NCBI GenBank assembly: GCA_023254175.1
Contig: JALQYJ010000107.1
Coordinates: 1-64,000 of the forward strand
DNA from: Runella sp.
GTDB lineage: Bacteria; Bacteroidota; Bacteroidia; Cytophagales; Spirosomataceae
Direction: 5' to 3'
DNA: 64,000 nt
Numbering within the stretch: position 1 is the first letter of the stretch; every line of letters starts with the position of its first letter. This document shows, piece after piece, positions 1 through 64,000 of this stretch. Below the pieces are notes generated by a model that made no database searches, was not told the DNA's origin, and saw nothing but the letters and a program-made list of their open reading frames with translations. A program made the position numbers and the translations under genes.

Positions 1-207
1 AGACCCAGAACAACACTCAACTTCTTATCCCCCATTGAGTTTATTCAAAATCAAAAAATTGCATTTCAATATTGAATTCACGTCATGTAAAAAATAGCTA
101 TTGAAGAGGAAATGCTTTTGTAGGAAGAGTAAACACCACGTTTTTTGCCTTCGACGGTGATTAAATCGTTGCAATTGGAGAGATAACCTAAAATATCAAG
201 TAGACCT

Positions 208-933
208 TCAGCCCCATTGTTCATCGGCGTACTCACTTTCGCTTGATTTTGAAACAAACAAAGGCCGTGCTTTGATGGGGTGTTCGGGTTTGACGGTTCG
301 GAAGTTACGGTATTGTTCGTTCGAGATGATTTCGAGTAAAAGAGCACGTTTTAGAATAACTGAAAAAGGCATTTGGAAGAAATCAGAAATGTCCATCGCC
401 AACGATGCTGATAATTTAGAAATACCTCGGCGAAAAAAGCTACGTACGTCGGCCTCTGGCAGGAAGGTTTCAAATACCAATTGCTCGGCGCGGCTGCTAA
501 GGTCAGCCGCAGAGTAGTTCATATACAACCCCAACGAAGTGACCAAAAAACAGATGTAGTAGTGGCGTTCGTAATCAGACGCTTTGGCATTAATAAAAAC
601 CCATCCTTTGTTTTGATATAGGGCCGAGAAGCCTACAAAATCGTTTTCGATGTGGTGAAGCTGGGCTACTTTTACGTCTTCGGGGTAGGCGAGTCGGCGC
701 CCAATTTGCCGAATAATTTCCTGCCCCGACGACACATCGGTGGCTTCGCCAGCAGGTTCTAGCAGCCACTCTTCCGTCAAAAGAGTTTGGAAAAGGCGCT
801 CCCCTTCACGTTGTGCCGCGATTTGTCCCAAGTGCAGTACTGTGCGGTCGGGCAAATGAAAATCAATGGCTACTTGGTTGATAGGTGGCTTTTTCTTTCT
901 CATGGCTTTCTTAAAAGCTTGATTTATAGGCAA
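208..933 (-). CDS. ImmA/IrrE-like domain protein with apparently degenerate active site
   Basis: 241-aa ORF; segment GWVFINAKASDYERHYYICFLVTSLGLYMNY...RAEQLVFETFLPEADV...DISDFFQMPFSVILKRALLLEIIS resembles ImmA/IrrE layout (R-x-T-x-A-HELGH ... EANxFAAELLMPE ... helical tail) but has no HExxH. Confidence 0.55.
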   Translation of the reverse strand: MPINQAFKKAMRKKKPPINQVAIDFHLPDRTVLHLGQIAAQREGERLFQTLLTEEWLLEPAGEATDVSSGQEIIRQIGRRLAYPEDVKVAQLHHIENDFVGFSALYQNKGWVFINAKASDYERHYYICFLVTSLGLYMNYSAADLSSRAEQLVFETFLPEADVRSFFRRGISKLSASLAMDISDFFQMPFSVILKRALLLEIISNEQYRNFRTVKPEHPIKARPLFVSKSSESEYADEQWG

Positions 934-1035
934 AAGTACGCGGAATTTATAAATGCCCCTAAAGCGACCTATTCATTTTTTTGAAATAACTCGTTTTTCA
1001 AAACCTGCACTTTTCTGATTGTCAATTTAGAAAGG

Positions 1036-1043
1036 TAGCTTTG
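1036..1043 (+). promoter_or_regulatory. Bacteroidetes-type -7 element TAGCTTTG upstream of gcvT
   Basis: Matches TAnnTTTG, 27 bp before the ATG at 1070; no clear -33 TTTG. Confidence 0.4.
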
Positions 1044-1069
1044 CACCCAAATTTCAACAAGCCAAAAAC

Positions 1070-2170
1070 ATGACTGAGCAACTAAAAACAGTTCCTCTTA
1101 ACGACCTACACCAACAGTTGGGGGCAAAAATGGTACCATTTGCGGGCTACGTAATGCCTGTTCGTTATTCGTCTGACCTCGAAGAACATCACTGCGTTCG
1201 CAACGGCGTGGGTGTGTTTGATGTGTCACACATGGGTGAGTTTATTATCAAAGGCCCCAAAGCCTTGGACTTGATTCAGCGCGTTTCGGCCAACGACGCT
1301 TCGGTTCTCTTTGATGGGAAAATTCAATATAGCTATCTCCCCAACGGTAAAGGCGGGGTAGTTGACGATTTATTGGTGTATCGAGTAAGTGCGGATGAGT
1401 ATTTTTTGGTCGTCAATGCGTCAAATATCGAAAAAGATTGGAATTGGATTCAGAGCCAGAATACTGAAAGTGTCGAAATGCACAACATTTCAGACGACCT
1501 TTGCTTGTTTGCCGTTCAAGGCCCCAAAGCTGCTGAAGCACTTCAGTCGTTGACGGAAGTCAACTTGGCGGAGATGGATTATTATACTTTTGTGAAAGGT
1601 GTGTTTGCTGGTTTACCTGACATCATCATTTCGGCAACGGGCTACACGGGTGCGGGTGGTTTTGAGTTGTACATACCCAAAGAAGCGGCGGTTGAAGTGT
1701 GGAATGCTATTTTTGAAGCAGGAAAGGAATTTGGTATAAAACCAATTGGTCTTGGTGCACGCGATACTCTCCGTTTAGAAATGGGCTATTGCTTATATGG
1801 AAACGATATTGATGACACCACTTCGCCGTTGGAGGCTGGGCTTGGCTGGGTGACAAAGTTTACCAAAAACTTCATCGACTCAGAAGTGCTTCTGGCACAA
1901 AAACAAGCGGGGCTTGCCAACAAATTGGTAGGTTTTGAAATGATTGATCGTGGAATCCCGCGTGGGCACTACGAATTGTGCGATGCCGAAGGAAATGCGA
2001 TTGGACACGTAACGTCAGGAACGCAGTCGCCAACATTGTCAAAGGGAATTGGACTTGGGTATGTTCCATTAGCAAATAGCAAAGTAGGAAGCGAAATTTT
2101 TGTAAAAGTACGCGAGCGTTTGCTCAAAGCCCAAGTGGTGAAATTGCCTTTTGTAAAACCAACGGTCTAA
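1070..2170 (+). CDS. gcvT: Glycine cleavage system aminomethyltransferase (T protein)
   Basis: 366 aa; [41 protein letters not shown] motifs. Confidence 0.96.
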
Positions 2171-2180
2171 TATTTTTTGT

Positions 2181-2888
2181 ATGAAATCAATTAATGTCTG
2201 TTTAACTCCTGACTTACTCCACCTTCATAACATTGATAACACGATTGTGGTGGTGACGGATATTTTTCGGGCTACCTCGTGCATGGTGACGGGCCTGGCT
2301 TATGGCATAGGAAGTATCACGCCCGTCGCCACGGTAGAAGAATGTTTTGAACTTCAACAAAAAGGCTACATCGCCGCCGCCGAAAGAAACGCCATGAAAG
2401 TCGAAGGGTTTGACCTCGACAATTCACCGTTTAGCTACATGGACGAAGACTTAGTGGGGGCAAACATTGCCATGACGACCACCAACGGTACTTTATCTAT
2501 TACTAAAGCCAAAACGTCGGCCGTGAAAGTATTGGTGGGGGCATTTTTGAATTTAGGCGCAATTGCCAACCACCTTAGTTCTCAGCCTTACGACGTACTT
2601 GTGTTGTGTGCGGGCTGGAAAGGGCGGGTCAATTTGGAAGATACACTCTTTGCAGGAGCGTTGGTTGACGCCCTCAAAGACGAATACATCATTGGCGAAG
2701 ATAGTGCTTTGATAGCCATGCGAGCGTATCAACAAGCCCAAAATGACTTGCTAGGGTATGTCGCGAACTCGTCGCACGTGCGACGTTTACAGCGTCTAGG
2801 TATTCATAAAGACATTGCGTATTGCTTGCAGCGCGACTTATACGACGTTGTACCCGTACTTCGCGGAAGCACTCTCGTGAATATGTAG
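2181..2888 (+). CDS. comB: 2-phosphosulfolactate phosphatase family protein
   Basis: 235 aa; DIFRATS, AERNAMKVEGFDLDNSP, TTTNGT motifs. Confidence 0.88.
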   Translation: MKSINVCLTPDLLHLHNIDNTIVVVTDIFRATSCMVTGLAYGIGSITPVATVEECFELQQKGYIAAAERNAMKVEGFDLDNSPFSYMDEDLVGANIAMTTTNGTLSITKAKTSAVKVLVGAFLNLGAIANHLSSQPYDVLVLCAGWKGRVNLEDTLFAGALVDALKDEYIIGEDSALIAMRAYQQAQNDLLGYVANSSHVRRLQRLGIHKDIAYCLQRDLYDVVPVLRGSTLVNM

Positions 2889-2925
2889 TATCGTGGAGCG
2901 GGTTGCTTATAACCCACACGCTGTA

Positions 2926-2949
2926 GTTGGGGTTGTGAGCAACCCCAAC
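2926..2949. repeat. Palindrome GTTGGGGTT-GTGAGC-AACCCCAAC
   Basis: 9-bp perfect arms; smaller GGGTT-GCTTAT-AACCC hairpin just upstream; a similar element is at 49837-49861. Confidence 0.7.
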
Positions 2950-2956
2950 ACACTTA

Positions 2957-3988
2957 CTACCGCGTCAAATGCTGCCAACCTTGCGCCTGCACAGGGAAGC
3001 GGCCTCCTCCTTTGGTAATAATTTCTACGGCAGATGGGTCATTGGTCATAAAGCCAATGAAGCTAATGTGCGGTGAGTTTTTGATTTTTTCGTAATCTGT
3101 TTGTTTAATCGTAAACAGCAACTCGTAATCTTCCCCCCCGTTCAACGCTGCCGTTAAAGGGCTTAATTTAAACTCATCGGCGGTGAGGAATGTTTCATCG
3201 GCGACAGGAATATGTTCTTCAAAAATTTGGGCACCTGTCCCCGAATGTTTGCACAAATGCAAGATTTCAGACGCTAGTCCGTCTGACACGTCAATCATGG
3301 AAGTAGGAACCAAATCGGCATCGTTCAACTCATAAATGATGTTGGTACGCGCTTCGGGCTTCAGTTGACGGCCTACCAAGTAAGCTTTGCCTTCAAGTTG
3401 GGGTTGCATATTGGGATTTTCTAAAAATTCCCTTTTTTCGCGTTCGAGTAATTGAAGCCCCAAATACGCCGCGCCTAAGTCGCCAGTCACACAAATGACA
3501 TCGTTGGGGTGGGCACCGCTTCGGTATACGATTTTGTCTTTTTTGACCGTTCCGATGGCTGTTACCGATAGCACAAGCCCCGACCGCGACGCACTCGTGT
3601 CGCCACCTACCAAGTCAACTTTGTACGCTTCGCAAGCCGTTTGAATACCTGCATAAAGTTCATCAATGGCCTCCATCGAAAAACGATTGCTTAACCCAAT
3701 GCTCACTGTAATTTGGTGCGGGGTGCCGTTCATGGCAGCAATGTCCGAAACGTTGACAGCGACGGCCTTGTAGCCTAAATGCTTCAGGGGGGCGTAGCTC
3801 AAATCGAAATGAATACCCTCGATGAGCATATCGGTCGAAACTAAAGTATATTCATCACTGCCTGTATCTATGACGGCAGCGTCGTCGCCAATTCCTTTGA
3901 TGGTTTGGGGCAAAGTAGGAGTAAACTGCTGATTGATGCGCTCAATTAGCCCAAATTCGCCTAAAGTGGAAAGCTCGGTTCTCGTCAT
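2957..3988 (-). CDS. thiL: Thiamine-monophosphate kinase
   Basis: 343 aa; GIGDDAAVID, DMLIEGIHF, VGGDTSAS, ISVSDGLASE-like (MIDVSDGLASE), GGEDYELLF motifs. Confidence 0.95.
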   Translation of the reverse strand: MTRTELSTLGEFGLIERINQQFTPTLPQTIKGIGDDAAVIDTGSDEYTLVSTDMLIEGIHFDLSYAPLKHLGYKAVAVNVSDIAAMNGTPHQITVSIGLSNRFSMEAIDELYAGIQTACEAYKVDLVGGDTSASRSGLVLSVTAIGTVKKDKIVYRSGAHPNDVICVTGDLGAAYLGLQLLEREKREFLENPNMQPQLEGKAYLVGRQLKPEARTNIIYELNDADLVPTSMIDVSDGLASEILHLCKHSGTGAQIFEEHIPVADETFLTADEFKLSPLTAALNGGEDYELLFTIKQTDYEKIKNSPHISFIGFMTNDPSAVEIITKGGGRFPVQAQGWQHLTR

Positions 3989-4153
3989 TTTGGAAAAAGT
4001 GTCAGATGGCTGACATTCGCTTTGAATTAAAAGTCAGATAATTATATCACAAAACTTTTCGCTGCAAAGTTCGTTAAAATTATGTCTTTTCTCGTATGTA
4101 TTTGTGGGAAACGCGCCAAGGCACTTTCATAACCCCTTTTTTGTTGACTAATT

Positions 4154-4807
4154 ATGAAGACAATCCTCAAAAAACTTATTCTCGGAACGCTGACGTTGAC
4201 GGCACTTTCGTCGTGTGGACAGTCGGCAAAAAAAATCGAACAAATGGAAGACAAAGCAAAAACACTAACAGGATTGGCCACCGCAACTTTTGGTACGGGC
4301 TGTTTCTGGTGCACCGAAGCCGTCTATCAAGAGATGGAAGGCGTAGAGTCGGTGGTGTCGGGGTACTCGGGTGGATTTATCGAAAATCCCACTTACGAAC
4401 AAGTATGTAGCAAAATAACGGGCCATGCCGAATGTGTGGAAATCAAATACGACCCTAAAAAAGTGAGCTATGTAGAATTATTGGAGGTATTTTTCCGCGT
4501 CCATGACCCAACGACCAAAGACCGCCAAGGCAATGACGTAGGGCCACAGTACCGCTCAGCGATTTTTTATCATAACGATGAACAAAAACAGTTGGCCGAA
4601 AAAGCCATCAAAGAACTCAATGCCTCAGGAGCTTACAGCAAGCCTATTGTCACGGAAGTAACCAAAGCAGAGAAATTTTACGTAGCAGAAGACTACCACC
4701 AGAATTATTTTGCTAATAATCCGAACCAAGGCTACTGTGCCTTTGTGGTTGCACCTAAATTGGATAAATTCCGTAAGGTGTTTAAAGAAAAATTGAAGAA
4801 GAATTAG
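4154..4807 (+). CDS. msrA: Peptide-methionine (S)-S-oxide reductase, predicted lipoprotein
   Basis: 217 aa; GCFWCTEAVYQ, GYSGG, EYHQ-like AEDYHQNYF; lipobox LSSC. Confidence 0.95.
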   Translation: MKTILKKLILGTLTLTALSSCGQSAKKIEQMEDKAKTLTGLATATFGTGCFWCTEAVYQEMEGVESVVSGYSGGFIENPTYEQVCSKITGHAECVEIKYDPKKVSYVELLEVFFRVHDPTTKDRQGNDVGPQYRSAIFYHNDEQKQLAEKAIKELNASGAYSKPIVTEVTKAEKFYVAEDYHQNYFANNPNQGYCAFVVAPKLDKFRKVFKEKLKKN

Positions 4808-4871
4808 TGAAGTTCGGAAGTGAGTTGTTTTTCAAACGGCTAAATAGCAAAGCCCCTTTTAAACACCTTTC

Positions 4872-5666
4872 TCATTCCTCCAACAGCTCTGTCTCTACTT
4901 CCAGCGAGTTGAGGGTTGCATTGCCAAATTGCGTGACCATCGCGACGTCGGCGGCGTCGCGGCCGTAGCCCAGTACGATGCGGTAGCCGTGGGTTTCTGA
5001 TTGAACGGCGTCGAAGGTGTACCATCGGTCGCCTACATACGCCTCAAACCATGCGTGTAAATCCATAAAATTGAGCTTGTCGAGGTAGCCAACGGTCATA
5101 CGGGCGGGAATAGATAGCGTGCGGCATAAGGCAATGCCCAAATGTGTAAAATCTCGGCAAACACCTATCCGCTGGTAAAAAAGATCCAAGGCGGTGGTGG
5201 TAGAGTCGGTGGCGTTGTATTGGTACTTGATATGTTGATAAATCCAACGCCTGATGGCTTCTACCTGTTCGTATCCCCAAGAAGCATCGCCTACGATTTG
5301 GCTTGCTAACTGTTGAAGTTCGGCTAAGTCTGACTGACAATAACGGCTAGGAGAAAGGTACACCAACGTGTCTGTAGGCAGATTTTCCACCAGAATATAC
5401 GGAGGAAAGAGTAGATGTGGCGTATCTTCTTTTGTCACTAGCACTTCAATTTCTGTTGTAATCGTACACTGACCAACGGGAAGAACTGCTCGTACGCAAT
5501 GATTTTCAAAAGAGTCGTTGTACGTGTTAAAAGTAACGGAAGGCTCCAGATGAAAATCTTCTTTGAGGACAGTTTGCCCTTCTTGGCGGCGGGGACTAAG
5601 AAGCAGGTGAACGGTTGTAGGGGTGTGTATTTGGTACTTAAATACACTTTTGCCTCTTATCTTCAT
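4872..5666 (-). CDS. Transglutaminase-like domain protein
   Basis: 264 aa; GVCRDFTHLGIALCRTLSIPARMTVGYL ... DLHAWFEAYV gives Cys/His/Asp transglutaminase core. Confidence 0.9.
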   Translation of the reverse strand: MKIRGKSVFKYQIHTPTTVHLLLSPRRQEGQTVLKEDFHLEPSVTFNTYNDSFENHCVRAVLPVGQCTITTEIEVLVTKEDTPHLLFPPYILVENLPTDTLVYLSPSRYCQSDLAELQQLASQIVGDASWGYEQVEAIRRWIYQHIKYQYNATDSTTTALDLFYQRIGVCRDFTHLGIALCRTLSIPARMTVGYLDKLNFMDLHAWFEAYVGDRWYTFDAVQSETHGYRIVLGYGRDAADVAMVTQFGNATLNSLEVETELLEE

Positions 5667-5748
5667 GAGTAAAAAACGTCAGAATAGAATTTTGTGAAAA
5701 ATACTAAAAAAAAGCCGTTTTAACATCATTCTCGCCAATTTTTGGCTA

Positions 5749-5781
5749 AAGAAGGCAGGTTCCTTACGGGCCTGCCTTCTT
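5749..5781. terminator. Hairpin AAGAAGGCAGG...CCTGCCTTCTT
   Basis: 11-bp perfect stem, 11-nt loop, just 3' of the minus-strand ThuA gene. Confidence 0.55.
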
Positions 5782-5812
5782 CGTGATTGTACTCAGGTGC
5801 CAACGTAACCCC

Positions 5813-6574
5813 TTACATTGGTTTCTTTACGGACTTGCGTCCCATGGCGTATTCGATGCCGCCTAAGAGGTGTTGCACAAACAATGGCTCTACGAATGAT
5901 TCGTCGGTATGGCCGCCACCTGTGTAAAACGAGCGTCCTCCGTCAAATTCACGATACCATATAAACGGGTGATTGACCCCGTTGGCGCCCCCTTTGTAGG
6001 TGCTTTCATCGAGCGTGGCGAGGACTTTAATCCCCAGCACAATTTTTTTATAATTATATAATTCATCAAAACGCTTCCAGCGGTCGGGGAGCATTGAGGT
6101 AGAAGGGTGTTCTTTACTGTTTACCACCACGTCCACATTTTGCTGTTTGGGGTGGCTAAGAAAATAGGCGCCTACCAACTGATTGTACCAAGGCCAATTG
6201 TATTCGGTATCGGCTGCGGCATGAATTCCAACGTAGCCTCCTCCTCCGCGAATGTATTGCTCAAAAGCCGCTTGTTGTGTGTCGTCGAGGACATCACCAG
6301 TAGTGCTCAAAAATACTACAGCTTTGTATTTCTTTAAGTTTTCAGCCGTAAATACACTTGCATTTTCGGTCGTATCTACTGCGAATTTGTTTTGTTGACC
6401 AAGCAGCAGCAATGCAGCCTTTCCCTTTGGAATAGACGCGTGCCGAAAGCCCTTGGTTTTAGAAAAAACCAAGATGGCATCTTTGGTTGCCGATCCGGCT
6501 TTTGTCTTTTTTTGGGCGAACGAATTTACCGTGAGCGCCAACAAAAAAGCGCAGCAGTAAAACAATCTTTTCAT
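5813..6574 (-). CDS. ThuA domain-containing protein, secreted
   Basis: 253 aa; signal peptide; FSKTKGFRHASIPKG, GGGGYVGIHAAADTEYNWPWY, GGGHTDESF. Confidence 0.9.
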   Translation of the reverse strand: MKRLFYCCAFLLALTVNSFAQKKTKAGSATKDAILVFSKTKGFRHASIPKGKAALLLLGQQNKFAVDTTENASVFTAENLKKYKAVVFLSTTGDVLDDTQQAAFEQYIRGGGGYVGIHAAADTEYNWPWYNQLVGAYFLSHPKQQNVDVVVNSKEHPSTSMLPDRWKRFDELYNYKKIVLGIKVLATLDESTYKGGANGVNHPFIWYREFDGGRSFYTGGGHTDESFVEPLFVQHLLGGIEYAMGRKSVKKPM

Positions 6575-6648
6575 AATTCATTGGGTATTTTGAAAAGAAA
6601 GACGTGCCCAAATGAAAACTACTATAAAAACTAAGAAGTAGTTGAGAG

Positions 6649-7110
6649 TTATTGTTCACTCTTCACGGAGGCCTTCTCGTATTTTTTTGGAGCGTACAAA
6701 AACCCAAATGCTTCGGCACCGTCGCGTTCGTGGACTTTGTGGTGAATGTAATGCGCCCGAATGATACGATTGAGATAGCGATTGCTGGTTTTAAATTTGA
6801 TTTTGACCCGACGATGAACAATGACGTCGTGAAAAAGAAAATACCCAATGCCGTAGAGGGTTATGCCAAAACCAACGTACATCAACCAACGAAGCGATTC
6901 TACTTCTGAGCCTACCACGATGAGGCCTGTGGCTGACACGCCGAAAATAACTCCAAAAAGGTCATTGGTTTCCCACCAGCCTTTGTGGTGCACGTGGTGC
7001 GATTCGTGCCAGTTCCACATGATGCCGTGCATGATGTATTTGTGTGTAAACCAGGCAAAGCCTTCCATAAAAACAAACGTGCCGAGCACAAGAAGAAAAT
7101 TGAGTAGCAT
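6649..7110 (-). CDS. Beta-carotene hydroxylase / fatty acid hydroxylase family (CrtZ-like)
   Basis: 153 aa; His clusters HKYIMHG, HESHHVHH, FHDVIVHRR, HYIHHKVH. Confidence 0.85.
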   Translation of the reverse strand: MLLNFLLVLGTFVFMEGFAWFTHKYIMHGIMWNWHESHHVHHKGWWETNDLFGVIFGVSATGLIVVGSEVESLRWLMYVGFGITLYGIGYFLFHDVIVHRRVKIKFKTSNRYLNRIIRAHYIHHKVHERDGAEAFGFLYAPKKYEKASVKSEQ

Positions 7111-7198
7111 AGGAAATAAATGTCCGATGTTTTCAGAAAAACCAATTTTTAGGTTATTTTGTTAGACAACAAAATCAAAACATTGCAAATTTAGCTTT

Positions 7199-8920
7199 AT
7201 GTCAGCACTTACCATACCGCAGCGCCCGCTCCGTCCGTTTTTGGGTGAGGAGTTTTCTTTGACGACTTGGGAGCAGCTTCAACCTTTTTATGAAAACCTA
7301 AAAAACCGGGCTATTGAATCAGCAGATGAACTTCGTCAGTGGTTTTTGGACAAAAGTGAATTGGAGTCGTACTTGTCCGAAAACTTCGCGTGGCGATACA
7401 TTCGCATGACCTGCGATACTAGCAGCGAACAATATCAACAAGAATTTAATGATTTTGTGGAGAACTTTCAGCCACAGCTCAGTACCTACGGAAATGAGCT
7501 AGATAAAAAAGCGTTGGCCAGTCCGTTTTTGAGTGAACTCAAAGACCAAGGTTTTGAAATAGCGCTGCGCGGAATGAAGAAGGCGATTGAGATTTTTAGG
7601 GAAGAAAATATCCCGCTACAAACCCAAATCCAAACCGAACAAGCCCAATACGGCGCGATTATCGGGGCGATGATGGTAACTATAAACGGAGAAGAAATGA
7701 CGCTCCAAAAAGCGTCGGATATATTGCAATCAACCGACCGCGCGGTGCGTGAAGAAGCATGGCAACAAATTCAAACGCGCCGCTTGGCCGACAAAGATAA
7801 GCTTGACCAATTACTCAATTCCCTTCGTGATTTGCGGCACGAAGTGGCTACCAACGCGGGGTTTGCCAATTTCCGCGATTTTATGTTTGCCGCACTTGGT
7901 CGTTTTGATTACACACCGCAAGATTGTTTCAATTTCCATGAGTCGGTGGCGGATGCGGTAGTGCCCATGCTTAACGACATGGCTCAAGAGCGCAAAGATG
8001 CACTGGCACTGGAGGGGCTCCGCCCGTGGGATTTTAAAGTCGACCCCCAAAATCGCCCGCCGCTAAAACCGTTTAGTACGGGGGAAGAATTGTTAGAAAA
8101 AACGATTATTTGTTTCACAAATCTTGACCCACAACTCGGTGATTATTTACGGATTATGAAAGCCATGGGGCATCTCGACCTCGAATCGCGGAAGGGGAAA
8201 GCGCCAGGTGGGTATAATTATCCGTTGGAAGAAATCGGGGTGCCGTTTATTTTTATGAATGCTACCTCTAATCTGCGCGATTTGGTGACACTGCTGCACG
8301 AAGGTGGCCACGCCGTACATAATTTCGTGACGCGAGATTTGATGCTCAACGCCTTCAAAAATCCTCCTGCTGAAGTGGCGGAATTGGCCTCGATGAGCAT
8401 GGAGTTGTTGACGATGGACTACTGGGATGTGTTCTTCGATAATGAAGATGACCTACGCCGCGCCAAAATCCAGCACTTGGAGTCGATTATCGAAACGTTA
8501 CCTTGGGTAGCTACCATCGACAAATTCCAGCATTGGCTGTACGAAAATCCTACCCATACCGTTGAGCAACGTCAAGAAGCTTGGTTGGAGATTTATGAAC
8601 AATTCAGTGACTCTCTGACCGACTGGAACGGACTCGATGACGCGAAAAAATACATTTGGCAAAAACAGCTCCATATTTACGAAGTGCCATTTTACTACAT
8701 TGAGTACGGCATGGCACAATTAGGAGCCGTAGGCGTGTGGCGCAATTACAAACAAAATCCACAAAAGGGACTCGAAGGGTATTTGAACGCCTTGAAATTG
8801 GGCTACACCGTGCCGATTAGCCAAATTTACGGAGCAGCCAACATTCCTTTCGATTTCTCAAAAGGTTATATTACCGAGTTGATTAATTTTGTAAAAGAGG
8901 AACTGACGAAATTGAAATAA
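7199..8920 (+). CDS. M3 family oligoendopeptidase
   Basis: 573 aa; HEGGHAVH metalloprotease motif, M3 layout. Confidence 0.93.
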   Translation: MSALTIPQRPLRPFLGEEFSLTTWEQLQPFYENLKNRAIESADELRQWFLDKSELESYLSENFAWRYIRMTCDTSSEQYQQEFNDFVENFQPQLSTYGNELDKKALASPFLSELKDQGFEIALRGMKKAIEIFREENIPLQTQIQTEQAQYGAIIGAMMVTINGEEMTLQKASDILQSTDRAVREEAWQQIQTRRLADKDKLDQLLNSLRDLRHEVATNAGFANFRDFMFAALGRFDYTPQDCFNFHESVADAVVPMLNDMAQERKDALALEGLRPWDFKVDPQNRPPLKPFSTGEELLEKTIICFTNLDPQLGDYLRIMKAMGHLDLESRKGKAPGGYNYPLEEIGVPFIFMNATSNLRDLVTLLHEGGHAVHNFVTRDLMLNAFKNPPAEVAELASMSMELLTMDYWDVFFDNEDDLRRAKIQHLESIIETLPWVATIDKFQHWLYENPTHTVEQRQEAWLEIYEQFSDSLTDWNGLDDAKKYIWQKQLHIYEVPFYYIEYGMAQLGAVGVWRNYKQNPQKGLEGYLNALKLGYTVPISQIYGAANIPFDFSKGYITELINFVKEELTKLK

Positions 8921-8928
8921 AACTGATT

Positions 8929-8995
8929 TTGGAGTGTCGAATGCAGAATGTCGAATAAGTGGATTTAATTAGACATTCTGCATTCGACACTCCAA
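8929..8995. repeat. 24-bp perfect inverted repeat TTGGAGTGTCGAATGCAGAATGTC / GACATTCTGCATTCGACACTCCAA
   Basis: Arms 8929-8952 and 8972-8995, 19-nt loop; between two convergent genes. Confidence 0.9.
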
Positions 8996-9988
8996 TCAAT
9001 TTTTAGGCTTATCTGCTGGTTTAAAATGTATTTCAGTTGAAAGTATGGCTTCGTTGATGGCCTCAAAATATGGGGAATTAGGGAAATCATGTTGAAAGCG
9101 CTCGAAAAGCCCTTTGAATTTTTTTATTCTTCCGTTGGGACCGATACCCCCTCGGGTAAAAAGCGACCGATGGGTGAGTTGTCCTAGGGTCAATTCGCGG
9201 GTTTTGGGAACGCTCTTGAGGGCTTCTAACATCGCATCGTAGGTTTTTTCCCAATGCGCGCTGTCGGTGACAAAAAATGCACCTCGCATCAGGCCCATAT
9301 CTAAACTAGCTCCTAAAAAATGCTGGTGAATGGAAGAAAGGTACAAGTCCGAGATACGTGCATCGTCCGAAAGCAGCTTAAAACGAGGGCTTTCATTGCG
9401 AGACGTCTCCCCTTGAGACTGTACATGGGTTTGTTTTCGAAGAAATTTCTGCCCTTCGAGTGAAGCCGTCACGTAAGTAGTCAAAAACGCATTGGTGGTG
9501 TCGCAGTTGCGTTGAAAGCGCTCCCAGTACTGGTCGGCTAAGTCGTTAATAATGGTGCTATAGTTATCAAGTGACATGTGCCGAACCAAGGGCTTTTCTC
9601 TCAGAGAGTCCCGCCCGAGCAGCATACTTTCGTACAAAAAATGTTGCAATGCGGCTGTACGCCCCTGCACTTGTGGCGACTGCGTACGGCTTGGATTACA
9701 AAAAATGAGGGTGTCGTTGGGCGATAAAATAAAATCAACCCGATAGCCGAGGCAGTCGATAGAAACTTTTTGGGTTGTCTCTAAACGAATATCGGTTTCA
9801 AAATTTCCGTGCGTATCCGTGCGTCCTTGGGCGATGGTCGTGGAGGTATAGAATGAAGCGGGAAGCCTGATTAAAATGTGGTAGTTTGAGGATGGAAATC
9901 CCTCAAAGTGCCCCCGAATGTGGACATTGGGCTGGGCAAAACACTGCATCGCTCCCAATAACAACGTACACAAAAATCGCATCTTCAT
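8996..9988 (-). CDS. Hypothetical secreted protein
   Basis: 330 aa; signal peptide MKMRFLCTLLLGAMQCFAQ; N-terminal beta-rich region resembling DUF4369-type domains. Confidence 0.6.
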   Translation of the reverse strand: MKMRFLCTLLLGAMQCFAQPNVHIRGHFEGFPSSNYHILIRLPASFYTSTTIAQGRTDTHGNFETDIRLETTQKVSIDCLGYRVDFILSPNDTLIFCNPSRTQSPQVQGRTAALQHFLYESMLLGRDSLREKPLVRHMSLDNYSTIINDLADQYWERFQRNCDTTNAFLTTYVTASLEGQKFLRKQTHVQSQGETSRNESPRFKLLSDDARISDLYLSSIHQHFLGASLDMGLMRGAFFVTDSAHWEKTYDAMLEALKSVPKTRELTLGQLTHRSLFTRGGIGPNGRIKKFKGLFERFQHDFPNSPYFEAINEAILSTEIHFKPADKPKN

Positions 9989-10021
9989 TTGGTATAAATA
10001 AATAGTGATTAAGGGTAAATT

Positions 10022-12955
10022 TTAACGCAACGCATTCCACAAAATCTCAATGGGATGAAGGGCTTTCTTACCCGTACCGTCTTTGATTTGGTGACGGCAA
10101 CTGGTTCCTGGTGCGGCGATAAGCACATCTTCGGGCTGTTGTCGAACGGTAGGGAAAAGCACCAATTCGCCTACTTGCATCGAAAGTTCGTAATGTTCTG
10201 TTTCATATCCAAATGACCCCGCCATGCCGCAGCATCCCGAGGGAATCAGCTGTACCTGATAGTTTTGTGGCAGCGACAACATTTTTTTTGTAGGAGTTAG
10301 CGAACCAAGTGCTTTTTGATGACAGTGGCCGTGTAGTTTGATAAGCTGACTATGTGCCGTAAATTGATTACTACTGATGTTTTTGGCGTCGATTTCGCGA
10401 GCGATAAACTCATCAAACAATAAGGCATTTTGGGCTAATTTTTGCGCGTCTTTACGGAGCGAGGCAGGTACTAAATCGAGGTATTCGTCGCGGAAGGTCA
10501 ACAAAGCCGAAGGTTCGATGCCTACCAATGGTGTTTCGCTCGAAATTAGGTCTTTTAGTAACTCTACGTTTTGAATGGCTATCTTTTTGGCTTCTTTGAC
10601 CAGTCCCTTCGAAAGGTACGTTCGTCCGCTTTCGAGGTGATTAGGAATGATCACTTCATAGCCTAATTTCTCCAAAAGCTGAATAGCTTTTTGCCCAACT
10701 TCAACATCATTAAAATTCGTAAATTCATCGCAGAAGAGATAAATCTGCCCCTTGCCTTTTACCTCTTGCTCCCTGCCCTTTGCCCACTGTTTCAACGTGG
10801 TGTTATGCAGCATCGGCATGGTGCGGTCGGGGTGAAAACCGACAATGCGGTTGGCGATTTTACGTAAACTTTTAGTGCCAAAAATAGCATTGTACGCCCA
10901 AGGAACGAGGCTCGCGAGCTTCATCTGTTGCGTAAAGTTAGCAATCAAACGTGTGCGGAACGGAATCCCATTTTTGTCATAATAACTTTGCAAAAACTCA
11001 GCCTTCATCTTCGCAATGTCCACACTCGACGGGCATTCTGACTTACAGCCTTTGCATGACAAACACAAATCAAGAATCTCTTTGGTTTCTTCTGCACTGG
11101 TAGGCGTAGCCTCGGTATAAAAGTGACGAAGCATGTTGGCACGAGCGCGGGTGGTATCGCGTTCGCGGCGACTGGCCATGTAGCTGGGGCACATTGTCCC
11201 GCCTGTGATTTGGGTTTTGCGGCAATCGCCCGAACCGCTGCATTTTTCGGCTAACCGAAGGATGCTTTCTTGGTGGCTAAAATCAAAAACGGTTTCGATT
11301 TTAGGCGCAACTTGGTCGGGTTGGTAGCGCAAAAATTCATTCATGGGTGGCGTATTCACGATTTTTCCACGGTTAAATATGCCGTTCGGGTCAAAAATCG
11401 CTTTTACTTTTCTAAACAACTCGTACACTTGTTCACCCATCATAAAAGGAATGAACTCGCCGCGTAGACGTCCGTCGCCGTGCTCGCCCGAGAGTGAGCC
11501 ATTGTATTTTTTGAGCAATATGGCCGTATCGGTCAAAATCGCCCGAAACTTAGCTTTTCCCTCGGAAGTTTTTAAGTTTACCATGGGTTCTACGTGCAAC
11601 TCGCCTGCACCCGCGTGCGCGTAGTAGGAGGCATGAACCCCGTGTTTTTGAAGCACTTCCCCAAGGTCCTGAATGTAATCGGGGAGGTCTTCTACCGCCA
11701 CGGCACAGTCTTCGATGAGGTTCACGGGCTGGGTGTCGCCAGGCAAGTTTCGGATAAGACCCAAGCCTGCTTTACGCACATCCCACGCTTTTTTTGATTC
11801 ATCGCCAAACAAAAGCGGATAAGCATAGCCCAAGTTGGCGGCTTTTAATTCATCCACCAAGCGATTCGCCATGGCTTCTACTTCGGGGCGAGTCGCAGCG
11901 CCAAATTCCACCATGAGCATGGCAGCGGGGTCGCCTTCGATAAAAAAGCGGTTGTGGCGGTATTCGTTGTGGCCTTTGGTAAAATCCATGATATATTTAT
12001 CTACCAATTCCGACGCCAACGGCTGATGACGCATGGCAAAGCCATTGGCCAGCAACGACTCGTGCAGTGACGTGCAGTGAATGCACAACAAACCCAACTC
12101 AGCAGGCGGTAGCGGCAATAAATTCAATTTGGCTTCGGTTACAAAACAGAGCGTTCCTTCCGAACCTGCAATGAGTCGGCATAGGTTAAATGCTTCCGTT
12201 CCCCCAAAAGGAGCCGTATCAAGCAGGGCGTCGAGGGCATAGCCTGTATTGCGCCGAGTGACGGTTTTTTTGGGAAAGTTTTTATGAATTTCTTCTTGGT
12301 AGGAAGGCGTTGAGAGCAAGGCAAAAATCTCGTTGTTGATTTTTTGCATCAAACTACCTTCGGCATTTTTTTGTGGATTAGTCTTTGAAATTTCGGGGCT
12401 AAAGAGAACCTCGCTGCCATCAGAAAGCAGGGCTTTTACTTCCAACAAATGGTCGCGGGTTGTACCCCAACTGATGGAATGAAGGCCGCAAGAATTGTTG
12501 CCAATCATTCCGCCGATCATTGCGCGGCTCGCTGTGGATGTTTCGGATCCAAACATCAAGCCGTAAGGTTTCAAAAAGACGTTGAGGTCGTCCCGAATAA
12601 CGCCAGGCTGAACCCGTACCCAACGTTCTTGTGGGTTGACTTCCAGAATTTTATCAAAATATTTAGAAATATCGACGATAATGCCATTGCCCACCACTTG
12701 CCCCGCAAGCGATGTACCTGCGGCCCTTGGAATAAGCGTAAGTTGGTGACGGGTAGCAAATGCAATCAACTGTTGAATATCCTTAGTACCGCGCGGCAAA
12801 GCCACCGCTAAGGGCATTTCTTGATAAACCGAAGCGTCAGTGGCGTACAGTTTACGAATAGCTTGGTGCGGTGTGGTGGTATCAAAATACAATTCTCCCT
12901 CAAAATCAGAGGCGAGTTGTTCAAAAGGTAGTTGGGTGGTGGTAACGTAAAACAT
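10022..12955 (-). CDS. FAD-binding oxidase fused to Fe-S binding domain (glycolate/D-lactate dehydrogenase type)
   Basis: 977 aa; IPRAAGTSLAGQVVG, IGGMIGNNSCG, GSEGTL, SGEHGDGRLRGEF; CLSCKGCKSECPSSVDI; C-terminal CCGMAGSFGYE. Confidence 0.93.
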   Translation of the reverse strand: MFYVTTTQLPFEQLASDFEGELYFDTTTPHQAIRKLYATDASVYQEMPLAVALPRGTKDIQQLIAFATRHQLTLIPRAAGTSLAGQVVGNGIIVDISKYFDKILEVNPQERWVRVQPGVIRDDLNVFLKPYGLMFGSETSTASRAMIGGMIGNNSCGLHSISWGTTRDHLLEVKALLSDGSEVLFSPEISKTNPQKNAEGSLMQKINNEIFALLSTPSYQEEIHKNFPKKTVTRRNTGYALDALLDTAPFGGTEAFNLCRLIAGSEGTLCFVTEAKLNLLPLPPAELGLLCIHCTSLHESLLANGFAMRHQPLASELVDKYIMDFTKGHNEYRHNRFFIEGDPAAMLMVEFGAATRPEVEAMANRLVDELKAANLGYAYPLLFGDESKKAWDVRKAGLGLIRNLPGDTQPVNLIEDCAVAVEDLPDYIQDLGEVLQKHGVHASYYAHAGAGELHVEPMVNLKTSEGKAKFRAILTDTAILLKKYNGSLSGEHGDGRLRGEFIPFMMGEQVYELFRKVKAIFDPNGIFNRGKIVNTPPMNEFLRYQPDQVAPKIETVFDFSHQESILRLAEKCSGSGDCRKTQITGGTMCPSYMASRRERDTTRARANMLRHFYTEATPTSAEETKEILDLCLSCKGCKSECPSSVDIAKMKAEFLQSYYDKNGIPFRTRLIANFTQQMKLASLVPWAYNAIFGTKSLRKIANRIVGFHPDRTMPMLHNTTLKQWAKGREQEVKGKGQIYLFCDEFTNFNDVEVGQKAIQLLEKLGYEVIIPNHLESGRTYLSKGLVKEAKKIAIQNVELLKDLISSETPLVGIEPSALLTFRDEYLDLVPASLRKDAQKLAQNALLFDEFIAREIDAKNISSNQFTAHSQLIKLHGHCHQKALGSLTPTKKMLSLPQNYQVQLIPSGCCGMAGSFGYETEHYELSMQVGELVLFPTVRQQPEDVLIAAPGTSCRHQIKDGTGKKALHPIEILWNALR

Positions 12956-13002
12956 CAGACATGAATGGTTTGTGCAAATGTAGTTTAAAATCAGATTGAG
13001 CG

Positions 13003-13010
13003 TACCTTTG
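13003..13010 (+). promoter_or_regulatory. -7 element TACCTTTG upstream of prmA
   Basis: TAnnTTTG match 25 bp before the ATG at 13036. Confidence 0.4.
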
Positions 13011-13035
13011 CAGTGAAACGGTAATTTATGAAACT

Positions 13036-13869
13036 ATGCCTGCTACGTATTATGAAGCGCGCTTGACGCTTAATCCTGATTTTAATGAAATCGTCATGGC
13101 CGAATTAGGCCAAATTGGCTACGAGTCGTTTGTCGAAACCGACGAAGGGCTTTTGGCTTATATTGTAGAAGAACAATTTGACGTGACCCAACTCCAACAA
13201 GTCATTGAAGACTATCAGTCGATGACGCCGATTGTGGTGGAATACCAACAACTAGAACCCAAAAACTGGAACGAAGAGTGGGAGAAAAACTACCAGCCGA
13301 TTGAAGTGGCAGGGAAAATCCGCGTACGTGCTTCGTACCACGAGCCGAATCCAGCGTTTCAGTACGAAATTGTGATTGACCCTAAAATGTCGTTTGGAAC
13401 GGGGCATCACGAAACTACCACGTTGGTCATGGAACAACAACTTTCGCTGGACCATCAGGGAAAATCGTTGCTCGACGTAGGAAGTGGTACGGGTATTTTA
13501 GCGATTTTGGGAGAAATGTTGGGTGCCATCAAACTCACCGCTTTCGACATCGAAGAATGGGCGTATCTCAATGCCGTCGAAAACGCCGAGATGAACGGTT
13601 GTAAACACACGACTGTTTTTCAAGGCACCATCGAAGATTGTCCGTACGATACCTACGACATCGTGCTGGCCAACATTAACCGTAATATTTTGCTTCGCGA
13701 AATCCCTATCTATGAAACGTTTTTGAAAGCGGGTGGTACGATGATGGTAAGCGGTTTTTACGAGTTTGATATCGAAGACATTACTCAAAAAGCCGAGGAA
13801 GTTGGGTTAAAGTTAGTAGCTCAAAAAACGCTCAATCAATGGGCTACTTTACGTTTTGAAAAACCATGA
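13036..13869 (+). CDS. prmA: Ribosomal protein L11 methyltransferase
   Basis: 277 aa; DPKMSFGTGHHETT, LLDVGSGTGILAILG, LANINRNIL. Confidence 0.93.
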   Translation: MPATYYEARLTLNPDFNEIVMAELGQIGYESFVETDEGLLAYIVEEQFDVTQLQQVIEDYQSMTPIVVEYQQLEPKNWNEEWEKNYQPIEVAGKIRVRASYHEPNPAFQYEIVIDPKMSFGTGHHETTTLVMEQQLSLDHQGKSLLDVGSGTGILAILGEMLGAIKLTAFDIEEWAYLNAVENAEMNGCKHTTVFQGTIEDCPYDTYDIVLANINRNILLREIPIYETFLKAGGTMMVSGFYEFDIEDITQKAEEVGLKLVAQKTLNQWATLRFEKP

Positions 13870-14687
13870 AAGTAAGCATTTTAGGATGTGGTTGGCTAGG
13901 CTTGCCTTTGGCTAAAAAACTCATAGAGCAAAGACATACAGTAAGAGGCTCAACAACCCGAGCCGAAAAACTGAGCGAACTCCGTCGGGCAGGGATTGAA
14001 CCGCTTTGGTTGCAGTTGTCGCCCGAACTGAAAGGAATTGGCTGGGATTATTTGTTGGATACCGAAGTGTTGATTGTCAATATTCCACCGCGATTGGCGC
14101 AGACGGGGTCGGCATTTCACCCTGCTCAAATCGAACACTTGGCCGCGTTGTTGAAAAATAGCTCGGTGGGGCGGGTGATTTACGTAAGTTCAACGTCGGT
14201 TTATGCCGATGAGAATCGGACAGCTGTAGAAGACGATGTCACAACACCTGAGCAGTCTGCTTCACCTGCCTTGGTAGAAGCGGAGCGTATCATTCAAAAG
14301 GTAGGAAAAACATGGCTAGTGCTTCGTTGCGGCGGCCTGATGGGCTACGAACGCATTCCTGCAAAATACGTATCGGGTAAAAAAAATTTAACGACGGGGC
14401 ATTTACCCGTCAATTACCTCCATCGCGACGATGCGGTCAGCATCATTGAAACGTTTCTATCGTTGCCCGATGAGGCGTGGAACCAAGTCTACAATGCAGT
14501 GGCGCCACAGCATCCTACTCGGCGAGAGGTGTACTTAGGTAGTTGTGACCCTTTTGGCTTTGTACCTCCCACGTTTGAAGATAATGTCTCTGAACCGTAC
14601 AAGGTGATTTCGTCGAAGCACTTGCAATCGCAAATTCCGTATTCGTTTTTGTACCCTAATCCTTTGGATTTTTATTATTCGTTATAG
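13866..14687 (+). CDS. NAD(P)-dependent epimerase/reductase family protein
   Basis: 273 aa; MKVSILGCGWLGLPLAKKL Rossmann start; VIYVSSTSVY; overlaps prmA stop by 4 bp. Confidence 0.85.
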   Translation: MKVSILGCGWLGLPLAKKLIEQRHTVRGSTTRAEKLSELRRAGIEPLWLQLSPELKGIGWDYLLDTEVLIVNIPPRLAQTGSAFHPAQIEHLAALLKNSSVGRVIYVSSTSVYADENRTAVEDDVTTPEQSASPALVEAERIIQKVGKTWLVLRCGGLMGYERIPAKYVSGKKNLTTGHLPVNYLHRDDAVSIIETFLSLPDEAWNQVYNAVAPQHPTRREVYLGSCDPFGFVPPTFEDNVSEPYKVISSKHLQSQIPYSFLYPNPLDFYYSL

Positions 14688-14712
14688 TTACCACTCTAAT
14701 ATAAGCACAAGT

Positions 14713-14760
14713 TTCATTAAACAAAAACACCACTTAAAAGCGGTGTTTTTGTTTAATGAA
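14713..14760. repeat. Inverted repeat TTCATTAAACAAAAACACCACTT-AA-AAGCGGTGTTTTTGTTTAATGAA
   Basis: 23-bp arms with one mismatch; may act as terminator. Confidence 0.8.
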
Positions 14761-14787
14761 TTATATTCAACATTAAACAGATATTAG

Positions 14788-14841
14788 AATTTTCGATTTT
14801 GTTTAATTTATAACCTCATAAATTAAACAAAATCGAAAATT
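14788..14841. repeat. 24-bp perfect inverted repeat AATTTTCGATTTTGTTTAATTTAT-AACCTC-ATAAATTAAACAAAATCGAAAATT
   Basis: Arms 14788-14811 and 14818-14841, 6-nt loop; upstream of sigma factor gene. Confidence 0.9.
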
Positions 14842-14977
14842 GTACTATTTTAAGTTAAATACCTTTTAAATGCTCAGAATTATCTAAAAAATTGGAAAAA
14901 AGAATTTCAAAAAAGCATTAAAATCAAGCTATTAATGGAAAATTAGTAGGGTTTTGTTCTAAAAATCCAAAAGCTGA

Positions 14978-15010
14978 TTTGGTTGTATCAATTCTTTTTG
15001 TTTAACTTTG
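14978..15010 (+). promoter_or_regulatory. Bacteroidetes sigma-A-type promoter TTTG-N21-TAACTTTG
   Basis: TTTG at 14978-14981 and TAACTTTG at 15003-15010, 40 bp before the sigma factor ATG. Confidence 0.6.
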
Positions 15011-15049
15011 TTTCGTAAGAATTAAACAAAAATCAACTGACTAAAAACC

Positions 15050-15562
15050 ATGACCGCCATAGAATTCACGCACCACCTATCCAAAGTTTCGAAGTCATTG
15101 AAACCGTTTGCAGTACGTCTTACCAAAGACCATGATGATGCTAATGATTTGCTTCAGGATACTTTGTTGAAAGCCTTTACTAACCGAGAGAAATACGCCG
15201 ACGGAACGAATCTCAAAGCGTGGCTTTACACCATTATGAAGAATACTTTTATCACCAACTATCAACGTATGGTGAGAAAAAATACCTTCATTGACGAGTC
15301 TGAAAATTTACACTATATCAATTCATTAGAAAATAGCACGGAAAATGACGCCGCTTCAACGTTTATTATGAACGACATCAATCGTGCTGTCGATGCGCTT
15401 GATGAAGCTTACCGTACCCCTTTTATGATGCACTATCGCGGGTTTAAATACCATGAGATAGCCGAACGCCTTCATATTCCTATTGGGACAGTTAAAAATA
15501 GGATTCATATTGCTCGTAAAGAATTGAAAGACAAATTGTACGTTTACGAACACGCTTTCTAG
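15050..15562 (+). CDS. RNA polymerase sigma factor, ECF subfamily
   Basis: 170 aa; DHDDANDLLQDTLLKAF, LKAWLYTIMKNTFI, YHEIAERLHIPIGTVKNRIHIARKELK. Confidence 0.93.
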   Translation: MTAIEFTHHLSKVSKSLKPFAVRLTKDHDDANDLLQDTLLKAFTNREKYADGTNLKAWLYTIMKNTFITNYQRMVRKNTFIDESENLHYINSLENSTENDAASTFIMNDINRAVDALDEAYRTPFMMHYRGFKYHEIAERLHIPIGTVKNRIHIARKELKDKLYVYEHAF

Positions 15563-15790
15563 AAAAAATAGGCAAATTTTGGCCGTTGGCCGTATATCCT
15601 AAATTTTAGGAATAATTTTAAAACAATTTAAGGTCAATTTTATGTTATATTAAGTGAAACTGCTTAGAAAAATTTGAGTTATCTTTTCCAGTAAAAATAA
15701 ACGGAGAAAGAGAGTAAAAATATACAGATGATTGTTTTCCTAGAAAACATCAAAAATTTTAATTTTTGGTTAAAAAAGAGGAAGGTTCCG

Positions 15791-15820
15791 AAAAGTTGGC
15801 TAGTTTCTGGCCAACTTTTT
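15791..15820 (-). terminator. Hairpin terminator of murB
   Basis: AAAAGTTGGC..TAGTTTCT..GGCCAACTTTTTT adjacent to murB stop. Confidence 0.7.
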
Positions 15821-16864
15821 TTATACGAAGTTGACCTCAGTATATAACCTAATGCCAAATTGCTCTTCGACAGATTCCTGTATTTTTCTAGCAAGTTGTT
15901 GTATTTCAGCTCCTTTTCCTCCACCATAATTGACTAGAACCAGCGCCTGCCGCGTATGTACACCAATGCTTCCGATGCGTTTGCCTTTCCATCCATTTTG
16001 CTCAATTAACCAACCTGCGGGTACTTTTACGGTTGTTTCGTTGATTACATAACCTGGAATCATTGGGTATTGCGTTTTTAATGTTTCGTATTGGGAAGAA
16101 GGTATTTCTGGGTTTTTGAAAAAACTACCCGCATTTCCAATTTCGGCAGGGTCGGGGAGCTTACTACGACGAATTTTGATAACTGCCTCACTTACAGATT
16201 TAATGCTCAGTTCTTTGACCCCCATTTGCTCTAGGGTATTCTGAATGTCGCCGTAAGATACGTGAAAAGTAGGTTTTTTGGCCAATTTAAATTGTACACT
16301 ACTGATGATGTATTGGCCTTTGGCTTCGTTTTTAAAAATGCTGTTGCGGTACCCAAAATGACAATCGGCATTGTTAAAAATGTGCTTTTCTCCCGTTGCA
16401 ACGTGAACTGCTTCAAGGCGATCGAAGGTGTCTTTGATTTCAACTCCGTACGCTCCAATGTTTTGCATAGGAGCTGCCCCCACCGTGCCAGGGATAAGCG
16501 ATAAATTTTCGATTCCAGCCCACCCTTTTTCGACGCAGTACATCACAAAATTGTGCCAGCTTTCACCTGCTCCTGCGCGCACCCATACATACTCTTGGTC
16601 TTCTTTTACAAGAGAAATACCTTTGAGATTGATTTTTACAACCAATCCGTTAAAGTCTTGTGTGAGAAGGAGATTACTGCCCCCACCTAAAATAAGCATA
16701 GGAAGTGAGTGGGTATTGGGAAGTTGAAGGAGGGTTTGAATATCTTCTTCATTTTCTACTTCTATTAAGTAGCGTGCAGTGGCATCTATGCCAAAGGTAT
16801 TGTACGGCTTAAGTGAAACGTTGCTTTGGATGGTAAGCATTTTGGTGAGTGGTTCCTTGGACAA
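15821..16864 (-). CDS. murB: UDP-N-acetylmuramate dehydrogenase
   Basis: 347 aa; YNTFGIDATARYLIEV, LGGGSNLLL, IPGTVGAAPMQNIGAYG, GNAGSFFKNP. Confidence 0.96.
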   Translation of the reverse strand: MSKEPLTKMLTIQSNVSLKPYNTFGIDATARYLIEVENEEDIQTLLQLPNTHSLPMLILGGGSNLLLTQDFNGLVVKINLKGISLVKEDQEYVWVRAGAGESWHNFVMYCVEKGWAGIENLSLIPGTVGAAPMQNIGAYGVEIKDTFDRLEAVHVATGEKHIFNNADCHFGYRNSIFKNEAKGQYIISSVQFKLAKKPTFHVSYGDIQNTLEQMGVKELSIKSVSEAVIKIRRSKLPDPAEIGNAGSFFKNPEIPSSQYETLKTQYPMIPGYVINETTVKVPAGWLIEQNGWKGKRIGSIGVHTRQALVLVNYGGGKGAEIQQLARKIQESVEEQFGIRLYTEVNFV

Positions 16865-16885
16865 AGAACGTAAAAAAGGCGATTT

Positions 16886-18079
16886 CTAACAAGATTTTAC
16901 CAACGATGCCATATAAAACCCGTCGAATCCGTCGCGGGCAGGAGAGGTACGGGTTTCGGTTTCAAGCGTCCATTGCTGGCCTTGATTTTCTAAAAAACGC
17001 TGTATTTGATTTTCGCTTTCTGAGGGTAGAATGCTGCATGTAGCATAGACTAACTTCCCACCAGGTTTAACCATTTGTGAGTAATGACTGAGAATATCGT
17101 ACTGTGTTTGACGAATTTGCGAAAAAAATTCAGGCGTAATTTTCCATTTAGAATCAGGGTTACGTCGAAGTACACCTAGACCTGAACAGGGTACGTCCAA
17201 TAACACACGATCGGCAGTTTCGCGGAGGCGTTTGATCGTTTTGGCTTCAATGAGGCGCGTTTCTACGTTGCTGACTCCATTGCGACGTGCGCGGCGACGA
17301 AGTTCGTCTAGTTTCCAGTCCTCTATATCCATCGCAATCAATCGCCCTTGATTTTGCATCAAAGCGGCTAAGTGCAGCGTTTTTCCGCCTGCACCCGCGC
17401 AAGCATCAATGACGCGCATTCCAGGCTGTACGTCGAGCGTGGGAGCAATCACCTGTGAACCTGCATCTTGAACTTCAAAAAAACCGTTTTTAAATGCCTC
17501 CGTTTGGAATACATTTTTCTTTTCTGCCAATGCCAATGCAGAAGGCAATGAAGGAAGAGGGTTCGCCTGAATGCCATCTTCGGCCAACTGCTTTTGAAGT
17601 GCTTCACGGTTGGTTTTGAGGGTATTAACGCGTAAAACGACAGGGGCAGTTTGGTTGAGCGCGTGCAGTTCTGTTTCCCATTGAGGGCCTAGTTCTGCTT
17701 CCCCTACTTCATCGAGCCAATCGGGAATGGATTCGCGTACCTTTCGGATTTTCTTGGCTTCTTCGTAGGCTTGACGGATACGCTTCGGTTGAATGTGCAC
17801 AAACTCACTCCAAGCAGGGAGTTCGTTGCCTTTTAGCACTTGCCAAATGGCAAAAATATCGCTGTAAGTGGGTCTTTCTTCTTGACTTACAAACAATAAA
17901 AGTCGCCACCAGCGGACAATTTCGTAGGTATTTTCGGCAATAAAACCACGGTCGCGGGCACCCCACTTGCGGTTTGATTTGAGAACTTGCTCAATTACTT
18001 TGTCGGCCTGACGGCCTTGTTCAAAAATTTCGCCGAGCGAAAAAACAATCGCTTCGACCAAGACACGATGATATCTCAT
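16886..18079 (-). CDS. RsmB/NOP family rRNA m5C methyltransferase
   Basis: 397 aa; VQDAGSQVIAPTLDVQPGMRVIDACAGAGGKTLHLAALM, DVPCSGLGVLRRNPDSKW, YATCSILPSENE-like. Confidence 0.93.
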   Translation of the reverse strand: MRYHRVLVEAIVFSLGEIFEQGRQADKVIEQVLKSNRKWGARDRGFIAENTYEIVRWWRLLLFVSQEERPTYSDIFAIWQVLKGNELPAWSEFVHIQPKRIRQAYEEAKKIRKVRESIPDWLDEVGEAELGPQWETELHALNQTAPVVLRVNTLKTNREALQKQLAEDGIQANPLPSLPSALALAEKKNVFQTEAFKNGFFEVQDAGSQVIAPTLDVQPGMRVIDACAGAGGKTLHLAALMQNQGRLIAMDIEDWKLDELRRRARRNGVSNVETRLIEAKTIKRLRETADRVLLDVPCSGLGVLRRNPDSKWKITPEFFSQIRQTQYDILSHYSQMVKPGGKLVYATCSILPSESENQIQRFLENQGQQWTLETETRTSPARDGFDGFYMASLVKSC

Positions 18080-18190
18080 TCAATGAAGATGGACAAATAT
18101 TCCTCAAAAGTACAAGTAATTCTGCGAATGTCGAGGGTAGAGTGCAGAGTGTCGAATAATTGTACCGAGAGGTGCCCCTCACTTGAGTAT

Positions 18191-19528
18191 TTACAGGAGT
18201 AAGAATTTTAGGAGATAAACCATGCCCAGTGCGACCAACCCCATAAGTACAGAGGCAGGTGAAAAAAGACGTAATGTTTGAGAAACACTCAGATTCCCAA
18301 AGCGAGAAATAACCCAAAAATAGGAGTCGTTGGCGTGCGAAGCCACCATCGAACCTGCCCCCGTAGCAAGGAGAGCTAGTAAAGTACCAGTTTCGGAAGC
18401 AAAACCTAAAGAACCTAACAAAGGCGCAATTAATGAAGCAGTCGAAACAACTGCTACTGTCGAAGACCCTTGCGCTGTTTTGAAAATAGCGGCTAAACCA
18501 AACGGTATAAGAAGTCCCCAGCCGCCTGAAGAAATGGTGGAGCCATAGACACTTCCGAGTTCGAGCCCTTTGATGATTTCTCCAAAAGCCCCGCCTGCCG
18601 CCGTTACAATCAAAATTGGCCCTGCCTTGGTAATGGCGTCGTCGAATAGGGCGTTGAGCTGGTCTTTTTGTAAAGGACGAAACAATGGTAGGGTCAGTAA
18701 TAAACCCACAATAAGAGCAGGAATGGGTTCGCCCAAAAATTTGACCATTGTGATTAAAACGGGAAGTAAAGCTTCGGGGCTAAGTAAAACGACCGATTTG
18801 AGTGATATGAGGGCAATAGGAACAATAATTGGTAAGAATGAGAGCCAAGGAGAAGGAAGGTGTTTGGTCGGAACTGTCGCCGTAGGCAAAGAGCCCTTAT
18901 CGAGTGTTTCAATAGTGGGAGTTGGTTGAGAAAGGCTGTAAAGGTAACCAACGGCGGCAGCGGGTAATGCGACGACTACCCCCAATAACATAGCCCTTCC
19001 CAAGTCGACATTTAGAACCCCAGCGGCGGCGGTTATTCCAGGGTGAGGTGGTACTAAACAATGCACTGCATAGAGCGAAGTAGCCAAACAACCTATCAGC
19101 GATACTCGTTTTTGGGGTAATTGAAGTCCCAACGAAACGACGAGCCCGCTCAATACGACAAAACCTGAGTCGCAAAAAATAGGTAGTCCAATCAAAAAGC
19201 CAATAATACTCACGGCCAACGGGGCATAACGCTCACCTGTTTTGGTCAAAATAAAATGGGCAAGACTGAGGGTAGCGTGGGTTTTATCCAAAATAACTCC
19301 TAGGGTAGCTCCCAAAATAATCAGTAAGCCGATTTTTTCGAGTGTGCCCCCAAAACCTACTTTAAGGGCTTTGAGTACATTTTCTCCGTCCATCCCTGCG
19401 GCAAATCCTACGCCCATCGCTACGAGTACCAGTACAAAAAAGGTATTGAATTTGTACCGTGAACTTAAAATAATGATGGCTAAAATACTGATAAATAGTA
19501 AAGCGCTGACGAAGAAAGGGCTAAGCAT
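18191..19528 (-). CDS. Gluconate:H+ symporter, GntP family
   Basis: 445 aa; polytopic; GFGGTLEKIGLLIILGATLG, IGLPIFCDSGFVVL, LVPPHPGITAAAG, GSVGFASETG-like. Confidence 0.92.
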   Translation of the reverse strand: MLSPFFVSALLFISILAIIILSSRYKFNTFFVLVLVAMGVGFAAGMDGENVLKALKVGFGGTLEKIGLLIILGATLGVILDKTHATLSLAHFILTKTGERYAPLAVSIIGFLIGLPIFCDSGFVVLSGLVVSLGLQLPQKRVSLIGCLATSLYAVHCLVPPHPGITAAAGVLNVDLGRAMLLGVVVALPAAAVGYLYSLSQPTPTIETLDKGSLPTATVPTKHLPSPWLSFLPIIVPIALISLKSVVLLSPEALLPVLITMVKFLGEPIPALIVGLLLTLPLFRPLQKDQLNALFDDAITKAGPILIVTAAGGAFGEIIKGLELGSVYGSTISSGGWGLLIPFGLAAIFKTAQGSSTVAVVSTASLIAPLLGSLGFASETGTLLALLATGAGSMVASHANDSYFWVISRFGNLSVSQTLRLFSPASVLMGLVALGMVYLLKFLLL

Positions 19529-19582
19529 TGTTAACAGAGGTTAGTACATTATCATTGAAACTCAGCTAGACACTTTTTTTAC

Positions 19583-20506
19583 TTAATAACTTTCAAACCA
19601 AGCAAATTTTTCATGAATTAGGTTTTGTTTTTCTTGGGTTACGTAATCTAAGTAAGCTTGGGCAACAGGCGAAAGTTTTTTGTCTTTTAACCAAATCAAC
19701 GTCCAAGTAGAGGTGATGGGAAAACCTTCGACAGGGATAATACACAGTTGATGATTGACCAGTTCGTTTTTGATGCCAATCAGTGGCATGATTGAACACC
19801 CAAGTCCCGCAATGACGGCCTGTTTGACGGCTTCGTTGGAGGTCAATTCCATTTTTTTGCGAACGGGAAGGTTATTTTGAAGAATAAATTTTTCCATTAC
19901 ATGTCGTGTTCCTGACCCTGATTCTCGATAAATGAGGGGAATATTTTCAAAAATAGATTTGCCATAACGTGCGTCTTTGTATGGTGTCTCAGTATTCCCT
20001 ACCAGAAAAAGTTTGTTCTGCATGAGTTCAATTTTTTCAATTTTCAGAGTCTCAGGCAAAACACTTACCCACGAAAAATCAACCTCATTTTTTTCAAGAC
20101 TAGTCACTACTTGGCTTTTGTTGGTGACGTCCATTTGAAGCTCAACGCCAGAGTGCTGTTTGATAAAATCGGTGATAAAGTAAGGTGCGATGTACTTACC
20201 TGTCGATACCACCGAAAACTTGAGCTTGCCCGTAAGTTGACCCTTGTGGGCGTGCATTTTATAATTGATGGCATACACTTCGGTCAAAATCTTGTCGGCG
20301 ACTTCTGCTATTTCTTGCCCAAAATCAGTGACATAAATTTTTTTATTGAGCACTTCAATCAATGGAAGATCAAACTGATCCTGGAAGTTTTTGAGCTGAA
20401 TCGAGACCGCAGGCTGGGTCAAATGCAACTCTTCAGCGGCTTTAGTAATGCTCCGGGTTTGTGCCACTTTTAGGAATATTCGAAGCTGATTGAGGGTATA
20501 GTTCAT
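19583..20506 (-). CDS. LysR family transcriptional regulator
   Basis: 307 aa; N-terminal HTH LRIFLKVAQTRSITKAAEELHLTQPAVSIQLKNFQ; RESGSGTR. Confidence 0.93.
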   Translation of the reverse strand: MNYTLNQLRIFLKVAQTRSITKAAEELHLTQPAVSIQLKNFQDQFDLPLIEVLNKKIYVTDFGQEIAEVADKILTEVYAINYKMHAHKGQLTGKLKFSVVSTGKYIAPYFITDFIKQHSGVELQMDVTNKSQVVTSLEKNEVDFSWVSVLPETLKIEKIELMQNKLFLVGNTETPYKDARYGKSIFENIPLIYRESGSGTRHVMEKFILQNNLPVRKKMELTSNEAVKQAVIAGLGCSIMPLIGIKNELVNHQLCIIPVEGFPITSTWTLIWLKDKKLSPVAQAYLDYVTQEKQNLIHEKFAWFESY

Positions 20507-20569
20507 AAAAAAAATTTATGATAAATATTGCAAAGTTAAATAAAAATTTATAGATATAACTACAGACCT

Positions 20570-22036
20570 TTGCACTGTCAACCAAAAACAAATCCATTAA
20601 TGAAAAGAATTACGGTAGCAAAGGGCGACGGCATCGGTCCCGAAATCATGGATGCCACTCTTTCCATTATTAAAGCCGCAGGAGCACAAATTGAGGTAGA
20701 TGAAATTGAGGTGGGTGAAAAAGTTTATTTATCAGGAAACACCTCAGGGATTGCCAAAGAGTCGTGGGATATTATCCGCCGCAACAAAGTGTTCTTGAAA
20801 GCCCCCATCACAACTCCCCAAGGTGGTGGTTACAAAAGTTTGAACGTAACTACGCGTAAGTTTTTGGGTTTGTATGCCAACATCCGTCCTTGCATTAGTT
20901 TACACCCTTTTGTGAAAACAAAACACCCGCAAATGGACATCGTTATCGTGCGTGAGAATGAAGAAGATTTGTACGCAGGTATCGAGCACCAACAAACGGA
21001 TGAAGTGGTACAATGTTTGAAATTAATTAGCCGTCCAGGGTGTGAAAAAATCGTTCGTTATGCGTTTGAGTACGCCAAAAACTACGGCCGTAAAAAGGTG
21101 ACGTGTTTTACCAAAGACAACATTATGAAACAAACCGACGGACTGTTTCACCAAGTTTTCGATGAAATTGCGAAAGAATATCCTACCATTGAAAACGAAC
21201 ACTGGATTATTGACATTGGAGCCGCCAAAATGGCAGATACTCCTGAAGCCTTTGACGTCATTGTGATGCCAAATTTGTACGGAGACGTACTTAGTGACGT
21301 AGCGGCTCAGATTGCGGGTTCTGTAGGTTTGGCGGGGTCGGCTAACATCGGCGAAGAGTGCGCTATGTTTGAGGCAATTCACGGTTCAGCCCCTCGTAGA
21401 GCAGGTCAAAATATGGCCAACCCATCTGGTTTATTACAAGGAGCTATTTTGATGCTTAACCACCTTGGCCAAACTGAAGTAGCCGAAAAAGTACAAAATG
21501 CTTGGCTCAAAACCATCGAAGAAGGCATCCATACCTACGATATCTACAAAGAAGGGGTTAGCAAACAAAAAGTAGGTACGAAGGAGTTTGCGGAGGCAGT
21601 TATCAAAAATTTGGGCGAAAAACCGAGTCAACTAAACGCCGTAAGTTATTCTGAAGGTACTTCGTTTAACTTGCCAAAATACCAACGTAAAGCTCCTAAG
21701 AAAAAAGAACTGCTAGGGGTTGATTTGTTTGTGCATTGGGATGGAGAAAGTGCTGATGAATTGGCGGCGATTGTTCAAAAAATCAATACATCAGGAGTCG
21801 AATTAAGTATGATTACCAACCGTGGTATTAAAGTGTGGCCTGAAGGTTTTCCCGAAACATTCTGTACCGACCACTGGCGTTGCCGTTTTAAACCAGTTGG
21901 AATGACTGAATTAGATAAGCAACAGATCGTAGGGCTGTTGGAGGCTGCAAGCGAGTACAACATCGATGTTATCAAGACGGAAAACTTATACGCTTTTGAT
22001 GGTAAACCTGCTTTCTCATTGGGACAAGGACAATAA
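20570..22036 (+). CDS. icd: NADP-dependent isocitrate dehydrogenase (long form with C-terminal domain)
   Basis: 488 aa; GDGIGPEIMDATL, RENEEDLYAGIEHQQT, MPNLYGDVLSDVAAQIAGSVGLAGSANIG; actual start may be the Met at MKRITVAKGDG. Confidence 0.93.
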   Translation: MHCQPKTNPLMKRITVAKGDGIGPEIMDATLSIIKAAGAQIEVDEIEVGEKVYLSGNTSGIAKESWDIIRRNKVFLKAPITTPQGGGYKSLNVTTRKFLGLYANIRPCISLHPFVKTKHPQMDIVIVRENEEDLYAGIEHQQTDEVVQCLKLISRPGCEKIVRYAFEYAKNYGRKKVTCFTKDNIMKQTDGLFHQVFDEIAKEYPTIENEHWIIDIGAAKMADTPEAFDVIVMPNLYGDVLSDVAAQIAGSVGLAGSANIGEECAMFEAIHGSAPRRAGQNMANPSGLLQGAILMLNHLGQTEVAEKVQNAWLKTIEEGIHTYDIYKEGVSKQKVGTKEFAEAVIKNLGEKPSQLNAVSYSEGTSFNLPKYQRKAPKKKELLGVDLFVHWDGESADELAAIVQKINTSGVELSMITNRGIKVWPEGFPETFCTDHWRCRFKPVGMTELDKQQIVGLLEAASEYNIDVIKTENLYAFDGKPAFSLGQGQ

Positions 22037-22048
22037 CTTTCTGAAAAG

Positions 22049-22288
22049 ATGAATATACAACTTTTGAATGGTCATTTTTCGTCTTCGGAGGCAATTGAGC
22101 TCTTGGCGCAGTTTGTGCAAGTAAAAGTGCGGTTTCACGAAAATAAAATTGAAAAAAGCCAAAATGAAGAAGATATAAAAATGCGTGAAACACGTATCAA
22201 ACAACTTCAGAAGGATTTTTTTGAGGCCAAACAGCAGCTTCTGAAGCAACCAACCATTGAGCTGAATGCCGAGCTAAAAATCAATTAA
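22049..22288 (+). CDS. Small hypothetical protein
   Basis: 79 aa, charged helical; follows icd directly. Confidence 0.6.
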   Translation: MNIQLLNGHFSSSEAIELLAQFVQVKVRFHENKIEKSQNEEDIKMRETRIKQLQKDFFEAKQQLLKQPTIELNAELKIN

Positions 22289-22371
22289 TCTGCACCTTAA
22301 GAAAAGGTAACATTACTCAGAGGGTTGTTCCTACTACTGGGACAACCCATCTTCATCAACAACTAAATGCT

Positions 22372-22911
22372 ATGAATTCCATTTTTTCAAATCAGTTATT
22401 TTTGGTATGCCCTTTCGGCCAGATGGAGGGGTTTATTCGCAGGCATTTTGGAAACGTATTTTTTCTAACCTCTCCTGCTTCGGTGTTTGATTTTCGAGAC
22501 GAAGCGTATTTGAATGAGGTAAAAAAAATGATTCGGAATGAAGGAATTCAAGACATTTATCTGGTAGGAGATGTTTTCTGTCAATTTGTTAAAAATGCTT
22601 TGGTTTCAAGAGAGTTAGGTTTTTTTTCGTGCGAACAACTTATTCGTGAATTATGCTTGGAAACCGATACGCCGATGACTTTGACTGAGAAATTGCTGAA
22701 GAAACAACTTTATGAATTAAGCGCTGAACGTATATTTGGTAGAGAACTGGAAAAAGGTGAAGTGCGGCTTCATGCGTTGATGATTTCCAAGGCGGAGAAT
22801 TTGATTTCGCCTGTGTGTGGTGAGTTTATGCCACAAAAGCAGCGAGAATTTACAAAAAAGAACAACGGCACGAACCTTGAACCCGTGCCGTCTTCAGAGT
22901 TAATCCTCTAA
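22372..22911 (+). CDS. Hypothetical protein
   Basis: 179 aa ORF on the strand of icd with no competing ORF; family not recognised. Confidence 0.6.
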   Translation: MNSIFSNQLFLVCPFGQMEGFIRRHFGNVFFLTSPASVFDFRDEAYLNEVKKMIRNEGIQDIYLVGDVFCQFVKNALVSRELGFFSCEQLIRELCLETDTPMTLTEKLLKKQLYELSAERIFGRELEKGEVRLHALMISKAENLISPVCGEFMPQKQREFTKKNNGTNLEPVPSSELIL

Positions 22912-23292
22912 TTTATACCATTTTACATTTCGCAATGCTTCGCGTCGCGAGTAAGCGCTTTGGCTAGGTGCGTAATGTTTGGCTAGGTAATCGAGGACAG
23001 TTTTCTCTGATTCTCCCAAATCCCACAATTTATGATTACGCTGCATCCAGCGAATTTTACTCAACCATTCGTCACGGGTAAAGCGGTGTTGGAGAATAAG
23101 TTTTGGCGAATGACAACCTGTACATTGTGCCTTTACAATTATGAAGTTAGGGTCGAGAGCCAATCCTGTTTCTTTATCGACACTGTCGGCAACGGCGGCG
23201 GTTAGCGTTGCTGATGGGAAGTCAGCGGGCGCGCGGCGAATGGCCGCCAAACAAAATGCAGCCGCACAGAGAAATATGATGTTCGTTTTCAT
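22900..23292 (-). CDS. Monoheme cytochrome c-like protein, probable sulfite dehydrogenase cytochrome subunit
   Basis: 130 aa; signal peptide; heme motif CTGCHS; adjacent to sulfite oxidase-like gene. Confidence 0.8.
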   Translation of the reverse strand: MKTNIIFLCAAAFCLAAIRRAPADFPSATLTAAVADSVDKETGLALDPNFIIVKAQCTGCHSPKLILQHRFTRDEWLSKIRWMQRNHKLWDLGESEKTVLDYLAKHYAPSQSAYSRREALRNVKWYKLED

Positions 23293-23304
23293 TGGTAGAT
23301 TGGA

Positions 23305-24537
23305 TTAAACGACTTTGACAGCAATACGGTGACAAGCGTTGTTGAGGTAACCGCCAGGATTCCACGCAGGAATCACCATTGGTTGCGATACCCCCTGCGA
23401 ATCAACGGCGCGTACCCATACTTCGTAATATCCTTTTTGAGGAAACTGAACTTGAGCGACCCACTGCTGCCACGCCAAACGATTTTTCGGGGCTTGAAGC
23501 GTGGTTTTTTGCCAAGTGGCTCCGTAGTCAATGGACGTAAACACTTTTTTGACGGCGAAATCGCCCGCCCAAGCATGGCCGCGAACAGACAGAGGCCTCC
23601 CAAACTCAATCATTGCCCCTGTTTTGGGGTAAGTAATAAGCGATTTTACTGGCATCGACTCAATGATTCGGAAGTTTTCGGGCGTTTCGGCCAACTTTTC
23701 TCCTGGCATTACAGCTTGGCGTGGCACACGGTAGCTGTGGCCGTCCATTTTGGCACCGTCGTGTTCTTTATTACGTACTGCAATGGTATGAAGCCATTTG
23801 CCCGATACCGACGCAGGCCAGCCTCCCACGACTAAGCGAAGCGGAAAACCGTGCATGAGCGGGAGATCTTTACCGTTGAGCGCCCACGCAATGAGGGTTT
23901 CGTCTTCCAAGGCTTTTTTGATGGGAACACCGCGTGAAATTACTACTTTGCTCGGGTCGCGGCTTGGGTGAAGGTCTTTGCCATAATACCCAATATAAAC
24001 GGCATCGTCTTTCAGACCCACATCGTTCAAAATATCCTTGAGGCGAACCCCCGTCCATTCGGCACAGCTCACCGCCCCTTGGTCCCATTGATTCCCAGAG
24101 GTTTGAGGAACATAACCTGAACGACCATTACCGCCACATTCCAACACCAATTGATAGGTATGGGTTTTAAACTTATTCTTTAGGTCGCCAATTTTGTAGG
24201 TTTTGGTTTGCTTGACCGATTCGCCTTTAATGGTAAGCGTCCAAGCCGAAGCGTCGATTTCCTGCTCAGGAACGAGGCCATTGTTACGAATAAACATCCG
24301 TTCGACGGGCGTAATGGCATCGTCCAACAAATGGGGTGGCGTTTCGACGTTCCAAGGTTTATCACTCAAGACAACCATGTCGGGGTGTTTTCCCGCTAGG
24401 CCATCGTCGAAAGCCAATGGGACGTGGTGTGGAGGCATGTTTTTGGCAAAAACAATCTCCGTTCCCACCACGCCTACAAGGGTAGTGAGCGCACTTTTCT
24501 TTAGAAAACCTCGGCGATTGTGAAGGGGTGAGTTCAT
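23305..24537 (-). CDS. Sulfite oxidase-like molybdopterin oxidoreductase (SorA-like), Tat signal
   Basis: 410 aa; N-terminal RRGFLKKSALTTLVG; FIRNNGLVPEQEIDASAWTLTIKGE, ECGGNGRSGY, HGFPLRLVVGGWP. Confidence 0.92.
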   Translation of the reverse strand: MNSPLHNRRGFLKKSALTTLVGVVGTEIVFAKNMPPHHVPLAFDDGLAGKHPDMVVLSDKPWNVETPPHLLDDAITPVERMFIRNNGLVPEQEIDASAWTLTIKGESVKQTKTYKIGDLKNKFKTHTYQLVLECGGNGRSGYVPQTSGNQWDQGAVSCAEWTGVRLKDILNDVGLKDDAVYIGYYGKDLHPSRDPSKVVISRGVPIKKALEDETLIAWALNGKDLPLMHGFPLRLVVGGWPASVSGKWLHTIAVRNKEHDGAKMDGHSYRVPRQAVMPGEKLAETPENFRIIESMPVKSLITYPKTGAMIEFGRPLSVRGHAWAGDFAVKKVFTSIDYGATWQKTTLQAPKNRLAWQQWVAQVQFPQKGYYEVWVRAVDSQGVSQPMVIPAWNPGGYLNNACHRIAVKVV

Positions 24538-24570
24538 AGAGAAATCGAAATAGGTTAGATGGATACGTTA

Positions 24571-25467
24571 TTATTTTTTATGATATTCACGAAAGGCAAA
24601 ACGCATAAATGACTCAGCCATCGGCTCGGGTTGTCCTTGGAGATGAATAAGCCAAAACTTTCGTAATAATTGTAATTCGTTGATTTTTATTGTTTTGAGA
24701 TGGCCTGTTGCTAGTTCTTTTTGAATAGAACGAATGGACAAAAAAGCCATACAATTTGAATGCTCTAAAAATGATTTAATACTTTCGGTGCCTCCTAAGT
24801 GCATCACAATTTGAAGGGAGGAGAGTTTGAGGTTGTGTTCTCTGAGGGCGCTTTCAATCACTTCTAATGTTCCCGAGCCTCGTTCGCGTAATACTAACGG
24901 AGTTTTAACGAATTCTTGGATGGTCATTTCATTGAGCATAGCCAATTTACTTTTTGAGTGTACAACAGCCACGAGTTCGTCGTCCATAAAATCAACATAT
25001 TTGATACCCGATTGATGTTTTTTCCCCTCCACCACTCCTAAGTCAATTTGATGGGCAAGGATGGCGTTTTCTATCATTTCAGTGTTTCCGTTGAGCAAAG
25101 AAAGCTCTACTTGGGGAAATTTTTCGTAATACTTTGCCAAAAGAGGTGCAATCAAATACTGGCCGATGGTGGTGCTTGCTCCTAGCCGCAGAACGCCGTT
25201 GTGCTTATCTTGCAGTGTTCCTAGTTCAAACGCTGCTTCTTGGTATAAATGCAAAATTTGCGACGAATAGCGTTTCAAAATTTCGCCTGCTTGGGTCAAA
25301 ATTACCGAATTGCCTTTGCGCTCAAAAAGGCGCGTGCCGTACTGCTGTTCGAGTTCGCGAATATGTTTTGTGACGGCAGGTTGACTGACAAACAACTCGC
25401 TCGCAGCCTTGGTAAAGCTGAGATGCTGGGCTACGCTACAAAAAACTCTTAATCGGAAATCAGACAC
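24571..25467 (-). CDS. LysR family transcriptional regulator
   Basis: 298 aa; LRVFCSVAQHLSFTKAASELFVSQPAVTKHIRELEQQYGTRLFER. Confidence 0.95.
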   Translation of the reverse strand: MSDFRLRVFCSVAQHLSFTKAASELFVSQPAVTKHIRELEQQYGTRLFERKGNSVILTQAGEILKRYSSQILHLYQEAAFELGTLQDKHNGVLRLGASTTIGQYLIAPLLAKYYEKFPQVELSLLNGNTEMIENAILAHQIDLGVVEGKKHQSGIKYVDFMDDELVAVVHSKSKLAMLNEMTIQEFVKTPLVLRERGSGTLEVIESALREHNLKLSSLQIVMHLGGTESIKSFLEHSNCMAFLSIRSIQKELATGHLKTIKINELQLLRKFWLIHLQGQPEPMAESFMRFAFREYHKK

Positions 25468-25573
25468 AGTGGTGAAAAATTGGGTTGATGTACAAAGTAA
25501 ATAGAATTGTGAAAATAATGTCCTAAATGCCTAACTTTACGCTTTGAGATTTTGAAAAAAGCGAGAAACCAAG

Positions 25574-26530
25574 ATGTCACAAAAAAAAATAAAAGCTGTT
25601 TTTGAAGAAATGGGTAAGGTGGTAGTAGGGCAAGAAACGCTCATCAACCGCCTTTTAGTGGGACTTTTTACAGGAGGCCATATTTTGTTGGAAGGGGTGC
25701 CAGGGTTGGCCAAAACACTGACAGTAAACACCCTAGCTCGTGTTCTAAGCCTTGATTTTCAACGTATCCAGTTTACACCTGACTTGTTGCCCGCCGATAT
25801 TGTGGGGACGATGATTTATAGACCCAAATTGGGCGATTATGAAGTAAAAAAAGGGCCTATTTTTGCCAATTTGATTTTGGCTGATGAGGTCAACCGTTCG
25901 CCCGCTAAGGTGCAATCGGCTTTGCTCGAAGCCATGCAAGAAAAGCAAGTGACTATTGGGGAGGAATCTTTTCAATTAGACCAGCCTTTTTTTGTGTTAG
26001 CGACCCAAAACCCTGTGGAGCAAGAAGGTACGTATCCGCTTCCTGAGGCACAATTAGACCGTTTTATGATGAAAGTGTTTGTGGATTATCCCACCAAGCC
26101 TCAAGAATTGGAGGTCATGCGCCGAATGTCGAACTTGGATTATAATTACGACCCTAAGCCTGTTTTGTCGAAAAAAGACATTGCCCAAATTCGTCAGGAA
26201 ATCAATCAAATTACGTTGTCCGAAACCCTCGAAAACTACATTGTTGAGCTTGTATTTGCTACTCGTCGACCGTTAGATTATGCCCTCCGCGAAGAAGCAC
26301 GTTATATTCAGTTTGGGGTATCGCCGCGCGGAACTATCAAACTCAATCTTGCTGCTAAAGCGTTGGCGTACATGGACGGACGCGACTATGTGCTGCCCGA
26401 AGACATCAAAGAAGTAGCTCCCGATGTGTTTAACCACCGTATCATGCTCAACTACGAAGCCGAGGCCGATGGCATCACTACTCGTTTTGTGATTGATTCT
26501 ATCCTTCGGAAAGTGGCGATTGGGCGGTAG
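25574..26530 (+). CDS. MoxR family AAA ATPase
   Basis: 318 aa; GHILLEGVPGLAKTL, RIQFTPDLLPADIVG, LADEVNRSPAKVQSALLEAMQE, ATQNPVEQEGTYPLPEAQLDRF. Confidence 0.96.
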   Translation: MSQKKIKAVFEEMGKVVVGQETLINRLLVGLFTGGHILLEGVPGLAKTLTVNTLARVLSLDFQRIQFTPDLLPADIVGTMIYRPKLGDYEVKKGPIFANLILADEVNRSPAKVQSALLEAMQEKQVTIGEESFQLDQPFFVLATQNPVEQEGTYPLPEAQLDRFMMKVFVDYPTKPQELEVMRRMSNLDYNYDPKPVLSKKDIAQIRQEINQITLSETLENYIVELVFATRRPLDYALREEARYIQFGVSPRGTIKLNLAAKALAYMDGRDYVLPEDIKEVAPDVFNHRIMLNYEAEADGITTRFVIDSILRKVAIGR

Positions 26531-27398
26531 TCCGTTTGTGTTTCCATCGTTTGTGGCTCCACAGCCAGGTGGCAGGTTCTTGGCGGATGTCGGCTTCGAG
26601 CCACTTCATCATCTTTTCAGTAATTTCTCCGTAGGCTGTTTCGCGTGGAGTGTCGGTGAGTAATTCAAAATTGGCGTAGTAATAACCGCGCTTTTGGGCG
26701 TGAATGTGCCCAAAAATGACGGGAAGGTCATATTCTTTGGCGTACTTTTCTGTTCCAAATAATACGGGAGTGTCTTGGTGTAGAAACGCCATCCAGTAGG
26801 CACTTTCTGCGTTAGAAGGCGATTGGTCCATGGCAAAGGCCGCCGCCACGGGCTGTCCGACCACTTGTTCCCCAAACTGCGATTTGATTTCGTATATCGA
26901 AGCTAAATTTAATCCCAATTTGCTACGGCTCTGCTTGATTTTTTCGTCAAAAAAACGATTATTTAAAGGACGGTACAATGCCATTACTTTATGTTTTACG
27001 AGCGGGTCGATACCTGTAACTAGCCATTCGTAATTATGACAATGACCCGCTGCAAGAATAACACTGCGGCCTTGTCGGGCATATTCGTCAAGTATTTCTA
27101 AGCCTGTAAACGAAACCCGGTCCATAAACTCCGCACGGGTCATGCTAAATGCCTTAACCGTCTCGATGATAAGCGTGCACAAATGCGTGTAAAACTCGCG
27201 GGCAATTTGCTGTACTTCAGCTTCTGATTTTTCGGGGAAAGAATTACGGATATTTTCCACAACTACTTTTTTTCGGTAACCCACGACGTTGAAAAAAAGC
27301 CAACTTAGGCCATCGGCAATGGTATACAAGACGCCAAACGGAAGCCGAGAAATGGGAATAAGTAGGACGTAATAGAAGAAAGCTGATAGGTAATACAT
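26499..27398 (-). CDS. Lysophospholipid / lipid A acyltransferase family (LpxL/HtrB-like)
   Basis: 299 aa; LAAGHCHNYEWLV, DQSPSNAESAYWMAFLHQDTPVLFGTE. Confidence 0.9.
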   Translation of the reverse strand: MYYLSAFFYYVLLIPISRLPFGVLYTIADGLSWLFFNVVGYRKKVVVENIRNSFPEKSEAEVQQIAREFYTHLCTLIIETVKAFSMTRAEFMDRVSFTGLEILDEYARQGRSVILAAGHCHNYEWLVTGIDPLVKHKVMALYRPLNNRFFDEKIKQSRSKLGLNLASIYEIKSQFGEQVVGQPVAAAFAMDQSPSNAESAYWMAFLHQDTPVLFGTEKYAKEYDLPVIFGHIHAQKRGYYYANFELLTDTPRETAYGEITEKMMKWLEADIRQEPATWLWSHKRWKHKRTTAQSPLSEG

Positions 27399-27418
27399 TC
27401 GATTGGCACTGTTAAAGG

Positions 27419-27453
27419 CAGACCTGTAAGGTTTTTAAAACCTTACAGGTCTG
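27419..27453. repeat. Palindrome CAGACCTGTAAGGTTTT-T-AAAACCTTACAGGTCTG
   Basis: 17-bp perfect arms between two minus-strand genes. Confidence 0.9.
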
Positions 27454-27466
27454 GTCTAGATAAAAA

Positions 27467-30331
27467 CTACTTTTGTGAGCCACTACCAAGCTGCGAAGCC
27501 TTTTGAGAAGAAACAGGGCTAAGTCCTTGACGGATTCCCTTTTCGACCATTGGAAGACCCTCTGACATCCACTTGGGAGCAGGCGCATCTTTGAGGTAGT
27601 GGTCAAAATATTGGTACAAACGTACAGCAAAATCTTTCATATTTTGTCGTTTTGTTAATCCATGTTTTTCTCCGTTGTAATTAAGCATCCAAACGGGCTT
27701 GTTGAGGCGCTTGAGTGCCATGTAAAATTCGATACCTTGGTACCAAGGCACAGCACCGTCGTCGTCGTTGTGCATCATCAACACAGGTGTTTCGATTTTG
27801 GGAGCGTGGAAAAGTGGCGAGTTTTCGAGGTATTGCATGGGCTTTTCCCAAAGTGTCCCACCAATGCGGGTTTGGGTACGCTCGTACTGCGCTTGTCGCG
27901 ACATCCCTGAATCCCAGCGAATACCGCCGTAGGCACTTGTCATGTTTGACACGGGAGCACCTGCCTCGGCCGCGCGGAATAAATTGGTTTGGGTCACGAG
28001 GTAAGCTGTTTGATAGCCGCCCCAGCTGTGGCCCGAGATACCAATTTTGTCTTTATCCACAAACCCTTTGTCAATGATACTCAACACGCCAGGTACGATG
28101 CAGTTGTACGCGCTTTGGCCAGGGTAGCCGTCTTTATAGACAATATCAGGTACAAAAACCACGTACCCGTTGCTGGTAAAGTACGAGAAGTTGATGTACG
28201 AGCGAATCGGACGAGGAGCGTAGTGGGTATGGATATTTTCTGAGTTTTTCTCGTAGAAATACGTCATCATTGGGTATTTCTTGGTTGGGTCGAAGTTCTC
28301 AGGTTTGTAGAGTAGCCCTTGCAAGGGTGTACCATCACCCGCACGCCAATTGACGATTTCGACGCTTCCCCACCAGTAATTGGCTTGCTGGATGTTGGCT
28401 TCGGTAACGCGTTTTACGTTTTTGAAACTCAAATCCGTCGCGTACCAATCGGGGTATTCTTTGAACGTTTCTTTGCTGAAAAGAATACGGTCGGCGTCTT
28501 TGGCCTTCAACACGGTCATTCCCACTTTAAAATCGCCTTCGTACAAACGCTGTATAGCACTGCCCGTTAGCTGACTGAAACCTTCTTGGCGAGTAGTTTC
28601 GTTGACCGTACGCAACAAAAGAGACTTACCAAGGTCGATGTTTCGTTCTTCGGCATCCAAACGTACGTAGCGGTACTGGTTTTTGGCTGCGCGTCCATTG
28701 GTTAATTTTACGAGTGATGCTGGTTTTTTAGGGTCAATTTGCCAAATATCAAAACGGTCATATACCAACAAATACTGGTCGTTTTTCGTCCAGCCTGCTA
28801 TGCCATACGGATTAGGAAAATCGGGGTGGTCGTCTTCTTCGTCGGCGTAGCTAACGTTTTTATTGCTGGTCAACTGAATGGTTTGATTGGCGGCGACATC
28901 GTACGCAAACCAAGCGGTGTCAGGGTTAGAGAACCAATACAAAAATTTGCCTTCGGGCGACGTACGTACATTGCCTTCTATTTTCTCTTTGGCTAATTTC
29001 TTAGCCCCATCTCGTACACTGATGATGTAGGCATCTTCTTTGGGGTTCCAATCCCAGTGTTGGTTTGAATAACGGCGATTAGAAGTCCCGACGACAAAGT
29101 CAGCATTCCCCTCGTTAACAAGCTCTACTTCGGGGACTTCGAGGTTGCCTAGTTGCGTCAATTTTAAGTCGTTAAGGTGAGCAACGGCTAGGTATGACTT
29201 CTTTTTGTCGCGTTCAAGGCTCACTTTTTGTTGCGTTTGAAGGCGCTCGTCTTGCCAGTGCCAAACCTCTACGTTAACCGTTTCTTCAGGAAGTAATGTA
29301 GTGTCCTGAACGATGGGTTTAGGATTGGTTCCGAAAAACAATTTAGACCCATCTTTGGCAAAACGAGGGGTGAATTCGCTGCTTACAAGCCAGCCTTGAG
29401 CGGCAGGTTGATTGGTTTCGTCGGCGAGGCGAGCGGCAGTTGCCTGGCCTGCTTTCCAATAAAATAGCTTGGGAAGACGAATTTGGGTTTTGCTATTGGT
29501 ATCTAGGTCGGTAATAAAAGCGAGTTGTTCGCCGTTTTCATCAAACGCCAATTTTTTGAACTTGTGTTTGGTGTGTCCTTCGTAGACCTGTTGAAGTAGG
29601 TTGGAAGCAGGTTCAAATACATAAACTCCCGCTTTAGTAGAATCGCTGCCCGTGGTCGAAAAGGCCAACCGTTTGCCATTTTTTGCCACTTCGTAGTCGG
29701 TGACAAACGAAAAAGCGCGTTCGGTGCTGGTCTTGAGCATACGAGTTACTAGCCGATACCCGTTTTCATCCGATTCACGTTTGCTGCGTTTGGTAGGTAC
29801 TTTTTTGGTGGTATCGGGTTTTACTTTAGGGCTTTCTCCTAAAAACGCTACCCATTCACTGCCTTTTTCGGGTAACTTAAATGACTGAATGGCAGGAAAT
29901 TTGCTGAGTTTTTTGGTCGAAAGGGCATAGATCCCTAGCGAGTCCTTCGGCATTTCGTCTTTTTTCTTTTTAGCCCGTTTGGCTGCTTTGGTAGCGCTCA
30001 ATTGAGGCTTGATTTTGAAGATGGCAAATTCCGAATCGTTCGAAAAGCGCAATTCGCCACCGCGAGCTACTGAATCGGTTTGGTTGGTGACAAAATGTTG
30101 AAAAACGACTTTCCCGTCGCCTTCTTGGGGATTGAGGGCATACCCAAACCACTGTCCGTTGTTGCTGACGATGCGCTCAGGAATATCCTTCCAAAAGTCG
30201 TACACATCGTGAGTAAGGGCTTTTTTTTCAATCGGCGCGGGGGGCGGCGTTGTCTTTTTGGGTTTCTTTTGGGCGAAAGCAGTATAACAGCCCAATAGAA
30301 ATAATGAAGTGTAAAGGAGAAGTTTTTTCAT
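27467..30331 (-). CDS. S9 family prolyl oligopeptidase-like peptidase, secreted
   Basis: 954 aa; signal peptide; GISGHSWGGYQTAYLVTQ nucleophile elbow, NDDDGAVPWYQGIEFYMAL, GEKHGL. Confidence 0.92.
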   Translation of the reverse strand: MKKLLLYTSLFLLGCYTAFAQKKPKKTTPPPAPIEKKALTHDVYDFWKDIPERIVSNNGQWFGYALNPQEGDGKVVFQHFVTNQTDSVARGGELRFSNDSEFAIFKIKPQLSATKAAKRAKKKKDEMPKDSLGIYALSTKKLSKFPAIQSFKLPEKGSEWVAFLGESPKVKPDTTKKVPTKRSKRESDENGYRLVTRMLKTSTERAFSFVTDYEVAKNGKRLAFSTTGSDSTKAGVYVFEPASNLLQQVYEGHTKHKFKKLAFDENGEQLAFITDLDTNSKTQIRLPKLFYWKAGQATAARLADETNQPAAQGWLVSSEFTPRFAKDGSKLFFGTNPKPIVQDTTLLPEETVNVEVWHWQDERLQTQQKVSLERDKKKSYLAVAHLNDLKLTQLGNLEVPEVELVNEGNADFVVGTSNRRYSNQHWDWNPKEDAYIISVRDGAKKLAKEKIEGNVRTSPEGKFLYWFSNPDTAWFAYDVAANQTIQLTSNKNVSYADEEDDHPDFPNPYGIAGWTKNDQYLLVYDRFDIWQIDPKKPASLVKLTNGRAAKNQYRYVRLDAEERNIDLGKSLLLRTVNETTRQEGFSQLTGSAIQRLYEGDFKVGMTVLKAKDADRILFSKETFKEYPDWYATDLSFKNVKRVTEANIQQANYWWGSVEIVNWRAGDGTPLQGLLYKPENFDPTKKYPMMTYFYEKNSENIHTHYAPRPIRSYINFSYFTSNGYVVFVPDIVYKDGYPGQSAYNCIVPGVLSIIDKGFVDKDKIGISGHSWGGYQTAYLVTQTNLFRAAEAGAPVSNMTSAYGGIRWDSGMSRQAQYERTQTRIGGTLWEKPMQYLENSPLFHAPKIETPVLMMHNDDDGAVPWYQGIEFYMALKRLNKPVWMLNYNGEKHGLTKRQNMKDFAVRLYQYFDHYLKDAPAPKWMSEGLPMVEKGIRQGLSPVSSQKASQLGSGSQK

Positions 30332-30434
30332 GAAAATGAGCGTATTTAGTATTCAAAAATACGGTAATGAAGCGTTTTATTGGTAAATTATCCTCAATTT
30401 TGCGACATAATCTCAAACTTCTTAGTCGAAACTG

Positions 30435-31238
30435 ATGAAAATTGCCATTGTAGGTTGCGGAAACATGGGAATGGCCTTTGCCAAGTCGTTTTTGCAATAT
30501 GATTTAGTAAAAAAAGAAAACCTTCTTTTGATTGAAAAAAGCGCCAATCGCGCCGAAAACCTGCGAACCGAAAACACGGGTGTGGTTGTCGAAACCATCA
30601 GTGCGCACGTGGGTGAGTACGATGTCGTGATTTTGTCGGTGAAGCCGCAAGATTTCGGTATGGTTCAGGACGCCTTGCGGGAGGTACTTCAACCGCAGCA
30701 AGTGGTTTTGTCAATCATGGCGGGGATTCCGATTTCTACCATTCAAGAAAGCCTAAATCACCGTTTGGTCATCAGGGCCATGCCTAATACCCCCGCCATG
30801 TTGGGAATGGGTATCACGGGCTTTTCGGCGGCGAAAGAGTTGAGTTTTGCCCAATTGCTAAAAGTCGATAACCTTATCAATGCCACGGGGCGCTCGGTGT
30901 TTTTGGAGGACGAGTCTATGCTTGATGCCGTAACGGCTTTGAGCGGTAGCGGTCCTGCGTATTTCTATTATTTGGTCAAAGCGATGGTGGAAGCAGGTAA
31001 GCAGATGGGTTTTGAGGAGTCGATGGCGACCTTGCTAGTGAAGCAAACCATGCTGGGCTCTTTCCACCTTATTAATAACGCCGATAAGAGCCTCGATGAT
31101 TTAATTAAAGCGGTGGCTTCCAAAGGTGGAACCACCGAAGCCGCGCTTCGCGAGTTTGAGGCAGGTAGCCTTGCCCAAACGCTCCAAACGGGGATTTTGG
31201 CTGCCGAACGTCGTGCTAAAGAACTCTCAAAAGGATAG
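30435..31238 (+). CDS. proC: Pyrroline-5-carboxylate reductase
   Basis: 267 aa; IVGCGNMGMAFAKS, RAMPNTPAMLGMGITG, AVTALSGSGPAYFYYLVKAM, ASKGGTTEAAL. Confidence 0.96.
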   Translation: MKIAIVGCGNMGMAFAKSFLQYDLVKKENLLLIEKSANRAENLRTENTGVVVETISAHVGEYDVVILSVKPQDFGMVQDALREVLQPQQVVLSIMAGIPISTIQESLNHRLVIRAMPNTPAMLGMGITGFSAAKELSFAQLLKVDNLINATGRSVFLEDESMLDAVTALSGSGPAYFYYLVKAMVEAGKQMGFEESMATLLVKQTMLGSFHLINNADKSLDDLIKAVASKGGTTEAALREFEAGSLAQTLQTGILAAERRAKELSKG

Positions 31239-31359
31239 TGCGCGTGGTGTAAGATTTATTATCAAAAAAAAAAACGGGACTTCCCAACGTTCTGGTGCTT
31301 TGGGAAGTCTTACCTTTATAGATTGCATAATTTCAACGAAGCCTTTTCGTTTGTTTTAC

Positions 31360-34300
31360 ATGAAGCATATTGTACGCATTCTAGTTGTATTGTTTTTGGT
31401 GCTGGGAGAAGGGCGTGCGCAAACCCCCTCGGCGGTTCGTTTTGTGCGTAATCAAGGCCAATGGGACGCCGACGTACGTTACCGTGCCGATATTCCAGGA
31501 GGTTATTTGCTCCTCAAAGAAAAATCGTTGATGTACGTATTTCAGGAAGAAAACCCGTTGCGAAGTATTCATACTACGGGTGAGCGCCTATCCAATGTAC
31601 GTACAAGTTCGTTGGTCAATGGACACGCTGTTGAAGTACTATTTGAGGGTGCGTCTTCGGCTATAAAAATGAAAGAAGACCACTCAAATGCTGCTAAGTT
31701 TAACTATTTTTTAGGCAATGACCCTAGCAAATGGGCGCAAAATGTGCCTTCGTTTGGCGAGATTGTCTATGAAGATGTCTATCCTGGCATCGACTTTAAA
31801 ATGTATGCTTTTCGCCAAACCCTCAAATACGAGTTTTTGGTGGATCCTCAGGCTGATGCCTCTAAAATTAAGCTTCGTTACGAGGGTAGTAAGTCGTTAA
31901 AGTTGGAAGATAATCAATTGGCGATTGAAACTTCCATCAATACGTTTCGGGAGTTAAAACCTTATACTTACCAAGAAATCAACAACCGTACCCGCGAAGT
32001 AGTAGCTCATTATCAGTTAGATGGAAATCAGTTGTCGTTTAACTTTCCCAAAGGATATGACCGTACACAAGCATTGACGATTGACCCTGAGCTGGTATTT
32101 TCGACTTTTTCGGGTTCGTTTGCCAACAACTTTGGGCATGCCGCTACCTACGACGAACAAGGAAACCTGTATTCAATTGGTACACTTCACTCGACGGGAG
32201 CTTTCCCAGCCACTGCAGGAGCGTTTCAGCGCCAAGCAACTTTGAGTGTGGACATGGGCTTGCTTAAGTTTAGCCCCGATGGAACTCGCCTTCTTTATGG
32301 AACTTACATCGGAGGCTCAGATACCGATGTACCTCATAGTATGATTGTGAACAATAAAGGCGAGTTGGTGGTGTTTGGAACAACTTCTTCCCAAAACTTC
32401 CCATTATCAGCAGGAGCTTATCAGACACGGTTTGGTGGGGGAACTCCCGTGGAGCCTGTTGGGGGATTTCAGTATACCAACGGTAGCGACATTTTTGTGT
32501 TAAAACTCAGTGCCGACGGGTCAACATTAGTCGCAAGTACGCTGGTTGGTGGAAATGGCAATGACGGGATTTGCCGCACCTTTGATTTTAATTTGATAAA
32601 CTACAGCGATGAGTTTAGGGGAGAAGTAGTGGTAGATGAAAAAGACAATGTGTATGTGGGGACTTCGACGAACTCGACCAATTTTCCAACGGCTAACCCC
32701 ACCACGGCTCAGTACGGTGGTGGTCGTCAAGATGCAGTGGTATTTAAGCTAAGTTCAGACCTCAGAACAATGATTATGAGTACTTACTTGGGTGGCACAG
32801 CTGCTGACGGAGCCTATGGGGTAAAATGGGCTCCATCGGGTGCCTTATACGTCGCTGGCTTGACTCGAAGCTCAAATTTGCCCGCCAAAACGACCGCATT
32901 CAAAAGTACTAAAAGTGGCGAAGAAGATGGTTTTGTGGCTAAGTTTGTAAATGACAAACTCGACCAACTTACTTACCTCGGGACGGATAGTTCGGACGTT
33001 GCGTATTTGTTGGACGTGGATGCTGAAGAAAATGTTCACGTTTTTGGACTAACGCGTGGGCGTTATCCTACCACAGCAGGGGTTTATAGTAATACCAACG
33101 CGGGACAGTTTATTCATGCTTTAGATAAAACACTTTCGCGAACATTATTTTCAACCACTATCGGCTCCTCAAGAGCAAGACCCGATATTGCACCGACAGC
33201 CTTTTTGGTCAATGAATGTGGGAATATTTATTTGTCGGGGTGGGGAGGAATTGTTAATTCTCGAAATGGCTATAATCCCACAAGTAGTACAATTGGCCTT
33301 CCAACAACGCCTGATGCGTATCGACAAACTACCACAGGAAGCAACTTCTATATCGCTATTTTAGAAAAGGGGGCTAAATCGTTGCTTTACGGTACATTTA
33401 TTGGAAGCACAGTATCAAGTTCTGATGGTGACCATGTGGACGGTGGGACGAGCCGTTTTGCTAAAAATGGGGTAATTTATCAGGCCACTTGCGTATGCCG
33501 CCAAGCTAACTTCCCTTCGACTCCCAACGTGTGGGCAGTGAACCGTAACAGTGCAGATTGTAACAATGCGGCTTTTAAATTTGATATTGACCGTCTCAAG
33601 GCTGATTTTGATGTGTACCAAGGTTCGGCCAAAAACGTACTTTCGGGGTGCGTGCCTATGACATTAGAATTCTTAAATACAAGCGAAGGGGGAAAGACGT
33701 ATACGTGGTCGGTACAAGGAAATAACATCTCACTAGACCCGTTGAAAGCCACGTACACTTTTAATCAGCCAGGTGAATACCGCGTGACATTACGGGCATC
33801 TAATCCCCTGGTTTGTCGTGGGCAGGATGTAGTGACAAAAATTATCAAAGTGGGCGTAAGCAAAGCTGCTGCTAGTGGGGATACCACGGTTTGTAGCAAT
33901 GTAGGCGTACCGCTCAAAGCCACGGGTGGGTTGAAATATTCGTGGACTCCTGCGGCGGGTTTGAGCAATCCTAACATTGCCAATCCCATTGCGAAAGTAA
34001 ATGCTACAACCAATTTTATCTGTACCATTACGGATTCGGCATGTGTCGTTACACGTACCGTAACCGTCAAAATCAACAATGATAAACCTGATTTTGCGGC
34101 ATTTAAGGATACTACAATTTGTGTAGGACAAAGTGCCGTTTTGAGCGCTCAAGGTAATGCCACTCGTTATCGCTGGACTCCTTCGTTGACGTTGAGTGAC
34201 TCAGTCGGAACGCGAGTAATGGCCAAACCGTTGGTGACAACAGTCTACACCGTGACGGGGCAATATGCCGATGGCTGTTTACCACAAAAAAACATTACTG

Positions 34301-35028
34301 TACGAATCGATAACAACAAACCTGATTTTAGGGTAACTCCCGATACAACAGTATGTGCGGGACAAACGGCCATGTTGTTAGCGCAGGGAGCGGGTACAAT
34401 CCGTTGGAAAGCTTCACCGACGTTGTCAGATACTACTGTAAAAAACCCCATTGCATCTCCTTTGCAAACCACCACGTATACCGTGACAGCGGTGTATCCT
34501 GATGGTTGTAAACCAAGCAAAACGGTAACAGTAAATGTGGAAAGTGGCCCGCAAAATACGAGCTTTGAAGTAGTACCTACGTACGCTTGTGGAAAATCAA
34601 CGATGGTACAGTATGTCAATAAAACAACTGGTGCTTCTCGCTATGAGTGGGATTTTGGCAATGGCGTAAAATCAGGGGTAGCAGCTCCTGCGGCGTTGGA
34701 TTATACTCAAAATGGAATCTATCAAGTAACGCTCAAAGCGTATTCGCCGAGAGGGTGTGCGAGTACCGTGACGCAGTCGGTGTCGGTATTGAATTTGGAT
34801 AAAATTCCGAACGTAATCACCCCCAATGGCGATGGCAAAAACGATACTTTCGTGGTAGGCGCTCCAAATACCCGAATTGAAATTTTTAACCGCTGGGGGA
34901 AACGCGTTTTCGCTAGTGACAACTACGCCGAAGATTGGGGAAAAGGTGTTTTAAATGGTACTTATTACTACCAACTCACGCTGCCAGGCAATTCGATTTG
35001 TAAAGGCTGGATTCAAGTAATTGAATAG
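31360..35028 (+). CDS. Large secreted protein with SBBP-like beta-propeller repeats, PKD/Ig-like repeats and T9SS type B (gliding motility-associated) C-terminal domain
   Basis: ORF track begins at 31126 inside proC; signal peptide MKHIVRILVVLFLVLGEGRAQ starts at 31360; C-terminus PNVITPNGDGKNDTFVV...IEIFNRWGKRVFAS. Confidence 0.92.
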   Translation: MKHIVRILVVLFLVLGEGRAQTPSAVRFVRNQGQWDADVRYRADIPGGYLLLKEKSLMYVFQEENPLRSIHTTGERLSNVRTSSLVNGHAVEVLFEGASSAIKMKEDHSNAAKFNYFLGNDPSKWAQNVPSFGEIVYEDVYPGIDFKMYAFRQTLKYEFLVDPQADASKIKLRYEGSKSLKLEDNQLAIETSINTFRELKPYTYQEINNRTREVVAHYQLDGNQLSFNFPKGYDRTQALTIDPELVFSTFSGSFANNFGHAATYDEQGNLYSIGTLHSTGAFPATAGAFQRQATLSVDMGLLKFSPDGTRLLYGTYIGGSDTDVPHSMIVNNKGELVVFGTTSSQNFPLSAGAYQTRFGGGTPVEPVGGFQYTNGSDIFVLKLSADGSTLVASTLVGGNGNDGICRTFDFNLINYSDEFRGEVVVDEKDNVYVGTSTNSTNFPTANPTTAQYGGGRQDAVVFKLSSDLRTMIMSTYLGGTAADGAYGVKWAPSGALYVAGLTRSSNLPAKTTAFKSTKSGEEDGFVAKFVNDKLDQLTYLGTDSSDVAYLLDVDAEENVHVFGLTRGRYPTTAGVYSNTNAGQFIHALDKTLSRTLFSTTIGSSRARPDIAPTAFLVNECGNIYLSGWGGIVNSRNGYNPTSSTIGLPTTPDAYRQTTTGSNFYIAILEKGAKSLLYGTFIGSTVSSSDGDHVDGGTSRFAKNGVIYQATCVCRQANFPSTPNVWAVNRNSADCNNAAFKFDIDRLKADFDVYQGSAKNVLSGCVPMTLEFLNTSEGGKTYTWSVQGNNISLDPLKATYTFNQPGEYRVTLRASNPLVCRGQDVVTKIIKVGVSKAAASGDTTVCSNVGVPLKATGGLKYSWTPAAGLSNPNIANPIAKVNATTNFICTITDSACVVTRTVTVKINNDKPDFAAFKDTTICVGQSAVLSAQGNATRYRWTPSLTLSDSVGTRVMAKPLVTTVYTVTGQYADGCLPQKNITVRIDNNKPDFRVTPDTTVCAGQTAMLLAQGAGTIRWKASPTLSDTTVKNPIASPLQTTTYTVTAVYPDGCKPSKTVTVNVESGPQNTSFEVVPTYACGKSTMVQYVNKTTGASRYEWDFGNGVKSGVAAPAALDYTQNGIYQVTLKAYSPRGCASTVTQSVSVLNLDKIPNVITPNGDGKNDTFVVGAPNTRIEIFNRWGKRVFASDNYAEDWGKGVLNGTYYYQLTLPGNSICKGWIQVIE

Positions 35029-35062
35029 GAACGAATGACGAATTTTGACTAACGATATTGGA

Positions 35063-35093
35063 ACAAAAAAGCGGACGAAAGCCGCTTTTTTGT
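35063..35093 (+). terminator. Rho-independent terminator
   Basis: ACAAAAAAGCGG-acgaaag-CCGCTTTTTTGT, 12-bp stem. Confidence 0.8.
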
Positions 35094-35128
35094 TTGTGTG
35101 TGGTTGCTCACAATCTCAACACGAATGT

Positions 35129-35839
35129 TTAGTCATCGCTACGACGACCGAGCAATAAGCTTGCGTAATAAAGCAAATTAGCTAAAGCACCCAATGCAGC
35201 GACTACATAGGTAAGGGCGGCCCATTGGAGGGCGTCTTTGGCCATTCCGTATTCGTTACGATTGACAACCCCGCGTTGTTCAACCCACGCCAAGGCGCGG
35301 CGGCTTGCATCAAATTCGACAGGAAGGGTAATCATGGCAAACAAGGTTACCCCTAAGTTGGCAGCGACTAAAATGGTTAAAATAGTAGTGCTAACAAGGC
35401 CTTGGTTGTAGAAAATGAATCCACCGATAAACATCATCGCCATGTTGAAAAAGTTCAGGATGTTGCTACACACCTGTACCACAGGTACTAAAGCCGAACG
35501 CATCTGCAAAGGGCTATATGCTACTTTATGTTGTACGGCGTGCCCGCATTCGTGGGCAGCTACGGCAGCAGCGGCTACGCTACGCCCATAATAGACATCA
35601 GCACTCAGGTTAACGGTTTTGTCGGCAGGGTTATAGTGGTCGGTGAGCATGCCTTCTACTTGGGTGATACGCACATCGTAGATGCCGTTGTCACGAAGCA
35701 TTTGGGCAGCAATGTCAGCACCACTCATGCCGTTCATTAATCCTACCTGCGAGTATTCGGTAAATTTGCTTTTTAGACGCCACTGGACAATCATACCAAT
35801 GACCATAAAGACAATTCCAATGAGAATTAAACCACCCAT
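35129..35839 (-). CDS. Zinc metallopeptidase, YugP-like
   Basis: 236 aa; VAAHECGHAVQHKVAYSPLQMRSALVPV. Confidence 0.93.
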   Translation of the reverse strand: MGGLILIGIVFMVIGMIVQWRLKSKFTEYSQVGLMNGMSGADIAAQMLRDNGIYDVRITQVEGMLTDHYNPADKTVNLSADVYYGRSVAAAAVAAHECGHAVQHKVAYSPLQMRSALVPVVQVCSNILNFFNMAMMFIGGFIFYNQGLVSTTILTILVAANLGVTLFAMITLPVEFDASRRALAWVEQRGVVNRNEYGMAKDALQWAALTYVVAALGALANLLYYASLLLGRRSDD

Positions 35840-35859
35840 GTTTGTTTAAATTTTTGCTG

Positions 35860-36372
35860 TCAATAACTTTTTTTAATCTTCTCGATAAGGGAAGTCGTAG
35901 AATAGCCCTTCACTAACGGAATGGTTTTTACGGTTCCTCCTCGATTAACAACAAAATCCGCACCAACGATGTTTTCTACTGTATAATCGTCGCCTTTGAC
36001 CAAAATATCAGGACAAATTGTCTGAATTAGCTCCAGTGGCGTAGGTTCTCCGAATAAAATGACAGCATCCACAAACCCCAACGAGGCCATTAAACGGGCG
36101 CGGGCATATTCGTTTACGACGGGGCGGAGAGGGCCTTTTAGCTTACTTACCGAGGCGTCAGTGTTGAGGCCAAGCACCATTCTATCGCCTAAGTTACGGG
36201 CTTTTTCGAGGTAGTCGATGTGCCCCAAGTGAACGATGTCAAAGCATCCGTTAGTAAATACAATTTTTTGACCTTTTGTTTGCCATGCGCGGGCGGCTTG
36301 CGCACCTTCTTCCCACGATAAAATTTTAGCGGCGGAGTTAAACATAAGATTGTTACGATTAACAGTTAACAA
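35860..36372 (-). CDS. rfaE2: D-glycero-beta-D-manno-heptose 1-phosphate adenylyltransferase
   Basis: 170 aa; [39 protein letters not shown]. Confidence 0.92.
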
Positions 36373-36387
36373 TTTAGACAGATAACA

Positions 36388-37395
36388 TTACTCTACTTCG
36401 GTTTTTGGGCTTTTTACGAGGGTGATGATAAATGAAATTCCGCCTAGAATTAGCATCAAAATCATTTGAGTACCGTGGATGTAAGTTGCGAGGGCAAGGC
36501 CATCTTCTTCCGATAATCCGTAAAGTACCAATGCGCTACTTACCAACATATGATAGGTGGAAGTTCCTCCTGGTGTTGGTGCCGACATCCCCAAACCTCC
36601 CACGACCAGAACAGTTAACCCTGCTAATAGAGTGAGATGGGAAGACTCGGGCAGTACAAAAAAGCAAACGTAAGAACTCAGAAAATACATAATCCAAATC
36701 AGAACCGTATGGAATACAAACGCCCACGGATTCCGTAGTTTTCGGGCGCTCAATAAGCCCTCAATGAGACTCAGTACGAATCCTTCGATTTTGGCAAAAA
36801 GCGAATTTTGACGCAAACGGTCGGCATTTTTTTGGTAAAACCACCACGCAGTCCCCAAAAAACCTATTCCTAGTACCGCCAAACCTCCCAAAAGGGCTAT
36901 TCGACTGCTGCCACTTCCATGGCCTAATCTTAGCTTTTCGCCAAACAATTCCATGAAAAAATTGCTCAAACGACCAAATTCGAGCACAAATGCGAGGCCA
37001 ATCAAGAACAAAAGTGTCATAACGTCAAATACGCGCTCGGCCACTACGGTACCAAAACCGACGTTGATGGGTACTTTTTCGAGGCGATTGAGCGTGCCGC
37101 AGCGGGTCACTTCACCTGCCCTCGGAATGAGTTGGTTAGCAAAATACCCTGTAAAAACGGCTACGGTCGAGTCGAACGCAGAGGGGCGGTACCCCAGGGG
37201 TTCGAGGAGCATATTCCAACGGCAGGCACGGCTCCAAGCGGCAATAATAGTGAAGATGGTAACTAAAATTAGCCAGCTGTGATTGGCATATTTAATTTTC
37301 CCCCACATCTTATCTAATTCCTGGTCATTAAAAAGGTACCACATCAACCCACCTGCTACGGCAAGCGAAAGGCAGTATTTGAGAATATTTTTCAT
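36388..37395 (-). CDS. Lysylphosphatidylglycerol synthase TM domain / UPF0104 family protein
   Basis: 335 aa polytopic; RACRWNMLLEPLGYRPS, NQLIPRAGEVTRCGTLNRLEKVP, PTPGGTSTYH. Confidence 0.88.
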   Translation of the reverse strand: MKNILKYCLSLAVAGGLMWYLFNDQELDKMWGKIKYANHSWLILVTIFTIIAAWSRACRWNMLLEPLGYRPSAFDSTVAVFTGYFANQLIPRAGEVTRCGTLNRLEKVPINVGFGTVVAERVFDVMTLLFLIGLAFVLEFGRLSNFFMELFGEKLRLGHGSGSSRIALLGGLAVLGIGFLGTAWWFYQKNADRLRQNSLFAKIEGFVLSLIEGLLSARKLRNPWAFVFHTVLIWIMYFLSSYVCFFVLPESSHLTLLAGLTVLVVGGLGMSAPTPGGTSTYHMLVSSALVLYGLSEEDGLALATYIHGTQMILMLILGGISFIITLVKSPKTEVE

Positions 37396-37479
37396 TATAT
37401 GTTCTTTGTAGTGGATAGTCCATGGGTCTACGGTTAATAGTAGATTGCTTGTTTTCTATGGACTATTATCGACTGTTAC

Positions 37480-37827
37480 CTATAAAACTCCGTTATTTTC
37501 GTCGGGGAAAACGATTTTTGGTTTGAAGGTCTTGGCTTCTTCTTCGGTCATCATTCCGTACGAAATGATAATGACGACGTCGCCCACTTGGGCTTTGCGG
37601 GCTGCAGCACCATTGAGGCAAATAATGCCCGTATTGCGCTCTCCTTTAATGACATACGTGATGAGCCGTTCGCCATTGTTATTGTTGACTACGTGTACTT
37701 GTTCGTTTTCCAAGATACCCGCCGCTTCCATGAGGGCTTCGTCGATGGTGATGCTTCCTACGTAATTGAGTTCGGCTTGCGTTACTTTAACACGGTGGAT
37801 TTTTGACTTAAAAAGGGTAACAAACAT
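37480..37827 (-). CDS. panD: Aspartate 1-decarboxylase
   Basis: 115 aa; [43 protein letters not shown]. Confidence 0.96.
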
Positions 37828-37861
37828 TGTTGTTTGGATTGTTTTCGCGGCAAATTTCAGT

Positions 37862-38704
37862 CTAAAAAACTATATTATCAATCAAGCGGACTTTTCCAAG
37901 GTGGGCTGCAATACACAGCGCGGTTTGTCCTTCGGGTTGTAGCTTATTAACATCTTGCAGACTGAAAGCATTCACAATCTCAAAATATTCTAAACGAAAA
38001 GCGGGTTGTTGAGCAAAGTGTGTATTTATCCAGCCTTTTACTTCGGCGGGAGTTCGTCCAGACAACAGTTGTGATTTAGCGGTACTTAACCCCGCGTAAA
38101 TGTGAGGGGCAATGGCGCGCTCGTCGACTGTAAGGTTGCGATTGCGCGATGACATCGCCAGTCCGTCTGCTTCGCGAAGGGTAGGGTGAGGGTGAAGCTC
38201 TATTTGAAATCCTAAATCAATCATCATGCGGCGTACAACCGCCACTTGTTGTAAGTCTTTTTGGCCAAAATAGGTACGGTCGGGCTGAACGACGTTGAAC
38301 AATTTGGAGACAACGACGCCCACACCGTTGAAGTGACCAGGGCGAAATTTGCCTTCCATGACACGTTCCAAATCTCCAAAATCGAAGGTTAAAAGGGGCT
38401 TTTCAGGGTACATTTCTTGAACGGACGGCGCAAAAACGGTGTCGCAACCAATGGTTTGGAGCAATTCACAGTCGGTTTCTAGCGTACGAGGATACCGAGC
38501 GAGGTCGTCGGGGTTGTTAAACTGAATCGGGTTGACAAAAATACTGCAAACCGTCAGGTCGTTTTGGGCGTTGGATGCCTCAATGAGCGACAAATGTCCT
38601 TCGTGAAGCGCACCCATCGTGGGGACGAATCCAACAGATTTGCCTTGTGCCCGTTCAGCCAGCAAGTAGGCTCGCAAATCGGCTATAGTGGGGAAAATGT
38701 GCAT
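37862..38704 (-). CDS. panC: Pantoate--beta-alanine ligase
   Basis: 280 aa; [40 protein letters not shown]. Confidence 0.96.
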
Positions 38705-38713
38705 TTTAGGTTT

Positions 38714-39073
38714 CTATTTCTTATAAATAAACCAAGCCCAAGCAATCAACACAAATTGAATGGGTAAGCGCACTAACGCGGCTTGGTGGCTACCAATGGC
38801 AGGTTTTTCTTTAAAAACATCGATGACGTGTAACGGCAAGAAAAGGAGCATTAGTACTAAGATGCCAAGCACTGCAAGTGGGCGAAAGCGGGGTACAAAT
38901 GTACTGGCTCCTACCGCAATTTCTAACAGACCTGCCATGTAGTTAATCGCTGCTTGGGGGAGGAAATCGGGAATGAATGGAAAAAACATGGCTGGCTTTA
39001 AAAAGTGACTAATGCCTGCAAAAATCATCACGGCTCCGAAGAGAAATATTAAAACCAGTTTTGCTTTTTTCAT
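38714..39073 (-). CDS. DoxX family membrane protein
   Basis: 119 aa, four TM segments, PAAINYMAGLLEIAVG. Confidence 0.8.
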   Translation of the reverse strand: MKKAKLVLIFLFGAVMIFAGISHFLKPAMFFPFIPDFLPQAAINYMAGLLEIAVGASTFVPRFRPLAVLGILVLMLLFLPLHVIDVFKEKPAIGSHQAALVRLPIQFVLIAWAWFIYKK

Positions 39074-39173
39074 TTGCTTAGAAGTAGTTAATCGTTATTT
39101 ATTAACTGTATAATTGTGTTAAAACTCCGTCGGAACATTGTTTAAATCCATAGAAACTGTGTCTAATTTGTAC

Positions 39174-39212
39174 CATCCGTGTGCTATTTTCGGTGATTGT
39201 AGCACACGGATG
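39174..39212. repeat. Hairpin CATCCGTGTGCT...AGCACACGGATG
   Basis: 12-bp perfect arms, 15-nt loop. Confidence 0.7.
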
Positions 39213-39262
39213 AAAAAAAAGCTTCGGATACAGTACGATTTCCCCGACTAGCACGCAGAAAG

Positions 39263-40534
39263 TTAATTTTTTAAAAATCCGTTGTCAACTTTCCAGTTTT
39301 TCTTATCCGAACGCAATTCGAAATTGGCACGGTCGCCTAGTTTTAGTACCACAGGTTTTCCGCTTTTAGGGTCGAGCAGTTGCGCTCCTTGGGCGTCGAT
39401 TTCTTCGATGCCATAAAACACCGACAAATCGCCGAAATCTTCGACGCTGCTGCGGTAGCTAAAGCCCATCGTATCGGCATTATTGGACTCGTTGCGGTTA
39501 ATGGCTATGTCAACGGTATAGCTCACCCCGTTGAGCTCCGTACGGGCGTTGCGGATGATGAGGTCAAAGTGGTTTTTCTCGTTTTGCGGGATTTTTTCGT
39601 AGTCGTTCCGATTCTGGCGAGTGTATGTTCCGTCGGCGATGGCTTCAAGCGCCGTCAAAATAGCGATAAAGTTCATCTTGCGTAAATACTGCTTTTCAGG
39701 GTCATTTTTATACCCGCCTGATTCGATGAGTACCAAACTCGTTCCCCATTTGGCAATGTTATCTCCGAAAGCCCTTGGCTCAAATTCGTCCGAATACCGA
39801 GCGATCTGATTGGGAATAAATTTCTGTAAATCGCGGTTCATCCCTACAATGAGCTGCATGGCCCGCTCTCGGACGGAGTTGATGGTACGTTCTTCGTTGT
39901 AAGCCGTTGCCAAAAACGAAATCGCGGCTACTTCTTTGGTGTTCCCCACGCTGTACCGAGGGCTTTGGTCGTGAAGGTTGAAGCCAACGAGTGGTTTAAG
40001 GGTTTGCTGAAGGTTTTTAAGCAGCTTCGACTCAGGGCATTGAAGACGCACGGCATCGCGGTTCATGTCGATTTCTTGGGCTGTACGGCGCTGCCAACGT
40101 TCGACCCCGTCGGGGTTGAGCATGGGTACAAAGTAAAGCGTACTTTTTTCCAAAAGCTTTTTACGAAGGTCGTCAAAACCATCGCTGCTGGCATTCAAGA
40201 AGTTAAAAATATCGAGCAAAGCCATCGTTGCGGTAGCTTCGTCGCCGTGCATTTGTGACCAAAGAAGCACAGGAGGCGCACCTTTTCCGTATTTGATTTG
40301 ATAAATTTCACGTCCTTCAAACGATTTGCCTGCTTCGCTTACTGCAAAATTAGGACTTGTTTTGAGGCGTTCGATGAGCGGCACTAAATGGCGATGCTTA
40401 AACTCGCGACGTACACTTACGCTTTTTTCTCGAAATAAATCGTGCGCGTCGAAAAGGCGCTGAGCGAGATTACTTTGGGCAATAATGGTTTCAGACATAC
40501 AAAAAAAAGAAACCACCAATAACAGGTGTTTCAT
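39263..40534 (-). CDS. M14 family zinc carboxypeptidase, secreted
   Basis: 423 aa; signal peptide; SQMHGDEATATMALLDI, PMLNPDGVERWQRRTAQEIDMNRD, GFNLHDQ. Confidence 0.9.
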   Translation of the reverse strand: MKHLLLVVSFFCMSETIIAQSNLAQRLFDAHDLFREKSVSVRREFKHRHLVPLIERLKTSPNFAVSEAGKSFEGREIYQIKYGKGAPPVLLWSQMHGDEATATMALLDIFNFLNASSDGFDDLRKKLLEKSTLYFVPMLNPDGVERWQRRTAQEIDMNRDAVRLQCPESKLLKNLQQTLKPLVGFNLHDQSPRYSVGNTKEVAAISFLATAYNEERTINSVRERAMQLIVGMNRDLQKFIPNQIARYSDEFEPRAFGDNIAKWGTSLVLIESGGYKNDPEKQYLRKMNFIAILTALEAIADGTYTRQNRNDYEKIPQNEKNHFDLIIRNARTELNGVSYTVDIAINRNESNNADTMGFSYRSSVEDFGDLSVFYGIEEIDAQGAQLLDPKSGKPVVLKLGDRANFELRSDKKNWKVDNGFLKN

Positions 40535-40559
40535 AATCTTAAAGGAGATATTGTGAAAA

Positions 40560-40588
40560 CTCCGCGAAAGTTCAGAACTTTCGCGGAG
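40560..40588. repeat. Palindrome CTCCGCGAAAGTT-CAG-AACTTTCGCGGAG
   Basis: 13-bp perfect arms, 3-nt loop, between divergent genes. Confidence 0.9.
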
Positions 40589-40697
40589 GTTCGCAAATTA
40601 AGGCAATTCAAAACGGATTAATCTTGACAATTTAAGCTTCTGTCGGGCTAGTTCGTGTTTCTGTCGAGGCTTAAAATAATGGATTGTAGGGGTGTTG

Positions 40698-40705
40698 TAT
40701 ATTTG
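40698..40705 (+). promoter_or_regulatory. -7 element TATATTTG upstream of GH106-like gene
   Basis: TAnnTTTG match 34 bp before the ATG at 40740. Confidence 0.4.
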
Positions 40706-40739
40706 TACTACTTTATTTAAAGATAATACAAATACTGCT

Positions 40740-43700
40740 ATGGCTAAAAAATATGTACCCTACTTGGGGCTTTTGGTGCTCATCTTTGTGTTTGGTTGCA
40801 GTAAAAAGGTTATTGAAACCAAAAAATTTGAACGCTTCAATCCCGTTACAGCCCTTACCAATAATTCATTTTTGAATCCTTCATCAGAGGATTTTCCGTG
40901 GGTAAGGTGGAACTTCCCGCCCGAAACAGCTGAGATTGGGGAATTAGAAAAACAACTCGTTGAATTAAAAGACGCAGGTATTGCAGGAGTAGAAATTGGC
41001 CAAGGTGGAGAGCCAACCCTGCCCCAAATTGAGGCGATTTTAAGAAAAGCCAATCAAATTGGCCTAAAAGTTAGTTTGAAATACAAAACGGGAGCGCCAA
41101 CCCCAGGAAGTTTTTTGGCCAAACATAACTACGTACGCAAAACACTAGCCGCCGCAGATACGCTGCTCCAAGCAGGAAGTAATTTCAATGATACGTTGCC
41201 AGGAAAAGGGACAATCCTTTCGGTACAGGCGTATGAAGTAGTAAGCCTACCCACAAAAGGCTCGAAAATAGTGACCATCAATCATGCTTCTGCGGTCAAC
41301 CTGACGGATAAAATAACACAAACCAATGCGACTGGCTTTTTTGGAGGAACGACAACGGGGCGTTTAACTTGGAAAACACCCGAGGGGAAAAATCAATGGG
41401 TATTGATTGTATTTCGAGTGCAGACAGTTGATCCTCAGCCCGAAGTGTTTAGTCGAGAAGGTACGGACTTACTTATTAAAGGATATGAATCTTATTGGAC
41501 TGATGCCATCAAGAACCTTCTAAGGCAGAACGGAGGCGGGGATATTTTTGTAGATTCTCACTCAATCGATGGTTTTGGAGCACCAAGTGATGTATGGAGT
41601 AGCAACATGACAAATGAGTTTAAAGCCCGAGCGGGTTATGATTTAATACCTCACTTGCCTGCTTTGATAGATGCTGGAATTGACCGAGTTTGGGGGCCAA
41701 GAGGAGGTGGGCTTGATATAGATCATTACTATACCTACAGTAACAAAACCGATACCCGGATTCGGGCTGATTACAACAAGGTCAGAACCGAACTATTTGT
41801 GGAGTATCGTATCAAGCCTTTTAGAGACTGGGCCAATAGCTATAATTTGGCACTTAGACTTCAACCAGAAGATGTACCAGTAGTAAACACGCCAGACCAA
41901 CTGGATGTGACTTATCACCTCGACCGCCCCGAACACGAAACCTTGGCGTCGGGGGATCAAATAGATGTGTACCGACCTATGGCGTCGGCCAATCACATCA
42001 GCGGAAATACGTGGTATTCTAATGAACTGGCAGCGGCTCGTTCGTTAAATTATGCCCAAACTTTTCAGGATATTATCGTGAGAATGAACAAATGCTTTGC
42101 CAGCGGGCAAACCAAAGGCGTGTACCACGTATATCCTTACACTTTCAATCCTAAGTCTGTATGGCCAGGCTATAATACATTTGCAGAGGCCAACTTTGCC
42201 AATAGCTGGGGGCCTCGAAATCCTATTTGGTTTACAGAAGCCAAGACAATCAATACTTGGATGGCTCGCAACGAACAGGTGTTGAAACAAGGTGTGGCAA
42301 AAATAGATGTGGCAGTATACATGCAAAACTATTCATTCCCAGCTCCTTTTGTGGCGGGGGTAGGAAATGTACGTTTTTGGAACGACTTGGCTTTGCAGCA
42401 AGAAGGTTTTACGTGGGATTATCTCAACCCAACGTTGTTGAATCTCCCTCAACTTACGGCTTCCAATAATCGCTTATATGAAAAAGGACCTGCGTATAAA
42501 GCGTTTATTTTGAACGGTTTTTTGCAGTCGGCTTCCGTATTTAATCCTGCTAAAAATACTCTCCCCGTAGCAACGGCTCAAAAGATTTTAATGCTTGCCA
42601 AACAAGGTCTTCCCGTAATCATTGTAGGACAGTTGCCATTTAATACGCCAAGTAACAAACCTGAAGAGGATGCAGTACTAAAGGCAGTATTGGAACAACT
42701 GATGTTGCAAAAAACAGTACACAAGGCGGCAACCGAAGCTGATGTACCCAAACTGCTAAAATCGTTGGGAATATTTCCTGCTTCAAATCCTGAAAAGCCA
42801 TCGAATTTGATGACGATGCGTCGCTACGACTCAGCGTCGAAAACGGATTATTACTTTTTGTATAACCAAGGTGATGACCAAATTCCTGCTACTCCCAATG
42901 CCAAAGAAGAACGTTATAAAGGCTTGACCACTACGCCAGGAAATATCTTCGAAGAACCTAAAACGGTTAGAGTAAAAGGCTTGAATTATGCCACAAAAAT
43001 AGGTTCTTCGCTAAAAACCCAAGTGATACTAGAAGGGGCTGGGCAGCCATTTTTGCTGAATGCTTGGTCGGGAGAAATAACTCCTATCGCTCATTATACA
43101 ACCGACGGTAAACAGGTAACTATGACCGTGGATTTGGCCGTGGATGAATCGATGCTTGTCGGTGTTACTCAGAATGCCACAAAGCTTGGCTTACCGATGG
43201 CAGATGTTTATGTCAACGAAACGAATGCCGACGGGGTGAGTCAAACATCGAATGGGGGAGTTTCAATCATTGCCACGAAAGCGGGGAATTATACAACGAA
43301 GCTGAGTAATGGACAAACCGTAAAAACGACCCTCGAAGCGCCACTTGATAAAATAGACCTTACGCAAGCAAAATGGAGCTTGAGTGTAGAAGACTGGCAA
43401 CCACAGCAAAAATATGGGACAACGGGTGCGGCTGGCGCGGAAACGTCAAAGTCGTTGATAACGTTGAATTTGAACTCATTACAACCTTGGCCAGACATTG
43501 CTGAGTTGAAAAATGCCTCAGGAGTAGGTACTTATAGCTATGCCTTGAATCTTCCAATGGCGTGGAATAACAGTGATCATGGAGCCACCCTTAGCCTTGG
43601 GCAAGTCGTAGATGCGTTTACGTTAAGAGTAAATGGTCAACTTATTCCTACTGACCAACTTAGTGCCAAAGTTGATTTAGGAAGTAGTTTAAAGGCAGGG

Positions 43701-43856
43701 GAGAATAAGATAGAAATTCGGGTTTCAACAACCCTCAACAATCGACTTCATACGCTGAATAAAGCTGTCGCCGACCGAGGTATCATTCAAGAATATGGAT
43801 TGGTGGGCCCTGTGATTTTTCAACCGTACAAAAAAGCGACTATTTGGTCGAAGTAA
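40740..43856 (+). CDS. GH106-like glycoside hydrolase (alpha-L-rhamnosidase type), predicted lipoprotein
   Basis: MAKKYVPYLGLLVLIFVFGCSKK lipobox; FPWVRWNFPPETAEIGELEKQLVELKDAGIAGVEI; ORF track starts at 40692 but the lipoprotein Met is at 40740. Confidence 0.75.
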   Translation: MAKKYVPYLGLLVLIFVFGCSKKVIETKKFERFNPVTALTNNSFLNPSSEDFPWVRWNFPPETAEIGELEKQLVELKDAGIAGVEIGQGGEPTLPQIEAILRKANQIGLKVSLKYKTGAPTPGSFLAKHNYVRKTLAAADTLLQAGSNFNDTLPGKGTILSVQAYEVVSLPTKGSKIVTINHASAVNLTDKITQTNATGFFGGTTTGRLTWKTPEGKNQWVLIVFRVQTVDPQPEVFSREGTDLLIKGYESYWTDAIKNLLRQNGGGDIFVDSHSIDGFGAPSDVWSSNMTNEFKARAGYDLIPHLPALIDAGIDRVWGPRGGGLDIDHYYTYSNKTDTRIRADYNKVRTELFVEYRIKPFRDWANSYNLALRLQPEDVPVVNTPDQLDVTYHLDRPEHETLASGDQIDVYRPMASANHISGNTWYSNELAAARSLNYAQTFQDIIVRMNKCFASGQTKGVYHVYPYTFNPKSVWPGYNTFAEANFANSWGPRNPIWFTEAKTINTWMARNEQVLKQGVAKIDVAVYMQNYSFPAPFVAGVGNVRFWNDLALQQEGFTWDYLNPTLLNLPQLTASNNRLYEKGPAYKAFILNGFLQSASVFNPAKNTLPVATAQKILMLAKQGLPVIIVGQLPFNTPSNKPEEDAVLKAVLEQLMLQKTVHKAATEADVPKLLKSLGIFPASNPEKPSNLMTMRRYDSASKTDYYFLYNQGDDQIPATPNAKEERYKGLTTTPGNIFEEPKTVRVKGLNYATKIGSSLKTQVILEGAGQPFLLNAWSGEITPIAHYTTDGKQVTMTVDLAVDESMLVGVTQNATKLGLPMADVYVNETNADGVSQTSNGGVSIIATKAGNYTTKLSNGQTVKTTLEAPLDKIDLTQAKWSLSVEDWQPQQKYGTTGAAGAETSKSLITLNLNSLQPWPDIAELKNASGVGTYSYALNLPMAWNNSDHGATLSLGQVVDAFTLRVNGQLIPTDQLSAKVDLGSSLKAGENKIEIRVSTTLNNRLHTLNKAVADRGIIQEYGLVGPVIFQPYKKATIWSK

Positions 43857-43858
43857 GC

Positions 43859-43893
43859 AACCTTTGGCAAAGTTCAAAACTTTGCCAAAGGTT
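43859..43893. repeat. Palindrome AACCTTTGGCAAAGTT-CAA-AACTTTGCCAAAGGTT
   Basis: 16-bp perfect arms, 3-nt loop, starts 2 bp after a stop codon. Confidence 0.95.
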
Positions 43894-43896
43894 TAA

Positions 43897-44401
43897 GGTT
43901 TTTCTTTTATACCTACGTATAATAACGCTGTTGCTGTCAATGGGATATTTAGTTTGTTTAATTACCTTAATCAAAACTTTGGTTTAAATATTGCTGAACA
44001 AAATTTTTATAGCACGTTCCCTTGGGTAATTCCTCAAGCAATTCTAGATGAGGCAGATGTAAGGAATAAAATGAGCGAAATCTATTGCGGGGATGATATG
44101 GTTAATCATTATAATGGTAGCGCATTTAAACATGCCTATTTTTCTGCTGATATAGCTAGAACGATGGGACAAGTACACGAAGATAGGGAGTCTTGCATTA
44201 CATGCTCAAATGGACTTGTATAATAACGAATTAGGTATTCAAATTGCATCAGAATTGCCCAGTTCTGCGGGAGATGAAGCCTTAAAAAATGCTATTCTTA
44301 CTGCAATTATAAATGGTAATGGAAGGCGAATAGCTTTATTAAATGATGGTGCAACGCTAAATTTCATGTTTCCGACAGATGATTCTAATAGGTGTTGGTA
44401 G
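43897..44401 (+). pseudogene. Decayed DUF6973-like protein (frameshifted, no clear start)
   Basis: Frame 1 to about 44190 (..GSAFKHAYFSADIARTMGQVHEDRES) continues in frame 2 (LALHAQMDLYNNELGIQIASELP..DDSNRCW); spans TTG-started ORFs 43954-44223 and 44210-44401. Confidence 0.65.
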
Positions 44402-44803
44402 AAAAAATATTTTTTTGGGGGAGTTATTCCACTTGCTTCTTTCACAGTTAGTTGTATTTCTACTACGACTGATGTCTATCATATTGAAAATGCAAGTGAA
44501 AAACGAAACTTTACTCCTTTTGTAATGAGTCCTCGTTCATCATTTTACTGCCTGCATGTAAAAGGGGAAATAAATGGCGCGGCCGAATTGCATTTTTTGT
44601 TACCAAATCATGATTTTAGTAAAGGGCCGACATGTGATGATTACCACGTAAAGTTAGATTCGGGCAAAGTGGATAAATATATACAAGGGGATTATTTTGG
44701 AGGATTTGAGCGACCCAATATCTTTTATCTACCTTGCAACGTCACAAAAGGCCATTTGAACATTGAAATTGCTTTTAATAAAGATTTGAGAAACAACAAG
44801 TGA
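44402..44803 (+). pseudogene. Lipoprotein-like ORF lacking a start codon
   Basis: Frame 2 open directly after TAG: KKYFFGGVIPLASFTVSCISTTTDVYHIENASEKRNFTPFVMSPRSSFYCLHVKG...; looks like a lipoprotein leader missing its ATG. Confidence 0.55.
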
Positions 44804-44844
44804 TTTACCTTCTCGAAAGTTTAGAACTTTCGAGAAGGTAAATC
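44802..44844. repeat. Palindrome GATTTACCTTCTCGAAAGTT-TAG-AACTTTCGAGAAGGTAAATC
   Basis: 20-bp perfect arms, 3-nt loop; followed by partial copy AACTTTCGGGAAA. Confidence 0.95.
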
Positions 44845-44872
44845 CAAAACTTTCGGGAAAATTGTAGCTTTA

Positions 44873-46126
44873 TCACCATCTCACCTGTCCATTACCCACC
44901 ACAACCCACTTCTCTGTTATGAGTTTTTCGAGGGCAAAAGGGCCGCGGGCGTGGAGTTTTTGGGTAGAAATACCAATTTCAGCCCCAAGGCCAAACACAC
45001 CTCCGTCGGTAAAACGCGTGGAAGCATTGGCATAGACGGCTGCCGCATCCACTTCGGCTAGGAAGCGGTCAACAGCTGCTTGGTTTTGGGAAACAATGGC
45101 TTCGGAGTGGCGCGATGAGTAGTTCTGAATGTGTGAAAGCGCTTCGTCTAGGCTGTCAACTACTTTTACGGCTAGTTTATAATCCAAAAACTCGCGTCCA
45201 AAATCTTGGGGTTGAGCGTGTTGAAGTTTGGGGTAAGAGATGCCTTCAAAAATCGGATACGACGCATCGTCGGCGTACACTTCTACGTTCCACTTGATAA
45301 AATCGTCGTTGAGCATAGGCAAAAACTCAGCAGCGATGGCGCGGTCAACAATCAGGCAATCCATTGAGTTGCAGACTGAAGGCCGCGAGACGCGCGCATT
45401 GACCACAATATCACGGGCTTTGGCAAGGTCAGCCGTGGACTCAATGTAGCCGTGACATACCCCCGCACCCGTTTCGATGGTGGGAATCAAGGAGTTTTTA
45501 CGCACAAACTGAATCAACGACTCCGAACCGCGCGGAATGATAATATCGACATATCGCGTGGCCGTGAGCAATTCGGTCACAAACTGACGGTCGGTAGGAA
45601 GCAACATCACGGCGCTGGTGTCCACCCCTGCTTCTTGCAGTGCTTGGTGAATCAAACCGACCAAACAACGATTGGAGAAATCTGCCTCTTTACCACCCTT
45701 CAGCACACACGCATTGCCCGAACGCAAACACAACGAGGCTACGTCCACCGTCACGTTGGGGCGCGACTCGTAGATAGCTCCTACGACTCCCAACGGTACA
45801 GTAATTTTCTTGAGTTTAAGCTCTTGTTCAATCTCTCGTTCCAACAACACCTGCCCCGACGGGTCGGGCAACAGCGCTACGTCGCGGAGGCTGTCGGCTA
45901 GTCCCTGAATCCGTTTTTCGTTTAAAAACAAACGGTCTTTTTTCGGGTCGCCATCGGGCATTCGCTCCATGTCTTTCTGGTTTTCGGCCATAATCAGCGC
46001 TTGGTGTTCTAGCAGCAAATCGGCGAGGCGATTGAGCAAGGCCGTTTTTTGCTCGCTAGTCAAGCGACGCACTTGCGCAGCGGCTTGTTGCGTGGCTTGA
46101 AGTTGGGGTACGATGGTAGTTGTCAT
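44873..46126 (-). CDS. proA: Glutamate-5-semialdehyde dehydrogenase
   Basis: ARDIVVNARVSRPSVCNSMDCLIV, IYESRPNVTVDVASLCLRSGNACVLKGGKEA; start taken at MTTTIVPQ rather than 46177. Confidence 0.95.
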   Translation of the reverse strand: MTTTIVPQLQATQQAAAQVRRLTSEQKTALLNRLADLLLEHQALIMAENQKDMERMPDGDPKKDRLFLNEKRIQGLADSLRDVALLPDPSGQVLLEREIEQELKLKKITVPLGVVGAIYESRPNVTVDVASLCLRSGNACVLKGGKEADFSNRCLVGLIHQALQEAGVDTSAVMLLPTDRQFVTELLTATRYVDIIIPRGSESLIQFVRKNSLIPTIETGAGVCHGYIESTADLAKARDIVVNARVSRPSVCNSMDCLIVDRAIAAEFLPMLNDDFIKWNVEVYADDASYPIFEGISYPKLQHAQPQDFGREFLDYKLAVKVVDSLDEALSHIQNYSSRHSEAIVSQNQAAVDRFLAEVDAAAVYANASTRFTDGGVFGLGAEIGISTQKLHARGPFALEKLITEKWVVVGNGQVRW

Positions 46127-46187
46127 AATGAATAAATTGAGCTGCAAATGTCCTGAAAATCGCTCGAAATACCACATAAAAAAGCTA

Positions 46188-46205
46188 ATACGAAACGTTT
46201 CGTAT
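46188..46205. promoter_or_regulatory. BlaI-type operator 1 ATACGAAACGTTTCGTAT
   Basis: 18-bp perfect palindrome. Confidence 0.75.
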
Positions 46206-46211
46206 AAAAAA

Positions 46212-46243
46212 TTTGGTAATACGAAGCATTTCGTATATATTTG
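46212..46243 (+). promoter_or_regulatory. blaI promoter TTTG-N20-TATATTTG
   Basis: -33 TTTG 46212-46215 and -7 TATATTTG 46236-46243, 25 bp before the ATG at 46269. Confidence 0.65.
46219..46236. promoter_or_regulatory. BlaI-type operator 2 ATACGAAGCATTTCGTAT
   Basis: Near-perfect palindrome inside the promoter spacer. Confidence 0.75.
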
Positions 46244-46244
46244 C

Positions 46245-46260
46245 TACGAAATTATTCGTA
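46245..46260. promoter_or_regulatory. BlaI-type operator 3 TACGAAATTATTCGTA
   Basis: Near-perfect palindrome immediately downstream of the -7 element. Confidence 0.7.
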
Positions 46261-46268
46261 CTTAGACT

Positions 46269-46637
46269 ATGAAACCAACAGACTCCGAACTTAAAATCTT
46301 ACAAGTGCTTTGGCAAGAAGGCCCTTGTACTGTACGGCAGGTCAACGAGCGTTTGACTGAAAACCGCGACGTGGGTTACACCACCACCCTCAAATTAATG
46401 CAAATCATGTACGAAAAGGGGCTACTGACGCGGGTAGAAGACGCCCGCTCACACGTATATAAAGCCAACGTGAGCGAAGAAGCAACCCAAGCTACGCTGC
46501 TTGAGCGATTTGTGGGTACGGCCTTTCGGGGGTCGGCCAGCAAGCTGGTCATGCAAGCACTTGGTTCGCATAAAACCACCCCTGCTGAATTGGATGAAAT
46601 TCGTAAACTCTTAGACCAAATCGAACAACAGCCATGA
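46269..46637 (+). CDS. BlaI/MecI/CopY family transcriptional repressor
   Basis: 122 aa; TDSELKILQVLWQEGPCTVRQVNERL..GYTTTLKLMQIMYEKGLLTR. Confidence 0.95.
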   Translation: MKPTDSELKILQVLWQEGPCTVRQVNERLTENRDVGYTTTLKLMQIMYEKGLLTRVEDARSHVYKANVSEEATQATLLERFVGTAFRGSASKLVMQALGSHKTTPAELDEIRKLLDQIEQQP

Positions 46638-48706
46638 AAACGACCACTTTTTTCTCCGAACCCATCACCTCGGCTTTGGGATGGACATTGGTTCACTCTC
46701 TTTGGCAAGGGGGAGTGGTAGTCCTCTTTGCCGCAGTTGCGTTGTTTGCCTTGCGTAAGTGCTCCTGCGTGGTGAAGTATTGGGTAGGCATCAGCGGATT
46801 AGCTGCCCAAGTCTTTGCTTCGGTGGCGACCTTTGTACTTTATTACCAGCCAGTAAATGCCGTTGCTACATCCTCATTGACAACGCTTCATACGCAACTT
46901 TATTGGACCTCGGACATGACCTATGCCAAAGTAGCCTTGCCTTGGTACAAAGAAGTGCTACTGTTTCTCCAACTTCATTTGGATACCATTGTGCTATTTT
47001 GGGGCATTGGTGCTTCGGTACTATTGGTGCGTTTGGTGGGAAGCTGGGTGTATGTGCAACAACTCAAAGCTGAAGGTATTCAACTGACTGAGCCTAGCGT
47101 ACAGTCGTTGTTTCGTCGGGTGCTGGGTACGTTGCGCATTCGTCAAAACGTACATTTGTTTGAGTCGGTGCGTGTCAATACGCCCATGGTGATTGGATTT
47201 GTAAAACCTGTGGTGCTGCTTCCTGTAGGCTTGGTTACGGGCTTGAGCTCCAAGCAAATTGAGGCAGTTTTGGCCCACGAACTAGCTCATGTGAAGCGTT
47301 ACGATTATTTGGTCAACTTACTCCAATCGTTGGTCGAAGTGGTTTACTTTTTCCATCCTGCGTTATGGTGGTTGTCGGGACGCGTCCGTCAAGAACGGGA
47401 ACACTGCTGCGACGACATTGCCGTAGCCGTTTGTGGTGACAAAATGGCCATGGCCAAAGCCTTGGCCGAAGTAGCCGCTTACCGTTCCACCCTGGCGCTA
47501 GCGATGGCTTTTGCCAACAAAAAAGGAGCGATGCTGCACCGCGTCAAAAGAGTATTGGGCGTGACTGAAAAGCCGCAGCGACGTTTAAACGCGAGCGGTT
47601 TGTTGTTGGTGTTACTTTTGGTGGTAGGCGTTTCTGTGTATGCTTTTCAGCCGCAGGATAAGCCCAAACAAGAAGCCAAACTTAGAAACACCAGCCATAC
47701 CTTGAAAGACATGCAATTTGTGATGGATGAACAAGGCAAGTTGATCAAAGTAAAATGGAAAAATCGTTTTTTATCGTCAAAGCAAGTGGCGGAGTTACAA
47801 CAGCTAAAAGAGCAATTGGCAGAGGGAACGGTAGTGCTTAGTGATATTAAACAGGCTGATTTTAGGGTTATATTGTCTCGGATTACGGAGGTTGAAAAGG
47901 AATCATCAACGGGTTTGTCTGCTTTGGGCAACATTTCGCTGGATAACATAGAGCTCATGGAGGCAGTAGAAGATGTGATTGAGCCTGTTGAGACACTGGC
48001 AGAAGTTGAAATAGCCGACTCCAATCTAGTCAATGGCAAATGGGTAGAGGTAGGTAGTACATTTGAAGCCAAAATAGACGAGGTAAAAATGGCATATTAT
48101 CACCGCCAAATAGACAGCCTTCACCGATTGATGGAGCCACAGATGCAAAAAATGAACGAGCTGCGTTTAAGGATGGAACAGTATGAATTTCAGGTAAACG
48201 AAGTGGAGCGCAAGCGAGAAGTGCTCGAATGGAAAAAGAACAAAGCCTCCAAAGAACGCAGTCAAATTCTGGAAAAACGTAGCCAGTTGCTTCACCAAGA
48301 AAATGCGGCCAAAAAGCTATCAGACGACCAGATTGAAAAGGCATTGGTGCAGTACGAAGAACAGGTGAAACAGTTTGAAAGCCAAATGCAGCAGTTTAAC
48401 AAGCAGATGGCCGAATTGTCGGAGCAGGAGAAGGCCGCCCGCAAGCCCATCGAGGAATTGGAAGAGCAACAACGTAAGTTGGAAGTCGTGAACGAGAAAC
48501 TTTCTGAGAAGATAGAGCGCTATTCGAACGAAATGGAGAAATTGTATCCACCGCCACCACCACCGCCAGCTTTCCGTGTGCGTGCAGTGCGAACTTCCCG
48601 CGCCCCTCGTGCGGTTCGGACGCCCGCATCTGCGGTGAAGGCCGTGGGTCCCACTGCGCCTAAAGGCACAGGAACGCCTCCGCCACCTGCCAAAAAGAAG
48701 AAGTAA
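46634..48706 (+). CDS. M56 family (BlaR1-like) metallopeptidase with coiled-coil and proline-rich C-terminal extension
   Basis: 690 aa; HELAHVKRYDYLVNLLQSLVEVVYFFHPALWWLSGRVRQEREHCCDDIAV; ATGA overlap with blaI. Confidence 0.94.
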   Translation: MKTTTFFSEPITSALGWTLVHSLWQGGVVVLFAAVALFALRKCSCVVKYWVGISGLAAQVFASVATFVLYYQPVNAVATSSLTTLHTQLYWTSDMTYAKVALPWYKEVLLFLQLHLDTIVLFWGIGASVLLVRLVGSWVYVQQLKAEGIQLTEPSVQSLFRRVLGTLRIRQNVHLFESVRVNTPMVIGFVKPVVLLPVGLVTGLSSKQIEAVLAHELAHVKRYDYLVNLLQSLVEVVYFFHPALWWLSGRVRQEREHCCDDIAVAVCGDKMAMAKALAEVAAYRSTLALAMAFANKKGAMLHRVKRVLGVTEKPQRRLNASGLLLVLLLVVGVSVYAFQPQDKPKQEAKLRNTSHTLKDMQFVMDEQGKLIKVKWKNRFLSSKQVAELQQLKEQLAEGTVVLSDIKQADFRVILSRITEVEKESSTGLSALGNISLDNIELMEAVEDVIEPVETLAEVEIADSNLVNGKWVEVGSTFEAKIDEVKMAYYHRQIDSLHRLMEPQMQKMNELRLRMEQYEFQVNEVERKREVLEWKKNKASKERSQILEKRSQLLHQENAAKKLSDDQIEKALVQYEEQVKQFESQMQQFNKQMAELSEQEKAARKPIEELEEQQRKLEVVNEKLSEKIERYSNEMEKLYPPPPPPPAFRVRAVRTSRAPRAVRTPASAVKAVGPTAPKGTGTPPPPAKKKK

Positions 48707-48726
48707 TTAGCCTTAAAAATACCCTT

Positions 48727-48757
48727 GAAAGCGCTCGGTTTGCTACCGAGCGCTTTC
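48727..48757 (+). terminator. Rho-independent terminator GAAAGCGCTCGGT-ttgct-ACCGAGCGCTTTC
   Basis: 13-bp stem, followed by TTTG. Confidence 0.75.
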
Positions 48758-48795
48758 TTTGTAAGAGACTATTTGATAAAAACCCTAGTTTATTT

Positions 48796-49362
48796 TTGGG
48801 AGGCTGTCAAAAATGCGCTTATTTTGCTCACTTACTATGCACACTTGTGAAGAAAAAAACTACTCTATTTAACATAAAAGACCTCGTCGTATATTTTTTG
48901 ATTGCAGGTACTGGGGCTGTTGTTCAGCTTGCTTCTGGGAGTTTTTTCCGTAACTACGTTGATTTTTACACTTCGGTTTCGTTGGGTTATATCGTATCGT
49001 TTTTTGTCGGTTTTGTGTTAACAAAACTTTTTGCCTTTGATGCCCGAAATACCAATCAGACCCGCCGTGAGATGGTCAAATTTGGCATTGTAGCGTGTTT
49101 GTCTTTTGGGATTACCGTTGGTTTGTCAGCTTTATCGCTGGAACTTTTTCACGCATCAAGTCCCACAGATTTTATCTACTTAATCCCGTTTGATTTTATT
49201 CCTGCTAAGTCAAGGGAAATCAACGTGACCGAAGCTACGTCTACCTTGGTAGGGATGGGCTTTAGTTTTGTGAGTAACTTCATTTTGCACAAAACTTTCA
49301 CTTTTCGCAGCACAGGTTTCTACGACCGCGCCAAGGCTGTGTTGAACTTAGGCCGAAATTAA
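48796..49362 (+). CDS. GtrA-like membrane protein
   Basis: 188 aa, about four TM segments, AGTGAVVQLASGSFFRN, FVSNFILHKTFTFRS; true start may be GTG at 48847. Confidence 0.7.
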   Translation: MGGCQKCAYFAHLLCTLVKKKTTLFNIKDLVVYFLIAGTGAVVQLASGSFFRNYVDFYTSVSLGYIVSFFVGFVLTKLFAFDARNTNQTRREMVKFGIVACLSFGITVGLSALSLELFHASSPTDFIYLIPFDFIPAKSREINVTEATSTLVGMGFSFVSNFILHKTFTFRSTGFYDRAKAVLNLGRN

Positions 49363-49387
49363 GCCGCACTGACCCAACTATTTCCCC

Positions 49388-49418
49388 GATTCACGTACAA
49401 ATTGGGCTGATTCACGTA
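49388..49418 (+). promoter_or_regulatory. Direct repeats GATTCACGTA-N11-GATTCACGTA (21-bp period)
   Basis: Copies at 49388-49397 and 49409-49418; period fits LytTR binding geometry; upstream of LytTR remnant. Confidence 0.55.
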
Positions 49419-49427
49419 ATAGAATTG

Positions 49428-49723
49428 ATGGAAAGTACCTCGAACGCGTCAAAAGCTACGTACAAAAATTGTCTTTCCTGAGCCTAAAAGTAACGTTTGA
49501 GCGCTCGCTCGAAAAGCTTATGCTTGATGAAATCCTGTACATTGAAGGCATGGGAAACTATCGAATGATTCACACAGTTACCCAGAAAATTATGACGTTG
49601 CAGACCTTCACTGATTTTGAACAAGAGCTGCCGCCGAGTCTTTTGTGTCGGGTGCATAAGTCGTATATGGTGACGAGTGCGAAGATTGATTCAGCGGTCA
49701 TTCCGATTTCGGATAGCTACTGA
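49428..49723 (+). pseudogene. Decayed LytTR DNA-binding domain gene
   Basis: MESTSNASKATYK in frame 3 then LSFLSLKVTFERSLEKLMLDEILYIEGMGNYRMIHTV...LLCRVHKSYMVTSAKIDSAVIPISDSY in frame 2; short at the domain C-terminus. Confidence 0.7.
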
Positions 49724-49836
49724 CAAACGTTTTTTTCGCTCATCGGGCAAGCCTGAGTTTATCCCATTTGTAAGGTGGTTCGTTTCGTCCCATATTTTTA
49801 GAACATCTCCGTAAAAAGTTGATTTTTGCGTTGAAC

Positions 49837-49891
49837 GTTGGGGTTGTGAGTAACCCCCAACCACTGTGAGTCAGGTTGTTCACAACCTGAC
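49837..49891. repeat. Two adjacent palindromes: GTTGGGGTT-GTGAGT-AACCCCCAAC and GTCAGGTTGT-TC-ACAACCTGAC
   Basis: Arms 49837-49845/49852-49861 and 49870-49879/49882-49891; first resembles 2926-2949. Confidence 0.75.
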
Positions 49892-49921
49892 TAATGACTG
49901 AGTTACCCAAATTTGAAACCC

Positions 49922-50062
49922 ATGATTGCCATTGCCATAGACGACGAGCCCAAAGCGCTAGACATAGTGCGCGTTTTTGTCCAAAAAGTACCCTACTTGG
50001 AGCTGGGTATAGTGGTTTTTTTAGAAGAAGTTTGTAATTTTCAGTCAGAAATTTCTACTTAA
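49922..50062 (+). pseudogene. Truncated response-regulator receiver N-terminus
   Basis: MIAIAIDDEPKALDIVRVFVQKVPYLEL matches a receiver domain start, then diverges and stops after 46 codons. Confidence 0.7.
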
Positions 50063-50080
50063 ACCTAACCAATTACTACA

Positions 50081-50497
50081 ATGAAATCTTTACAAATCAA
50101 TTATTTGGCCGTACTAGTGGCAGCAATAGTCACATTTATCTTAGGCGCTATTTGGTACATCACCTTTAGCGATGCTTGGATGAAGCTTGCAGGGCTAACC
50201 CAAGACCAAATTATGGCAGGTGGTGGGAGCACACCCTCATATATTATCAGTTTTGCGACTTATATTTTGGGAGCCTATGCCATGGCTTCACTCTTCAAAG
50301 CAATGAATGTAAAAACAGCTCAGAAGGGGCTATTGTCTGGTCTATTGATTGGGACATTGTTGATTGGAGGAAATATTTTTACAAACAATGCGTACGAAAT
50401 GAAACCTATCGGACTTTCGGTGCTCAATGCGGGCTTTAGTAGCGTTAGTGGGGCTTTGATGGGGGCTATTTTGGGAGCTTGGCGAAAGTATAAATAA
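50081..50497 (+). CDS. DUF1761 family membrane protein
   Basis: 138 aa; NYLAVLVAAIVTFILGAIWYITFSDAWMKLAG. Confidence 0.85.
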   Translation: MKSLQINYLAVLVAAIVTFILGAIWYITFSDAWMKLAGLTQDQIMAGGGSTPSYIISFATYILGAYAMASLFKAMNVKTAQKGLLSGLLIGTLLIGGNIFTNNAYEMKPIGLSVLNAGFSSVSGALMGAILGAWRKYK

Positions 50498-50518
50498 GAT
50501 TTTACGAAAGGGAACGAT

Positions 50519-50558
50519 AAAAAAGCGTCGGCAGGCTAAAACTGACCGACGCTTTTTG
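50519..50558 (+). terminator. Terminator hairpin AAAAGCGTCGG...CCGACGCTTTT
   Basis: Stem with flanking A/T tracts. Confidence 0.75.
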
Positions 50559-50595
50559 CTATTATTGCACAAAAACCATAACCTAGAACTACTCA

Positions 50596-51888
50596 ATGTC
50601 TAAACCTTCTAACCAAAATACCCTCTTTGGGCTTCCCGTGATTGTGGCCGCACTGGGCTACTTTGTAGATATTTATGATTTGTTATTGTTTGGAATTGTA
50701 CGTGTACCTAGCCTCAAAGATTTGGGCTTAAGCGAACAAGAGGTATCGGCCGTAGGGGCTTCCATTATCAACTGGCAAATGGGAGGTTTGTTGCTTGGCG
50801 GAATCATTTGGGGAGTATTGGGCGACAAACGTGGCCGTCTTTCGGTGTTGTTTGGGTCAATTATTACTTATTCCGTTGCTAACATTCTTTGTGGATTTAT
50901 TCAGGATACGTCTTTTTTACCAGCTACCGATTTATATAAATACTTACGTTTCATCGCAGGAATTGGATTGGCGGGTGAACTAGGGGCTGGGATTACCCTT
51001 GTTTCGGAAATTTTACCCAAAGAACTTCGTGCCATTGGAACATCGTTGGTGGCAGGAATTGGCCTTTTAGGGGCTGTCGTGGCCTATTTTACAGTTGAGA
51101 TATTCGGCGATTGGCGCATTGCTTACTTTGTGGGCGGAGGGCTAGGATTTGGCCTTCTTTTACTTCGGGTTGGCGTTATTGAATCAGGGATGTTCACAGA
51201 AGTTTCCAACAAAAAACACGTTGCGAAAGGCGATTTTCTTTCGTTTTTTACCAACTGGGACCGCTTTGTACGCTACATGAAATGTATCGGCATTGGCCTT
51301 CCAACGTGGTTTGTGATTGGTATTTTAGCCACGTTTAGTAACGAATTTGGCAAAGCCTTGGGCATCACCGAAGCCATTAAGCCTGGACTAGCCATTATGT
51401 GGTGCTACGTAGGTTTGGCTAGTGGCGATCTGGCCAGTGGGTTTATTAGCCACTATTTTCATTCGCGTAAAAAAGCCGTGGCAGTGCTGATGGCGTTTTC
51501 GGGCGTATTTAGTATTGTGTATTTGTTTGCGGGTGTTCAATCTTCGACTATGCTTTATGCCCTTTGTTTGTTGATGGGCTTTGGCATTGGCTACTGGGCC
51601 ATGTTTGTGACCATCGGTGCGGAGCAATTTGGGACAAACCTTCGGGCAACAGCTGCTACGACGGTTCCCAATATGGTACGCGGAATGGTGATTCTGATGA
51701 CGACGTTGTTTGCGGGTTTCAAAACAGGCTCGTTGGATGTCTTTGGTTGGTTCTCGCTCACTGTTCCTCAATTGGGCGTCATCGGAGCGGGTACGTTGGT
51801 AGGGATTTTGAGTTACGCTTTAGGGTTTTACTCCACCCTCACCGTTCCCGAAACTCACGGCAAAGACCTTGACTTCGTAGAAATCTAA
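50596..51888 (+). CDS. MFS transporter
   Basis: 430 aa, 12 TM pattern, GDKRGRLSVLFGSIITYS. Confidence 0.92.
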   Translation: MSKPSNQNTLFGLPVIVAALGYFVDIYDLLLFGIVRVPSLKDLGLSEQEVSAVGASIINWQMGGLLLGGIIWGVLGDKRGRLSVLFGSIITYSVANILCGFIQDTSFLPATDLYKYLRFIAGIGLAGELGAGITLVSEILPKELRAIGTSLVAGIGLLGAVVAYFTVEIFGDWRIAYFVGGGLGFGLLLLRVGVIESGMFTEVSNKKHVAKGDFLSFFTNWDRFVRYMKCIGIGLPTWFVIGILATFSNEFGKALGITEAIKPGLAIMWCYVGLASGDLASGFISHYFHSRKKAVAVLMAFSGVFSIVYLFAGVQSSTMLYALCLLMGFGIGYWAMFVTIGAEQFGTNLRATAATTVPNMVRGMVILMTTLFAGFKTGSLDVFGWFSLTVPQLGVIGAGTLVGILSYALGFYSTLTVPETHGKDLDFVEI

Positions 51889-51892
51889 GAGG

Positions 51893-53107
51893 ATGAAATA
51901 TCGTGCTCTTTTTACCTTGCCCGTCATTGTATCGGCGCTTGGTTTTTTTGTAGACGTGTACGACCTACTCATTTTTAGTATTGTACGTGTTCCAAGCCTT
52001 CAATCGCTGGGTTATTCGGAAGCCGAAGTCTCTAAAATTGGAACGTTTATCTTCAACTGTCAGCAAGCAGGTTTGCTGGTAGGTGGGATTTTATGGGGAA
52101 TTTGGGGCGATAAACGCGGTCGTTTGTCGGTGTTGTTTGGATCTATCATTACTTATTCGTTGGCCAACATTGCCTGCGGTTTTGTCGAAGACCCCAATTT
52201 GTACGCTTTGCTGCGATTTGTGGCGGGGGTAGGGTTATCGGGAGAAATTGGTGCAGCTATGACCCTCGTGACCGAAATTGTCCCCAAAGAGATTCGAAGC
52301 CTTGGTCCGACGTTGGTGGCAGGAATTGGGTATTTGGGGGCAGGTGCGGCGTACTTGACCCAAGAATGGTTTACGTGGCGGACGGCCTACATGGTGGGCG
52401 GAGGCATGGGCTTGTTGCTGCTGCTGTTGCGAATTAGCGTGTTTGAGTCGGGGTTGTTTTTGCAACTGAAAGAAACCAACGTCTCCCGAGGCAATTATTT
52501 GTATTTTTTTAGCAGTTGGCCGAGGCTGGTCAAGTATTTTCGTTGCGTGCTTATTGGCGTCCCGACTTGGTTTGTGGTAGGAATATTGGGTACGTTCGGC
52601 AATGAGTTTGGGAAAGCGTTGGGCATCGACGAAGGGATTTCGCCTGGTAAGTGTGTGATGTTTATCTACTTTGGCCTAACCGCAGGCGACTTCTTTAGCG
52701 GGCCGCTGAGTCACTGGCTAAAGTCCCGACGAAAGGCCATCCTATTTTTGCTTTTCATTGGGGTAATTTTTGTTGGACTTTACCTCTTCGGAGGTGTTAG
52801 GTCGGCCAATATGCTCTATGTAGTGTGCTTTTTGGCGGGAATTTGTACGGGCTACATTGGCCTGTACCTGATGATGGTGGCCGAACTCTACGGTACCAAT
52901 CTACGCGCCACAGCCACCACTTCGGTACCGAGCGTAGTGCGAGGAATGGCTATCCCGATGACGTTGGCTTTTCAAGGGTTAAAACCTTCGTTTGGAGCGC
53001 TGGGCGGAGCGGCGTTATTAGGAGTGTTGTGCTATGGTTTAGCCCTATTAGCCATCTATAAAACCGACGAAACCTTTGGCCGTAGCCTGGATTTTGTGGA
53101 AGAGTAG
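51893..53107 (+). CDS. MFS transporter, paralog of the preceding gene
   Basis: 404 aa; GDKRGRLSVLFGSIITYSLANI, same layout as 50596-51888. Confidence 0.92.
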   Translation: MKYRALFTLPVIVSALGFFVDVYDLLIFSIVRVPSLQSLGYSEAEVSKIGTFIFNCQQAGLLVGGILWGIWGDKRGRLSVLFGSIITYSLANIACGFVEDPNLYALLRFVAGVGLSGEIGAAMTLVTEIVPKEIRSLGPTLVAGIGYLGAGAAYLTQEWFTWRTAYMVGGGMGLLLLLLRISVFESGLFLQLKETNVSRGNYLYFFSSWPRLVKYFRCVLIGVPTWFVVGILGTFGNEFGKALGIDEGISPGKCVMFIYFGLTAGDFFSGPLSHWLKSRRKAILFLLFIGVIFVGLYLFGGVRSANMLYVVCFLAGICTGYIGLYLMMVAELYGTNLRATATTSVPSVVRGMAIPMTLAFQGLKPSFGALGGAALLGVLCYGLALLAIYKTDETFGRSLDFVEE

Positions 53108-53140
53108 GGGGTAGAAAAGGCAATTATACCCAAAATACGA

Positions 53141-54241
53141 TTATCGAAGGCTCACTTCGCCGTATTTTGAGACTATTTTGACTTTGGTGCTTTTACCGCT
53201 GCCAATTTTTCCTACGTATTGTTTGGTCATTTTTGGGCCGCGGTTTTCATTGTCTTTGCGCTCGTCATCATTTTGAGTGAACGATACTTTGCGGTCGTTG
53301 GGATATTTGAAACTGCCATAGCTCACCGTGACGTCGAAGTTACATTCGTTGTTTTCCATTGGAATTACCACGGATGAATAATTGGCCAAAATATCAACAT
53401 TATCGGCCGATTGCGTCAGTTGGTCGATGCGGAAGCCGCCTGAGAAACTAAGCTTAATTTTGCTCGAACCTTTGAGCATACCAATACGTCCACCCGAATA
53501 GCTGATTTGGCCATCTAGGGTTTCTACTTCGCCGATTTTCATTTTGCCAAACTTGTTGTTGAGCGTGATATTTTCTGCTTTTTCGAGTTCGAGGGTCGAA
53601 TACGAAATATCGAGGTTGCCGTTGGCGATTTGCTGAATTTCCGCTTTACCGTACGATACGTTAATGTCATTTTTGCTACCTACCAAATCGTTGGCCATAA
53701 AAGTGCCGTACTTAGAAACGACTACCAACGGCGCTTTGAACTTAGGGATATTGGTATTTCCAAAACGATTTTTAACCGTCAAAGGCGTATTTTTTGGCAT
53801 CGACACGTTGTAGTCGATTTGCACAAAATTCTTTTCGTTGTTGGTGTTCCAACCCCACCCGTTTGAATTGTTCGATTTGTTAATAATGGTACGGACACTG
53901 ATTTGGTTGCCTTCACGTTTGTCTTCAATCACTACACCGTCAAGATATTCTTGGGCACGGTCATCGCTGCTTGAGTTGGCAATAATGTGAATGTCAATTC
54001 TTATTTCGTTTTTGTCCCAAAGATTCACTTTTACCTGCCCAAACTGATTGTCGAGCAATAAGTTGTCCTTGGACGAAGTATCGTAAATTTTAATCACCGA
54101 TTTTTTCTTTTCAATGGTGCCCCATTCGTGAGCCGTTGCTCCAAAGGCAAAAAACAGACAAAAAGCTACAAAAAAGATACTTACCAATCGCTGACGGCTG
54201 ATCGCTAATTGCTGATAATTACATGATTTTATCGTTTGCAT
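53141..54241 (-). CDS. DUF4097-like putative adhesin, secreted
   Basis: 366 aa; signal peptide; beta-solenoid-like short repeats (LDISYSTLELEKAENITLNNKFGKMKIGEVETLDGQISYSGG). Confidence 0.7.
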   Translation of the reverse strand: MQTIKSCNYQQLAISRQRLVSIFFVAFCLFFAFGATAHEWGTIEKKKSVIKIYDTSSKDNLLLDNQFGQVKVNLWDKNEIRIDIHIIANSSSDDRAQEYLDGVVIEDKREGNQISVRTIINKSNNSNGWGWNTNNEKNFVQIDYNVSMPKNTPLTVKNRFGNTNIPKFKAPLVVVSKYGTFMANDLVGSKNDINVSYGKAEIQQIANGNLDISYSTLELEKAENITLNNKFGKMKIGEVETLDGQISYSGGRIGMLKGSSKIKLSFSGGFRIDQLTQSADNVDILANYSSVVIPMENNECNFDVTVSYGSFKYPNDRKVSFTQNDDERKDNENRGPKMTKQYVGKIGSGKSTKVKIVSKYGEVSLR

Positions 54242-54818
54242 GGTTGTTCTTGTTTTTGATACGTTGGATGATGTCCAACTGTTGGTTTAATAAATCAATC
54301 TGCCATTGTAGGTTCTGAATCATGGCCTGAATCACCACTTCTTGGTTGGGGTTCTTCGGAAGGTCAGATTTCAGGTTTTGGTAGGAGCGCTCAAGTTGAT
54401 CCAGTTCTACGGCAAATTCTTTATACAAATTAGGGTTACTTTCAGTCATTTGGCGAAGCTCATCCCGTTTGGTATCAATCAATTGGGTGTATTGACTGAC
54501 TTGTTTGGCAAACGCAGGATTACTCAGGGCTACTTCGGGGGCTTCCGTAATACCGTAATTTTGATTGATACGGTAGCCAAACCACCCTAAGCCAATTACC
54601 AAAGCAATGGAGGCTGCAATGCGCCAGTCGAGGTTTCGCCATGTCTGTTTGAAGGAGCGAGACGCACTTATTGGCTGGGTAGTTTCTTGCACAACTTTGG
54701 GCGTTTCTTCGGCGGGTAGTTGTTGACTCAACCGATTCCAAAGGTCGTCGGAAGGTTCATATACATCAAACGCTTCTCGGTTGTCTCTTACGAATCGTTG
54801 TAATTTATCTTTCATCAT
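54219..54818 (-). CDS. Anti-sigma-like single-pass membrane protein
   Basis: 199 aa; FVRDNREAFDVYEPSDDLWNRLSQQL plus one TM helix; directly downstream of ECF sigma gene. Confidence 0.7.
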   Translation of the reverse strand: MMKDKLQRFVRDNREAFDVYEPSDDLWNRLSQQLPAEETPKVVQETTQPISASRSFKQTWRNLDWRIAASIALVIGLGWFGYRINQNYGITEAPEVALSNPAFAKQVSQYTQLIDTKRDELRQMTESNPNLYKEFAVELDQLERSYQNLKSDLPKNPNQEVVIQAMIQNLQWQIDLLNQQLDIIQRIKNKNNHANDKIM

Positions 54819-54887
54819 CTTTGGTATTTAACCGCCCCCTGCCCCAAAGGGGAGTTATTTTGTACTGAGTCTCTTTCAGCGGGGGCT

Positions 54888-55550
54888 TTAAAGAGGGCGT
54901 AACATTTCTAATAATTTTTTCTTTCCCCGCATGTACTGCGTACGCGAGGTACTTTCGCTGATACGGAGGATTTCGCCGATTTCTTCATGGTCGTATCCTT
55001 CAAACAAATAGAGCGACAGAACAACACGGTAGCCTTCGGGGAGCTGCTCAAGGCACTTACGAACCCGTTCTACATCCATATGAAGTCCTTCTTCGTCGAA
55101 CGGAACATCGTCGGCTATGTCTTGGGTGTCGCTTCCGTAGCCTTCAATATCAACCAGTTGCATTTTACGTTGTCGGAGGTGATTGATGGCTTTGTTGACC
55201 ACAATCTGCTTCAGCCACGCCCCAAACGTGGACTGCCCCTTGAACGTATGTAAGTGGCAAAAAGCATCCAAAAACGCCTCTTGCAGTACGTCTTCGGCCT
55301 CTCCAACGTGATTGACCACTCGCATACAGACGTTGAACATGGACTTTGAGTACAACTTATAGAGTTCGTACTGCGCTTTGCGGTCGCCCTGCCTGCATCT
55401 TTCTACGACTTCGACGTGTTTGTCTATGTATAGTTTAGATTCCAATTGGCTGTAATTTCGTGGTAATGACAATGGGGCAAGGAAGAATGTTGCATGGTTT
55501 CTAAAAAAAATCAAGACAATATATTTGCAGTGACGTTGGCTGAGTATCAT
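54888..55550 (-). CDS. RNA polymerase sigma factor, ECF subfamily
   Basis: 220 aa; VVERCRQGDRKAQYELYKLYSKSMFNVCMRVV..EAEDVLQEAFLDAF..LPEGYRVVLSLYLFEGYDHEEIGEILRISESTSRTQY; true start probably internal. Confidence 0.93.
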   Translation of the reverse strand: MILSQRHCKYIVLIFFRNHATFFLAPLSLPRNYSQLESKLYIDKHVEVVERCRQGDRKAQYELYKLYSKSMFNVCMRVVNHVGEAEDVLQEAFLDAFCHLHTFKGQSTFGAWLKQIVVNKAINHLRQRKMQLVDIEGYGSDTQDIADDVPFDEEGLHMDVERVRKCLEQLPEGYRVVLSLYLFEGYDHEEIGEILRISESTSRTQYMRGKKKLLEMLRPL

Positions 55551-56279
55551 TTACGTCTTGATACTTGGAAGACGTTCTAAAATCTCTTTTTTCTGCCCCT
55601 TTGCAAGAGCGTATTTCAGATTGTAGCAGTTCAAAATCAGTTGGTCTTTTTCAATTCTTTCAATGAAATTTACATTGATTACATTCGATTTATTTAGCCT
55701 GAAAAGATCATCGTAATGTAGTCCATCCAACAGTTTTTTCATATTCATAGATAACGTATGATGCTGCGTTTCGGTAGCAATATAGATATCCGAATAAGAA
55801 CCATTAGCTTTGATGGCTACAATGTCTGATTTCTTTACTTTTTGATGCGCCTTGTTGATGGGTAACAAAATGATTTCCTGGTACCTATGGTCTTTGGGTT
55901 CATGCTCGTCTTTTTTCCCAATCATCATCTTCGCTTTAAATATCAATTCGGGGGTACGCACCGCTTTCATCATGTAGTTGATGTTTCCTAACGCATTCAT
56001 TGTGTCGAGCATGGTCTCATTGCTGTCACCTGTTATGAATATGATCGGTACTTCTGACGTTTTTCTGATTTGTTTGGCAAAATAAAGCCCGTCTAACGAA
56101 TCGTGTTTGAGCGTGATGTCTAATAGAACCAAGTCAAATTCAATTGTTTCAAAAGCAGCCATAGCACTCGAAATTCTATCAGCCACGACGGGCACTTCAA
56201 AACCTGCGGCTTGCATAGCCTCTTTAAATTCGGTAGCTGTAATTAATTCATCTTCAACTATTAATACCTTTGGTTTCAT
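55551..56279 (-). CDS. LytTR family response regulator
   Basis: 242 aa; VLIVEDELITATEF, DLVLLDITL, C-terminal IVAIKANGSYSDIYI..LFRLNKSNVINVNFIERI. Confidence 0.94.
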   Translation of the reverse strand: MKPKVLIVEDELITATEFKEAMQAAGFEVPVVADRISSAMAAFETIEFDLVLLDITLKHDSLDGLYFAKQIRKTSEVPIIFITGDSNETMLDTMNALGNINYMMKAVRTPELIFKAKMMIGKKDEHEPKDHRYQEIILLPINKAHQKVKKSDIVAIKANGSYSDIYIATETQHHTLSMNMKKLLDGLHYDDLFRLNKSNVINVNFIERIEKDQLILNCYNLKYALAKGQKKEILERLPSIKT

Positions 56280-57972
56280 GGGGGGGACATTTTAAAATAA
56301 ACCGTAAACCACTGTCATACATAAAACTGTAATTTCCTCTCAACTCACCCGACTTTAACCTGATAAGACTCAAACCAAAAGAGTTGGAAGTAGAATAATA
56401 TTCTTTTTCAAATACCAACAATTGCCCGTTTTTACCATTGTCTTTGTATTCAAAAATCAACTCCTTATCACTTACCTTGAACGCTATTTCTACGCTTGGA
56501 TTTGGGTTATCAAAACCAAAAGCGTATTTGAAACTGTTGGTCAATAACTCATTGAAAATAATGCCCAAATGAATAGCCAAGTTGGGAGTTATCTGTTCAT
56601 TTTCAATCAGGAAAGCAGCATTGATAGATTTGTTGAAAATAAGGGCTGTTTTATCAACAATTTGGGAAAAATACGCCTTTGCTTCTATCTCGACGGTATC
56701 ATTGGTTTCGTAAAATAGTTGTTGCAATAGGCTCATTACGGCGATTCGGCCTTGCATTTCCTCCAACGATTCCTTTAAGTCTTGGTTTTGGAGGCGATTT
56801 ATCTGCAATCCAATCAGGCTCGAAATCACCTGTAAGTTGTTCTTCACTCGGTGGCTTTGTTCTTTGATAAGCAGTTTGTTCTTTTCGCTTATTTTCCAAT
56901 ACTGCTGGGCAAGTTTTTTACTTTTGGCATATTGGTAATAAAAAGTACCCGCAAAAACCAACAAAATGCCGCCTACGAAGTAAAACAAATACTGTTTTTT
57001 ATGATTGGCCCTCAGTACCTCCGTTTGAAGCATCAATTCTTTCTCCTGACTCAATGCCAACGCAGTGACATCCAGCTCATTTTGACTTGCTACAAGTTTG
57101 TTTTGTTCTTTGGTATGTATCTCATCCTGTAATTCGGTGTATTTTTTTTGCATTTCGTAGGCTTTCGCCCAGTTTTTCTCTGCTTCAAAAATGGCGGTTT
57201 CTGCCTTTAAACGATTTAGCTTATACCCCCAAAATTGGTCTTGCGCTGGATTTTGATTATAAAAACTACCATCCCCCAGCACTTGTCGGGCTTTTTTTGG
57301 TTCTCCTAATTTGGCGTAACAGTAAGCTAATCGGCAATTTAAATCATTGATATTACCATTTCTGTATGTATTGAACCAATAAATGGCCTTCAAGAACGAC
57401 TCAACAGCAGCTTGATAATCTGTTTCCATCAGTAAATGTCCCTTCATCTGATACATAAATCCCAGTTCGTCCTTGATGTTATTTTGTATGATGTACAAAA
57501 CCATCGCATCAAAATCTTTGAGTACAACAGCCAGAGATTTACTAAAATATTGATGCGACATATCTGTAACAAACATATAATTGGAAACAATGCCCTTGGG
57601 AGAATTGAGTTTTTTGAAAATTACTAATGCACTATCAGAATACGCAATCCCCTCCTTTATATTTTTTCGGCTACACTCTACGAAGGCTAACCATTGATAC
57701 GTTTTGCCCAACTGAACACTGATTGGTTGCCGTTTGTATATGGCTATTGATTTGTTCATCCAGTACTTAGTGGACAGAAAATTACCGATACCCGACTCGT
57801 ATTTCCCCAATTGATAATATCCCTCGGCCATTTTCAACGAGTCTTGTTCTTCAATACCTTCAACAAATATATCCGTTGCTATTTTCTTTTTTTCAGACTC
57901 AAAACTTGGCTTGGTCTGCCCAAAAGAAAGGGTGGCATAAATCCATAAAAATAGAGAGATGGGATGCTTCAT
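56254..57972 (-). CDS. Sensor histidine kinase (HisKA_2 type) with TPR-like periplasmic region
   Basis: EQSHRVKNNLQVISSLIGLQ phospho-acceptor; IFNELLTNSFKYAF; start taken at MKHPISLFLWIYATLSFGQ signal peptide (ORF track extends to 58080). Confidence 0.9.
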   Translation of the reverse strand: MKHPISLFLWIYATLSFGQTKPSFESEKKKIATDIFVEGIEEQDSLKMAEGYYQLGKYESGIGNFLSTKYWMNKSIAIYKRQPISVQLGKTYQWLAFVECSRKNIKEGIAYSDSALVIFKKLNSPKGIVSNYMFVTDMSHQYFSKSLAVVLKDFDAMVLYIIQNNIKDELGFMYQMKGHLLMETDYQAAVESFLKAIYWFNTYRNGNINDLNCRLAYCYAKLGEPKKARQVLGDGSFYNQNPAQDQFWGYKLNRLKAETAIFEAEKNWAKAYEMQKKYTELQDEIHTKEQNKLVASQNELDVTALALSQEKELMLQTEVLRANHKKQYLFYFVGGILLVFAGTFYYQYAKSKKLAQQYWKISEKNKLLIKEQSHRVKNNLQVISSLIGLQINRLQNQDLKESLEEMQGRIAVMSLLQQLFYETNDTVEIEAKAYFSQIVDKTALIFNKSINAAFLIENEQITPNLAIHLGIIFNELLTNSFKYAFGFDNPNPSVEIAFKVSDKELIFEYKDNGKNGQLLVFEKEYYSTSNSFGLSLIRLKSGELRGNYSFMYDSGLRFILKCPPHETKGINS

Positions 57973-58052
57973 AAACACACAGATTGAATGACGAAGATAT
58001 ACACAAATGCCATTTAATAGTCTCCGATTCAACATATAATTCTTTATGGGTT

Positions 58053-58087
58053 GGTTCACAAAAAAAAAGGTAAGGTTCACAAAAAAA
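58053..58087 (+). promoter_or_regulatory. Direct repeats GGTTCACAAAAAAA (21-bp period)
   Basis: Copies at 58053-58066 and 58074-58087 in the divergent promoter region beside the LytTR two-component genes. Confidence 0.55.
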
Positions 58088-58201
58088 CAATTGTAGATGG
58101 ATACGAACTTCTTCTATTTAATCAGTCAAAAAAACTTTTGCTATCCCCGCTGGCTTGCTAAGTTGATAACAATTTTAATACACCCCATAACTTACTATCT
58201 A

Positions 58202-59296
58202 ATGAAACTGAAACATTACCTACAATGCCTGCTGTTCGCGTTATCCACCACCGCCCAAGCCCAAGAAACACTCACCAATCAAAGCATTGTTTCGTTGGTC
58301 AAAGCCAAAATTTCGGCTGAATTGATCATTGATAAAATCAAAGTCAGCCCGACCAATTTCGATCTAACTACCAAAGGGGTTATTGAGTTAACCAAAGAAG
58401 GAGCCAACGGAAATATTTTAGAGGTAATGATGCTCACCAGCGACAACCTGCCTATTCTTCGCAATCAGGATATTATTGATTTACATCTGAATAGAATACC
58501 AAAGGATGTTATTCTAAACAAGATAATGTACTCAGAGTGCAACTTCAACACAACCGTAGAAGGCATGGTAGAACTAAAAAACAGTAAAGTACCAGATGCT
58601 GTTGTGAAAGTAGTAATGGACCCCAAAAGAGCCAGTAAGGTAAGCCAAAACCCTAATCTGATTGCAGGAAACCTGCCACCGCACCCGCAAGACTTACCTC
58701 CTCCTGCTCGGGGAGCAATGCCCGAGCCCGGTATTTACTACGAAGACTTTCTGAAAAAGCCCATTAAGTACGACCAACTTGAACCCACCACCAGTAACAA
58801 TACCAAGCAGGGGTCGGCAGGGGAAGCCATTGGCGGGGCGGTGTCTCAGTCCAAATTGGGGGTCAATGTAGTCGGAACAAAACAGCGGATTGGGTTGGTT
58901 AATCCCAGTGCCAACTTTGTCATACAAGACAATCGCCCAGTGTTTTACATGGTTTTTGAAGGCAACACCCGTAAAAAAATGGACGATGTCGCCGAGTCTG
59001 TTTTTGGGGGGGTGGCAAGCCCCAATGACTTTACGCTTATGGGGGTAAAACCTAAACGAAGTGGGCGTGATTTTGTCATTGGGCAAACCTCCGATTTAAG
59101 TTCTAAATCAGGATTTTCGGAAGGTGCTATACCGTTTCGTTTCAAGAAAATAAGCAATACGCTCTACAAAATCTATTTTGAAGAAGACATCGCAGCTGCC
59201 GAATACGCCTTTTTCTACAATAAAGGCAGCGAGTTTACCTCATCACTCAAATTGTTTGATTTTTCGCTTAGAAACAACGTGAAGGGGAATAAATAG
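58202..59296 (+). CDS. Hypothetical secreted protein with N-terminal helical repeats
   Basis: Signal peptide MKLKHYLQCLLFALSTTAQAQE at 58202 (ORF track starts 58097); repeats LTNQSIVSLVKAKISAELIIDKIKVSPTNFDLTTKGVIELTKEG and LRNQDIIDLHLNRIPKDVILNKIMYSECNFNTTVEGMVELKNS. Confidence 0.75.
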   Translation: MKLKHYLQCLLFALSTTAQAQETLTNQSIVSLVKAKISAELIIDKIKVSPTNFDLTTKGVIELTKEGANGNILEVMMLTSDNLPILRNQDIIDLHLNRIPKDVILNKIMYSECNFNTTVEGMVELKNSKVPDAVVKVVMDPKRASKVSQNPNLIAGNLPPHPQDLPPPARGAMPEPGIYYEDFLKKPIKYDQLEPTTSNNTKQGSAGEAIGGAVSQSKLGVNVVGTKQRIGLVNPSANFVIQDNRPVFYMVFEGNTRKKMDDVAESVFGGVASPNDFTLMGVKPKRSGRDFVIGQTSDLSSKSGFSEGAIPFRFKKISNTLYKIYFEEDIAAAEYAFFYNKGSEFTSSLKLFDFSLRNNVKGNK

Positions 59297-59321
59297 ACAC
59301 AACTCTAAAAAATACAAACCA

Positions 59322-60383
59322 ATGAAAACAACAATAAAAACACGCACAAGTAAAGCCGCCTTCTTTACAATAGGGTTTCTTCTCCTCCTCACGGCCTCCC
59401 TCACTTTTGCCCAAAACGTAATTCGGGTGCAGAACGGGGCGAATATTCAAAATGTGATTGACAACGCAACGACAGCCGCTGGTTCGGTACTGTTACTTGA
59501 CCCTGGTAGTTATGAAGGCTTTGAAGTCAGGAAACGAGTTAGCATTATTGGCAACGGCTATTTCAACGGTACAAATGCCTCTGTAATTACGGGAGGAGTT
59601 ACTTTCACCTCTAATAATCAGACCAGTTCGGAGGGTTCGCTTCTCTTGGGTTGTACCGTCCAAAGTGTAGATGTAAGAACAGATAATATAGTCCTCCAAA
59701 GGTGTCGTGTTCAAGCAACGGGAAATATGTTTTATTCTAATTCGATATATATAAGGTCTGTTAAAAATCTAAAAATTAACCAATGCTATGTTGGCGGTGG
59801 TATGACTATACTTGACAATACCACCAACTTTTTAGTGAGCAACAATATTATACTTGGGTCAATATATTTCGGTAACTCAACATTCAGCAATTCATTAAAT
59901 GGCAAAATAATTTACAATACAATTTTTGGGGGAGGCAATTGTAACCCTTTAAGTTACGATAACGTAGTTCACGAAGCAATTGTGTCGAACAATATTTTCA
60001 TCTCTCCAATCAACTGCGATAACAGGAACGCAAACACTAATTTTAGAACGAACATATTGGCCAAGTTCAATAACAATATCGTTCGTCAAGGCAATTATCA
60101 AAGTAACGACCTAAGCAATAAGTTTCTGACCGATACTGACATGGCACGGGTGCTGTTTGCCGCTGTAGGAACAACCGCCGATGGTCAGTATTTGCTTTTG
60201 GCTAACTCCCCCGCCAAGGGTGCAGGCGAGGGCGGCACCGACTGCGGGGCGTTTGGTGGGCCAGACCCTTACGTACTCACGGGTTCGCCCATTGGGCCTA
60301 TCATTCAGGATATTCAGGTGCCGAGCACTGCCCGCCAAAACGAGACCATTCAGGTAAAACTCAAAGCCAGAGTGCAAAACTAA
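59322..60383 (+). CDS. Secreted right-handed beta-helix-like protein
   Basis: 353 aa; signal peptide; NGANIQNVIDNATTAAGSVLLLDPGSYEGFEVRKRVSIIGNG. Confidence 0.75.
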   Translation: MKTTIKTRTSKAAFFTIGFLLLLTASLTFAQNVIRVQNGANIQNVIDNATTAAGSVLLLDPGSYEGFEVRKRVSIIGNGYFNGTNASVITGGVTFTSNNQTSSEGSLLLGCTVQSVDVRTDNIVLQRCRVQATGNMFYSNSIYIRSVKNLKINQCYVGGGMTILDNTTNFLVSNNIILGSIYFGNSTFSNSLNGKIIYNTIFGGGNCNPLSYDNVVHEAIVSNNIFISPINCDNRNANTNFRTNILAKFNNNIVRQGNYQSNDLSNKFLTDTDMARVLFAAVGTTADGQYLLLANSPAKGAGEGGTDCGAFGGPDPYVLTGSPIGPIIQDIQVPSTARQNETIQVKLKARVQN

Positions 60384-60390
60384 GTCCGCC

Positions 60391-61425
60391 ATGAAAAAGC
60401 TACTTATTTTCTTGTTGGGTTGGTGTATGGGCATAACAAGCCACGGCCAAACCCCCGATAACCTCACCACTGCCGAATATTTTTGGGACACCGACCCAGG
60501 TTTTGGCAAAGGAGCTGCGCTTGCGCTCAACGGCACGGAGGTAAACACCACCCTCAACGTGCCTACGGGTACGCTCTCGCAGGGATTGCATTTTTTGGGC
60601 ATTCGACTCAAAACCGCCCGAGGTACATGGTCGCCTACCCAAACGCAGTCGGTGTATATCCACGCTCCCAACCCCACTGGAGATCCCAACAACCTGACCA
60701 CCGTGGAGTTTTTTATTGACAACGATTTGGGTTTTGGCAAAAACACCGTCCAGAAAATAACCGCCAAAGGCCCTGAAGTCGCCCTCACGGTTGATTTAAC
60801 AATTCCGCCTACCTTGGCTGTGGGTACGCACCTGTTGGGGCTACGCATCCAAACTGAGCGGGGGCAGTGGTCGGCCACGCAGTTGAGTCCGTTTGTGGTG
60901 TTTTCGAGCCAGTCCACCAACGCCATCAATCGGGTCGAAGTTTTTATTGACACCGACCCTGGCTACGGAGCGGCCAATTCGCTGGCGTTTACGCCCACGG
61001 GAGGCAAAGAAGTAACGGTGGACAGGCCATTAGAATTAGCCCTTTCGAGAGCAGGCAAGCGGTATTTGTTTTTCAGGGCCAGAGATACGGCAGGTCGCTG
61101 GTCGGCGCTTTACCCCGTACCCATTGATATTTCACTGGTGCTTTCGGTCAGTTCGCCGCTCCCCACCGAGGGCGTCAAAGTCTATCCCAACCCTACCAAC
61201 GGCGTTTTTGTGGTGGAGTTCGACGGGGCGGCTTTTCAAAAGCAAGGCACTGCCATTGAAGTAGTTGATGCCACGGGCAGAAGTATTTTGCAACGCCTTG
61301 TTCCGTCGTTCAGCGGCAAACATTCCGAAAGTATTGATATTTCTACCTCGGCAGCAGGCACGTATTTTCTGCGGGTAGTAGAAGCTGCAAAGGTAAGCAC
61401 GCAAAAGGTAGTGAAGGGGAATTGA
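60391..61425 (+). CDS. T9SS type A sorting domain protein with EYFWDTDPGFG-type repeats
   Basis: 344 aa; three repeats EYFWDTDPGFG/EFFIDNDLGFG/EVFIDTDPGYG; C-terminus VKVYPNPTNGVFVVEF...GTYFLRVVEAAKVSTQKVVKGN. Confidence 0.88.
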   Translation: MKKLLIFLLGWCMGITSHGQTPDNLTTAEYFWDTDPGFGKGAALALNGTEVNTTLNVPTGTLSQGLHFLGIRLKTARGTWSPTQTQSVYIHAPNPTGDPNNLTTVEFFIDNDLGFGKNTVQKITAKGPEVALTVDLTIPPTLAVGTHLLGLRIQTERGQWSATQLSPFVVFSSQSTNAINRVEVFIDTDPGYGAANSLAFTPTGGKEVTVDRPLELALSRAGKRYLFFRARDTAGRWSALYPVPIDISLVLSVSSPLPTEGVKVYPNPTNGVFVVEFDGAAFQKQGTAIEVVDATGRSILQRLVPSFSGKHSESIDISTSAAGTYFLRVVEAAKVSTQKVVKGN

Positions 61426-61443
61426 AGCATAAATGTTAAATCA

Positions 61444-61881
61444 ATGAAAACGAACCTTTTTTTATTTTTTCTTTTGGTCGGTTTGGTTATGGTTGGTTGC
61501 AAACCCCAAGTGGTACCCCTATCGGAGCGCATTGTCAAAATTTGGACGGCCAATAGTGTGCGCGAAGGCAACAGCTTGGTTTACACGCAAGGAGGTGCTA
61601 CCAATCTCCGCCCTGGTTACGTCAATTTTAAAGTAGAACTGCAAACGGGCGGTACGGTAGTCTTTACTGATTTTGATGGTACACGCTTTACGGGGCAGTG
61701 GGCATTGGAGGGCGACACCAAGCTGGCTCTCAAAAACCTCACGCCCCAACCCACAGGCACTAACGGTACCATAGTATTTACCATCAGTGAATTTACCGAT
61801 GGTAGCATGACCCTCACCCGCACCACGGCCAGCACCAAAACAGGTGGCACGGTCAATGTGTATCAGGTGGTGGGGAAGTAA
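61444..61881 (+). CDS. Hypothetical lipoprotein
   Basis: 145 aa; MKTNLFLFFLLVGLVMVGCKPQ lipobox; GQWALEGDTKLAL typical of small Bacteroidota lipoproteins. Confidence 0.75.
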   Translation: MKTNLFLFFLLVGLVMVGCKPQVVPLSERIVKIWTANSVREGNSLVYTQGGATNLRPGYVNFKVELQTGGTVVFTDFDGTRFTGQWALEGDTKLALKNLTPQPTGTNGTIVFTISEFTDGSMTLTRTTASTKTGGTVNVYQVVGK

Positions 61882-61888
61882 AAGACGG

Positions 61889-61938
61889 TAGTGGTGACAC
61901 GACTTGGATGGAACCGCCCCTGCGGTTGTGCCACCACT
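61889..61938. repeat. Structured intergenic element (AGTGGTGACACGAC ... GTTGTGCCACCACT)
   Basis: 14-bp arms with two non-identities (one G-U), inner AACCGCC..GCGGTT stem. Confidence 0.5.
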
Positions 61939-62010
61939 AAGAGATTCATCGTAAGCGTAAGGGACAGTATATGATGGGCTGAGTATTCGTGCAAAAGATA
62001 ACTCGTAGCA

Positions 62011-62190
62011 TCAAAAACTAAGTTCCAAAAACTGGGCAGGCGTTAAGATTTGGGGTGGTAGGGGTTTAAAGCGAGAAGGTCTTTATCGCCCGTCAAAATA
62101 TACTGAGCTTGGGTATCAATATACAACGCGACTAACCATTGCCATACTGACCCATAAGTTGGTATCGATGATAATGTTAATCTTGTGCAT
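62011..62190 (-). pseudogene. Decayed PIN-domain toxin
   Basis: Minus strand: MHKINIIIDTNLWVS then, out of frame, WLVALYIDTQAQYILTGDKDLLALNPYHPK then ILTPAQFLELSF*. Confidence 0.7.
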
Positions 62191-62430
62191 ACCGCTTTTG
62201 GCGAAAGTCTTTGATTTCGTTTATAATCTCTGTTTGACTAATGGCGGGGTCAGCTGCTGTCAACGTTTTTAAGAAGGCTTTCATCTTAGCTTTCATCAAG
62301 TCTTGCTCAGTAATATCCTCAATCGGAATCACAATGATTTCAAAACGTTTTGGGCATATTCTTTGGGAATCCGCATAGACACACGGCCATTTTTGGGCGT
62401 AACAATTTCTCTTAAAGCGTTCATGGTCAT
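62177..62430 (-). pseudogene. Decayed antitoxin
   Basis: Minus strand: MTMNALREIVTPKNGRVSMRIPKEYAQ then frameshift RFEIIVIPIEDITEQDLMKAKMKAFLKTLTAADPAISQTEIINEIKDFRQKRYAQD*; overlaps toxin start. Confidence 0.65.
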
Positions 62431-62526
62431 TATTTTTTATACAAACTTATGCAAAAACCAAACGTAATGAAGACCAATGAGAAAAGTATCGGAGCTATCA
62501 ATCACATTATCAGTCATTTGGATTAG

Positions 62527-63807
62527 ATGAACAAGCTTTTAATATTTTGTATGTACGTGTTTGGAGTAGTGGGCTTGAACGTTTGCTATGCTCAAGATAC
62601 CACCCCAAAAGTCTTTTTGACGCTTTTAGGTGGCGCAGGTGGACGAGCAGCTGGCCCTGACCCTGTGGTGCAGAACTTCGGGCGAACCGTCTATACCTAT
62701 ACAGGTAAGCCTCAAAAAAATGACTTTGCAGGCACAAAATATCTTGTCATTGATGCCCAAGGGGAGGAAAAAGAAATAAAACTCGACGAACTCAATTTTG
62801 ATGCCGAAGCAAGGCTCGGTATCAGAAACGTACAAGGCCACGGCTGGTTTCTTAGTGCAGGCTATCTGTTCAGTCGGATTAGCTTTCAGTACGAGACCAT
62901 AAACTTCGCTTACAAAGGCCGTGGCCTTGGCAGAAGGTGGGGCGATGTCGAAAACCATTTTCTTACGTTTGGTATTGCCAAATACTGGAACTTGCGCCCC
63001 TACGAAAACTGGGATAGTGGCTTGTTTGTTAGGGGTTCGGGTGGTTATATTTTTAGACAAACTGTTGGTGGGGGGAGCAACATTCCCGTCAATCAATATG
63101 CTTCTCGGCGCATGGAAAACGGTACGGGCTATGTGTTTAATCTGGAAGAATCCATCACCAGTAACTGGGCTGTGATACCCGAATTTGGGATGAGGGCAAA
63201 CAATCCAGAATTTTTAGCTGAGTTTTCGATTTCGGCTATCTTGCCTATGAGCGATTTTATCTTCAAAGAAAGAGCCAAATACTACGAAAACAACGTGCTA
63301 CGGGGGCAGGCCGTCAGTTCGGTGTCAGGTATGATGATTGCCCTCAACTTTCGGCTGGGGCTGACCGTATTCTCGACCAAAAGGCGAAGCAAGCCCAAAC
63401 GACAGTACATTCCCCAACTGCGAAAAGAAACATCAAAGCCGAGTTATGTACCATCCTCTAAATTTGACGAAGCCACTGCCACAAAGCCCGTCGAGCTATT
63501 GATTTATTTCAAACTGACAAAATCGGAACTTGAAAGGGAGTCTTTTTCCGAACTCGATGAATTGGCGACATGGCTGGCGGCCAACCCCCGCAAACGCATT
63601 CGGCTCGAAGGCCACACCGACAAAATCGGCGACCCAACACTCAACTACGAGCTTTCGCTCAAACGCCTCTATACTGTCAAATCGTATTTGACGAAGCAGG
63701 GCATAGCCGCCAACCGCATCGAAACCACTGGCTATGGAGATACCAAACTCCTGTACCCCAGCCCCGACCAACGCAACCGACGGGTAGAAATGCGGTTGCT
63801 GAATTGA
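62527..63807 (+). CDS. OmpA family outer membrane protein
   Basis: 426 aa; signal peptide; C-terminal RIRLEGHTDKIGDPTLNYELSLKRLYTVKSYLTKQGIAANRIETTGYGDTKLLYPSPDQRNRRVEM. Confidence 0.92.
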   Translation: MNKLLIFCMYVFGVVGLNVCYAQDTTPKVFLTLLGGAGGRAAGPDPVVQNFGRTVYTYTGKPQKNDFAGTKYLVIDAQGEEKEIKLDELNFDAEARLGIRNVQGHGWFLSAGYLFSRISFQYETINFAYKGRGLGRRWGDVENHFLTFGIAKYWNLRPYENWDSGLFVRGSGGYIFRQTVGGGSNIPVNQYASRRMENGTGYVFNLEESITSNWAVIPEFGMRANNPEFLAEFSISAILPMSDFIFKERAKYYENNVLRGQAVSSVSGMMIALNFRLGLTVFSTKRRSKPKRQYIPQLRKETSKPSYVPSSKFDEATATKPVELLIYFKLTKSELERESFSELDELATWLAANPRKRIRLEGHTDKIGDPTLNYELSLKRLYTVKSYLTKQGIAANRIETTGYGDTKLLYPSPDQRNRRVEMRLLN

Positions 63808-63834
63808 TGAAATAATTATAAACCTAACCAAGAC

Positions 63835-64000
63835 ATGAAAAAAATATTTTTGCTTCTCCTCTGCTTTTTGGGCTTTATCAATAGCCAAGCCCAGAGGCTC
63901 ACCCTCCGAGATTTGGAGCTTTTGCACCAATGTGATTCGCCTGACTGCGAAAAAGACTATCTCCAACAATTGGGTTATGTATTTAAAGAGGCAGAATATA
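63835..64000 (+). CDS. Secreted protein, truncated by window end
   Basis: MKKIFLLLLCFLGFINSQAQRLTLRDLELLHQCDSPDCEKDYLQQLGYVFKEAEY; open to end. Confidence 0.75.
   Translation, partial: MKKIFLLLLCFLGFINSQAQRLTLRDLELLHQCDSPDCEKDYLQQLGYVFKEAEY

What the first reader, a model, noticed from the sequence alone, without database searches (positions are those of the whole stretch)
40560..44844. Cassette-like layout: palindromes with different stems but the same AAGTT-NNN-AACTT centre
Three perfect palindromes: 40560-40588 (13-bp arms, loop CAG), 43859-43893 (16-bp arms, loop CAA), 44802-44844 (20-bp arms, loop TAG). Outer stem sequences differ (CTCCGCGA / AACCTTTGGCA / GATTTACCTTCTCGA) yet pair perfectly, while the inner AAGTT..AACTT is constant. 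They bracket the GH106-like gene exactly (the second starts 2 bp after its stop) and then a decayed gene pair (the third overlaps its stop). One copy lies between divergent genes, so terminator function alone does not explain it. A related element at 27419-27453 has AAGGTTTT-T-AAAACCTT at its centre.
Basis: partly seen in the sequence, partly recalled or inferred. Interest (0 to 1): 0.7.

Follow-up and report, generated by a model that had tools for sequence, protein, structure and literature searches.

The report
Dispersed hairpin repeats ending Runella genes
The three palindromes belong to a family of short hairpin repeats that has multiplied in one group of Runella bacteria and sits almost always just after the ends of genes, probably helping to end or protect messages, and at this one spot they also mark the edges of gene blocks that come and go between species.

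Summary
The three palindromes are real and far beyond chance. They are not unrelated stems around one constant centre: they are diverged copies of one dispersed family (F1, consensus about AACCTTCCCGAAAGTT-NNN-AACTTTCGGGAAGGTT). This Runella genome has about 65 places, and three close relatives have at least ~75 each; other Runella have about 8-17.

Copies sit just after stop codons: 33 convergent, 27 codirectional, 2 divergent (chance: ~10 convergent, ~12 divergent of 62). Stems are kept paired by two-sided changes, across the family and between orthologous copies. At two conserved gene junctions the hairpin is absent in distant Runella (at one, convergent stop codons are 2 bp apart), so hairpins were gained without gene gain.

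The proA-M14 locus is nevertheless cassette-like: six species are empty (44-52 bp gap, no hairpin), while five genomes carry different gene modules starting at an E1 copy and bounded by hairpins. I read this as passive recombination between repeats, not a dedicated cassette system.

E1 between divergent genes is best read as proA's former 3' hairpin, cut off by later insertion. Most copies lack a U-tract; no RAYT tracks copy number. Best reading: REP-like, bidirectional 3'-end hairpin. Termination itself is untested.

The parts
40560..40588 (.). E1, F1-family hairpin, 13-bp arms, loop CAG; 26 bp upstream of the M14 start codon; left edge of the variable block
   Evidence: orthologous in R. limosa, G001, G010, G007 with a two-sided CG/GC change
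43859..43893 (.). E2, F1-family hairpin, 16-bp arms, loop CAA, 2 bp after the GH106 stop, followed by TAAGGTTTTT
44802..44844 (.). E3, F1-family hairpin, 20-bp arms, loop TAG; arm overlaps the stop codon of the decayed gene; 3' side of proA (convergent)
44847..44859 (+). extra half-arm AAACTTTCGGGAA just right of E3, like the duplicated half-arms seen at other copies
   Evidence: comparable half-arms in relatives
27419..27453 (.). member of the related F3 hairpin family (AGACCT..AAGGTTTT)
39263..40534 (-). M14 zinc carboxypeptidase-like gene, left flank
   Evidence: Peptidase_M14 2e-14; in all 13 Runella genomes
40692..43856 (+). GH106-like gene, variable module
   Evidence: Glyco_hydro_106 4.9e-26; of the compared genomes only G007 also has it here
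43954..44803 (+). decayed module D (fragments D1 and D2; D2 is a paralogue of X2 in relatives)
44873..46177 (-). proA-like aldehyde dehydrogenase gene, right flank
   Evidence: Aldedh 2.4e-17; next to M14 in the compared Runella; the name proA is from my knowledge of the sequence

Best explanation
E1-E3 are copies of a REP-like dispersed palindrome (F1) that multiplied in one Runella clade and is retained almost only just downstream of stop codons, where transcripts of both strands end in a stable hairpin. It most likely works as a bidirectional 3'-end hairpin: it ends transcription, or fixes and protects the mRNA 3' end after Rho-dependent termination, for both converging genes. Perfect pairing is kept by two-sided changes, plausibly produced by template switching between the arms and kept by selection. 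The cassette look at proA-M14 comes from gene modules lost or gained between nearly identical hairpins in a gene-gain hotspot; E1 was proA's 3' hairpin before the block separated them. Shown: family, position bias, two-sided changes, clade-specific gain at two junctions, hairpin-bounded module differences. Inferred: termination or mRNA protection, template switching, passive recombination, history of E1.
For: About 65 places in the genome. 33 convergent, 27 codirectional, 2 divergent; against intergenic bases P = 3e-11 for the convergent excess and 1e-4 for the divergent deficit; median 6.5 nt from the nearest stop, 52 of 60 within 25 nt. Nine of 16 pairs have two-sided changes, 0 of 500 shuffles as high. 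Between orthologues of this genome and R. limosa: 8 two-sided changes, including GC-CG and AT-CG switches, against 1 one-sided change that kept pairing and 5 that broke it. Copy number at least ~75 in G001, G004 (R. limosa) and G010, about 8-17 in other Runella. Hairpin absent at conserved junctions in distant species: 2 bp between convergent stops in G003, G009, G011, G012 against a 52-70 bp gap in the clade; 24-bp gap in G003 at limosa 324525. Limosa's two hairpins around module D share a 35-bp identical direct repeat; G001 lacks D and has one hairpin carrying the left flank of the first and the right flank of the second. At one junction the inner half of a double hairpin is inverted between G010 and G001, and half-arm duplications recur, as template switching would produce (PMC8794818).
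Against: No RNA data: termination is untested. Most copies lack a U-tract (22% of ends have 5 or more T in 8, background 10%), while separate A-tract/T-tract hairpins exist (19 in 1.2 Mb of R. limosa). Many convergent junctions have neither kind, so F1 is not required. No enzyme that spreads F1 was found. The 53-bp stretch around E1 is identical in R. limosa and the distant G007, which suggests a specific role in the M14 leader that this account does not explain. The G007 block is patchy on the tree.
Confidence: 0.6

Rival explanations
1. The hairpins are recombination sites of a gene-cassette system (attC-like): each gene arrives with its hairpin and modules are exchanged at the hairpins by a recombinase.
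For: Hairpin-bounded modules X, X2, GH106 and D differ among five genomes at proA-M14, with hairpin-free empty sites in six species. Three other F1 copies sit where the two neighbours lie at different loci in distant Runella.
Against: Most copies are solitary; the same neighbours flank them in R. limosa; two hairpins were gained with no gene change. Broken adjacency is common anyway: 9 of 17 scored convergent and 42 of 81 codirectional junctions without F1-F3. Limosa has X and X2 with no hairpin between them. No bulged, asymmetric stem as in attC. An integron integrase was not searched for.
Confidence: 0.13
2. A classical REP element moved by a RAYT (Y1/HUH transposase), with 3'-end placement only a result of selection against insertion in genes and promoters.
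For: Size, copy number, and convergent and unidirectional placement match REPs described in PMC3733652; clade-specific amplification and hairpin-only gains.
Against: G010 has at least ~75 F1 copies but no full-length Y1 transposase; G003 and G007 have nine Y1 matches each and few F1 copies. Only one weak F1 match in the 30 Y1-bearing loci searched. No unpaired GTAG or CGTC tag at the ends.
Confidence: 0.12
3. Ordinary intrinsic terminators of fixed genes, evolving in place, with sequence likeness due to shared constraint rather than spread.
For: Placement after stops and between convergent genes, two-sided changes, retention at 12 of 14 sites in R. limosa; compensatory evolution of intrinsic terminators is known (PMC5381666).
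Against: The CCCGAAAGTT core is shared beyond what a terminator should need; U-tract mostly missing; copies absent from distant species at the same junctions; strong clade difference in number.
Confidence: 0.12

Closest known systems
REP / BIME elements (GTAG- and CGTC-tagged palindromic repeats)
   Same: 20-45 bp palindromes, tens to hundreds of copies, between convergent and unidirectional genes, near 3' ends, number varying between lineages
   Different: no unpaired GTAG/CGTC tag, no RAYT that tracks copy number, stems pair to the ends with a conserved inner core
Bidirectional intrinsic transcription terminators
   Same: symmetric stable hairpin just after the stops of convergent genes, compensatory changes
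   Different: no consistent U-tract, repeated conserved core, gained in one clade; separate A/T-tract hairpins exist in the same genome
Integron attC sites
   Same: palindromes with varying stems bounding gene modules at one locus
   Different: 35-45 bp perfect symmetric stems without bulges, mostly solitary, also gained without genes
Terminators made of paired DNA uptake sequences
   Same: a repeated word in inverted pairs after genes (known for other bacteria; PMC1852404, seen only as a search result)
   Different: single half-sites are not enriched outside hairpins (1 against 1 in the reversed control)

Membership tests
REP elements | short palindrome in many copies, mainly extragenic, between convergent or unidirectional genes | tested here: met
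REP elements | unpaired GTAG or CGTC tag at one end | tested here: not met
   alignment A2; definition from PMC3733652
REP elements | associated RAYT (Y1 transposase) | tested here: not met
   Y1 genes do not track F1 number; only one weak F1 match near them
Intrinsic terminator | stable hairpin close after a stop codon | tested here: met
Intrinsic terminator | U-tract directly after the stem | tested here: not met
   22 of 100 ends have 5 or more T in 8 (background 10%); E2 itself does have a T-rich tail
Intrinsic terminator | transcripts end there | not testable with these tools
   needs 3'-end mapping
Integron attC / cassette site | one site per gene, in arrays beside an integrase | tested here: inconclusive
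   mostly solitary; one array-like locus; integrase not searched
Integron attC / cassette site | imperfect stem with extrahelical bases | tested here: not met
   perfect symmetric stems; attC definition from memory
DNA uptake sequence | single copies of the word over-represented genome-wide | tested here: not met
   in 348 kb

The most novel reading that the evidence does not exclude
F1 hairpins are mobile units spread by an unknown enzyme that targets gene 3' ends, and where two copies lie close they act as exchange points for whole genes, giving a cassette system without an integron.
Probability: 0.1. Interest if true: 0.75.

Novelty: new member of a known kind. Interest (0 to 1): 0.42.

Why it matters
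My paper searches found no description of REP-like palindromes in Runella. This family gives presence/absence at orthologous junctions, hairpins gained in a 2-bp gap between convergent stop codons, and no transposase that tracks it, so it is a good case for asking how short palindromes spread, and whether paired changes in stems come from selection or from template switching. It also warns that hairpin-bounded gene modules need not mean a recombinase.

Tried and rejected
Uptake-sequence idea: half-sites not enriched. RAYT link: not found. F1 in viral contigs or plasmids: none (one exact pattern and one 35-base query only). Rfam: no match in the window. F1 at synteny breaks: three copies looked so, but the baseline of broken adjacency is about half and my sample is too small. 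Gene calls are from my own ORF scorer, so a few contexts (6 'inside' cases) are doubtful. Paper searches for Runella or Bacteroidota palindromic repeats gave nothing specific.

Full report
Observation. The three palindromes are exact at the given coordinates and not expected by chance; all three fold far better than shuffles. They align to one consensus stem with matched changes on both arms, so the statement that the outer stems differ is true, but they are related.

Family. The window lies in a Runella genome (closest named M14 match R. limosa DSM 17973 at 97%). A covariance model built from 11 copies finds about 65 places in the 4.85-Mb genome. In 1.2 Mb of R. limosa the model finds 18 clear copies and some weaker ones, among them members of sister families: F2 (AGACYTTCCAAGTTT...) and F3 (AGACCTATAAGGTTTT..., to which window 27419-27453 belongs); a further repeat F4 is GTAGAGACGTTGCATGCAACGTCTCTAC. 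A/T-tract hairpins of ordinary terminator type are present separately.

Position. Of 62 copies with clear context, 33 lie between convergent genes, 27 between codirectional genes and 2 between divergent genes; against intergenic bases in R. limosa the convergent excess has P = 3e-11 and the divergent deficit P = 1e-4. The nearest stop is a median 6.5 nt away, 52 of 60 within 25 nt.

Pairing. Nine of 16 stem pairs show two-sided changes, more than any of 500 shuffles. Orthologous copies in this genome and R. limosa show 8 two-sided changes against 6 one-sided, including GC to CG at E1. Palindromes extend into unique flanks: E3 takes in part of a stop codon, and in G010 the copy orthologous to C158:94926 pairs through both convergent stop codons. 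Half-arms are duplicated next to several copies, and the inner half of one double hairpin is inverted between G010 and G001. These are what template switching produces (PMC8794818); that process was not tested directly, and selection alone may give two-sided changes (PMC5381666).

Gain without genes. At one conserved convergent pair the clade has a hairpin in a 52-70 bp gap, while G003, G009, G011 and G012 have 2 bp between the stop codons, and G006, G008 and G007 have a hairpin-free gap. At limosa 324525 the G003 gap is 24 bp without hairpin. Twelve of 14 sites keep a hairpin between this genome and R. limosa; one was swapped for an F3 copy, one replaced.

The proA-M14 locus. Six species are empty with 44-52 bp and no hairpin; R. 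zeae has an unrelated 632-bp insert, XisH/XisI-like by eye. Occupied: this genome E1-GH106-E2-D-E3; G001 E1-X-hp-X2-hp; G010 the same plus an insert resembling that of zeae; R. limosa E1-X-X2-hp-D-hp; G007 E1-X-GH106-hp. Limosa's hairpins around D share 35 identical bases, and G001 has one hybrid hairpin and no D, so D plus a hairpin differs as a unit. That is real module turnover at hairpins, but recombination between short direct repeats suffices. E1 lies where, by comparison with the empty MFBS21 site, proA's stop would be about 20 bp away, which fits a former 3' hairpin of proA. Against a complete account: a 53-bp stretch with E1 is identical in R. limosa and G007, although M14 of G007 is only 83-84% identical, and G007 groups with empty-site species; the block may have moved between lineages or been lost several times, and E1 may have a leader role.

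Mechanism of spread. Y1 transposase genes do not track F1 number, and only one weak F1 match lies near them. How F1 spread is unknown. Single half-sites are not enriched, against an uptake-sequence reading. Baseline synteny breakage between R. limosa and G003 is about half of junctions, so the F1 copies at synteny breaks carry little weight.

Verdict. A REP-like dispersed 3'-end hairpin family, new for Runella as far as my searches of the held papers show, with one cassette-like locus explained by ordinary means. Function as terminator or 3'-end protector is inferred.

Noticed in passing
window 27419-27453: Member of a second dispersed hairpin family (F3) that in R. limosa occupies a junction where this genome has an F1 copy (L044:2670).
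   Followed up: partly
window 8929-8995: 28-nt inverted repeat with an 11-nt loop starting 9 bp after one gene and ending at the next convergent gene's stop; possibly yet another 3'-end hairpin type.
   Followed up: no
window 14713-14848: Two long AT-rich inverted repeats (23 and 31 nt arms) in one intergenic region.
   Followed up: no
window 35062-35094: A-tract/T-tract hairpin of ordinary bidirectional terminator type, also present in R. limosa and R. aurantiaca.
   Followed up: partly
window 43954-44803: Decayed gene fragments, one with a weak DUF6973 match; the second (D2) is a paralogue (about 35% identity) of X2 in relatives.
   Followed up: partly
L019:1380-1860: The only Y1 transposase gene of this genome, lying among genes that look like a type III CRISPR (Cmr) locus by eye.
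   Followed up: no
L097 about 9370-9970 and L177 between module X2 and proA: XisH/XisI-like gene pair inserted at the same proA-M14 site in R. zeae and G010.
   Followed up: no
R. limosa scaffold, e.g. L189-L192: Repeated palindrome GTAGAGACGTTGCATGCAACGTCTCTAC, 7 copies in 1.2 Mb, all in codirectional junctions.
   Followed up: no
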